Source of the DNA: a virus
IMG/VR virus record: IMGVR_UViG_3300032240_001155
Span: 1-28,854 of that record
Length of the DNA: 28,854 nucleotides
Reading direction: 5' to 3' (one strand)
In this document: positions 1 to 28,854 of the stretch, one piece after another
Position numbering within the stretch: the first letter of the stretch is position 1
Layout of the letters: every line of letters begins with the position of its first letter
Notes under the pieces: generated by a model
The model's input: only the letters and a program-made list of their open reading frames with translations
Database searches by the model: none
What the model was told of the DNA's origin: nothing
Program-made: the position numbers and the translations under genes

Positions 1-162
1 CAAATCGTTTTCTTGTTCCTTTTGTGAAATCAATTCACGAAGTCTTTCGAATATTTCGAATCTTTCTTCTTCGCCACCAAGCGAATATAACTCAGCATTG
101 ATATCATCAATCTTGCTGTAGAGTTGGTCTACTCTGGTTTCAATATCTTGAAGGTTTTCCAT
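1..162 (-). CDS. Hypothetical coiled-coil protein, 3' end cut by window edge
   Basis: The first 54 codons are visible and the reading frame runs off the left edge. The protein begins MENLQDIETRVDQLYSKID and continues with regularly spaced leucine/isoleucine among Glu, Lys and Arg, so a helical coiled coil is likely. It lies 19 bases downstream of the HAD phosphatase gene on the same strand and is probably read from that promoter. No strong Shine-Dalgarno sequence is seen before the ATG at 160-162. Function not recognised. Confidence 0.7.
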   Translation of the reverse strand, partial: MENLQDIETRVDQLYSKIDDINAELYSLGGEEERFEIFERLRELISQKEQENDL

Positions 163-181
163 AGTTAATTATAACTACTAT

Positions 182-565
182 TTAGTATCCGCTATTCTCT
201 TCAAATACAGACCAGAATTTATCCATATCTGGAACTTGGTCAGGATGAATAGCCTTAATGCCTTCGGCTTCGTAAGCCTTCCTAGCACCAGCATTGTCGT
301 CAATAGCCAGGGTAGCATCATGCAACTTGTTAGCAGCCTCACGCTTCCAAGTATTAGAAAGTTTATATGAATAAGGATTCATAAGTAGGGAATTGTAATG
401 AATGCCAATCTTTTCTAAGATAGCAATCGTTTCAGCACGGTCTTTCTTTTCCCTGCCAGTAACAATAACCACTCTAGTCTTTAGAGAGTTAACATAGTCA
501 ATAGTTTTTTGAATAGGGTACTGCCCTGCTCGTAGGATGGTGTCGTCAATATCGCAAATAATCAT
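182..565 (-). CDS. HAD-family phosphatase, polynucleotide kinase 3'-phosphatase-like
   Basis: A 127-residue HAD-fold hydrolase. Motif I is DIDDT at residues 5-9 (nucleophile Asp5, general acid Asp7), motif II is the Thr of VTGRE near 36, a lysine near 74 fits motif III, and the AIDDN acid pair is at 89-90. The size and the DIDDTI...VTGRE pattern resemble the stand-alone phosphatase half of phage polynucleotide kinase/phosphatase proteins, which removes 3' phosphates during nucleic-acid repair; another small-phosphate substrate is possible. The kinase half is absent here. Its promoter has TATAAT at 572-577, six bases before the ATG, so the mRNA should be leaderless. It is divergent from the zinc-ribbon gene at 623. 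Confidence 0.8.
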   Translation of the reverse strand: MIICDIDDTILRAGQYPIQKTIDYVNSLKTRVVIVTGREKKDRAETIAILEKIGIHYNSLLMNPYSYKLSNTWKREAANKLHDATLAIDDNAGARKAYEAEGIKAIHPDQVPDMDKFWSVFEENSGY

Positions 566-571
566 ATGTCT

Positions 572-595
572 ATTATACCAGAGACCAGTGACATT
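572..595 (-). promoter_or_regulatory. Minus-strand promoter module, variant box (for gene ending 565)
   Basis: TATAAT at 572-577, seven-base spacer, then variant box AATGTCACTGG. The -10 is six bases from the ATG. The TGACA of this box doubles as the -35 (GTGACA, 588-593) of the divergent plus-strand promoter. Confidence 0.75.
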
Positions 596-616
596 GTAAA
601 GGATGTAGTGTATAAT
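588..616 (+). promoter_or_regulatory. Plus-strand promoter for leaderless zinc-ribbon gene
   Basis: GTGACA (588-593), 17-base spacer and TATAAT (611-616), six bases before the ATG at 623. It overlaps the divergent minus-strand promoter module. Confidence 0.75.
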
Positions 617-622
617 AGTAGT

Positions 623-850
623 ATGAATTGTCCACTTTGTTCCTACCCGATGGTAGATGTCGTTTATGGATTTCCAACTATGGAAATGATTGAAAGGGCT
701 AAGAATGATGAAATTGTTTTAGGCGGTGTGCCTAAGCCATTTGATTTCAAGCCTACTCATTTTTGCTATGATTGTCTTGAGCAGTATCCTCAGAATGAAC
801 CTGAGTACGACAAGGACACTCACACACCCAAGTTTTCTCATAATAATTAA
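623..850 (+). CDS. Small zinc-ribbon protein
   Basis: A 75-residue protein starting MNCPLC. Two CxxC knuckles (CPLC at residues 3-6 and CYDC around 49-52) make a probable zinc ribbon, with a GFPTMEMIERA stretch between them. Similar small double-knuckle proteins are common in phages and have no assigned function. A longer frame begins at 566, but the promoter's TATAAT (611-616) lies inside that extension and six bases before the ATG at 623, so 623 is chosen. The 3' end overlaps the convergent minus-strand gene 753..905 by 98 bases. Confidence 0.8.
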   Translation: MNCPLCSYPMVDVVYGFPTMEMIERAKNDEIVLGGVPKPFDFKPTHFCYDCLEQYPQNEPEYDKDTHTPKFSHNN

Positions 851-905
851 TGACTGGCTTGCAGTTGTGATGATGACCTGTCATACAAAATCCACACTTA
901 CGCAA
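753..905 (-). CDS. Tiny zinc-binding protein, C..C..GHHH..C type
   Basis: A 50-residue frame starting at a TTG that overlaps the stop of the upstream nuclease-like gene (TTGCGTAA). The N-terminal part reads RKCGFC then TGHHHNC, followed by WVCECPC near residues 26-32: five cysteines and three histidines in an order typical of small actinophage zinc proteins. It overlaps the convergent gene at 623..850 by 98 bases, and the CECPC motif itself lies in the overlap. The last 18 residues look unconserved and may be tail. An ATG start at residue 8 would lose the first knuckle. Confidence 0.6.
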   Translation of the reverse strand: MRKCGFCMTGHHHNCKPVINYYEKTWVCECPCRTQVHSEDTAQDNHSKNE

Positions 906-1269
906 GTTGATGCTCCACAATGTGTGAAAGTTTAATTAGGAATCCTTTAGATGGGTTTGGCTCAATCTTACATTCAATTGGTCTGCCATTCTTTTCTACA
1001 ACAGCCTTTAAATCTGGGGTAGGTATAATGACCACCATATTCTCAAGAACAAAAGAGTAATGAGTAGCCTTAGATACACTAAGACCAGATGGTTTCCAGG
1101 ATTGAGAAGCATTGTACCAACAATCAGTTTCGATATATAGATTGCCTGTTTCTTTCCAACGCTTATCACGCTTTACTTCTACTGTATCAATAGATAAAAG
1201 ATTTGCTACGGTGTCTTCACCCTCTTTACCAAATCTTAAATCAATATCAAAATCACTGTTCTTCGTCAT
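898..1269 (-). CDS. PD-(D/E)XK nuclease-like protein
   Basis: A 123-residue protein. The segments FGKEGED (13-19), VEVKRD (30-35) and TGNLYIET (41-48) fit a PD-(D/E)XK fold: a helix-borne Glu, the E-x-K strand pair (Glu31, Lys33) and a following Glu in the core. This fold includes phage Holliday-junction and recombination nucleases and restriction-like enzymes, so a DNA-cleaving role is likely but the substrate is unknown. The ATG at 1267-1269 overlaps the end of the upstream membrane gene, which argues against the longer frame that begins at 1323. Part of the operon led from 1999. Confidence 0.7.
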   Translation of the reverse strand: MTKNSDFDIDLRFGKEGEDTVANLLSIDTVEVKRDKRWKETGNLYIETDCWYNASQSWKPSGLSVSKATHYSFVLENMVVIIPTPDLKAVVEKNGRPIECKIEPNPSKGFLIKLSHIVEHQLA

Positions 1270-1360
1270 ACTTATCTTTACGGTCAACAGCCCACGAAAC
1301 AAATATAAGCAACGCCATACCAACGATAACCATTGATGCGTTCAAAATTATTTCCCACAT
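1253..1360 (-). CDS. Single-pass membrane microprotein
   Basis: A 35-residue protein: a short N-terminus, one hydrophobic helix (about residues 4-25, rich in Ile, Val, Leu, Met), then a charged tail with DRKDKYDEEQ. The predicted topology has the tail in the cytoplasm. The start is one base after the upstream stop and the end overlaps the start of the nuclease-like gene by 17 bases, which supports translation in this frame. Function unknown; other tiny membrane proteins in this window are at 7809, 13271 and 19598. Confidence 0.65.
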   Translation of the reverse strand: MWEIILNASMVIVGMALLIFVSWAVDRKDKYDEEQ

Positions 1361-1361
1361 A

Positions 1362-1520
1362 CTATTCTATATCTTTCTCAATTAAACTAATTACCCAATC
1401 GGAACAAGTAGAGTCTTGTTCTTTTAACATCTCAATGATTCCTTGTATTGCTTTTGTTACTCTGTCCTGACAACAGACACAATCAGGACCATCGTAATAA
1501 GGATTTTTAAAATCACGCAT
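1362..1520 (-). CDS. Small cysteine-containing hypothetical protein
   Basis: A 52-residue protein with a DCVCCQDR motif near residues 13-20 and a single later Cys at 39, followed by a predicted helix. The CxCC cluster may bind metal. Its ATG overlaps the stop of the preceding gene by eight bases (ATGCGTGA), typical translational coupling, and its stop is one base from the next ATG. Function not recognised. Confidence 0.7.
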   Translation of the reverse strand: MRDFKNPYYDGPDCVCCQDRVTKAIQGIIEMLKEQDSTCSDWVISLIEKDIE

Positions 1521-1689
1521 TGCTTGTTCCACGGTTCATGCCGTAAACATATCCAGCCTGGAATGCAAGGACTTCGGACTTGGTGGGCGGTGATGATAGG
1601 CTAAGAATCCAAGTCTCGGTATCCTTAACAGCCTTCTTTTTGATTGTATTAATAATACGCTCGTTGTTTCTACGAGACTTTCTATCCAT
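1513..1689 (-). CDS. Small basic hypothetical protein
   Basis: A 58-residue protein with a basic N-terminal third (DRKSRRNNER, then IKKKAVK) and the pattern FQAGYVYGMNRG near the end, a G-Y-x-x-G-x-x-R arrangement also seen in the other small phage proteins at 2789 and 3781. The ATG follows directly on the upstream stop (TAAATG) and the end overlaps the next gene by eight bases. Nucleic-acid binding is possible from charge alone; function unknown. Confidence 0.7.
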   Translation of the reverse strand: MDRKSRRNNERIINTIKKKAVKDTETWILSLSSPPTKSEVLAFQAGYVYGMNRGTSNA

Positions 1690-1803
1690 TTACTTAACCT
1701 TTACGAGTTTACGCTTTACAGGGTCAAACATCTTTGGAGACTTCTTAGAAGCCTTTCCGTTCTGACGTTCACTGTTGCGTGTTGATGCCTTTTTTGCAGC
1801 CAT
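1690..1803 (-). CDS. Very basic 37-residue protein
   Basis: MAAKKASTRNSERQNGKAS leads a 37-residue protein with about a dozen Lys/Arg and no acidic cluster, ending KRKLVKVK. It looks like a disordered nucleic-acid-binding peptide. It sits between two coupled genes: one base after the stop of 1805..1999 and directly abutting the ATG at 1689, so it is probably translated. Function unknown. Confidence 0.65.
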   Translation of the reverse strand: MAAKKASTRNSERQNGKASKKSPKMFDPVKRKLVKVK

Positions 1804-1804
1804 A

Positions 1805-1999
1805 CTATTCTACCAGACCTTCCTGCGTATTGTCAAATGGAAATGTTTCATACCCAAAGAAAGCCTCAATGTATTTTCTGCGAAGCATATCAGGAATAAT
1901 ATTAACAATGTCCTGACCAAGAACTTCAACTGAATCACCATCGTAATCAACCATGTAAATACGGTCTGGATAAATAATGTAGCGGTATTTGTCTGTCAT
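1805..1999 (-). CDS. Small hypothetical protein, first gene of the minus-strand operon
   Basis: A 64-residue protein, MTDKYRYIIYPDRIYMVDYD onward, with alternating hydrophobic and charged residues suggesting a small beta-rich fold, and an acidic C-terminus. TATAAT at 2006-2011 ends six bases before this ATG, so the leaderless start at 1999 is chosen over the ATG at 2026, which lies upstream of the -10. It leads an operon that continues to 753. Function unknown. Confidence 0.7.
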   Translation of the reverse strand: MTDKYRYIIYPDRIYMVDYDGDSVEVLGQDIVNIIPDMLRRKYIEAFFGYETFPFDNTQEGLVE

Positions 2000-2005
2000 A
2001 TTTCC

Positions 2006-2011
2006 ATTATA
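2006..2011 (-). promoter_or_regulatory. -10 box of leaderless promoter for the 1999-to-753 operon
   Basis: TATAAT preceded by GTGC, six bases before the ATG. The -35 is weak (ATACAA-like at 17 bases). It is divergent from the promoter at 2016-2044. The same GTGCTATAAT string recurs at 22972 and 26130. Confidence 0.65.
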
Positions 2012-2015
2012 GCAC

Positions 2016-2044
2016 TTGACAAGCACCTTTGTATGCCTTATACT
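2016..2044 (+). promoter_or_regulatory. Consensus promoter for leaderless gene at 2051
   Basis: TTGACA (2016-2021), 17-base spacer, TATACT (2039-2044), six bases before the ATG at 2051. Confidence 0.85.
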
Positions 2045-2050
2045 AAGAAC

Positions 2051-2248
2051 ATGGGAAAATTAAAAAATTTAGATGCACAGGGGGTCACTGACCTCACTTC
2101 ATACCTTATTGGTATTATCAATGAAAGAGAGCGATTGCTTGCAATTTTGGATGTCGAACAAAAGAAGAGCAATCTCGGATTTATTCAATATAAAGTTCTC
2201 CGTGAATTGATTGAAAATTCGGCGGTAAATATAGAATACAACGCTTGA
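2051..2248 (+). CDS. Small ERER-motif helical protein
   Basis: A 65-residue mostly helical protein. It contains IGIINERERLLAILDVE in its middle, a motif shared with the proteins at 3016 and 3781 (G-x-x-x-E-R-E-R-x-x-x-I-L), so these genes are probably paralogues. The ATG at 2051 lies six bases after the -10 of a consensus promoter; an upstream ATG at 2033 would place the -10 inside the gene. The -35 of the next promoter begins in its stop codon. Function unknown. Confidence 0.75.
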   Translation: MGKLKNLDAQGVTDLTSYLIGIINERERLLAILDVEQKKSNLGFIQYKVLRELIENSAVNIEYNA

Positions 2249-2273
2249 CAAGCAAGCGAATATACTGTATAAT
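2245..2273 (+). promoter_or_regulatory. Consensus sigma-70-type promoter for the DNA glycosylase operon
   Basis: TTGACA (2245-2250), exactly 17 bases, TATAAT (2268-2273). It gives a leader of about 25 bases before the ATG at 2305, unlike the leaderless neighbours. Confidence 0.9.
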
Positions 2274-2304
2274 TATCTAAGGTCCATTAAACGAGAGAGA
2301 ACGT

Positions 2305-2802
2305 ATGCAAACCTTTTTACCTTACAAAGACTTTGACAAGTCTGCTAAAGCACTAGACAGTAAGCGTCTTAATAAGCAGATTCTAGAGTGCTACCAAATC
2401 CTAAAAGTTCTATCCAACCCAGACCCACGAGCAGGATGGCGTAACCATCCAGCCGTGAAGATGTGGCGTGGCTTTGAACATAAACTATTTGATTACACTA
2501 TGGCTATGGTTCGTGAAGCAAATGTGCGTGGTATTAAGACTGATAAGAATATGAGCAATCTTATGGAACTTCTCAATACTAATGGTATTGATTGGAGTTT
2601 TGATGTACCTGCTTGGTATGAAGATAATGTTAAGATGAAGCGTCTTACCACTACACACAAAGCAAACTTATACAAGAAGGACTCAATCTATTACTTTGAC
2701 TTCTTTAGTGCGTTAGCGAAAAGCAACCCTTGTTGCCCTGACCGTAAAGAACCTTGTAAGTATTATTGGGTTGCACACGAGGAAAATTATGCAGTTGCCT
2801 AA
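2305..2802 (+). CDS. Pyrimidine-dimer DNA glycosylase family protein (Pyr_excise-like)
   Basis: A 165-residue protein beginning MQTFLPYKDFDKSAKALDSK, then RLNKQILECYQIL and GWRNHPAVKMWRGFE (about residues 43-57). This is the signature of the Pyr_excise family related to T4 endonuclease V, in which an N-terminal amine and a Glu drive base excision at UV dimers. Known family members in actinobacteria and their phages are mostly uncharacterised, so the reaction is inferred. Near the C-terminus a short cysteine cluster (CCPDRKEPCKYYW) may bind metal. First gene of a plus-strand operon with the small genes that follow and the adenosyltransferase. Confidence 0.85.
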   Translation: MQTFLPYKDFDKSAKALDSKRLNKQILECYQILKVLSNPDPRAGWRNHPAVKMWRGFEHKLFDYTMAMVREANVRGIKTDKNMSNLMELLNTNGIDWSFDVPAWYEDNVKMKRLTTTHKANLYKKDSIYYFDFFSALAKSNPCCPDRKEPCKYYWVAHEENYAVA

Positions 2803-3028
2803 GATATTTAAATGGCGTTTGCGTCTAGTACAGCAAGGTTACGACCTTGGCTGGGAGCATGGCTTCGAAGCAGGTATGGACGAGCAACATAAACAAATCA
2901 TTGACAAAGTTAATAAGTATATACACGATGTGGATTGGTTGAAGGAAGACCCTTACACTCGTAAAGAAATTATTGAAGCAATTAAAAACCATGAGCCAGA
3001 GAAAGAGGTTGTAGGATGGGATTCATAG
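2789..3028 (+). CDS. Small hypothetical protein with GYDLGWEHGFEAG motif
   Basis: A 79-residue protein; GYDLGWEHGFEAGMDEQ near residues 16-32 is a helix with Gly every few residues, related in layout to the ERER proteins nearby. GAGGAAA lies just upstream of the ATG at 2789, which overlaps the 3' end of the glycosylase gene by 14 bases; a longer frame from 2771 lacks a ribosome site. Likely translationally coupled. Function unknown. Confidence 0.75.
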   Translation: MQLPKIFKWRLRLVQQGYDLGWEHGFEAGMDEQHKQIIDKVNKYIHDVDWLKEDPYTRKEIIEAIKNHEPEKEVVGWDS

Positions 3029-3195
3029 AACGAGCAAAACTTAATGTCGTAAAGAGACATTGGATTCAAGTAGGACAGGAACGAGAGCGTGAGCGTATCA
3101 TTCACATCCTAGAGGAAATGCTACACGATAAGAGTGGTGTCAACCTTAGAGGTGCGATATCGCTATTGAAAGGCAAGTATGGTAATCTTAAGTAA
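3016..3195 (+). CDS. Small ERER-motif helical protein
   Basis: A 59-residue basic protein. VGQERERERIIHILEEML in its middle matches the motif in the genes at 2051 and 3781. The ATG overlaps the end of the previous gene by 13 bases and the stop overlaps the start of the adenosyltransferase by 17, so it is embedded in the operon. Function unknown. Confidence 0.75.
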   Translation: MGFIERAKLNVVKRHWIQVGQERERERIIHILEEMLHDKSGVNLRGAISLLKGKYGNLK

Positions 3196-3784
3196 AATAT
3201 ACACCAAGACTGGTGATAATGGAACAACTGCTTTGGGAGATAATTCCAGGGTATCTAAAACTGACCCACTAATTGAAGCATATTCTACAGTAGATGAAGC
3301 AAATGCTGCTATTGGAATGATTATGGCTTTTGGCACATTTGGGGATAATGGTAAAAACGTTCTTGATAGAATTCAAAATGAATTATTTGATGTAGGTGCA
3401 GACCTGTGCACTCCATATGTTCCTAATGATGGTAGATTAAGAATCACTGAGTATATGGTTACACATCTTGAAAAAGATATAGACCTATACAATGCAACTC
3501 TGGAACCTTTAAGGTCGTTCGTAATGCCTGGAGGTAACCAGACTTCTGCCCTGTTCCACGTTGCTAGAACAATTGTTCGAAGAGCAGAACGCAGGGTATG
3601 GAATGTAACTGGAAGAGAAGTAAATCCTCTAGTAGCACAATACCTAAATAGATTGTCAGACTTGTTCTTCGTAATGGCTAGATTCTACAATGAGAATGAA
3701 GTGCTATGGACTCCAGGTGGAGAAGTCGCTTTTGAAGAGATGCATCCACCAAAGCGTTTCAGAGATATAGGTAACGCTGAATGA
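3179..3784 (+). CDS. pduO: PduO-type ATP:cob(I)alamin adenosyltransferase
   Basis: A 201-residue full-length PduO-family enzyme, which transfers the adenosyl group of ATP to cob(I)alamin to make coenzyme B12 in the cytoplasm. Family hallmarks are in order: KIYTKTGDNGTTALGD (ATP-binding N-terminal loop, residues 6-21), RRAERR (134-139) and YLNRLSDLFFVMAR (155-168), forming the helical bundle active site. GAAAGG precedes the ATG by five bases, and the start overlaps the preceding ORF while its stop overlaps the next (ATGA). Its place inside a phage operon makes it a metabolic gene carried by the phage. A B12-dependent class II ribonucleotide reductase is the obvious client, but none lies in this window. 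No cobalamin riboswitch is seen upstream. Confidence 0.93.
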   Translation: MVILSKIYTKTGDNGTTALGDNSRVSKTDPLIEAYSTVDEANAAIGMIMAFGTFGDNGKNVLDRIQNELFDVGADLCTPYVPNDGRLRITEYMVTHLEKDIDLYNATLEPLRSFVMPGGNQTSALFHVARTIVRRAERRVWNVTGREVNPLVAQYLNRLSDLFFVMARFYNENEVLWTPGGEVAFEEMHPPKRFRDIGNAE

Positions 3785-3996
3785 TATATGACGAAGGACT
3801 AGATGTCCAAGGAGCAATCTACAATGCCTATCAAAAAGGTATCAGAGAAGAACGTGAACGTATCCTAAACATTCTTTATAACAAGGGTTTGGAGTTGGAG
3901 AAGGATGTTTCTTTAGATGATGAAGCATCACGCACAAGATATCTGTTTATGTTGGATATCATTGAAATTGTAAAAAATTCGGGGCATAAGGAATAA
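3781..3996 (+). CDS. Small ERER-motif helical protein
   Basis: A 71-residue protein containing AYQKGIREERERILNIL (about residues 16-32) followed by an acidic helix. It resembles the proteins at 2051 and 3016 and is probably a paralogue. ATGA overlap with the adenosyltransferase stop shows coupling. Function unknown; the repeated motif near the adenosyltransferase could be coincidental positioning of a small gene family. Confidence 0.75.
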   Translation: MIYDEGLDVQGAIYNAYQKGIREERERILNILYNKGLELEKDVSLDDEASRTRYLFMLDIIEIVKNSGHKE

Positions 3997-4029
3997 GCCT
4001 CATTATCCCTAGTAGAAAGAATACACCTA

Positions 4030-4167
4030 ATGAGAATACACTTTAAAAGGTTTAAGTTGGTATCAGCACCTAAGCCTTATGGCATTACATTTATCAGAGA
4101 AAAGAACCTATGGCTCGTAAAGGCAAATACGCCTAAATGGCTATACGGCATAGGCATCTCCTTTTGA
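4030..4167 (+). CDS. Possible 45-residue basic protein
   Basis: An open frame MRIHFKRFKLVSAPKPYGIT... of 45 residues, basic and aromatic, ending KWLYGIGISF. It follows the last operon gene by 33 bases and ends where the origin-like region begins. The best ribosome site (AGAAAG) is rather far from the ATG, so support is moderate. Function unknown. Confidence 0.45.
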   Translation: MRIHFKRFKLVSAPKPYGITFIREKNLWLVKANTPKWLYGIGISF

Positions 4168-4200
4168 TACCCTGGAAAAATATAGGCTAATCGTAATAGG

Positions 4201-4252
4201 TTATACACATATTCACAGAGTTATCCACAGGTTTATACACATTTTATCCACA
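4201..4252 (+). other. DnaA-box cluster
   Basis: Direct 9-mers TTATACACA (4201), ATATTCACA (4209, one mismatch), TTATCCACA (4221), TTATACACA (4233) and TTATCCACA (4244). Four match the bacterial DnaA consensus TTATNCACA exactly; spacing is 8, 12, 12 and 11 bases, close to one helical turn. Confidence 0.85.
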
Positions 4253-4266
4253 GATTAATCTTACTG

Positions 4267-4283
4267 ATGATAATGGTTATCAT
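4267..4283. repeat. Palindrome ATGATAA-TGG-TTATCAT
   Basis: Seven-base arms, three-base centre, 14 bases after the DnaA-box cluster. Its core TGATAATGGTTATCA differs by one base from the palindrome at 4448-4462. Candidate protein-binding site. Confidence 0.7.
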
Positions 4284-4433
4284 TAAGGATAGGGATTTAG
4301 AAATATATAGTGTGTAATGGAGCAAATCACTAACAAGCCTCGTAATCATTATGCACCAAATCCTCATATCGTAATACAATTGTTATATTCCCATAGCCAC
4401 CATATCGTTATAAAAATGTAATAGTTTATTGCA

Positions 4434-4480
4434 ATTTATTTAATAAATGATAATGATTATCAATAATAAATTAAATAAAT
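4434..4480. repeat. Nested AT-rich inverted repeat
   Basis: Outer arms ATTTATTTAAT (4434-4444) and ATTAAATAAAT (4470-4480) enclose the inner palindrome TGATAATGATTATCA (4448-4462). Candidate unwinding or protein-binding element. Confidence 0.7.
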
Positions 4481-4910
4481 ATATAAAAACATATATAAAA
4501 ATGTGGGAAAAATATACACGTTCGTAATACATGTATAGTGTGTATATATACTACTAGGGAGAATCAAGACACTCTTCGTAATACCCTGGCTCTGCCAGCC
4601 CTTCGGGGGTATACAAACAACCATCGTAAAGAATAATCCTATAGGTAATAACATATAGCATATACCTCTGACATCTAATATTCCAGGAAAAATATTTTGT
4701 GTTCGTAATGTCTGGAAATGACAGATAAAATAAACATGCATATATTCCAGGAAAAAAATAAGCCCTTCGTAATATCGGGCTATAGTTAAATATCCTATTT
4801 GGGATTTGTCTATCACATTTTTTGGAATTTGTCAATAGGCGTTATAGGATTGTTATAATTTTTTTGCGCAGAAATCCCAAAGCCATGACGGCTAGGGGAT
4901 GTCTGTTTGT

Positions 4911-5090
4911 TTATTCAGCCATGATGTTTGGCAGGTCAGCAACAATCATAGGCAGGTCAGCCCATAGGTAGTGATAAAAGATACCTTCTATCTCACCAGC
5001 AAGGGTAGCCCACTCTTCGTCTGTGAATGTGCGTGTGAAGTATGTCTCTACTTCTGAACGAGTAACTGCGTATTCTACTTTATCTGTCAT
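4911..5090 (-). CDS. Small acidic hypothetical protein
   Basis: A 59-residue acidic protein: VTRSEVETYFTRTFTDEEW, then EIEGIFYHYLWADLP and a C-terminal DLPNIMAE. The helical DEEW pattern is familiar from actinophage proteins of unknown function. The ATG follows TATAAT by six bases, so the mRNA is leaderless. A hairpin lies just after the stop (ATCCC...GGGAT around 4875-4901), followed by a GCGC-tagged tract. Confidence 0.75.
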   Translation of the reverse strand: MTDKVEYAVTRSEVETYFTRTFTDEEWATLAGEIEGIFYHYLWADLPMIVADLPNIMAE

Positions 5091-5096
5091 GGTTCT

Positions 5097-5120
5097 ATTA
5101 TACTCCCTACCACCGACATT
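5097..5120 (-). promoter_or_regulatory. Minus-strand promoter module (for gene 4911..5090)
   Basis: TATAAT (5097-5102), seven bases, AATGTCGGTGG; the ATG follows six bases after the -10. The first base of the box is the last base of the upstream gene's TAA stop codon. Confidence 0.85.
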
Positions 5121-5386
5121 TATCGGGGTGCTAAGATGAAGATGTCGTCTAGGTCCTGGAATCCCTGGTCTTCAACTTCCAGACTTGCCAGCAATAGTTC
5201 AAACGTTTCACTAATAAACCTATTAGCCATGTCCGTTGTCTTGACAATACCAGTAGCAACTACATACGCCAATGGTAAGCCAACATCATTATAACTAATA
5301 AAATCATCAAAGTTCTCGTCAGTTCTGTAGTTCATCCACAGTTCTGATAGAATGCTTGCCTTATTCTCTAAGGTTGTCTCGCTCAT
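5120..5386 (-). CDS. Conserved small phage hypothetical protein
   Basis: An 88-residue acidic protein. TTLENKASILSELWMNYR, SYNDVGLPLAYVV and FELLLASLEVEDQGFQDLDD form a pattern recognised from phage proteins of unknown function; mainly helical. The start overlaps the end of the upstream gene by 26 bases, which suggests coupling. Its TAA stop touches the next promoter module. Confidence 0.8.
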   Translation of the reverse strand: MSETTLENKASILSELWMNYRTDENFDDFISYNDVGLPLAYVVATGIVKTTDMANRFISETFELLLASLEVEDQGFQDLDDIFILAPR

Positions 5387-5561
5387 GTATCTTTCCTTCT
5401 CGCTCTTCTTTGGCTGAATCTGCTATCTCCATAAATCGCCTGAATGCGACATTGGGTAGATACCAAGCCAAATACTTTCCTGCTAAGTCTAAATCAAATC
5501 TCAAATCACTAATAAGATTACTTACAACTGTAACAAATTTTTCTTCATTGCTTTTTCTCAT
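5361..5561 (-). CDS. Small hypothetical protein
   Basis: A 66-residue charged helical protein, with WYLPNVAFRRFMEIADSAKEERE in its second half. It overlaps the next gene by 26 bases and leads the two-gene unit. The promoter at 5585-5590 gives a leader of about 18 bases; GAGTGGA lies immediately before the ATG and is a weak, close ribosome site. Function unknown. Confidence 0.7.
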   Translation of the reverse strand: MRKSNEEKFVTVVSNLISDLRFDLDLAGKYLAWYLPNVAFRRFMEIADSAKEEREGKIHERDNLRE

Positions 5562-5584
5562 TCCACTCTATTCTCTTATGTTCT

Positions 5585-5590
5585 ATTATA
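5585..5590 (-). promoter_or_regulatory. -10 box for the 5561-to-5120 unit
   Basis: TATAAT preceded by CATTTTGG; the usual GTCGGTGG box is degenerate here. Otherwise positioned like the shared modules. Confidence 0.55.
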
Positions 5591-5663
5591 CCAAAATGTT
5601 GTGGGGAAAGCAAGTAGTAATCTACCTACCTTCCCCACGGTGACGGACTCGGAAACCCCTAAC

Positions 5664-6077
5664 CTATCCGTCATTAGTAGGGAGTGTTCTCAACCCACTA
5701 AGTTTATCAATACTATCAATGTGATAGAAATCATCGTTCTCGCTTGCATCGATTAATGCAGGGTCCCCCAGGGAGTCAATGAAATCATTGATAGACTTAC
5801 TAATGTTTAATGCTTGGAATTCATCTGCAAAATCAAACCAGTCATATCCGTACTCTATCTCGGTCCTATGTTTTATAATGCTTGCAGTCTCTTCAGGTGT
5901 ACATGTGTAGATGATTCCAGTGTATGCCTTGCGAACTTCATCGTATACGGTTCCTTCACCTTCACGAATATACAAAGCAGGATTAATAGATATAACTTCG
6001 TCCCATGTAGTCTCTTTAGTCTCAACGTTATAGTCTTCTTTAAACCAAACGTTTAGGTCCCATAGTACTGTAGTCAT
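5664..6077 (-). CDS. Hypothetical acidic phage protein
   Basis: A 137-residue acidic protein starting MTTVLWDLNVWFKEDYN. It has several aromatic-acidic patches (YGYDWFDFADEF) and no recognisable catalytic motif. The ATG at 6077 overlaps the upstream stop (TAATG) and is preceded by GGAAGGA, so it is preferred over the in-frame ATG at 6089. Last gene of a four-gene operon from the TTGACA promoter at 6836-6864. A GACGGA/TCCGTC inverted repeat spans its stop codon. Confidence 0.7.
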   Translation of the reverse strand: MTTVLWDLNVWFKEDYNVETKETTWDEVISINPALYIREGEGTVYDEVRKAYTGIIYTCTPEETASIIKHRTEIEYGYDWFDFADEFQALNISKSINDFIDSLGDPALIDASENDDFYHIDSIDKLSGLRTLPTNDG

Positions 6078-6439
6078 TAGTCCTTCCAAACTGTAACGTT
6101 ACCGTCACCGTAACAGATATCGCAATCAGGGTTACCTTCGGCGGTATCTTCATCATAGCATTCACATGTCTCGTACTCACATACGGTAATACATATGTCA
6201 TCACCTTCACGCCATGCTACATCCGTAACGTAGTACTGGATACGGTTCACATGGTGATAGCCATTGACGATGTAAACACCGTTGTCGCCATCCATCTCGG
6301 TCCAAACGTTATGGTCGTCATGTGAGCGAACGTAATCTAGTTCTTCTCCATATGTTTCAAAAGATAAACCTTCATCAGTGATTGGATTGGTAATGGGTTT
6401 GTAGATTGCTTCCCACTGTTCGTTAGTCATATCACTCAT
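6077..6439 (-). CDS. Hypothetical protein with DnaJ-like CxxCxGxG zinc motif
   Basis: A 120-residue protein. The N-terminal 75 residues are acidic and aromatic; the C-terminal third has CEYETCECYDED and then CDICYGDG, the CxxCxGxG repeat of DnaJ zinc domains, so a small zinc centre near residues 87-114 is likely. GGAGAA precedes the ATG at 6439, which overlaps the upstream stop (ATGAGTGA); a second ATG lies three codons in. Could act as a protein or nucleic-acid adaptor; function unknown. Confidence 0.75.
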   Translation of the reverse strand: MSDMTNEQWEAIYKPITNPITDEGLSFETYGEELDYVRSHDDHNVWTEMDGDNGVYIVNGYHHVNRIQYYVTDVAWREGDDICITVCEYETCECYDEDTAEGNPDCDICYGDGNVTVWKD

Positions 6440-6605
6440 AGGATTCTCCGTACTGTGCTAGATAGGTCTTTGCTTGACTTGCTTCCCATTCATCGTGGGT
6501 AGGACAGAATTCACAGTTACCTTCACAAATGTCGCAAAAGGAATTGCAATCAAAACTGCCATGGTGTTTAGGACAAACAACCTTCTCGCAATCGCACTCA
6601 CTCAT
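6432..6605 (-). CDS. Cysteine-rich zinc-binding microprotein
   Basis: A 57-residue protein with ten cysteines, mainly in its first 37 residues (CDC, C, C, FCDIC, NCEFC) plus two adjacent histidines (PKHHG). The ATG at 6605 overlaps the upstream stop as ATGAGTGA, so it is preferred over the longer frame from 6641. Probably binds two zinc ions; function unknown. Confidence 0.75.
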   Translation of the reverse strand: MSECDCEKVVCPKHHGSFDCNSFCDICEGNCEFCPTHDEWEASQAKTYLAQYGESYE

Positions 6606-6804
6606 CTTCAGGCAACTCATCAAATGTGTTGATAGACTCAATGTCAGTTGAATACCAATCGTGGGTGTATCCTAGTTCAGATGAATAAGGTTTCCACTCT
6701 TGCGATAGGTCTAGGGCTTTTTGTTCTGCTTCTTCATAACTATCTGCTTCCACCTGATACTCGGTGTCAAAGTGAAAGGATAGGGTTACATCAAATGTTG
6801 CCAA
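6598..6804 (-). CDS. DpnD/PcfM-like small protein
   Basis: A 68-residue protein starting at TTG (6802-6804). A beta-strand segment (FDVTLSFHFDTEYQVEA) is followed by a helix (SYEEAEQKALDLSQEW) and an acidic end with ESINTFDELPED, the layout of the DpnD/PcfM-like family found on phages and plasmids, whose function is unknown. It resembles 8103..8327. It leads a four-gene operon driven by a consensus promoter. Confidence 0.7.
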   Translation of the reverse strand: MATFDVTLSFHFDTEYQVEADSYEEAEQKALDLSQEWKPYSSELGYTHDWYSTDIESINTFDELPEDE

Positions 6805-6835
6805 GGGTTACTCTTTCTCTAAGGGTTATAATTCA

Positions 6836-6864
6836 ATTATACAGTATGGGTTACTGTTTGTCAA
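6836..6864 (-). promoter_or_regulatory. Consensus TTGACA-N17-TATAAT promoter for the 6804-to-5664 operon
   Basis: TATAAT (6836-6841), exactly 17 bases, TTGACA (6859-6864). It lacks the GTCGGTGG box and its upstream half lies in the 3' end of the preceding gene. Confidence 0.9.
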
Positions 6865-7066
6865 GGTCTTCACGCATAAAGATTAGGTCGTATATTAGTT
6901 TATATACATTAGCATATGCGTCTAGTTTACCTTCCCAATATCTGGTGTCTTCATCCTGTTCTGCTGCATACTCTTCTGCTTCTAGGATTAGGCTCTTTAA
7001 CTCACCATGCACTAGGTCGTGGATAGGGATAGACATATCACTAATTGCTTTAGGATTGATATTCAT
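6851..7066 (-). CDS. Small acidic helical protein
   Basis: A 71-residue protein with a long predicted helix (HGELKSLILEAEEYAAEQDED...). ATGA overlap with the preceding gene's TGA shows coupling. Its 3' end contains the -35 of the next promoter. A repeat of IYDLIFMREDLDKQ-type charge ends it. Function unknown. Confidence 0.75.
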   Translation of the reverse strand: MNINPKAISDMSIPIHDLVHGELKSLILEAEEYAAEQDEDTRYWEGKLDAYANVYKLIYDLIFMREDLDKQ

Positions 7067-7293
7067 CGGAAGATACTCCAGCCACCAAAGTCACCTAGGT
7101 CTACAACATAACGTTGCACGGCTGACCATGCACTTTCACCCTTGAAATACTTAGTAGTCTTTTTAGACTTCACTCGGTAATAATCACGGTAGTTAGAGGC
7201 TTCGTAAACGGTAGCCACATCAGAATGATACAATTCATCCCAATACGATACATCAGATACTCTTGTTGATTTTTCTACATAGTTTATTGTCAT
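7063..7293 (-). CDS. Small hypothetical protein, leaderless
   Basis: A 76-residue protein, MTINYVEKSTRVSDVSYWDE onward, rich in Tyr and Lys, with a YRVKSKKTTKYFKGESAW segment that may form beta strands. TATAAT ends six bases before this ATG, so 7293 is chosen over the in-frame ATG at 7311, which precedes the -10. Function unknown. Confidence 0.7.
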   Translation of the reverse strand: MTINYVEKSTRVSDVSYWDELYHSDVATVYEASNYRDYYRVKSKKTTKYFKGESAWSAVQRYVVDLGDFGGWSIFR

Positions 7294-7299
7294 GTACCT

Positions 7300-7323
7300 A
7301 TTATAACGCATACCACCGACATT
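7300..7323 (-). promoter_or_regulatory. Minus-strand promoter module (for gene 7063..7293)
   Basis: TATAAT (7300-7305), seven bases, AATGTCGGTGG; leaderless start. Upstream (7330-7362) it has two TTACGAAGG copies flanking ATTTCCCTGG. Confidence 0.85.
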
Positions 7324-7430
7324 GTATATATGCCTTCGTAAATCCAGGGAAATTGTTATACCTTCGTAATCGAACTTTTATGTTTAGCATGGCTACTTGA
7401 CATAATAATTTTCGGCGCACAAATTGAAGC

Positions 7431-7454
7431 CCCTACTTCAAAAAGAAGTAAGGG
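7431..7454 (-). terminator. Terminator hairpin overlapping a gene end
   Basis: CCCTTACTTC/GAAGTAGGG stem with a TTTTT loop, inside the 3' end of 7433..7570, followed on the minus strand by AATTTGTGCGCC. Confidence 0.6.
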
Positions 7455-7570
7455 TCAACAATCCGCAACCGTAGCATGTTTAGAATAGTAGATGTAGGAA
7501 GTTCATCAACATTGGGAATCTCAATGAACGAGTCAATGAGTTCCAAGATAGTTTCTTTATCACTTTTCAT
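7433..7570 (-). CDS. Small hypothetical protein
   Basis: A 45-residue protein: MKSDKETILELIDSFIEIPN followed by ELPTSTILNMLRLRIVD. Helical, with a hydrophobic C-terminus. Its ATG lies inside the last codons of 7560..7799 (ATGAAAAGTGA), which indicates coupling; the terminator hairpin covers its last codons. Last gene of the seven-gene operon starting at 8777. Confidence 0.7.
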   Translation of the reverse strand: MKSDKETILELIDSFIEIPNVDELPTSTILNMLRLRIVDPYFFLK

Positions 7571-7799
7571 TTACTTCTACTACATCTATCATCTGATAAA
7601 GGTCATTGTACTTTATACTGTTGTACAATGCATCCAGTAGTTCACTATGAGCATAGTTTTTCATTTGCTCTTCCGTGCGTGGTTCAAGGGTCTCCCCTTC
7701 TTCAAGTTCGCTTTCAAGATACTCTCTCTCACTCTCAGTGTATCCGTCTTCTTCAAACTCAAAGTCCCAGATAATCTGTGCTCTAAATGTTTTAGGCAT
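7560..7799 (-). CDS. Acidic hypothetical protein, distantly DpnD/PcfM-like
   Basis: A 79-residue very acidic protein: a strand-like start (KTFRAQIIWDFEFEEDG), a Glu-rich helical middle, and YNDLYQMIDVVEVNEK at the end. The strand-helix-strand arrangement resembles 6598 and 8103 but similarity is weak. AAGGAG sits five bases before the ATG and overlaps the stop of the preceding microprotein gene. Function unknown. Confidence 0.75.
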   Translation of the reverse strand: MPKTFRAQIIWDFEFEEDGYTESEREYLESELEEGETLEPRTEEQMKNYAHSELLDALYNSIKYNDLYQMIDVVEVNEK

Positions 7800-7808
7800 G
7801 TTGCTCCT

Positions 7809-7874
7809 TTACTGCATAAGAAATATAGTAAGCACCACAATTGATGCAATAATCACAAATGAAAGTGTGTTCAC
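7809..7874 (-). CDS. 21-residue membrane microprotein
   Basis: GTG-started frame of 21 residues, almost entirely one hydrophobic helix (Phe, Val, Ile, Leu, Ala), ending in Met-Gln. AAGGAG is four bases upstream of the GTG, and its stop overlaps the ribosome site of the next gene. It resembles the microproteins at 13271 and 19598 in size and design. Too short for a domain match; a regulator of a membrane protein or a holin-like role is possible. Confidence 0.55.
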   Translation of the reverse strand: MNTLSFVIIASIVVLTIFLMQ

Positions 7875-7886
7875 ACTTCTCCTTTT

Positions 7887-8006
7887 TTATTTTGGGCATT
7901 TTTTATGTCCTATCTTTTTAGCAGTAGATTTCCAACGTCTACCGCATTCTCTACAATCGTAGAAATCGTGGTCTCCATCACCTTTCATTTTACGAACAGG
8001 TATCAA
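7887..8006 (-). CDS. Small zinc-ribbon protein
   Basis: A 39-residue protein from a TTG that overlaps the upstream TGA (TTGA); FYDCRECGRRWKST is a clear zinc knuckle and a third Cys comes near the end (KKCPK), so a half-ribbon or dimeric zinc site is likely. GAGGG lies just upstream. An internal ATG (7988) would give 33 residues with the same knuckles. Nucleic-acid binding is plausible. Confidence 0.65.
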   Translation of the reverse strand: MIPVRKMKGDGDHDFYDCRECGRRWKSTAKKIGHKKCPK

Positions 8007-8110
8007 TGCACACCCTCGTCATTCTCGCAACCTTGGTCAAAGCATTCTTGGCAATACAATCTAGAATAGAGTTCAGTCTCAATACAACCATTACAGGCAC
8101 ACTCACTCAA
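8003..8110 (-). CDS. Cysteine-rich zinc-binding microprotein
   Basis: A 35-residue protein with six cysteines (CACNGC near residues 4-9, CQEC at 20-23, C at 28) and a final His. The TTG start overlaps the upstream stop as TTGAGTGA, the same overlap geometry as the ATGAGTGA at 6605. Zinc binding is inferred; function unknown. Confidence 0.6.
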   Translation of the reverse strand: MSECACNGCIETELYSRLYCQECFDQGCENDEGVH

Positions 8111-8327
8111 CTTCGTCTTCTTCTTCGCATTCGCATTCGTCTTCTGGATTGTCGCACTCTTCGCAGTGGTCATACTCTTCTACATCAATGCTCTCAACGC
8201 TGTCGTAGATTAGAGTGGCGTTGTCGCCATAATAAGAATGCCAAGCAAGTTGTTCGGCTTCTTCTGGTGAGTTTGCTTCAATGTCTCCGTCATAATTGAC
8301 TTGGACTTTTACATAGTATTTTTTCAT
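8103..8327 (-). CDS. DpnD/PcfM-like protein with acidic Cys-rich tail
   Basis: A 74-residue protein. KKYYVKVQVNYDGDIEANSPEEAEQLA is the strand-helix start of the DpnD/PcfM-like family, VESIDVEEYD follows, and the tail has HCEECDNPEDECEC before a Glu/Asp run, a possible zinc site. A paralogue of 6598..6804 with an added metal motif. No promoter of its own is seen; it follows 8346..8777 after 18 bases. Confidence 0.75.
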   Translation of the reverse strand: MKKYYVKVQVNYDGDIEANSPEEAEQLAWHSYYGDNATLIYDSVESIDVEEYDHCEECDNPEDECECEEEDEVE

Positions 8328-8345
8328 AGGGTTTGTCTCTTTCTG

Positions 8346-8777
8346 TTAGGATACCATTGTAGCAGGAACCACCGACATCTTGTCCTGTGGGTAGTTCCTA
8401 GCGTAGTTTTGCCATACGGATAGGTTTGTTTCTAGGCGGTCTCCAAAGATACGAACATGGTCAGCAAGGTCAATAGTCTTATCACTGATTAGTGGATACA
8501 ACTCTTCAACAGTGATGTCTAGGTAGCCGTTGTTGCCATTCTTGCCCCAGTAGTTTATAGGCAACTTGCCGTCTTTGTCTGCGAACCAGCCAACGCCTTC
8601 GGTGATTACAGTAGCAAGACCATTCTTGCCATTTACGATTGCCATTTGTTCGGCGGTAATGTCTGCGTCTTGATTATTGAAACGCTGTTTGATTAGAGCA
8701 GTAGCCTTATCAACATCTAGTAGGTGAACGATAGTGCCTTTGGTGCGTAGTGAATAGCGGTCTGGATAGGTGGACAT
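8346..8777 (-). CDS. Hypothetical phage protein
   Basis: A 143-residue protein, MSTYPDRYSLRTKGTIVHLL onward, with mixed alpha/beta character and no recognised catalytic motif; residues 30-65 include ADITAEQMAIVNGKNGLATVI. It leads a seven-gene operon of small zinc and acidic proteins down to 7433. AGAGAAAGAG lies upstream of the ATG at 8777; a longer frame from 8819 would include the promoter. Function unknown. Confidence 0.75.
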   Translation of the reverse strand: MSTYPDRYSLRTKGTIVHLLDVDKATALIKQRFNNQDADITAEQMAIVNGKNGLATVITEGVGWFADKDGKLPINYWGKNGNNGYLDITVEELYPLISDKTIDLADHVRIFGDRLETNLSVWQNYARNYPQDKMSVVPATMVS

Positions 8778-8807
8778 TGTGTCTCTTTCTCTTGGGTTAT
8801 AGTATCC

Positions 8808-8831
8808 ATTATACAGCATACCTACGACATT
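8808..8831 (-). promoter_or_regulatory. Minus-strand promoter module, variant box (for operon from 8777)
   Basis: TATAAT (8808-8813), seven bases, AATGTCGTAGG variant; about 25-base leader. Upstream: TTACGAA and ATTTCCCCG boxes. Confidence 0.8.
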
Positions 8832-8926
8832 GTAAATAGGCAGTTTCGGGGAAATTATTTAGCGTTCGTAATTAGATTATTATACTTACCATGGCTATTA
8901 GTGAAATTTTTTGCGCACCGTTTTTG

Positions 8927-8998
8927 CAGTCCCAGAGAGAATCGAACTCTCGCCACCAGGATGAAAACCTGGCGTTCTAACCACTAAACTATGGGACC
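8927..8998 (-). tRNA. tRNA-Glu (anticodon UUC)
   Basis: Complete cloverleaf on the minus strand: a 7-bp acceptor stem beginning GGTCCCA (last pair G-T), D-loop TTTAGTGGTTAGAAC, anticodon arm CCAGG/CCTGG with loop TTTTCAT (anticodon TTC), and T-arm with GTTCGATTC. Discriminator base G, and CCA is not encoded. It lies 41 bases downstream of the DUF932 gene on the same strand and is probably processed from that transcript. Phage tRNAs can offset codon-usage differences from the host. Confidence 0.95.
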
Positions 8999-9038
8999 GA
9001 GTGGTGAGCAGTTTGAAATCATACTCAGGATTTTGAGA

Positions 9039-10058
9039 CTAAGCCATTACGACAGATTGAACAATCTTCATCAGGCGGTTCTTCTCGGCGTTGATTACAG
9101 GGTCAAAGCCAGAAGCCGAAGCGAGAATACTCTCGTTGTCTCCACCACGACTTGAACGATACCAATCTAGGCGTTCGGTTAGAGCGTTGTATGCTCCCCA
9201 AGCAGTGCCAGAGATAGTGTCGTTGTATTGCCCAACATAAATAGCGTTTAGCAAATCAACTTTGGTGTCGTGCTTCTTGAATGAACCCTTGCTGTCTTTT
9301 TCAGGAGCAGGGTAAGCAAGCAAAACAATCTCGTCAAACTGTGCCTTAGTGATTTCCTTTTCAATCATAGCATTAGCCATAACAGAAAACTCGTCAATGT
9401 ATTTGTGAGCAAGACCGAGTGCTTCACGAGCAACCGCAATCTTACCTTCGGCAGTTTGAGTGTGTCTAATCTTGAATGACTGCTTAGACGCATTCTTACC
9501 CTTGAATGAAGATAGAGCAAGGTTGAGAGTGTTAGCACACACAACACGAACAGGCGTGATACTTGCCTGAATAGCAACCGAACCATCGTGAGAAGTGTTG
9601 ATTAGAAGATAGTTATCAATCTTATCAGCACGACCATTAGGGTCAAGAGTAATGCTATCAGCGAGAGCGATAGAGCCGAACACTTGACGACCACCCTTGA
9701 TAGAGCCAGCAGTTTCCCAACGACCACCGCCGTCTAGAATGTTGTCTCCAAACGAGAATAGGTCTTCGTTCTGTAACACCTTGTAACGCTCACCAACGAC
9801 ACCAAGAATGTCGTTTTGGTCTTTGTCAAAAGGGTTAGTGCGAGTAACGAATGAGTAAGTCTTGTCGCTTGCGAAAGTGTCAGGGATAGCGACATCTTCA
9901 AGGCGAACATTCCATTCGTCAAGGTGAGCGAGTTTTAGCATTTCGCTCGTGGTTACTGCTTCATCAAAGACTGTTCCCAATCCGTGCCAAGCAGGTTGGC
10001 GAAGACTTGCGAAGGTTGCTTCGCCTGTTGCTTCGTCTATTTCTAGTTCGTGAGCCAT
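9039..10058 (-). CDS. DUF932 family phage/plasmid protein
   Basis: A 339-residue member of the DUF932 (phage/plasmid-like TIGR03299) family. Recognisable features are AWHGLGTVFDEAVTT near the N-terminus, VLQNEDLFSFGDNIL around residues 95-110, GRQVFGSIAL, and SIRVVCANTLNLAL-type sequence in the middle (ITPVRVVCANTLNLAL). The family is common in actinophages and plasmids; its biochemical role is not established. GAAAGGTG precedes the ATG at 10058; the GTG at 10067 is too close to that site. It shares a transcript with the tRNA-Glu. Confidence 0.9.
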   Translation of the reverse strand: MAHELEIDEATGEATFASLRQPAWHGLGTVFDEAVTTSEMLKLAHLDEWNVRLEDVAIPDTFASDKTYSFVTRTNPFDKDQNDILGVVGERYKVLQNEDLFSFGDNILDGGGRWETAGSIKGGRQVFGSIALADSITLDPNGRADKIDNYLLINTSHDGSVAIQASITPVRVVCANTLNLALSSFKGKNASKQSFKIRHTQTAEGKIAVAREALGLAHKYIDEFSVMANAMIEKEITKAQFDEIVLLAYPAPEKDSKGSFKKHDTKVDLLNAIYVGQYNDTISGTAWGAYNALTERLDWYRSSRGGDNESILASASGFDPVINAEKNRLMKIVQSVVMA

Positions 10059-10103
10059 AAGACACACCTTTCATTAGTAGTGATTTTTTTTGTTGATAGT
10101 CCT

Positions 10104-10127
10104 ATTATACACCCACCCACCGACATT
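10104..10127 (-). promoter_or_regulatory. Minus-strand promoter module (DUF932 gene)
   Basis: TATAAT (10104-10109), seven bases, AATGTCGGTGG with TTTACA at the -35 position. The leader is about 40 bases and starts with an ATCAACAAAA segment shared with the next two units. Confidence 0.85.
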
Positions 10128-10201
10128 GTAAATAGTCTAGGCAAAAATAGTTGCATTCGTAACAGTATTGTTACAAATCGGGGGCGCAGCAAATCTTGCG
10201 C

Positions 10202-10231
10202 AAAAAAATCCCCCTGCCATTTCTAGCAGGG
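10202..10231 (-). terminator. Rho-independent terminator
   Basis: CCCTGC/GCAGGG stem followed on the minus strand by GGATTTTTTTGCGC. It is separated from the stop at 10369 by about 130 bases of untranslated, hairpin-rich sequence (inverted repeat at about 10317-10350 and 10278-10302). Confidence 0.8.
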
Positions 10232-10368
10232 AGATTAGCGAAAGTATTTTACCTGTCTAGTCGCTACCCCAATTCAGGAAGCAGTTTAGACACTTGCTCA
10301 GGTGTTTGGCTAACACAAGCCCTGTGATTTACCCTTACGGAACAGGGGGCTAGGGGAAGCCAATGGTT

Positions 10369-10821
10369 TTACAGCAGTTCCAAAACGCTGTTGTAAGCAG
10401 ATGAAGTGATTGTTTCCTGCTCACTCATACGAAGCAGTTTGAGTGTCTTTTCCAACTCACTCTTTTTAGAGCCGTAGGTGCGACCATAGTAGCCATTTGG
10501 CTCTGGGTTCTCTGGCTCTTTTGGCTTTACCAACTCGGCAGTTAGTTCCTTGCCGATTGTGATTTCCACAGAGTTGTTGTAGTTGGTGCTAACACGAATG
10601 TTCTCGTTGTAGTCTTCGTTAGACAGCAACTCAGTTCCACGAGTGTTTAGCAGGTCAGTTAGAAGACGAACAACCGATTGGGTGTAGGCTTCTAGGTCTG
10701 CCTTGTATTGTGCCTTGCGAGCAGGGTAGGTAGCAATGTCTTCGTTGATTTGAGCAATCTTCTGCTCAATCATCTCAATGACTTTGCCTGTTGGTATTTT
10801 TACTGAAATGGCTCTTGCCAT
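10369..10821 (-). CDS. Coiled-coil hypothetical protein
   Basis: A 150-residue protein. Residues 1-60 form a long charged helix (IEMIEQKIAQINEDIATYPARK...), a proline-rich segment (KPKEPENPEPNGYYG) sits near residue 105, and a second helix ends it (KSELEKTLKLLRMSEQ). AAGGAG lies six bases before the ATG at 10821. Dimeric structural or adaptor role possible; function unknown. Confidence 0.8.
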   Translation of the reverse strand: MARAISVKIPTGKVIEMIEQKIAQINEDIATYPARKAQYKADLEAYTQSVVRLLTDLLNTRGTELLSNEDYNENIRVSTNYNNSVEITIGKELTAELVKPKEPENPEPNGYYGRTYGSKKSELEKTLKLLRMSEQETITSSAYNSVLELL

Positions 10822-10864
10822 AGTTATCTCCTTGTTTGTAGGGTTATTTTTTGTTGATAGGTCT

Positions 10865-10888
10865 ATTATAGCGGAGACCACCGACATT
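10865..10888 (-). promoter_or_regulatory. Minus-strand promoter module (for gene 10369..10821)
   Basis: TATAAT (10865-10870), seven bases, AATGTCGGTGG; leader of about 38 bases with ATCAACAAAA and a strong AAGGAG site. Confidence 0.85.
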
Positions 10889-10943
10889 TTGGGGTGAGCA
10901 GTTTTTTATGCCAGACTTGCTCAGGTCAGCCCCTAAAAGGGAA

Positions 10944-11105
10944 TTACGCTAGGACAGTTCCCTGAGCCGAAGTCCAGTGGGACTTTCCGTCAATGTCCAA
11001 ACGAAGACGGAACGAGCCGTTCTTGTTCTGTGCGATTTCCTGAACCACGCCAACGAACTTGTTGGTCTTGGTCTCGTAGCGGTCGCCTACCTTGATTTCT
11101 GGCAT
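10944..11105 (-). CDS. Small SH3/KOW-like beta-barrel protein
   Basis: A 53-residue protein: MPEIKVGDRYETKTNKFVGV, VQEIAQNKNGSFRLRLDIDG, then KSHWTSAQGTVLA. The VGDRY...FVGVVQEI pattern suggests a tiny SH3-like barrel as in KOW-type nucleic-acid-binding domains. The longer frame from 11201 lies in the 5' leader and contains the promoter. It has two promoters (11169-11197 and 11267-11290) and a hairpin-containing leader (ATCAAC/GTTGGT). Confidence 0.75.
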   Translation of the reverse strand: MPEIKVGDRYETKTNKFVGVVQEIAQNKNGSFRLRLDIDGKSHWTSAQGTVLA

Positions 11106-11168
11106 TTGTATCTCATTTCTCCCGAAGGGCTTGTGTTGCTTGTAATACCAACTTTTGTTGATACTTCT

Positions 11169-11197
11169 ATTATACAGGAAGAAAAGCCATAAGTCAA
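11169..11197 (-). promoter_or_regulatory. TTGACT-N17-TATAAT promoter P2 for gene 10944..11105
   Basis: TATAAT (11169-11174), 17 bases, TTGACT (11192-11197); no GTCGGTGG box. It lies downstream of TTACGAA and TTTTTTCCAG boxes. Confidence 0.85.
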
Positions 11198-11266
11198 GCA
11201 CATTCTGGAAAAAAGTTTTCCGTTTCGTAAATAGTTTCTTGCTTTGCTTTTCTTGCCTATGTATCC

Positions 11267-11290
11267 ATTATACAGGACACCACCGACATT
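11267..11290 (-). promoter_or_regulatory. Minus-strand promoter module P1 for gene 10944..11105
   Basis: TATAAT (11267-11272), seven bases, AATGTCGGTGG. It gives a long leader that reads through P2; no coding frame is seen between the two promoters. Confidence 0.8.
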
Positions 11291-11349
11291 GTAAATAGGA
11301 AATGCCACTTCGTAACACAACTGTAACATTTTGGGGCGCAGAATTTGGG

Positions 11350-11372
11350 TGAGCAGTTTTATAACTTGCTCA
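11350..11372 (-). repeat. Conserved hairpin, CCTGAGCAAGT...ACTGCTCA
   Basis: Stem TGAGCA/TGCTCA after the gene ending at 11401. Related hairpins lie at 10895-10923 and 10278-10302, and a degenerate copy at 9003-9034. No T-run follows, so it may be an RNA-processing or stabilising element. Confidence 0.55.
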
Positions 11373-11400
11373 GGTTAGTCTTAGAGAAAGAAAGGGAACT

Positions 11401-11883
11401 CTAAGACACATCACGCCAATCATTAGTGTCGTGTTCGCTCTCCAAGACTTCGGCATCTTCAAAGTCGGTGTAGAACTCAACACGCTCAACATAACAAGAA
11501 CTCGCAACATCATCAGGGTCAGCACCATAAGGCACTTCCAAAGTGGCGGTAGCGGTAATGTCGTATTGAATGGTAATGTGTTTAGTTAGAGTAATAGCGT
11601 CAAAGATGTCTGCGATACGCTTGGCAACATCTAACTCAATCTCTTCGTCATCAAGCAACTCTTTTAGCACTGCTTCAAGTTGGTTTTCGTGAGTGTTGTA
11701 TTTATCACGCAAGCGGTAGATAAGAGTATCCTTATCGGCAACAAGAGTATTGGTTCGCTCTATCTGTGCCTGTAAGTCTTCAATCTGCTTCTTGTATTGT
11801 AGCAATACAGGGTGTTCGCTTGATACTGCTACTAGGTCGCCTACAACTTCTAGGATTTCTGGGGTCTGGTTTTCGTTTTCCAT
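11401..11883 (-). CDS. Coiled-coil hypothetical protein
   Basis: A 160-residue protein. Residues 25-75 form a coiled coil (LLQYKKQIEDLQAQIERTNTL...), residues 76-95 are acidic, and the C-terminal half (ITIQYDITATATLEVPYGAD) looks beta-stranded and ends in an acidic tail. Similar layouts occur in mycobacteriophage proteins of unknown function. AAGAAAGAAG precedes the ATG. Function unknown. Confidence 0.8.
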   Translation of the reverse strand: MENENQTPEILEVVGDLVAVSSEHPVLLQYKKQIEDLQAQIERTNTLVADKDTLIYRLRDKYNTHENQLEAVLKELLDDEEIELDVAKRIADIFDAITLTKHITIQYDITATATLEVPYGADPDDVASSCYVERVEFYTDFEDAEVLESEHDTNDWRDVS

Positions 11884-11908
11884 TTTCTTCTTTCTTGTTT
11901 AGGGTTCT

Positions 11909-11932
11909 ATTATACAGGCAACCACCGACATT
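11909..11932 (-). promoter_or_regulatory. Minus-strand promoter module (for gene 11401..11883)
   Basis: TATAAT (11909-11914), seven bases, AATGTCGGTGG. The TAA stop of the upstream gene (11931-11933) overlaps the start of the box, TAATGTCGG. Confidence 0.85.
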
Positions 11933-12056
11933 ATAAAAACTCGAATGGGTCTCTGTCTTGGAAGATGTCTTCTAGGTCTTGCATAGAATAATCTTGGGGG
12001 TTTTCGTAGTAGTCTCGTAAGGCTTCTAGGATTTCTTCTGCTTGTTCATCTTTCAT
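11931..12056 (-). CDS. Small acidic hypothetical protein, leaderless
   Basis: A 41-residue acidic protein: MKDEQAEEILEALRDYYENP then a DLEDIFQDRDPFEF end. The DEQAE-x-x-L segment resembles 13080..13181, so they may be related. ATG lies six bases after TATAAT (leaderless). Its stop codon is fused to the promoter box of the next unit. Function unknown. Confidence 0.75.
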   Translation of the reverse strand: MKDEQAEEILEALRDYYENPQDYSMQDLEDIFQDRDPFEFL

Positions 12057-12062
12057 AGTTCT

Positions 12063-12086
12063 ATTATACAGGGGACCACTGACATT
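12063..12086 (-). promoter_or_regulatory. Minus-strand promoter module (for gene 11931..12056)
   Basis: TATAAT (12063-12068), seven bases, AATGTCAGTGG; AGAACT separates the -10 from the ATG. Confidence 0.85.
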
Positions 12087-12109
12087 TAACCTGCCCTGGA
12101 TTTTTGCGC

Positions 12110-12133
12110 AAAAAAGTAGAGGCTATGCCCCTA
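12110..12133 (-). terminator. Rho-independent terminator containing a stop codon
   Basis: GTAGGGGC/GCCTCTAC stem followed on the minus strand by TTTTTTGCGC. The TAG stop of 12123..12674 lies in the loop side. Confidence 0.8.
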
Positions 12134-12674
12134 CCTTCTGTCTCTCCGCATAAGCGGTTGCGAACGCTTCAAGGTATTCTTGATTTGTTGGCAACTCTCT
12201 AAGTGGAAATGCGACAACTGTTCCGTGATGATTGCTGGTAAAGTATTCGCTCTGGAAGTTTACAGAATAAATACCTTCACACATTAGTTCATCTTCGGCA
12301 AAGTCGCTACTGTCTACAAGCAACACATCACCAACAGAATAAGCAACCACTCCAAGAATGTCTGCCCCTGTGTCTCTGGTTAGGTTCGGGTAGTGAAGAC
12401 TAAAATACTTCTCGTCTTCTGTTCCAACAAAGTTCATCTCTGGATACTTGCTGTAAAGATTTTCTAGTTCTTCATCAGTAGCAAACTTAGTTCTCTTCAT
12501 TCCATTTAGAATAGGGCTAAGTAGTTTACCGTCATAGTTTATTCTGGTAGTCATTCGCAACCAAGCCAAGACATCTACGCCCTGACCTTCTGGATAGCCG
12601 TCCCATTGTCCGTATTGAGCAATCTTCAAATCGCCCTGTTCGTCAAAGGCAGTAATAAGGTGTCTAGTTCCCAT
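12123..12674 (-). CDS. Conserved phage hypothetical protein, GTRHLI...AQYGQWDGYP family
   Basis: A 183-residue protein opening MGTRHLITAFDEQGDLKIAQ then YGQWDGYPEGQG, a highly recognisable motif of a widespread phage family of unknown function, followed by an alpha/beta body with acidic patches. GAGAGAT precedes the ATG. The motif is well conserved and probably catalytic or ligand-binding, but no reaction is known. Confidence 0.85.
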   Translation of the reverse strand: MGTRHLITAFDEQGDLKIAQYGQWDGYPEGQGVDVLAWLRMTTRINYDGKLLSPILNGMKRTKFATDEELENLYSKYPEMNFVGTEDEKYFSLHYPNLTRDTGADILGVVAYSVGDVLLVDSSDFAEDELMCEGIYSVNFQSEYFTSNHHGTVVAFPLRELPTNQEYLEAFATAYAERQKVGA

Positions 12675-12700
12675 TTATCTCTCTCTTTCTTAGTAGTTCT

Positions 12701-12724
12701 ATTATACAGCCAACCACCGACATT
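12701..12724 (-). promoter_or_regulatory. Minus-strand promoter module (for gene 12123..12674)
   Basis: TATAAT (12701-12706), seven bases, AATGTCGGTGG. It touches the TAA stop of the upstream gene (12724-12726). Confidence 0.85.
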
Positions 12725-13080
12725 TAGATAAAATCGCTGTCGTGTAAGCCTGTTTCTTGTCCGTAGATTGAATACCCCTTTGAAGCGTCAAGCCCCCAAG
12801 GTTGATTCATCATTTCAATAATCTCTTTCTCCGTGCCAGATTCCCAGAGATTACAAATCTCACAGGCAGAATCCTGCGGTAGTTGGTCGTGACCTTGATT
12901 ATCTACATACCAACGCATAAAGTCTGGTCTCTGGTAATCGTGTAGTTCGTCAATGAACTCTCCAAAGTGTCCATCTAGTTCTTCAACATTTATAATCACC
13001 ACATCACTAGCATCTCCCCAAGAGCCGTCTCCTGCGAAATACATAAAGTCTTCGTGAGTTGTGTTGTTGTATTCAATCAT
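12724..13080 (-). CDS. Acidic hypothetical phage protein
   Basis: A 118-residue acidic protein. YFAGDGSWGDASDVVIINVEE at residues 14-34 is a distinctive Gly-Asp segment; a CEIC pair lies near residue 74 and the end is GLHDSDFI. The ATG overlaps the stop of the small gene upstream (TAATG). No function is recognised. Confidence 0.75.
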   Translation of the reverse strand: MIEYNNTTHEDFMYFAGDGSWGDASDVVIINVEELDGHFGEFIDELHDYQRPDFMRWYVDNQGHDQLPQDSACEICNLWESGTEKEIIEMMNQPWGLDASKGYSIYGQETGLHDSDFI

Positions 13081-13181
13081 TAGTATCCTGCTTTCTCTAG
13101 AATGGCGAGCAAGGCTTCTGCCTGTTCGTCTGTTAGTTTTGCTATTGCTTCTTCGTTGATAACATTGTCAAAGTTTATCAT
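13080..13181 (-). CDS. 33-residue helical protein
   Basis: MINFDNVINEEAIAKLTDEQ followed by AEALLAILEKAGY: short, helical and acidic. LTDEQAEALLAIL resembles the start of 11931..12056. It is coupled to the next gene by TAATG. AGAGAAAA lies upstream. Function unknown. Confidence 0.7.
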   Translation of the reverse strand: MINFDNVINEEAIAKLTDEQAEALLAILEKAGY

Positions 13182-13208
13182 GGGGTTTTCTCTTTCTTTC
13201 GTAACTCT

Positions 13209-13232
13209 ATTATACACCCACCCACTGACATT
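13209..13232 (-). promoter_or_regulatory. Minus-strand promoter module (for 13181-to-12724 unit)
   Basis: TATAAT (13209-13214), seven bases, AATGTCAGTGG; leader of about 22 bases. Confidence 0.85.
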
Positions 13233-13259
13233 GTAGTTAGCCTGGATTTTTTGCGCAGC

Positions 13260-13286
13260 CTTCGCTCACCCTATTGGGTGAGGAAG
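13260..13286 (-). terminator. Terminator-type hairpin with GCGC tag
   Basis: CTTCcTCACCC/GGGTGAgcGAAG stem overlapping the stop of the microprotein gene, followed on the minus strand by GCTGCGCAAAAAA. There is no T-run, so it may terminate in the other direction or stabilise RNA. Confidence 0.5.
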
Positions 13287-13339
13287 ACGACTAACAAAAC
13301 GATTCCGATTATTAGACTTACGAATAAACAATTTTCCAT
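13271..13339 (-). CDS. 22-residue membrane microprotein
   Basis: MENC followed by one uninterrupted hydrophobic helix (Leu, Phe, Val, Ile, Gly) ending in Thr-Gln: 22 residues. AGAGGA is five bases before the ATG, and the start is nine bases past the GP88 gene stop. Similar in size, composition and C-terminal Gln to 7809..7874 and 19598..19657. Function unknown. Confidence 0.6.
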   Translation of the reverse strand: MENCLFVSLIIGIVLLVVFLTQ

Positions 13340-13348
13340 AGTATCCTC

Positions 13349-14068
13349 TCATTTTTTACTCGCAGAGAATAGAATGTCATTGCGAGCAAAAATACATTGA
13401 GAGCAAACAACACAGGCAGAGCCAGCGGTAGAAATCATTTTTACCTTCTTGTTATTTTCAGGGCAGGGCACAGCGGACTTATCCTGTTGCTCATTGAAAT
13501 CACTTTTACCAGTAGCAAAATCTTTAGCAAGATACGCTAACTTGATACCATACTGCTTCTTCAACTGCCACGCTAAAGTTTTGTTAGCACTATCGGCAGA
13601 GAAATAAAAACCTAGATTAGGCAAGTCAATAAGAATAGGCACAGCAAAATCACTTCTAGTGTAAGCCCAAAACTGAACATCAGGGTTCATCAGGATTACT
13701 TCACGCCACGCATAAGTGTAATCTTCACTAAAGAAATCGCCATCCCAGTGGATACGGAATAACTTTTCGGCATTACGCTTTTCGCATTCAGCAACAAAAT
13801 CAGTAATCATCTCGTCAAGTAGAGCAATCATACCAGCCTTATCAGTTGCTAGTAGTTGTTCATAGTTGCTAGTGATTACATCACGAATACCCTTGAACAC
13901 TTTTTCTAGTCTGCCAGCATAACAAATAGTCTCACACACACTTGTTGCTCCAGGGCAGGAGAATGCTTTACCGCTAGGCAAACCAAACGCATTAGCCATA
14001 CTTGCTTGGTTGCCAGCCTTATTTACAGCGTTAGCAACTTTTCTATCTTTTGAACGGATTAGGGGCAT
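13349..14068 (-). CDS. GP88-like phage protein
   Basis: A 239-residue protein matching the phage GP88 family. FGLPSGKAFSCPGATSVCET and ICYAGRLEKVFKGIRDV (residues 28-65) and FRIHWDGDFFSEDYTYAW (103-121) are family signatures; later come FWAYTR and a C-terminal CVVCSQC cluster. Cysteines near 38, 44, 49 and the C-terminus could bind iron-sulphur or zinc. The family is frequent in actinophages and its function is unknown. AAGAAGA precedes the ATG. It is co-transcribed with the microprotein at 13271. Confidence 0.9.
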   Translation of the reverse strand: MPLIRSKDRKVANAVNKAGNQASMANAFGLPSGKAFSCPGATSVCETICYAGRLEKVFKGIRDVITSNYEQLLATDKAGMIALLDEMITDFVAECEKRNAEKLFRIHWDGDFFSEDYTYAWREVILMNPDVQFWAYTRSDFAVPILIDLPNLGFYFSADSANKTLAWQLKKQYGIKLAYLAKDFATGKSDFNEQQDKSAVPCPENNKKVKMISTAGSACVVCSQCIFARNDILFSASKK

Positions 14069-14091
14069 TAGTCTTCTTTCTTTATAATCCT

Positions 14092-14115
14092 ATTATACAG
14101 GTAGCCACCGACATT
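14092..14115 (-). promoter_or_regulatory. Minus-strand promoter module (GP88 unit)
   Basis: TATAAT (14092-14097), seven bases, AATGTCGGTGG. Confidence 0.85.
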
Positions 14116-14139
14116 TATAGTGGCAGCAAAAATCTGCGC

Positions 14140-14164
14140 AAAAATCTGCTGGCATTTCTGCCAG
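14140..14164 (-). terminator. Rho-independent terminator
   Basis: CTGGCA-GAAA-TGCCAG stem, then CAGATTTTTGCGC on the minus strand, just past the stop at 14178. Confidence 0.8.
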
Positions 14165-14177
14165 ACAGACTATCTTG

Positions 14178-14654
14178 TTACTCTTCGTCTTCGTGATTGA
14201 AGTAAGCGTTAGAGCATTCAATACACATACCCAACTCTTCAGCGTGTATGTCTTTTTGGATAAGGTCTCCACACTTGTCGCAACCTTTTAGAATGTCAAA
14301 GGTAAAGATACCAGTGCCAACAGGTTCATCGTGGCTCCAGCGTCTAGCGGTTAGGTCGTTGCCTTCCAAATACCATTCAATACGGAAATCACCATTCAAG
14401 GCTAACGCTCCGTGTAGTTCAAGAATGTCGGTATCCTTGTATCCACTTCTGCCTTGCCAACCAACACTACTAGCGTTGATACGGATAGTGTCATCTTCAT
14501 CTACATTGTTTAGCAGTTGCCATTCGCCTAGTAGTGCGAACACATCTTCTTTCTGCCATTCATAGCAAGTGCCTTCGCAATAACCTTCGTAGTCACCTTC
14601 ATCGCATACGCAATCGGTAGTTACAGATACAGTTTGTTTAGTAATAGTGTTCAT
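14178..14654 (-). CDS. Hypothetical protein with terminal zinc knuckles
   Basis: A 158-residue protein. The N-terminus has CVCDEGDYEGYCEGTCYEW (four Cys), the middle is acidic and beta-like, and the C-terminus has CDKCG and CIEC (residues 127-147), a typical zinc ribbon. GTRINASSVGWQGRSGY-type sequence occurs centrally (INASSVGWQGRSGY). Function unknown; protein or nucleic-acid binding inferred. Confidence 0.75.
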   Translation of the reverse strand: MNTITKQTVSVTTDCVCDEGDYEGYCEGTCYEWQKEDVFALLGEWQLLNNVDEDDTIRINASSVGWQGRSGYKDTDILELHGALALNGDFRIEWYLEGNDLTARRWSHDEPVGTGIFTFDILKGCDKCGDLIQKDIHAEELGMCIECSNAYFNHEDEE

Positions 14655-14679
14655 TTTATCTTTCTTTAGGGTTAGTTAC

Positions 14680-14703
14680 ATTATAGGGGATACCACTGAC
14701 ATT
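14680..14703 (-). promoter_or_regulatory. Minus-strand promoter module (for gene 14178..14654)
   Basis: TATAAT (14680-14685), seven bases, AATGTCAGTGG. The upstream gene's TAA (14702-14704) reads directly into the box. Confidence 0.85.
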
Positions 14704-14872
14704 ATGAGTGTTCAGAGATAGCCTTACGCTTGTTTGCTTGGCGTGAGCCTTTACGCTCGGTAGGCGTAATGACTAGGTGCTTGTTTAGTAGTAGTGAGCG
14801 AAACAACTCGGCAGAGTGAGCGTTGCGAGTTGCCTGAGCAACTTTATTTAGTGGTGGCTTTCTTTTCTTCAT
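14702..14872 (-). CDS. Small basic protein, leaderless
   Basis: A 56-residue basic protein (MKKRKPPLNKVAQATRNAHS onward, ending with RKGSRQANKRKAISEHS): about a third Lys/Arg, a likely nucleic-acid binder. ATG is six bases after TATAAT, so the longer frame from 14947 is rejected. Its stop codon is fused to the next promoter box. Function unknown. Confidence 0.75.
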   Translation of the reverse strand: MKKRKPPLNKVAQATRNAHSAELFRSLLLNKHLVITPTERKGSRQANKRKAISEHS

Positions 14873-14878
14873 AGTCCT

Positions 14879-14902
14879 ATTATACACCCACCCACTGACA
14901 TT
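14879..14902 (-). promoter_or_regulatory. Minus-strand promoter module (for gene 14702..14872)
   Basis: TATAAT (14879-14884), seven bases, AATGTCAGTGG. The upstream half has TTTACGATAG and GATTTCCAGG boxes. Confidence 0.85.
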
Positions 14903-14967
14903 ATAAATCCTGGAAATCATTTGGCTATCGTAAATCGGGGCGCACAAAAATATGCGCAGCCCAATGG

Positions 14968-14983
14968 GACTGCCTTAGCAGTC
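14968..14983 (-). terminator. Hairpin around a stop codon
   Basis: GACTGC-TAA-GGCAGTC: the TAA stop of 14975..15088 forms the loop. A second element, CCCATTGGG then GCGCATATTTTTGTGCGC, follows. Confidence 0.6.
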
Positions 14984-15088
14984 TCCAAAGAGTTCAGACT
15001 CAACTGTTGACCAGTCGTCTTCATACTCGTTGAGGTCTTGGTCTCCCTCATAGTTATCTGGTTCATAGTCATCGCTGTATAGTAGCAT
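14975..15088 (-). CDS. Acidic 37-residue protein
   Basis: MLLYSDDYEPDNYEGDQDLN onward; more than a third Asp/Glu, with Tyr and one terminal Cys. AGAAAGG precedes the ATG by six bases. Another frame over the same DNA (to 15123) is basic and lacks a ribosome site. Highly acidic small phage proteins can mimic DNA, but nothing specific supports that here. Confidence 0.65.
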   Translation of the reverse strand: MLLYSDDYEPDNYEGDQDLNEYEDDWSTVESELFGDC

Positions 15089-15114
15089 AGTTGCCTTTCT
15101 TGATTGATAAGATT

Positions 15115-15138
15115 ATTATACAACCCACCACTGACATT
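15115..15138 (-). promoter_or_regulatory. Minus-strand promoter module (for gene 14975..15088)
   Basis: TATAAT (15115-15120), seven bases, AATGTCAGTGG. The upstream TTTTTGCGC tag is adjacent. Confidence 0.85.
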
Positions 15139-15148
15139 TTTGCGCAGC

Positions 15149-15177
15149 CGAAGCCACCCTTTTAAAAAGGTGGTTCG
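15149..15177 (-). terminator. Hairpin at the end of gene 15162..15317
   Basis: CGAACCACC/GGTGGCTTCG stem with an A/T loop covering the stop codon, followed by GCTGCGCAAAAA on the minus strand; no T-run. Confidence 0.55.
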
Positions 15178-15317
15178 ACTAGCCTAGCAATTTTTGCTTT
15201 TTGCTCTTCAATAAGTTTTAGACATCTATCCAACATCACTGCGAGATAAAGAGAATAAGCACCGCTAATAAGAATAAGACTAAGAGCCACATAAAAAAAT
15301 ACCTGTCCGCTAGTCAT
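15162..15317 (-). CDS. Small single-pass membrane protein with charged tail
   Basis: A 51-residue protein: transmembrane helix at about residues 6-28 (VFFYVALSLILISGAYSLYL), then a charged helix (LDRCLKLIEEQKAKIARL). The layout is like small holin or spanin-type proteins, but the location in the early-type block argues against a lysis role. The ATG overlaps the upstream stop (ATGACTAG). Confidence 0.7.
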   Translation of the reverse strand: MTSGQVFFYVALSLILISGAYSLYLAVMLDRCLKLIEEQKAKIARLVEPPF

Positions 15318-15510
15318 TCTCTACTTCTTCCCAGCAAGCGTTATCAAAACGCTCTGCCTGAAAACGCTCGTTATCATTCTCAAACATCTCAGCAAAGTCA
15401 GCAACTAAGTTGCCAAAAATGTTTTCACCTTCCGCACCAAGCGAGAGAATGCTCTCTCTGCTATCGGCAAGAATGCGAGCAGTTTCTACATAGTCTTTTC
15501 GGGTCATCAT
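15310..15510 (-). CDS. Conserved phage hypothetical protein (MTRKDY type)
   Basis: A 66-residue acidic protein: MMTRKDYVETARILADSRES then a C-terminal FAEMFENDNERFQAERFDNAC segment. This MTRKxF/Y...DN-RF...RF-x-x-AC pattern is recognised from many actinophage proteins without function. AAAGGA lies 11 bases upstream; the second Met is an alternative start. Coupled to the membrane gene downstream. Confidence 0.8.
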   Translation of the reverse strand: MMTRKDYVETARILADSRESILSLGAEGENIFGNLVADFAEMFENDNERFQAERFDNACWEEVEND

Positions 15511-15511
15511 C

Positions 15512-15712
15512 TTAGGCGTTGTCCTTTACATTTCTAGTTAGTAGAATAGTGATTAGTTCTTGGATTTCATCAGCGTTTAGTTCTAGACCCATTTCTAAGG
15601 TGTGGCTTGTGCCGTGTCCAGAGTGGTTGCGAATGTTGATTGTTAGATTGAATAGGTTTTCACTTCCAAAAGTGAAACCGCCAAAAGTGTATCTTGGTTG
15701 TTTGTTTTCCAT
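15512..15712 (-). CDS. Small hypothetical protein, beta-rich
   Basis: A 66-residue protein with GGFTFGSENLFNLTINIRNHSG then an ELNADEIQELITILLTRN helix. AAAAGGA lies upstream of the ATG. First gene of a three-gene unit (15712 to 15162). Function unknown. Confidence 0.75.
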   Translation of the reverse strand: MENKQPRYTFGGFTFGSENLFNLTINIRNHSGHGTSHTLEMGLELNADEIQELITILLTRNVKDNA

Positions 15713-15742
15713 TTCGTTTTTCCTTTTCTTGTTTAGATTTCT

Positions 15743-15766
15743 ATTATACAGGCGACCACTGACATT
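15743..15766 (-). promoter_or_regulatory. Minus-strand promoter module (for 15712-to-15162 unit)
   Basis: TATAAT (15743-15748), seven bases, AATGTCAGTGG, touching the stop of the upstream gene. Confidence 0.85.
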
Positions 15767-15921
15767 TAGTCTAGTTCGTCAGCCCATTCGTCTAGGTCTT
15801 CGCCTAGATAGATTAGTGTTTCTTTGGTGAGTTCCATAATCCCTTTGTATTCTTTACAAGGGTAGCAACTCATAGCGTCAGCAGAATAAACATTCATACA
15901 AAATACGCAGATAGTTTTCAT
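15766..15921 (-). CDS. Small zinc-knuckle protein
   Basis: A 51-residue protein: MKTICVFCMNVYSADAMSCY then PCKEYKG, two CxxC pairs in 22 residues (a zinc ribbon), followed by an acidic helix. AGAAAGGA precedes the ATG at 15921; the long frame to 16071 reads through the promoter and is rejected. Function unknown. Confidence 0.75.
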   Translation of the reverse strand: MKTICVFCMNVYSADAMSCYPCKEYKGIMELTKETLIYLGEDLDEWADELD

Positions 15922-15945
15922 TGGTTTTCCTTTCTTGTTAGTTCT

Positions 15946-15969
15946 ATTATACACCTGACCACCGACATT
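15946..15969 (-). promoter_or_regulatory. Minus-strand promoter module (for gene 15766..15921)
   Basis: TATAAT (15946-15951), seven bases, AATGTCGGTGG. Confidence 0.85.
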
Positions 15970-16009
15970 TAACCTTAGCGACACGCCAAAATTTCGGGGC
16001 GCAAAAATT

Positions 16010-16153
16010 CTAGCAAGCCTCTTCAGACTCAATAGAATAAGTGTCACCAGTTTTAGCAGTCTGGGCTTCAATCCAACTTAGAGCGTCAGGCTCGTTATCA
16101 AAAATCATTTCCATGTAGCCAGTGGTGTCGTTGATAGTCATAAAAATTTCCAT
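16010..16153 (-). CDS. Small hypothetical protein
   Basis: A 47-residue acidic protein: MEIFMTINDTTGYMEMIFDN then EPDALSWIEAQTAKTGDTYSIES. The strand-helix-strand order with a central DALSWIE helix resembles the DpnD/PcfM-type minifold in reduced form. AAGGAG is six bases before the ATG. Follows 16164..16370 by ten bases. Confidence 0.75.
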   Translation of the reverse strand: MEIFMTINDTTGYMEMIFDNEPDALSWIEAQTAKTGDTYSIESEEAC

Positions 16154-16163
16154 GTGGTTCTCC

Positions 16164-16370
16164 TTAGTCTTCAAAGTGGTCAGCAGGAACATTGAACTTG
16201 GCAATCACTACACGCTTGTAGGTCTCCCAATCAAATACTTCTAGCAGGGTTAGAATGTTGCCAATGCGTTCTAAGCGTGGGTCTGCGTTTTCATCAGTAG
16301 AGTTGCCGTTTATCTTGTCTGCTTCAACAGAAGCCATTAGTTCGTAGAGTTCAGTTTCTAGTTCGTTCAT
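16164..16370 (-). CDS. Small hypothetical helical protein
   Basis: A 68-residue acidic protein (MNELETELYELMASVEADKI onward), mainly helical, ending VVIAKFNVPADHFED. AAAGGA precedes the ATG at 16370; the ATG at 16403 overlaps the -10 and is rejected. First gene of a two-gene unit. Function unknown. Confidence 0.75.
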   Translation of the reverse strand: MNELETELYELMASVEADKINGNSTDENADPRLERIGNILTLLEVFDWETYKRVVIAKFNVPADHFED

Positions 16371-16394
16371 TGGTGTCCTTTGTTTGATAGTTCT

Positions 16395-16418
16395 ATTATA
16401 CACCCCACCACTGACATT
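16395..16418 (-). promoter_or_regulatory. Minus-strand promoter module (for 16370-to-16010 unit)
   Basis: TATAAT (16395-16400), seven bases, AATGTCAGTGG. Confidence 0.85.
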
Positions 16419-16484
16419 TATTCTGGAAAATCAGGGAAATGTTCTTAAACCATCTTAAATGACTTAGGCAAAAATCGGGGGCGC

Positions 16485-16524
16485 AAAAAAGTTATCCACA
16501 GGGGATAACCTGCTTGTGGATAAC
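16485..16524 (-). terminator. Terminator whose stem is two inverted DnaA boxes
   Basis: GTTATCCACA (16491-16500) and TGTGGATAAC (16515-16524) pair perfectly; TTTTTTGCGCC follows on the minus strand. Each arm contains an exact DnaA-box 9-mer (TTATCCACA). Confidence 0.8.
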
Positions 16525-16655
16525 TACTTAGTAGTCTTTATCTTAGCGTCAGGGTGCTCTGCTCTAAACTTCGCAATGTCATAGTAGTGAATGGCAGAAA
16601 CAACTAGGCTTCCGTTTAGAGTGTATTCAAATAGGATGTATGGATTCTTTGGCAT
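16524..16655 (-). CDS. Small VVSAIHY-family protein
   Basis: A 43-residue basic protein with YILFEYTLNGSLVVSAIHYYDIAK at residues 6-29. It is paralogous to 20352..20486, which has YTLVEYT...VVSAIHYLDFWKF at the same positions. AAAGGG lies six bases before the chosen ATG; an ATG five codons upstream (16670) is an alternative. The leader carries the repeated GAGCCTAGCAAATAA element inside a long stem. Function unknown. Confidence 0.75.
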   Translation of the reverse strand: MPKNPYILFEYTLNGSLVVSAIHYYDIAKFRAEHPDAKIKTTK

Positions 16656-16685
16656 TAGTAGCCCTTTCATAGTAGTTATCTCATT

Positions 16686-16750
16686 AGGAGAGAGATTTAT
16701 TTGCTAGGCTCACCCTTTCGGGATTATTTGCTAGGCTCTTTCTCTCTCCT
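16686..16750 (-). repeat. Structured leader with duplicated GAGCCTAGCAAATAA element
   Basis: Outer stem AGGAGAGAG/CTCTCTCCT; inside, two exact copies of GAGCCTAGCAAATAA (16697-16711 and 16724-16738, minus strand) flank a CCC-GAAA-GGG hairpin. Related pairs occur at 18336-18379 and 20538-20580, with a degenerate copy at 18771-18823. Likely a cis-acting RNA element. Confidence 0.75.
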
Positions 16751-16762
16751 GCTGATACTATA

Positions 16763-16786
16763 AGTATAAACCCTACCACCGACATT
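16763..16786 (-). promoter_or_regulatory. Minus-strand promoter module (for gene 16524..16655)
   Basis: TATACT (16763-16768), seven bases, AATGTCGGTGG; about 105-base structured leader follows. Confidence 0.8.
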
Positions 16787-16812
16787 TTAGTTAGATTAGA
16801 TAGTGTTTTTGG

Positions 16813-16841
16813 CATTGTTTACCTATTGTTAACCTATTGTT
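16813..16841 (-). repeat. Iteron-like direct repeats AACAATAGGT
   Basis: Two exact ACCTATTGTT copies (16821-16830, 16832-16841; AACAATAGGT on the minus strand) at 11-base spacing plus a partial third (16813-16820). Single copies at 19069-19078 and 20664-20673. Located upstream of promoter modules. Confidence 0.65.
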
Positions 16842-16863
16842 CATTTAGTAAATTCGGTGCGCC

Positions 16864-16896
16864 GAAAATTTTGGTGTATTCCATTTCTGGAATACA
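16864..16896 (-). terminator. Rho-independent terminator
   Basis: TGTATTCCA/TGGAATACA stem, followed by CCAAAATTTTCGGCGC on the minus strand, just past the stop at 16903. Confidence 0.75.
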
Positions 16897-16902
16897 ACCA
16901 GA

Positions 16903-17058
16903 CTAAAATCTACAAATGTGATTTTGGATTTCAGTTTTCATTTCAGCGGTAGTGCGAGTAGCCAACTCAGTGCCACACTCAGCACAATCCGCAATGTAGT
17001 AGCGGTCGTCCCAGTGTAGCGGAATGATAACGCCGTTATCTAGTTTTACAACACTCAT
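16903..17058 (-). CDS. Small zinc-finger-like protein
   Basis: A 51-residue protein with CAECGTE near residues 25-31 and H-I-C near 47-49: a CxxC...HxC zinc site. The N-terminus is VVKLDNGVIIPLHWDDRYYI, probably a small beta sheet. The ATG overlaps the upstream stop (TAATG). Function unknown. Confidence 0.75.
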   Translation of the reverse strand: MSVVKLDNGVIIPLHWDDRYYIADCAECGTELATRTTAEMKTEIQNHICRF

Positions 17059-17225
17059 TAGTTTCCTTTCTTGCTGTTTATGATTTTGATTAGGGTTGCT
17101 TTATCGGTGTGAGCAAGTAGCAAACCTAGAAAGCGAGCATAAGTCATTCCCAAGTCATCAGTAGGATTTTGCTCTTTGAGAATAGCAACTAGTTCATCTT
17201 GTAGTTGAGTGAATGTTTGTTCCAT
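17058..17225 (-). CDS. 55-residue helical protein
   Basis: MEQTFTQLQDELVAILKEQN onward: helical, with MTYARFLGLLLAHTDKATLIK. The start at 17225 is chosen because the 17445 gene has the same leader and length. Leader: ATCAAAAGAAATGGAAAATAAA, in which an in-frame ATG four codons upstream is an alternative start. Coupled to 16903..17058. Confidence 0.65.
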   Translation of the reverse strand: MEQTFTQLQDELVAILKEQNPTDDLGMTYARFLGLLLAHTDKATLIKIINSKKGN

Positions 17226-17253
17226 TTTATTTTCCATTTCTTTTGATAGTTCC

Positions 17254-17277
17254 ATTATAGCGGTAGCCACTGACATT
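17254..17277 (-). promoter_or_regulatory. Minus-strand promoter module (for 17225-to-16903 unit)
   Basis: TATAAT (17254-17259), seven bases, AATGTCAGTGG. Abuts the stop of the upstream gene. Confidence 0.85.
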
Positions 17278-17445
17278 TTACCATTGGCGTTTTGAACCGA
17301 GAGCCTTGACTGCTCTGGTTAGGCGAGTGGCTTCGTCAATCTCACGCTGGCTAACATTGTAGTCCATACGCTCAAAGTAGGCGAGCATTGTTTCCAACTC
17401 ACGCTCAAGGGCTGGAAGGTCTAGAAGGTCTTTTAGGTTATTCAT
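17278..17445 (-). CDS. 55-residue helical protein
   Basis: MNNLKDLLDLPALERELETM onward: a coiled-coil-like charged helix followed by a basic end (RAVKALGSKRQW). AGAAATGAA precedes the ATG. Its leader (ATCAAAAGAAATGAGAAATGAA) matches that of 17225 in layout. Function unknown. Confidence 0.7.
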   Translation of the reverse strand: MNNLKDLLDLPALERELETMLAYFERMDYNVSQREIDEATRLTRAVKALGSKRQW

Positions 17446-17473
17446 TTCATTTCTCATTTCTTTTGATACTGTC

Positions 17474-17497
17474 AGTATAGCAGGGGGGTAGGACATT
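17474..17497 (-). promoter_or_regulatory. Minus-strand promoter module, divergent box (for gene 17278..17445)
   Basis: TATACT (17474-17479), seven bases, AATGTCCTACC; the right half of the box is altered. Confidence 0.7.
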
Positions 17498-17562
17498 TAT
17501 TGTCTAAAACACGCCTATTTAGACATTTACTAGGTGAACATTAGGTGAACAAATCGGGGCGC

Positions 17563-17588
17563 AAAAATTTTGGGGGCGAACCCAAAAT
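17563..17588 (-). terminator. Rho-independent terminator
   Basis: ATTTTGGG-TTCGCC-CCCAAAAT stem then TTTTTGCGCCCCGA on the minus strand, ten bases past the stop at 17598. Confidence 0.8.
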
Positions 17589-17597
17589 CTTTTACTT

Positions 17598-17804
17598 TTA
17601 CTTTTTGCGTGAGTGAATTATAAATCCAACTGCCAGAGCAAGCGAACCAATTACAAATTCAGTTCCAATCAAGGACCACTGACCAGATAAAACATTGTAG
17701 TTTTCTTGGTCGTTGATGATGGCGGTATAGTTGTAAGCGTCAGCAATTACAAAACTAAAAATTCCTAGAATTAGAGTTGAGATTACAAGAGCAATTTTTA
17801 CCAT
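17598..17804 (-). CDS. Two-pass membrane protein
   Basis: A 68-residue protein with hydrophobic helices at about 4-22 (ALVISTLILGIFSFVIA) and 46-64 (GTEFVIGSLALAVGFII) and a basic end (HSRKK). Aromatic loop between. AAGGA precedes the ATG, which overlaps the upstream TAA (TAATG). Third gene of the unit from 18084. Role unknown; host-membrane targeting is an inference. Confidence 0.75.
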   Translation of the reverse strand: MVKIALVISTLILGIFSFVIADAYNYTAIINDQENYNVLSGQWSLIGTEFVIGSLALAVGFIIHSRKK

Positions 17805-17899
17805 TAGTTATTTTCCTTTTCATTAGATTTGATTTGAGAGATAAAATCTTCTCGCATTACTTTTTGGATTTCTGCCAAAGCAATTTTCCAATCTTCCAT
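17804..17899 (-). CDS. 31-residue helical protein
   Basis: MEDWKIALAEIQKVMREDFI then SQIKSNEKENN: an amphipathic helix with a polar tail. The start is two bases after the upstream stop and its TAA overlaps the next ATG. GAGAGAT precedes the ATG. Function unknown. Confidence 0.65.
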   Translation of the reverse strand: MEDWKIALAEIQKVMREDFISQIKSNEKENN

Positions 17900-17901
17900 T
17901 T

Positions 17902-18084
17902 TTATCTCTCTTCCATTTTATTTACAATTTCGGCAAGTCTCTTGCGTTGAGTATCATTTAGCATTGACCAGCAAAGACCAGATAGGTAAGGATAAGCGGT
18001 ATCTTTGAATACTGCTGACTTAGTTTTCAACGCTTCTACTACTTCATAGATGTTTGAGTTTTTATCTAACAATTTATTTTCCAT
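17902..18084 (-). CDS. Small hypothetical protein
   Basis: A 60-residue protein: MENKLLDKNSNIYEVVEALK, then YPYLSGLCWSMLNDTQRKRLAEIV. The Trp/Cys core and helical end suggest a compact fold. Its leader resembles those of 17225 and 17445, so a TTG four codons in is an alternative start. First gene of a three-gene unit. Function unknown. Confidence 0.7.
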   Translation of the reverse strand: MENKLLDKNSNIYEVVEALKTKSAVFKDTAYPYLSGLCWSMLNDTQRKRLAEIVNKMEER

Positions 18085-18102
18085 TTCTTTTATTTATTTA
18101 CA

Positions 18103-18126
18103 ATTATACAGGATACCACTGACATT
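18103..18126 (-). promoter_or_regulatory. Minus-strand promoter module (for 18084-to-17598 unit)
   Basis: TATAAT (18103-18108), seven bases, AATGTCAGTGG. Confidence 0.85.
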
Positions 18127-18129
18127 GGA

Positions 18130-18300
18130 CTAACGCTTGCGAGCCAAGCGATAGTTTTCCAACTTAGTTATTCCGTCAAAGCATTTCTCTTTGATGTCAT
18201 AGCGGAAATAGTATTCATTTCCACGATAGATTTGCTTACACTTAGGGCATTCCGCTTCATACTGAATACCGCCATAGTTTCTTTTTTTATAGTAAGTCAT
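18130..18300 (-). CDS. Small zinc-knuckle basic protein
   Basis: A 56-residue basic protein: TYYKKRNYGGIQYEAECPKC then KQIYRGNEYYFRYD and a third Cys near 40; ends RLARKR. One CxxC pair plus a Cys suggests a zinc-stabilised fold. AAAGG lies upstream. Its leader carries the GAGCC-AGCAAATAA repeat pair. Function unknown. Confidence 0.75.
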   Translation of the reverse strand: MTYYKKRNYGGIQYEAECPKCKQIYRGNEYYFRYDIKEKCFDGITKLENYRLARKR

Positions 18301-18335
18301 TTATGACCCTTTCTTTTATCTAAACTTCCAGCAAC

Positions 18336-18379
18336 TTATTTGCTTAGGCTCACCATTTCTGGATTATTTGCTAAGGCTC
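18336..18379 (-). repeat. Leader copy of the GAGCC-AGCAAATAA repeat pair
   Basis: GAGCCTAAGCAAATAA (18336-18351) and GAGCCTTAGCAAATAA (18364-18379), 28 bases apart, flanking a CCAGAAATGG hairpin. It lies between the promoter at 18396 and gene 18130..18300. Confidence 0.75.
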
Positions 18380-18395
18380 ATTTGCTTATGTATCT

Positions 18396-18419
18396 ATTCT
18401 ATACCTAACCACTGACATT
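18396..18419 (-). promoter_or_regulatory. Minus-strand promoter module (for gene 18130..18300)
   Basis: TAGAAT (18396-18401), seven bases, AATGTCAGTGG. Confidence 0.75.
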
Positions 18420-18561
18420 TTACCCCCAAAACACACCTATTTTGTTCATTTTTACGAACATTTATATATTCGTTATCATTTTGTTATAATTCGGGGCGCA
18501 ACTTTTTCTGCGCCCAAAAATTTTTGGAGTAGCAATTTTATTTTGCTAACCAAATTATTTT

Positions 18562-18732
18562 TTATGACATTGCTATAAGCCAAGAGTGGTGATTACACAC
18601 TTCTAACTTTTGGGCAGGTATAGAATAGTCATCCATAGTTCTACCATTGATAGTTTTACTTGGGCGATAGATAGCAACCTTAGTTGCTTCGCTCTCGCAG
18701 TTATCAATTTGACAAGCAATTACATTTTCCAT
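18562..18732 (-). CDS. Small Cys/His protein
   Basis: A 56-residue protein: MENVIACQIDNCESEATKVA at the start (two Cys) and EVCNHHSWLIAMS at the end (Cys and two His), a split C...C...C..HH arrangement typical of small zinc-fold proteins. No promoter of its own is seen; it probably shares the transcript of 18838..18981. Function unknown. Confidence 0.75.
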   Translation of the reverse strand: MENVIACQIDNCESEATKVAIYRPSKTINGRTMDDYSIPAQKLEVCNHHSWLIAMS

Positions 18733-18770
18733 TTATTTCTCATTTCATTTTTAGTTAGTAGTTTAGTTTT

Positions 18771-18823
18771 TTATTTGCTAAAAGTTTATTTGCTATTTTA
18801 CTAGGCTCACCTTTTAGGCTCAC
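18771..18823 (-). repeat. Degenerate copy of the GAGCC-AGCAAATAA element
   Basis: Contains two AGCAAATAAA and two GTGAGCCTA segments on the minus strand, rearranged relative to the other copies. It lies between genes 18838 and 18732. Confidence 0.6.
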
Positions 18824-18837
18824 AAACTAAATAAGTT

Positions 18838-18981
18838 TTATTTGTAGTTTTTCATTTTGAGCAACTTTGAAAGTTCTTCAAACTCAAATCCAGACATAAA
18901 ATCTCCAAACTGAGCAATCCACATCAACTCACGATAGCGAGCATTCTGTTCGTGCGTTAGCACACTTTTTACCTTAGCCAT
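18838..18981 (-). CDS. Small helical hypothetical protein
   Basis: A 47-residue protein: MAKVKSVLTHEQNARYRELM then WIAQFGDFMSGFEFEELSKL. Helical with an aromatic centre. GAAAGG lies upstream of the ATG. Function unknown. Confidence 0.7.
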   Translation of the reverse strand: MAKVKSVLTHEQNARYRELMWIAQFGDFMSGFEFEELSKLLKMKNYK

Positions 18982-19010
18982 TAGTTAGCCTTTCTTTTTA
19001 TCTATTTATT

Positions 19011-19034
19011 ACTCTATACCATACCACCGACATT
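19011..19034 (-). promoter_or_regulatory. Minus-strand promoter module, weak -10 (for 18981-to-18562 unit)
   Basis: TAGAGT (19011-19016), seven bases, AATGTCGGTGG. Confidence 0.7.
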
Positions 19035-19077
19035 TAGGGGACATTTAGGGGTGTTTTGAGATTTGTTTACCTATTGT

Positions 19078-19167
19078 TCATTTAGTTAACTTTTTCTCTG
19101 CTTCTAGGCGGATAGCGTTAGCACGGACGATTTGAGCCATAAGGGCTTTTAGTTGTTTTTCATTCAT
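19078..19167 (-). CDS. 29-residue helical protein, leaderless
   Basis: MNEKQLKALMAQIVRANAIR then LEAEKKLTK: one amphipathic helix. TATACT lies exactly six bases before the ATG. The short length limits confidence, but the promoter-to-start geometry matches five other leaderless minus-strand module promoters in the window. Function unknown. Confidence 0.65.
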   Translation of the reverse strand: MNEKQLKALMAQIVRANAIRLEAEKKLTK

Positions 19168-19173
19168 ACTTAC

Positions 19174-19197
19174 AGTATAAGGGCAACCACCGACATT
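19174..19197 (-). promoter_or_regulatory. Minus-strand promoter module (for gene 19078..19167)
   Basis: TATACT (19174-19179), seven bases, AATGTCGGTGG. Confidence 0.8.
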
Positions 19198-19228
19198 TAA
19201 GGTAGCGACACGCCAGAAAAAACGGCGC

Positions 19229-19260
19229 AAAAATTTGGGGTATGCCATAGGCACACACCC
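19229..19260 (-). terminator. Rho-independent terminator
   Basis: GGGTGTGTGCC/GGCATACCCC imperfect stem then AAATTTTTGCGCCG on the minus strand, directly at the stop of 19261..19443. Confidence 0.7.
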
Positions 19261-19443
19261 TTAGCGAGTAGTCTTAGCCTGATACTCGGCTTCTTTGATA
19301 GCACACACAGCCTTCCAACGGATACCCTTATCCTTAGCCACGAAGTCAATGGCACTATGACCATACCAAGCCTTCTTGACTACTGATAGTTTCTCACCAT
19401 CGGTAGTAGTTCCCATTACACGCCATTCAGTTCCATTACTCAT
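19261..19443 (-). CDS. Small basic hypothetical protein
   Basis: A 60-residue basic protein: MSNGTEWRVMGTTTDGEKLS then VVKKAWYGHSAIDFVAKDKG and a C-terminal IKEAEYQAKTTR helix. Beta-strand start and helical end. AGAAGAAA precedes the ATG. Function unknown. Confidence 0.75.
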   Translation of the reverse strand: MSNGTEWRVMGTTTDGEKLSVVKKAWYGHSAIDFVAKDKGIRWKAVCAIKEAEYQAKTTR

Positions 19444-19471
19444 AGTTTCTTCTTTCTTTCTAACTACTACC

Positions 19472-19495
19472 ATAGTAGCACGACCCACGGACATT
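19472..19495 (-). promoter_or_regulatory. Minus-strand promoter module, variant (for gene 19261..19443)
   Basis: TACTAT (19472-19477), seven bases, AATGTCCGTGG. Confidence 0.65.
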
Positions 19496-19597
19496 TATTA
19501 TCTAGATAAGCATTGTTTTATTAGTTGTTATCAATTCGTTATAAAAAAGGGCGCAAAAAATTGGGGCATATACCAATCCAGGCATATACCCACAATT

Positions 19598-19657
19598 CTA
19601 CTGACTAAGAAATAGCCATACTGCTATACACATACCGCCTATGAGTAGCACCTCCAT
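19598..19657 (-). CDS. 19-residue membrane microprotein
   Basis: Nineteen residues forming one hydrophobic helix (Leu, Ile, Val, Trp, Phe, Gly) with a Ser-Gln end. The ATG overlaps the upstream stop (TAATG). Similar in size and Gln terminus to 7809..7874 and 13271..13339. It is followed by a GGGTATAT...ATATGCCC hairpin and a TTTTTTGCGCCC tract. Coding status rests on the overlap and the recurrence. Confidence 0.5.
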   Translation of the reverse strand: MEVLLIGGMCIAVWLFLSQ

Positions 19658-19812
19658 TAGTTACCACTCAATAGGCTAGTTAGCCAATCGGTAGCCATGT
19701 AGCCAGCCACGCAACCGCCTACACTGCCCCAGTGTATAGAGCCTAGTAGATTCCATGCAAGCAATAAGCCTATGCCTAGCGATGTAAGTATGAAGGGTTT
19801 TTTATTTGTCAT
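19657..19812 (-). CDS. Two-helix membrane protein
   Basis: A 51-residue protein with a hydrophobic helix at about residues 7-24 and a second at 29-41 rich in Gly. The ATG overlaps the end of the previous gene (ATGACAAATAA) and its TAA overlaps the next ATG. Part of a run of membrane proteins (19598-19915). Function unknown. Confidence 0.65.
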   Translation of the reverse strand: MTNKKPFILTSLGIGLLLAWNLLGSIHWGSVGGCVAGYMATDWLTSLLSGN

Positions 19813-19915
19813 TCTTTTCCTTATCCTGCTTAGACTTCTCTAGTTGGTGATTCTTGTGCAGGTAGTAGGCTACTGCTACTACTGCGAGGGTAGTGATGTC
19901 AATACCATTCAGCAT
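19802..19915 (-). CDS. Small single-pass membrane protein
   Basis: A 37-residue protein: short hydrophobic helix (about residues 5-18, DITTLAVVAVAYYL) then a charged tail (HKNHQLEKSKQDKEKNDK). The ATG overlaps the upstream TAA. Resembles 1253..1360 in layout. Function unknown. Confidence 0.65.
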   Translation of the reverse strand: MLNGIDITTLAVVAVAYYLHKNHQLEKSKQDKEKNDK

Positions 19916-20079
19916 TAGATACCTTCCTTACAGTTACACTTGCTTACAGTTATACGATTGTCCTTTAGCGATACATACGCTAGAGAACTACATGCCTTAC
20001 ATGCATACGCCTTGATGATAGGCATAGCCTTAGTGCGTAGTGTCTTGATTGTGGTTAGTGCTAATAGTGATAGTCCCAT
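19915..20079 (-). CDS. Small zinc-knuckle protein
   Basis: A 54-residue protein: MGLSLLALTTIKTLRTKAMP then YACKACSSLAYVSL and KCNCKEG, two CxxC/CxC pairs near residues 27-30 and 48-50 (probable zinc ribbon). AAGG lies upstream. An ATG seven codons upstream (20100) overlaps the previous stop and is an alternative start. Confidence 0.7.
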   Translation of the reverse strand: MGLSLLALTTIKTLRTKAMPIIKAYACKACSSLAYVSLKDNRITVSKCNCKEGI

Positions 20080-20093
20080 TGTGTTACCCTTCT

Positions 20094-20279
20094 TTACCAT
20101 AGGTGAGATGTAGAGTTGCCCAATACCTCAAAAGCAAAGGTAGCATTAGGCTTGTCTGCTAGTAGAGCCTTAGTGTTGTTGATGATAGTCTCTGCTGCTT
20201 CCCATGAGTGAACCTCATAGACAGGGTGCAGTTCAGTAGTGCCAGTGAAGATGTGGATTACGAGTGATGTGATGTTCAT
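20094..20279 (-). CDS. Small hypothetical protein
   Basis: A 61-residue protein: MNITSLVIHIFTGTTELHPV then an EVHSWEAAETIINNTKALLA helix and an FAFEVLGNSTSHLW strand. The strand-helix-strand layout again recalls the DpnD/PcfM-like minifold. AAAGAAAG precedes the ATG. First gene of a unit running to 19598. Confidence 0.7.
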   Translation of the reverse strand: MNITSLVIHIFTGTTELHPVYEVHSWEAAETIINNTKALLADKPNATFAFEVLGNSTSHLW

Positions 20280-20317
20280 TAGTTTATTCTTTCTTTAGTA
20301 GGGGTTATTACTATTCT

Positions 20318-20341
20318 ATTATACAGGGTGCTACTGACATT
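20318..20341 (-). promoter_or_regulatory. Minus-strand promoter module (for 20279-to-19598 unit)
   Basis: TATAAT (20318-20323), seven bases, AATGTCAGTAG. Confidence 0.8.
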
Positions 20342-20351
20342 TATTATGCCA

Positions 20352-20486
20352 TTACTTTTTGATTACGACAGCATCTTTGTGCTCTGACATGAACTTCCAA
20401 AAGTCTAGATAGTGGATTGCTGAAACAACACGCTGGTTGCCAAAGGTGTATTCTACTAGTGTGTATTTCTTAGATTCTGATGACAT
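20352..20486 (-). CDS. Small VVSAIHY-family protein
   Basis: A 44-residue protein: MSSESKKYTLVEYTFGNQRV then VSAIHYLDFWKFMSEHKDAV. Paralogue of 16524..16655; the shared core is EYT-x5-VVSAIHY-x-D-x-x-KF-x-x-EH-x-DA. GGAAAATA lies upstream. An overlapping 8-codon ORF begins 16 bases upstream. Function unknown. Confidence 0.75.
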   Translation of the reverse strand: MSSESKKYTLVEYTFGNQRVVSAIHYLDFWKFMSEHKDAVVIKK

Positions 20487-20514
20487 TATTTTCCATTTCT
20501 TTTGTTATGTATCT

Positions 20515-20538
20515 ATTATACAAGAGACCACCGACATT
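20515..20538 (-). promoter_or_regulatory. Minus-strand promoter module (for gene 20352..20486)
   Basis: TATAAT (20515-20520), seven bases, AATGTCGGTGG. It overlaps the edge of the repeat pair. Confidence 0.85.
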
Positions 20539-20580
20539 TATTTGATAGGCTCACCGATTACTCGTTTATTTGCTATGCTC
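20538..20580 (-). repeat. Copy of the GAGCC-AGCAAATAA repeat pair
   Basis: GAGCCTATCAAATAA (20538-20552) and GAGCATAGCAAATAA (20566-20580), 28 bases apart. It lies downstream of the TTGACA promoter at 20624-20654 and upstream of the next gene's promoter. Confidence 0.7.
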
Positions 20581-20623
20581 ACTGTCTTGTGGCTTCTTGA
20601 TGTTTCTTTATTTATTTATACTT

Positions 20624-20654
20624 ATAGTATGACATACAATCTAGTATTTGTCAA
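20624..20654 (-). promoter_or_regulatory. Promoter with no coding gene behind it
   Basis: TTGACA (20649-20654) and CATACT or TACTAT at 17-19 bases. Downstream is only the repeat pair, so a leader or small RNA of about 80-110 bases is possible. Confidence 0.55.
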
Positions 20655-20967
20655 TAGCAAAACACCTATTGTTACCAAAACGTTACAATTGGGGCGCAAA
20701 ACTAGGGGGGTGGGTAGTGCCATCATGCCACAAAGTCAGTGGGGTGTGTAGTCATGTGTGCTCACTATATTTTTATTTTTATATTCGTGCCACCGTGTAT
20801 CATACATCTTTACAAAATATTCAGATTTTGTGCATTATGAAAATGAAAATTTTTTCAGATTTGCTAGATATTAAGTAACAATTTGATAACAAAACTGTAA
20901 TAATACATAAATAGGGGAATAAAAATGATTGCACCTAATATATATAACAATTTGGTAACGTTTTTAC

Positions 20968-21141
20968 TCATGGTAACTTCAAATCGGGGGTACGTTTAAG
21001 TAAATTATGATTCACAGCCCATACATTAATCAATTTATATGAAACTCCAAGTTCTTTTCCAATTTGCTTGGTAGTTTTATACTTAAGTTGCTCTGATAGC
21101 CAGTCTTTGTCCTGGTAAAACTTGTTAAAATGCTGTTCCAT
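20968..21141 (-). CDS. Helix-turn-helix DNA-binding protein
   Basis: A 57-residue protein: DKDWLSEQLKYKTTKQIGKE followed by LGVSYKLINVWAVNHNLLKR, a complete helix-turn-helix (recognition helix around residues 33-46) of the type found in small phage repressors and transposase-linked regulators. AGGAGAGAT precedes the ATG and TATAAT lies upstream at about 21159, so it is leadered, unlike many neighbours. It lies between the minus early-type block and the plus late block, and is the best candidate in the window for a switch regulator. Its targets are unknown. Confidence 0.8.
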   Translation of the reverse strand: MEQHFNKFYQDKDWLSEQLKYKTTKQIGKELGVSYKLINVWAVNHNLLKRTPDLKLP

Positions 21142-21534
21142 ATCTCTCCTATGTTAGATTATAAGTGTAGCATAAAATTTTGCGGTACACAAGTGCGAAG
21201 CACTCTTGATTTGGTCCCATTAACCCTATATAAAGTAAGGCGATAACACTATCTTGATTTGAGACCATACTAGAGTTGCTCAGATAGGATGAAAATCGAT
21301 TCTAGGGGCATCTGAAGGCTATTTAGACCATATTGTGTACGTTCGTTCTCAAAGACAAATGTAACCGTTCAGACACATGTGCAAATGGTATTGTATAAAG
21401 TGTGAAAATAGTAGTTTATTCATCGTTACTACCATGTGTCATGGTTATTGGATGGAGTACTCTATATCGCCGTTTTTAAAATCCGAGAACTCTACCGCCG
21501 AAAAACCTAAAACCTATGATAAACTAGATACATT
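21142..21534. other. Non-coding switch region
   Basis: About 390 bases without a gene. It has GTGC-GAA-GCAC hairpin (about 21199-21210), two TCTTGATTTG direct repeats 40 bases apart (21212 and 21252), two AGACCATA copies (about 21261 and 21326), CACATGTG (about 21373), and ACCATG-TGT-CATGGT (21430-21445), with TATAAA boxes. These are candidate operators and promoters for the flanking HTH gene and the plus-strand late genes. Confidence 0.55.
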
Positions 21535-21822
21535 ATGAATACCGCCGAAACCATAATTTCAATAGTCGTCAGCATTACCAGTGTTATTGCATCATCAGCA
21601 TTTGGTGTTCGTTGGCTAGTTAAACATTACTTTCAAGAAATCAAGCACGAAATGAAGCCCAACGGTGGTTCATCAATGAAAGACCAGGTTAATAGAATGG
21701 AATCAGACATTTGTGAATTAAAGAATCAGAACCTAAAAGGTGAAGAATACCATGAAAAACTAGATAATAAAATCGATGACCTTACTAGGTTGTTTGTCGA
21801 ATATGTTTCTCGTCAAAAGTAA
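21535..21822 (+). CDS. Small membrane-anchored coiled-coil protein, holin-like position
   Basis: A 95-residue protein: a transmembrane helix at about residues 5-28, then a KHYFQEIKHEMKPNGGSS segment and a charged coiled coil. The KPNGGSS linker after a membrane helix is common in actinophage tail- or lysis-associated proteins, often annotated as holin or membrane protein. Located at the start of the plus-strand block, near tail genes. Lysis function is an inference. No clear ribosome site. Confidence 0.7.
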   Translation: MNTAETIISIVVSITSVIASSAFGVRWLVKHYFQEIKHEMKPNGGSSMKDQVNRMESDICELKNQNLKGEEYHEKLDNKIDDLTRLFVEYVSRQK

Positions 21823-22053
21823 AATCCGATTATTATATATAATATAATATATATATTATATATTAATATATATTATAGCCCTAAATCCTTATATTTAGAG
21901 GGTATCACACTTTCTGTGATTTTGTCAAGTTATTTGGTAACAAAAACGTAACAATTATTTTATGATAGAATATAAGAGAACCAGTGCTTGATAACTCTCT
22001 CTCATACCCACTTTCAGGCACTGGTTTCTTAATTTATAGTGTATACTAATATT
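21823..22053. other. AT-tract and hairpin region before the tail genes
   Basis: A block of A and T only spans about 21829-21877. CCCTAAAT...ATTTAGAGGG (21879-21902) and ATCACA-CTTTC-TGTGAT-TTTG (about 21904-21924) form terminator-like hairpins. Then comes a GTAACAATTATTTTATGATAGAAT promoter-like stretch, and an ACCAGTGC...GCACTGGT hairpin (about 21980-22026, loop near 30 bases). Confidence 0.6.
22042..22047 (+). promoter_or_regulatory. -10 box of leaderless promoter for tail gene 22054
   Basis: TATACT (22042-22047), six bases before ATG at 22054. The hairpin arm just upstream covers the -35 position. Confidence 0.65.
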
Positions 22054-22431
22054 ATGAATAATACAATCCCCGATAACTTTGGAGCAGACCCAGCATTTGT
22101 GCAATGGAAGGTCGTTCGTGGTGATACCGCCAAAATCCGTATTGAATTCTATCAAACTGACGGAACAACATTTTATGATATCTCAACTTGGACATTTAAA
22201 TCATCTGCCTATGACTTGAAAGATGGTGGTTTTGATACGTTAACAGTCACTGCTGGCACTGGATATGTTGATATTACTGCTCCTGCAACTCTTACAAAAA
22301 CATGGGGTCTTGGTCAATCAACTGTTGTTACAGAAATGTCTTTTGACCTGCAAGTAACTATTAATTCCGAAATCTGGACACCAGTTATCGGTAAGATTAC
22401 CGTACTTGCTGATGTGAGTATTAACTCCTAA
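22054..22431 (+). CDS. Tail/baseplate-like structural protein
   Basis: A 125-residue protein: FVQWKVVRGDTAKIRIEFYQ, FYDISTWTF, GTGYVDITAPATLTKTWGLG and a final IGKITVLADVSINS. This V-RGD(T)-x-F...D...G-x-V-x-V-x-x-DV layout is the immunoglobulin-like N-terminal domain of phage baseplate and minor tail proteins. The ATG at 22054 is leaderless; the ATG at 22039 lies before the -10. Its TAA overlaps the next ATG. Confidence 0.75.
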   Translation: MNNTIPDNFGADPAFVQWKVVRGDTAKIRIEFYQTDGTTFYDISTWTFKSSAYDLKDGGFDTLTVTAGTGYVDITAPATLTKTWGLGQSTVVTEMSFDLQVTINSEIWTPVIGKITVLADVSINS

Positions 22432-22727
22432 TGGCTGGCTTTCTTTCGCCAGCAGTTTTAGGACAAGTTGTTCCTAATAATACAAATGATGTAATTGTTA
22501 AAATTATTAATCAGGGATTTGCTCCCACAATCAAACTTATTCCAATGCCTGGAGCCAAAGGCGATACTGGTAGCCAGGGAATCCAAGGACTTCAGGGAAT
22601 CCAAGGAATTCAGGGAATCCAAGGACCAGCAGGTGCTTTGGGAAACCTTAATGTGGGTGGCGGTTTGTCCTATGACCAAAATACAAATACTCTTATTATT
22701 CAAAAAGTGGATGCAGGTGAAATCTAA
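22431..22727 (+). CDS. Collagen-like tail protein
   Basis: A 98-residue protein. Residues 40-66 are perfect Gly-X-Y triplets (GAKGDTGSQGIQGLQGIQG and so on), a collagen-like triple-helix segment; the N-terminal VIVKIINQGF and the C-terminal GGGLSYDQNTNTLII regions look like attachment domains. Collagen repeats are typical trimeric stems of phage tail fibres. Both ends overlap their neighbours (TAATG). Confidence 0.9.
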   Translation: MAGFLSPAVLGQVVPNNTNDVIVKIINQGFAPTIKLIPMPGAKGDTGSQGIQGLQGIQGIQGIQGPAGALGNLNVGGGLSYDQNTNTLIIQKVDAGEI

Positions 22728-22972
22728 TGGTTAATATTGTTAAGATTGTTCCTAAAACTATTACCCCAGCAGTTATAAAAATTGCTGGATTGGTTGGTCC
22801 ATCTGGAACTTTTTCAAACACTACAGCCCCAGCACATAGTTATGGACAAAGCGGAGACACAGTAGGTATGGTCGCATTCGACTCGTCATACTTTTACTAC
22901 TGTACTGCTAACTATGTAAATAACTCAACAAACATCTGGAAACGAATACAGTTCCCATCCACTACTTGGTAG
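22727..22972 (+). CDS. Small tail-associated protein
   Basis: An 81-residue protein. GQSGDTVGMVAFDSSYFYYC then TANYVNNSTNIWKRI is a distinctive G-x-x-A-x-D-x-x-Y-x-Y-x-C...W pattern found in several phage tail-region proteins. It may act with the collagen-like gene before it. Function unknown but structural by context. The stop overlaps the promoter region of the glycosyltransferase. Confidence 0.75.
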   Translation: MVNIVKIVPKTITPAVIKIAGLVGPSGTFSNTTAPAHSYGQSGDTVGMVAFDSSYFYYCTANYVNNSTNIWKRIQFPSTTW

Positions 22973-22975
22973 TGC

Positions 22976-22981
22976 TATAAT
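22976..22981 (+). promoter_or_regulatory. -10 box for glycosyltransferase gene
   Basis: TATAAT preceded by AGTGC, directly after the stop of the preceding gene; leader of about 17 bases and AAAGGA site. Confidence 0.65.
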
Positions 22982-23003
22982 AGATATCTAACAAAGGATG
23001 ACA

Positions 23004-24044
23004 ATGAAAATTGCGGTATACACAATCGCTCTTAATGAAGAAAAATTCGTAGAGCGTTGGTATGAGTCTGCTAAAGATGCAGATTATTTATTGATTGCTG
23101 ATACAGGTTCAACAGATAAAACTGTTAGACTTGCTAAAAAACTTGGCATTAATGTAATTAAAATATCAATCAAGCCCTGGAGATTTGATGATGCTCGTAA
23201 TGCTGCCCTTGCTGCTCTACCAGACGATATTGACATGTGCATATCTCTTGATATGGACGAGGTATTGGACAAAGGTTGGAGAGAAGCATTAGAAAAAACT
23301 ACTGGTACTCAAATTCTTTATAAATACACTTACAGTTGGAATAACTTAGACCAAACAATTCCAGGAAACATTTCTTCACAATCTAAAGTTCATGCTCGTC
23401 ATGGATACCGTTGGAAATACATCGTGCATGAGTACATTACAACAGATAGAAATGAAAAACATTTTTTAGAAACTTCAGAAGACTTTCATATCCTACATTA
23501 TCCAGATTTAGAAAAAAGCAGAAAACTATATGACTCATTAGTTAAAGATGCATTGGATGAAGACCCAGAAAGTGCAAGGTATCAGTTATACTATGCAAAG
23601 GCTCTTATTATTGAAAATCCAGAAGAATCTGTAAAACAATTTAAAAAATTTGTATCAATGAAAAATGAGGGAATTCTTCCAACAGATGTTTCTGCATCAT
23701 ATATAATTTTGTCAGCCTTGGAACCAAAAAATGCAAAGAGGCATTTGTTGTCTGCAATTAAAACATGGCACTCTCGTGAATCACTAGTCTCTATGGCTAT
23801 ATATTATTTTGTTAAAAATGATTGGAAAAATGCTAGAAAGTATTGCAAAAAAGCCCTGGCAATTACTCAGAGAACAACAGACCATAACTACATTCAGTAT
23901 GCATGGGGGTATTTACCTAAAAACATGCTTTATGTTTCTAATTATAATTTAAAATTTAAAAATAGGAAAGACAAACTATCTTTGAATGTAAACAATTTAA
24001 CAAGTACCAATTTTGATTTATTTAAAGAGACAGACGTGGTATAA
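23004..24044 (+). CDS. Family 2 (GT-A) glycosyltransferase
   Basis: A 346-residue protein. MKIAVYTIALNEEKFVERWY, ADTGSTDKTVRLAK (32-45), WRFDDARNAAL (59-69) and SLDMDEVLD (81-89, DxD metal site) are the hallmarks of GT2 glycosyltransferases, which transfer sugar from nucleotide donors. The C-terminal half (about residues 170-300) is helical, TPR-like. AAAGGA precedes the ATG at 23004. A phage GT2 among tail genes could glycosylate tail fibres or host surface; which is unknown. Confidence 0.9.
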   Translation: MKIAVYTIALNEEKFVERWYESAKDADYLLIADTGSTDKTVRLAKKLGINVIKISIKPWRFDDARNAALAALPDDIDMCISLDMDEVLDKGWREALEKTTGTQILYKYTYSWNNLDQTIPGNISSQSKVHARHGYRWKYIVHEYITTDRNEKHFLETSEDFHILHYPDLEKSRKLYDSLVKDALDEDPESARYQLYYAKALIIENPEESVKQFKKFVSMKNEGILPTDVSASYIILSALEPKNAKRHLLSAIKTWHSRESLVSMAIYYFVKNDWKNARKYCKKALAITQRTTDHNYIQYAWGYLPKNMLYVSNYNLKFKNRKDKLSLNVNNLTSTNFDLFKETDVV

Positions 24045-24045
24045 T
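24040..24045 (+). promoter_or_regulatory. -10 box for tail fibre gene at 24053
   Basis: TATAAT (24040-24045) with seven bases to the ATG; it overlaps the end of the glycosyltransferase gene. Confidence 0.6.
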
Positions 24046-24052
24046 ATAGTTT

Positions 24053-25369
24053 ATGGCTACCGCATTATCATATCCAACAATATCTAACGTAACTGGTGCT
24101 CCATACATTCCAGACCTTACGGAAGTTTCTAATATCCAGACTGCTTTGAAATATCTATATTATGGAAGTACAGCAGCAGCAGTAACAGCCAATGGTATTT
24201 ATGGTGCATTATCATCACTACAAACACAAATTACTGCAACACAATCTGGTGTTAACGTCCACGAGACAGTAAAAATGGGGACTACTGGTGTTCTTGGAAC
24301 TACAGGAAACCTAGTAGGTGGAACTATTACCACTACATATGCTAATGGAACTGCAGATGCATCTGGAGGTCTTGGCATCGGTGCAACACTAACAATTGCT
24401 ACATCCACTAACTGGACCTCAATTACGATTGATGGTCAATCATTGGTGGCTGGAGACCGTGTTTTAATTAAAGACCAAACAACTGCTTTACAAAATGGTA
24501 TTTATATAGTTACTAGCGTTGGTGCAGTTGGAAACACAACATCGTTTGTATTTACTCGTGCAGAAGACTCAAATAACTCAATTGCTGGTGAAATGGGTGA
24601 GGGTGACTTTACTTTTGTTTCTAATGGAACTACAAATGGAAATACCTCATGGATTCTAACATCTGCAACACCAACAGGAACTGGTCCTGCAGGTGCAATT
24701 AAGATTGGAACAGACCCTGTAACATTTATTCAATTTGGTTCTATTAACTGGGGGTCTCAGACTGCAAACACATTCTTTGCTGCCCCAAATGGTTCTGCTG
24801 GTACTCCAACTTTTAGAGCAATTGTACCTGCTGACCTTGGTTCGCAAAGTGCTAACCTAATTCTTGGTTCACCAACATCTACTGGAACACCAACATTTAG
24901 ACAATTAGCATCAACAGATTTTGCCACTGGTTCTTCACTAGGTCAAGTTCCATATTTAATTTCTTCTGGTACTGGCTGGTCATGGCTGACTCCAATGCAA
25001 ACTTCTGGTGGAAACTTTACTGGTGCTGTATATAATCTTCAGCCTAGTCCAACATCAATTACAACTGCAGGAGGAAATACACTAACTATTGCACAAATTT
25101 TAACTCAAATAATTACAGTTACACAAACTATTTCAGTAACACTAACATTACCAACCGCAGCATTGACTGAAGCAGGATGGGGTGCACTGACAACAAATGC
25201 ATCAATTGATTGGTCAGTAATTAATACTGGTTCCTCTGCAGGTGCAGTCACAATGGCTGCTGGTGGACATTCATATGTTGGTAGTACATCTATTCCAATT
25301 GCAACATCTGCAAGATTCAGAACAGTTAGAAATGCAACAAACGCATATACAACATACAGAATTTCTTAA
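24053..25369 (+). CDS. Tail fibre protein
   Basis: A 438-residue Ser/Thr/Gly/Ala-rich protein. Residues 120-230 carry the repeat TIDGQSLVAGDRVLIKDQTT, NGIYIVTSVG, FTRAEDSNNS, and GDFTFVSNGT followed by TSWILTS, a domain shared with the fibre at 26801 and common in phage tail fibres. The C-terminal part is beta-rich (TISVTLTLPTAALTEAG) and may form the receptor-binding head. Likely homotrimeric. Leaderless start. Confidence 0.85.
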   Translation: MATALSYPTISNVTGAPYIPDLTEVSNIQTALKYLYYGSTAAAVTANGIYGALSSLQTQITATQSGVNVHETVKMGTTGVLGTTGNLVGGTITTTYANGTADASGGLGIGATLTIATSTNWTSITIDGQSLVAGDRVLIKDQTTALQNGIYIVTSVGAVGNTTSFVFTRAEDSNNSIAGEMGEGDFTFVSNGTTNGNTSWILTSATPTGTGPAGAIKIGTDPVTFIQFGSINWGSQTANTFFAAPNGSAGTPTFRAIVPADLGSQSANLILGSPTSTGTPTFRQLASTDFATGSSLGQVPYLISSGTGWSWLTPMQTSGGNFTGAVYNLQPSPTSITTAGGNTLTIAQILTQIITVTQTISVTLTLPTAALTEAGWGALTTNASIDWSVINTGSSAGAVTMAAGGHSYVGSTSIPIATSARFRTVRNATNAYTTYRIS

Positions 25370-25404
25370 AAAAATACCCCCAGATTTCTCTGGGAGCATC
25401 TTTT
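25368..25404. terminator. Bidirectional rho-independent terminator
   Basis: CCCAGA-TTTC-TCTGGG stem with TTTT downstream on the plus strand and TTTTTTT on the minus strand; it ends both the fibre gene and the convergent lysin gene. Confidence 0.85.
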
Positions 25405-25987
25405 AGTTAGTTTCTATTAATCTTCTAAAAGTAATTTTATTACCTTTAAAGTTAGTTAGTGGTTCAATTATTGTTGTATGATATCCACTATTTGCATCGA
25501 TAATCATTCCGTTACCTAAATAAATAGCAGCATGGTAGTTCCAATAATCGCTACCCCAACTAAATGTCACAATATCTCCTGGTTTGGCATTTTTATAACT
25601 AATCTTTTTACCAACATGAGCCTGAGCAGTGGCGGAATGTTTTAAATCAATTCCAAAATTACTATATGTCCAAAGGACTAGCCCAGAGCAATCCCAACCC
25701 CATTTTGGGTTGATTCCAGAAAACACATAAGGGGTTTTCCTATTTCTAGTTTTTAAATACTTCAAGACTTTGTTCATCTTTTCGGTATTTCTTTCTACTT
25801 TTTGAATCTGTAGTTGATTTTTCTGTAGCATTGTAAGTTGTACTGGCTGATTGAACAGTCCTGTATTTTTTATGCTAGGTTTTGTTTCTATATTTAGTTG
25901 TCCTGCAAAAGCCTTAGAGCCAGTGCAGTTCGTAAGTCCTAGAATTAAAGATAATCCTAAACCTACTGCAGCAAATTTTTTATTCAT
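25403..25987 (-). CDS. Secreted NlpC/P60 endopeptidase, candidate lysin
   Basis: A 194-residue protein with an N-terminal signal peptide (MNKK, hydrophobic 5-19, AFA near 26-28 as cleavage site) and a C-terminal NlpC/P60 fold: WDCSGLVLWTY (Cys100), PGDIVTFSW and NYHAAIYLGNGMIIDAN (His152). This family cleaves peptidoglycan peptide stems. A signal peptide suggests export by the host, unlike holin-dependent endolysins. AAGGAGGT lies seven bases from the ATG, the strongest ribosome site in the window. The gene is opposite to its structural neighbours. A lipoprotein form is less likely because the residue before Cys21 is Asn. Confidence 0.9.
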   Translation of the reverse strand: MNKKFAAVGLGLSLILGLTNCTGSKAFAGQLNIETKPSIKNTGLFNQPVQLTMLQKNQLQIQKVERNTEKMNKVLKYLKTRNRKTPYVFSGINPKWGWDCSGLVLWTYSNFGIDLKHSATAQAHVGKKISYKNAKPGDIVTFSWGSDYWNYHAAIYLGNGMIIDANSGYHTTIIEPLTNFKGNKITFRRLIETN

Positions 25988-26022
25988 TTTGCTACCTCCT
26001 TATTTTTTGTGTTGTTACTCTA

Positions 26023-26040
26023 CCACCATTTGGCGGTATT
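26023..26040. promoter_or_regulatory. Candidate operator upstream of lysin gene
   Basis: TACCACCA-TT-TGGCGGTA, eight-base arms with one mismatch, between the lysin start and the hairpin at 26086. Confidence 0.5.
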
Positions 26041-26085
26041 CTGGCAGACAGTATTCTTTATGAAGTAGAGTCTTGTAAAACAAAA

Positions 26086-26104
26086 CTTCCCTTTGAGGGG
26101 GAAG
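26086..26104 (-). terminator. Hairpin (possible attenuator) in lysin leader
   Basis: CTTCCC/GGGAAG stem, followed on the minus strand by TTTTGTTTT. It lies between a minus-strand TATAAT (26114-26119) and the lysin gene, as an attenuator would. Confidence 0.5.
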
Positions 26105-26113
26105 CATCCTACC

Positions 26114-26139
26114 ATTATAGCACCATTATGTGCTATAAT
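26114..26139. repeat. Perfect inverted repeat with divergent -10 boxes
   Basis: ATTATAGCAC-CATTAT-GTGCTATAAT: ten-base arms, so a TATAAT points each way. The plus-strand one (26134-26139) precedes gene 26185 by about 45 bases. Confidence 0.7.
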
Positions 26140-26184
26140 CTAGTAGTATCATAAAATTGATATGAAAATATTGAAAGGAACCAA

Positions 26185-26424
26185 ATGTCTAATAATTTTA
26201 GTGCTTATCTAACAGACGAGCAAAAGCAGAGCATTATTGCCCAGCGTATTCAGCAGTTTGCTGTTGAGGGATATCAAATCTCTATCAACCGCAAGGTAGC
26301 AGAAGCATCAGGTGACGAAGCAGTACTTGCAGAAATCGATAAGAACATCGAAACTCTAGCAAATGTTATTGCAGCCTACCAGGCTGAACTAGATGCTCTT
26401 CCAAAGACTGAGGTAACAGAATAA
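26185..26424 (+). CDS. Small helical protein in tail fibre region
   Basis: A 79-residue acidic helical protein (SNNFSAYLTDEQKQSIIAQR onward), with several predicted helices. It precedes a Mtd_N-like fibre gene by one base and could be a chaperone or accessory tail protein. AAAGGA precedes the ATG. Function not known. Confidence 0.75.
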   Translation: MSNNFSAYLTDEQKQSIIAQRIQQFAVEGYQISINRKVAEASGDEAVLAEIDKNIETLANVIAAYQAELDALPKTEVTE

Positions 26425-26425
26425 C

Positions 26426-26785
26426 ATGCCAACCATGCAGCAGAAGCGAGGATTAGCAAGTCGCTGGACTTCAACTAATCCCATTCTGCTTGCTGGAGAG
26501 ATTGGAGTAGAAACCGATACCAACAAAATGAAAGTTGGTGATGGTGTCACTCAATGGAACAATCTTGGCTATATGAAAGTGGACGCACAAAGCGTTTCTT
26601 ATACCCATACACAAAACGCAAGTCTTTCTGTATGGAATATTACACATGCCTTGAATTTTAAGCCAAATGTTGTAATAACAGATTATAATGGTAATGTCCT
26701 AGAATGCGATGTTGTATATGTTGGCTCTAATCAAATTACTGTAACACTTTCATCACCGCATATAGGATATGCGTATTTGTCTTAG
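26426..26785 (+). CDS. Compact tail fibre protein with Mtd-type N-terminus
   Basis: A 119-residue protein. Residues 3-50 (MQQKRGLASRWTSTNPILLA then GEIGVETDTNKMKVGDG) match the N-terminal attachment peptide of major tropism determinant and phage hyaluronidase-type fibres. The C-terminal part (HALNFKPNVVITDYNGNVLE and SSPHIGYAYLS) resembles short fibre tips that bind receptors. Short but complete. Likely adhesin. Confidence 0.85.
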   Translation: MPTMQQKRGLASRWTSTNPILLAGEIGVETDTNKMKVGDGVTQWNNLGYMKVDAQSVSYTHTQNASLSVWNITHALNFKPNVVITDYNGNVLECDVVYVGSNQITVTLSSPHIGYAYLS

Positions 26786-26800
26786 AAGGAGAATAAATAA

Positions 26801-28807
26801 ATGTCAAGAAAGTTTTTAACAAACATTGATTTGAGTAACAACTCGCTGATTAACGCAGTTGTCTCAAACACAGCACCAACCATTATTGCTGGTAGCATCT
26901 GGTATGCAAGCAGCAGACTACAACTTGGTACAGGCTCAGGTACATCAGTATCTTTGGCTACCACTTCAGATACCGTAACAGTAGGTAGCACAGCAATCAC
27001 TATTGGTGGTTCAGCAACCACTCTTGCAGGTCTATCTTCAGTAACCTCAACAACTTTTGTTGGTGCTCTTACAGGAAACGCATCAACCGCAACTACTCTT
27101 GCAACTGCTAGAACAATTAACGGAACCTCCTTCGATGGCTCTGCCAACATTACCGTTACTGCTGCAGCCAACACTCTTACTACAAATACCCTTGCCTCTG
27201 GCGTAACCGCTTCATCCCTGACTAGCGTAGGAACACTAACTGGTCTTACAATGGGTGGCAACATTGCCATGGGTTCAAACAAAATTACAGGTCTTGCAGA
27301 ACCAACAACTGGTACTGATGCTGCAACCAAAAACTATGTTGATGCAGCAGTCGTAGGTATTGACTGGAAACCATCTGTTCGTGCAACAACAACAACAAAT
27401 GGAACTCTATCTACTGCCTATGTAAACGCAGCAACAATTGATGGTGTAACGCTTGCAACTGGCGACCGCATTCTTATTAAGAACCAGACAACTGGTTCAG
27501 AAAATGGTATCTATACTGTTAATGCCTCTGGTGCTCCAACTCGTGCAACCGATGCAGATACATCCTCAGAAGTTACTGGTGGTTTTGCAGTATTCGTTGA
27601 AGAAGGTACTCTGTATGCAGACACTGGTTGGGTTGTAACAAACAATGGTCCGATTACTCTTGGAACAACTGCTCTAGTATTCACACAATTCAGCGGTACT
27701 GGAACATATACAAATGGAACTGGTATTACACTAACTGGTAACGTATTTGCACTTGACACATCAGTTGCAACTACTGCATCAAATACTCAGACATTTACAA
27801 ACAAAACTTACAATACTGCTGGAGCAGGAAACTCTTTCAGCATCAACGGAACTGCTATTACAGCGGTAAACGGTACTGGTGCTGTAGTTCTTACATCTAG
27901 CCCATCACTTACAACTCCAACTCTTGGTGTTGCATCTGCTACAAGCATTAACAAGGTTGTAATTACTGCTCCTGCCACAAATGCTACCCTCACAATTGCT
28001 GATGGTAAAACTCTAACATCAAGCAACACAATCACACTTACTGCCACTGATGGTTCTACACTTGCTATTGGTGCTGGTGGTACTCTTGGCTCCGCTGCAT
28101 TCACAGCAACATCTGCTTATCTTGCTGCTGGCGTAACATCTCTTCCATTAGTAACTAGCGTAAATGCAACTACAATTCCAGCATCATCAACCCTACTTGT
28201 TAGCGGTGGTGCTCTTGGAACTCCTTCATCTGGTACTTTGACTAACGCAACTGGTCTTCCAGTTTCTGGTATTACAGCATCTACAGTTACTGCTCTTGGT
28301 GTAGGAAGTATCGAACTAGGTCACGCTACCGATACAACAATTAGCAGGGTATCTGCTGGTGTAGTTGCAATTGAGGGTGTAAACATTGTTACAACATCTT
28401 CAACAGATACACTAACAAATAAATCACTTACTAGCCCAGCATTGACTGGTACTCCAACAGCACCTACTGCTACTGCTGGAACAAACACAACACAGATTGC
28501 TACAACTGCATTCGTTACTGCTGCGGTATCTTCTTCAGGTACTAGAAAGTACACAGCAACTAACGCCTCTATTACTCCATCATCTGGAACTGCAACATGG
28601 TCTATTCCAGCAACAACACACTTGCTTGGAAATACCCCAGGAATTCTAGTTCAAATGTATGAAGTTTCTACTAGTCTATTAGTTGATGCAGACTTTAAGG
28701 TTGACCAGACTGCTGGCTCTGCTGCTCCAACTGGAGATGTAACTATTACTTGGAATGCATCTACAACTGTTTCTGCAGGAATTTACCGTATTGTCCTAAT
28801 TGGATAG
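26801..28807 (+). CDS. Long tail fibre protein
   Basis: A 668-residue repetitive protein rich in Thr, Ala, Gly, Ser. It has many short beta repeats (STTFVGALTGNASTATTLA, TSVGTLTGLTMGGNIAMG), the shared fibre domain at about 185-305 (TIDGVTLATGDRILIKNQTT, NGIYTVNA, GGFAVFVEEGTLYADTGWVV), an AATKNYVDA segment typical of fibre shafts near 175, and a C-terminal globular region (SGTATWSIPATTHLLGN). Probably trimeric, for receptor contact. AAGGAG precedes the ATG. Confidence 0.9.
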   Translation: MSRKFLTNIDLSNNSLINAVVSNTAPTIIAGSIWYASSRLQLGTGSGTSVSLATTSDTVTVGSTAITIGGSATTLAGLSSVTSTTFVGALTGNASTATTLATARTINGTSFDGSANITVTAAANTLTTNTLASGVTASSLTSVGTLTGLTMGGNIAMGSNKITGLAEPTTGTDAATKNYVDAAVVGIDWKPSVRATTTTNGTLSTAYVNAATIDGVTLATGDRILIKNQTTGSENGIYTVNASGAPTRATDADTSSEVTGGFAVFVEEGTLYADTGWVVTNNGPITLGTTALVFTQFSGTGTYTNGTGITLTGNVFALDTSVATTASNTQTFTNKTYNTAGAGNSFSINGTAITAVNGTGAVVLTSSPSLTTPTLGVASATSINKVVITAPATNATLTIADGKTLTSSNTITLTATDGSTLAIGAGGTLGSAAFTATSAYLAAGVTSLPLVTSVNATTIPASSTLLVSGGALGTPSSGTLTNATGLPVSGITASTVTALGVGSIELGHATDTTISRVSAGVVAIEGVNIVTTSSTDTLTNKSLTSPALTGTPTAPTATAGTNTTQIATTAFVTAAVSSSGTRKYTATNASITPSSGTATWSIPATTHLLGNTPGILVQMYEVSTSLLVDADFKVDQTAGSAAPTGDVTITWNASTTVSAGIYRIVLIG

Positions 28808-28812
28808 TCTGG

Positions 28813-28818
28813 TATAAT
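28813..28818 (+). promoter_or_regulatory. -10 box of leaderless promoter at window end
   Basis: TATAAT with six bases to the ATG at 28825, immediately after the preceding fibre stop. Confidence 0.7.
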
Positions 28819-28824
28819 TTATAT

Positions 28825-28854
28825 ATGGCAAGAATAAAATTATCTGGAATCCAG
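28825..28854 (+). CDS. Partial CDS, start only
   Basis: Ten codons (MARIKLSGIQ) run off the right edge. The leaderless -10 spacing supports a real start. Product unknown; probably another tail-region protein. Confidence 0.6.
   Translation, partial: MARIKLSGIQ

Follow-up and report, generated by a model that had tools for sequence, protein, structure and literature searches.

The window analyzed here is the whole of a 28,854-bp IMG/VR virus record, and its ORFs between ~21.1 and 4.9 kb are mostly small and encoded on the minus strand. Many genes of this array are preceded by a promoter-like box pair, TGTCRG-10-TAnnnT, of which the window holds 25 copies, all on the minus strand, and several terminators consisting of a hairpin and TTTTTGCGC lie between array genes. 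The repeats considered here also sit in this array. Exact copies of GAGCCTAGCAAATAA are found on the minus strand at 16697-16711 and 16724-16738, with a further pair, carrying one mismatch, at 20538-20552 and 20566-20580. The pair pattern CAAATAA-N8-28-TGAGC-N3-7-CAAATAA matches the window at 16697-16730, 18336-18370, and 20538-20572, always on the minus strand and nowhere else, and it gave 0.00 matches in 100 shuffles of the window. The paired repeats that the first-pass annotation had placed at 16697, 18336, and 20538 are therefore real.

When the paired repeats are read as RNA, the two copies pair with each other through their variable cores, which enclose an apical hairpin, often of the GNRA type, and four such elements are present in the window, all on the minus strand and sense with the minus-strand genes. 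The core pairs are CUAG/CUAG in element 1, CUUAG/CUAAG in element 2, and AUAG/CUAU in element 3. Element 1 (16686-16750, minus strand) is enclosed by a perfect outer stem of 10 bp, AGGAGAGAGA/UCUCUCUCCU, as had been claimed for this copy, and has a fold z of -3.3; its loops, (AAA)GAGC/CAAAUAAA and CAAAUAAU/UGAGC, are separated by the CUAG/CUAG helix and its hairpin is CCC-GAAA-GGG. Element 2 (18326-18388, minus strand) comprises an outer stem in the GCAA/UUGC region, UGAGC, the helix CUUAG/CUAAG, and an apical hairpin, CCA-GAAA-UGG, followed by CAAAUAA. Element 3 (20524-20595, minus strand) comprises the outer stem CCAC..GACA/UGUC.GUGG, UGAGC, the helix AUAG/CUAU, and the apical hairpin CGA-GUAA-UCG, followed by CAAAUAA, and the 3′ side of its outer stem shares sequence with the TGTCGG box of the promoter that comes next. 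Element 4 (18757-18836, minus strand) has two loops, a 7-bp middle helix, CUAAAAG/CUUUUAG, and the apical hairpin CUA-GUAAAA-UAG, in the layout H1(UUUAGUUU/AAACUAAA)-GUGAGC-CUAAAAG-G-UGAGC-CUA(GUAAAA)UAG-CAAAUAA-A-CUUUUAG-CAAAUAA-H1′ (18771-18822). What had been taken for a degenerate copy at 18771-18823 is in fact this intact two-loop element with a longer helix, and its relatives carry compensatory changes, the counterparts in L069 and L253 having the cores CUAAUUAG/CUAAUUAG and CUAAUAAG/CUUAUUAG and the apical stems CUA/UAG and CGA/UCG.

A small minus-strand ORF lies behind each element. The 43-aa ORF behind element 1 (MPKNPYILFEYTLNGSLVVSAIHYYDIAKFRAEHPDAKIKTTK, 16527-16655) has homologues that stand behind elements in L253, L254, and L258, and the 44-aa ORF behind element 3 (20352-20486) is its paralogue, with 58% identity over 33 aa. 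ORFs of 56 aa follow both element 2 (18130-18300), where the AUG lies inside a GUCA-UAAA-UGAC hairpin, and element 4 (18562-18732). Elements 1-3 follow a predicted promoter, either called by script or visible in the sequence, and that upstream of element 3 is a sigma70-like promoter, TTGACA-17-CATACT, at 20626-20654 on the minus strand. One of the copies had been described as following a promoter without a gene, which is only partly correct: the copy at 20538 does follow the TTGACA promoter, but a second promoter lies just downstream of the element and is followed by the gene 20486-20352.

The repeating unit is an asymmetric internal loop, 5′-UGAGC/CRAAUAA-3′, set between freely varying helices and stacked one to three times, or in full 5′-[helix]-(R)-UGAGC-[helix]...[helix′]-CRAAUAA-(R′)-[helix′]-3′, a definition that follows from the pairing data and from the loop bases that are kept where the search pattern left them free. 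At such positions, some of them only partly unconstrained, the loop of the first copy reads AAAUAA in 106/109 elements and GAAUAA in 3/109, while that of the second copy reads AAAU in 74, GAAU in 34, and AAGU in 1 of 109. Of 165 modules, 64 have A.G and 23 have G.A at the R.R′ position, and the apical loops, read on the sense strand, are GNRA-like in about half of the cases. Most elements contain two loops, with three nested in L009, L039, and L265, and L257 provides a one-loop example, GGGGAUAGG-GUGAGC-CUG-GAAA-CAG-CAAAUAA-ACCUAUCCCC.

Most of the statistics presented here rest on loci that were fetched by means of the motif itself, the less circular samples being a two-copy set used for pairing and for some loop positions and a set of loci fetched by the GP88 protein, and all counts of elements refer to unique sequences rather than independent events. 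The two-copy set consists of 122 unique elements that were gathered without demanding pairing, and the cores are complementary in 120 of them; among these 120, 56 are complementary yet not identical, and none is identical yet not complementary. That these non-palindromic cores are complementary rather than identical (56 to 0) is expected of an RNA and not of a DNA direct repeat. Covariation was assessed over 13 pairs in an alignment of 29 sequences, where two-sided changes occur in 11 of the 13 pairs and in 82 cells (0/500 shuffles), the covariation score is 0.529 vs. 0.122 ± 0.018 in shuffled alignments, and 92.5% of cells are paired vs. 65.7% when shuffled and 21-48% in slid-partner controls. 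Without guidance, RNAalifold arrived at most of these helices, recovering 10 of their pairs. It is covariation and not stability that constitutes the evidence, since the thermodynamic z-score lacks significance for all window elements but element 1, which alone is clearly more stable than shuffles. At the level of sequence comparison, the element is thus a hairpin with a UGAGC/CRAAUAA loop in one to three repeats, whose helices vary in sequence and length but keep their pairing.

A DNA direct repeat or operator was also considered and is ruled out by the same non-palindromic cores. More broadly, a role at the DNA level, as a repeat operator or recombination site, is exceedingly improbable, for although some elements do have two near-identical direct copies, the 56-to-0 excess of complementary cores, the GNRA-like character of about half of the apical loops on the sense strand, and a strong orientation bias all argue against it.

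By sequence comparison, the elements form a new family of structured RNAs in predicted 5′ leaders. None of those in the window matches an Rfam 15 family at the gathering threshold, the sole match in the window being a tRNA, a search of five loci gave nothing plausible at E ≤ 10, and no description of the motif was found in the literature searched. The suggestion that this is an unclassified RNA motif is therefore borne out, both by the lack of an Rfam match and by the abundant compensatory changes. That suggestion had been left as either a regulatory motif or a small RNA family, and a leader motif is favored over a free small RNA because a start codon occurs within 120 nt downstream for 131 of 152 elements in the sense orientation but for only 11 of 152 in antisense.

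The context of the elements, in which promoters, transcription starts, Shine-Dalgarno sites, and ORFs are all predicted, is that of a leader. For 163 of 172 unique elements, an ORF of at least 25 codons with a Shine-Dalgarno-like site starts within 330 nt downstream, at a median of 57 nt. Upstream, a promoter-like box pair precedes 131 of the 172 elements, either TTGAC-18-TAnnnT (76) or TGTCRG-10-TAnnnT (55), and the 5′ tail predicted to precede the element is mostly 17-27 nt in the TTGAC class and shorter in the TGTCRG class. The position of the element is fixed relative to the predicted promoter and not relative to the start codon, which lies 27-194 nt away, a spacing that speaks against direct control of the ribosome-binding site. 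No run of five or more T residues separates the element from the start in any of 145 leaders. An AUG-straddling stem of at least 5 bp is present at 37% of the starts behind elements, compared with 8% of other starts and 4.5% of shuffled sequences; the Shine-Dalgarno site is often paired within this hairpin, which does not involve the element, and homologous genes that lack the element also bear AUG hairpins. In the 15 folds that were inspected no competing pairing is evident and the element appears as a closed hairpin, so that they show no visible switch.

The small ORFs downstream of the elements belong to at least 46 unrelated families by blastp linkage, one of which includes both of the window genes 16655-16527 and 20486-20352. 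The element itself recurs in front of different genes. In L253, the promoter plus element 1 recur with 96% identity, but out of order and ahead of a different gene. A 49-nt part of element 2 is found unchanged in both L258 and L103, and in L258 it stands before a homologue of the element-1 gene. By these comparisons the element moves among unrelated genes along with its predicted promoter.

A single scan of viral sequences for the pair motif yielded at least 120 loci, and the module finder, run on 4.0 Mb of fetched phage DNA, identified 241 elements, compared with none once that DNA was reversed. Among loci fetched by the GP88 protein alone, the element is present in 34 of 80. A record of about 60-115 kb usually carries one element and sometimes two or three, and the window is element-rich, with four in 29 kb. 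A two-copy pattern restricted to cores of the CU..G type was scanned against 84,980 prokaryote genomes and matched a single contig, which has phage-like small genes and lies within a MAG labeled Flavobacteriia. A search for cultured-phage counterparts with two element sequences and two leader-gene proteins gave no convincing hit among 50,697 phage records. Several window proteins, namely GP88 (PF17338), DUF932, and tail proteins, point to a phage of Actinobacteria; among named proteins, GP88 is closest to those of mycobacteriophages and Streptomyces phages. Of 20 related records searched, 12 contain WhiB, which marks actinophages (PMC10202952, PMC6802176). Judging from WhiB and GP88, the hosts are probably Actinobacteria, mostly freshwater.

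We propose, with a confidence that falls just short of even, that the element is a cis-acting structured 5′-leader RNA whose loops are bound by a shared factor, resulting in post-transcriptional control of small genes. Each internal loop would be a putative binding site, two or three stacked loops would provide higher avidity, and binding of the factor would control the translation and/or the lifetime of the mRNA. Since the genes are unrelated, their products cannot each bind the same RNA, and this together with the usual one or two elements per genome means that a common factor must read the loops. The most likely readers would be an RNA-binding protein of the host, a component of its expression machinery, or a factor that is widespread among these phages. 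A post-transcriptional outcome is favored because there is no U-run attenuator before the start and AUG-straddling hairpins are enriched, where the latter association may be indirect as element-free homologous genes have such hairpins too. More tentatively, the element may be seen as a new class of phage RNA device, a modular stack of identical internal-loop receptors within a promoter-plus-leader cassette that recruits a host factor in phages of Actinobacteria. The factor recruited could be RNA polymerase, the ribosome, or a global RNA-binding protein, and it would drive or time the expression of whichever small gene follows.

The main competing explanation, which we consider unlikely but deserving of attention, is a put-like antiterminator, where the nascent hairpin would bind RNA polymerase near the promoter such that later terminators are ignored, as put RNA does through the zinc-binding domain of the β′ subunit. 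The putL and putR sites of HK022 are phage-encoded, promoter-proximal, cis-acting stem-loop RNAs of about 70 nt that number one to two per genome, and putL, with its two stem-loops, is situated just behind PL (PMC9378689). The leader RNA described here is similarly phage-encoded and promoter-proximal with usually one or two copies per genome, it is sense-oriented directly behind predicted promoters and indifferent to the gene that follows, and the window array holds many intrinsic terminators. However, put consists of two side-by-side hairpins while the present element is one coaxial stack with one to three identical internal loops, the hosts differ (probably Actinobacteria), and no terminator-suppression arrangement was found. 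The transcription units look self-contained: the median distance to the next promoter is 777 nt, and an excess of sense terminators is confined to the stretch 500-1000 nt downstream (0.29 per element vs. 0.06 antisense), where they are apparently normal unit ends. Terminator placement lends antitermination no clear support, and many other genes in the same arrays have promoters without the element.

Three further explanations appear still weaker. A generic mRNA stabilizer or translation-standby structure that acts by its fold alone is a distinctly poorer prospect; a 5′-proximal hairpin in small-gene leaders, with outer stems that can be very stable as in element 1 (z = -3.3), is what it would predict, but it has no need of near-invariant loop bases, three of the four window elements are no more stable than shuffles, and about 17-27 nt are predicted to remain single-stranded 5′ of the element. 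It is quite improbable that the element is a riboswitch sensing a metabolite or ion through a stack of one to three aptamers, as the highly conserved asymmetric internal loops arranged in tandem within a leader might suggest, given that the 46 or more families of small ORFs share no common pathway, a terminator between element and start is absent (T5+ in 0/145), alternative pairing is not visible in the folds inspected, and the pattern scanned occurs in one phage-like contig alone among 84,980 genomes. A riboswitch linked to a particular pathway is ruled out because the downstream ORFs are unrelated. Even less probable is a decoy RNA that titrates a host RNA-binding protein with the small ORFs as passengers; the same RNA does stand ahead of unrelated ORFs, with four copies in the window, but genomes usually contain just one or two, and 163 of the 172 unique elements stand before an ORF that has a Shine-Dalgarno-like site and spans 25 codons or more.

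Other known systems offer partial parallels. The covarying 5′ leader with near-invariant loop bases resembles the cis-regulatory RNA families of Rfam and the orphan structured leader motifs found in metagenomes, although it is linked to many unrelated small phage ORFs and not to one pathway. Phage translational operators, such as the MS2 replicase hairpin, are phage hairpins that are read by a protein, and AUG-straddling hairpins do occur in leaders carrying the element, but the element itself lies tens of nt upstream of the AUG and ahead of unrelated genes. In tandem-aptamer and tandem-module RNAs a recognition module is repeated within one leader, whereas here a single helix contains all the modules, nested and with shared strands, and their copy number varies from one to three among relatives. 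The stacked-loop design is unusual, and the element represents a widespread and clear-cut RNA structure in environmental phages that lies outside Rfam 15. Its position ahead of unrelated genes points to a shared factor, which would be amenable to biochemical capture, and since cultured phages of ‘Ca. Nanopelagicales’ exist (PMC10202952), these may make related systems testable. Both the covariance model and the loop consensus can also help to annotate the hypervariable region in which these phages carry small orphan genes, and covariance model R2 recovers all four window elements, with element 4 at an E of about 1e-4.

A promoter-like box, TGTCRG-N10-TATAAT, stands out across all of the loci for the strictness of its spacing, as the spacer is exactly 10 nucleotides in 341 cases while any other spacer between 5 and 19 accounts for at most 10. 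The window contains 25 copies of the form TGTCRG-N10-TANNNT, all on the minus strand and within 4.9-20.5 kb, and this strict box possibly represents a phage-specific promoter class.

The starts of small genes can also be structured, with hairpins that straddle the AUG (for example, GAAGTC-CAAAAT-GACTTC) in related phage loci such as L323, L055 and L179 and at window position 18300, the start of a 56-residue ORF. Codons 2-3 vary in step with the noncoding arm of these hairpins, which are strongly enriched behind the stacked-internal-loop leader element and weakly so at other starts. Leaders in related loci, including L183, L181 and L167, have an additional hairpin with an AGG or AAGG loop (TTGAGAAAGGTTCTCAA, TTGCTAAAGGTTAGCAA) immediately 5' of the real Shine-Dalgarno sequence, AGAAAGG; it has the look either of another family of leader structures or of a Shine-Dalgarno in standby.

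DnaA-box-like sequences (TTATCCACA/TGTGGATAA) make up terminator stems and intergenic regions, both at 16490-16530 of the window and in intergenic regions of its relatives. In L003, L035, G009, G014 and other related loci, CRP/GlxR-like TGTGA-N6-TCACA palindromes are present in intergenic regions, and in some elements such a palindrome forms the apical stem (e.g., UGUGACUAGUAUCACA). The window additionally encodes, in a phage, a cobalamin adenosyltransferase (3179-3784; PF01923, E 2e-60), together with a pyrimidine dimer DNA glycosylase-like protein (2305-2802; PF03013).
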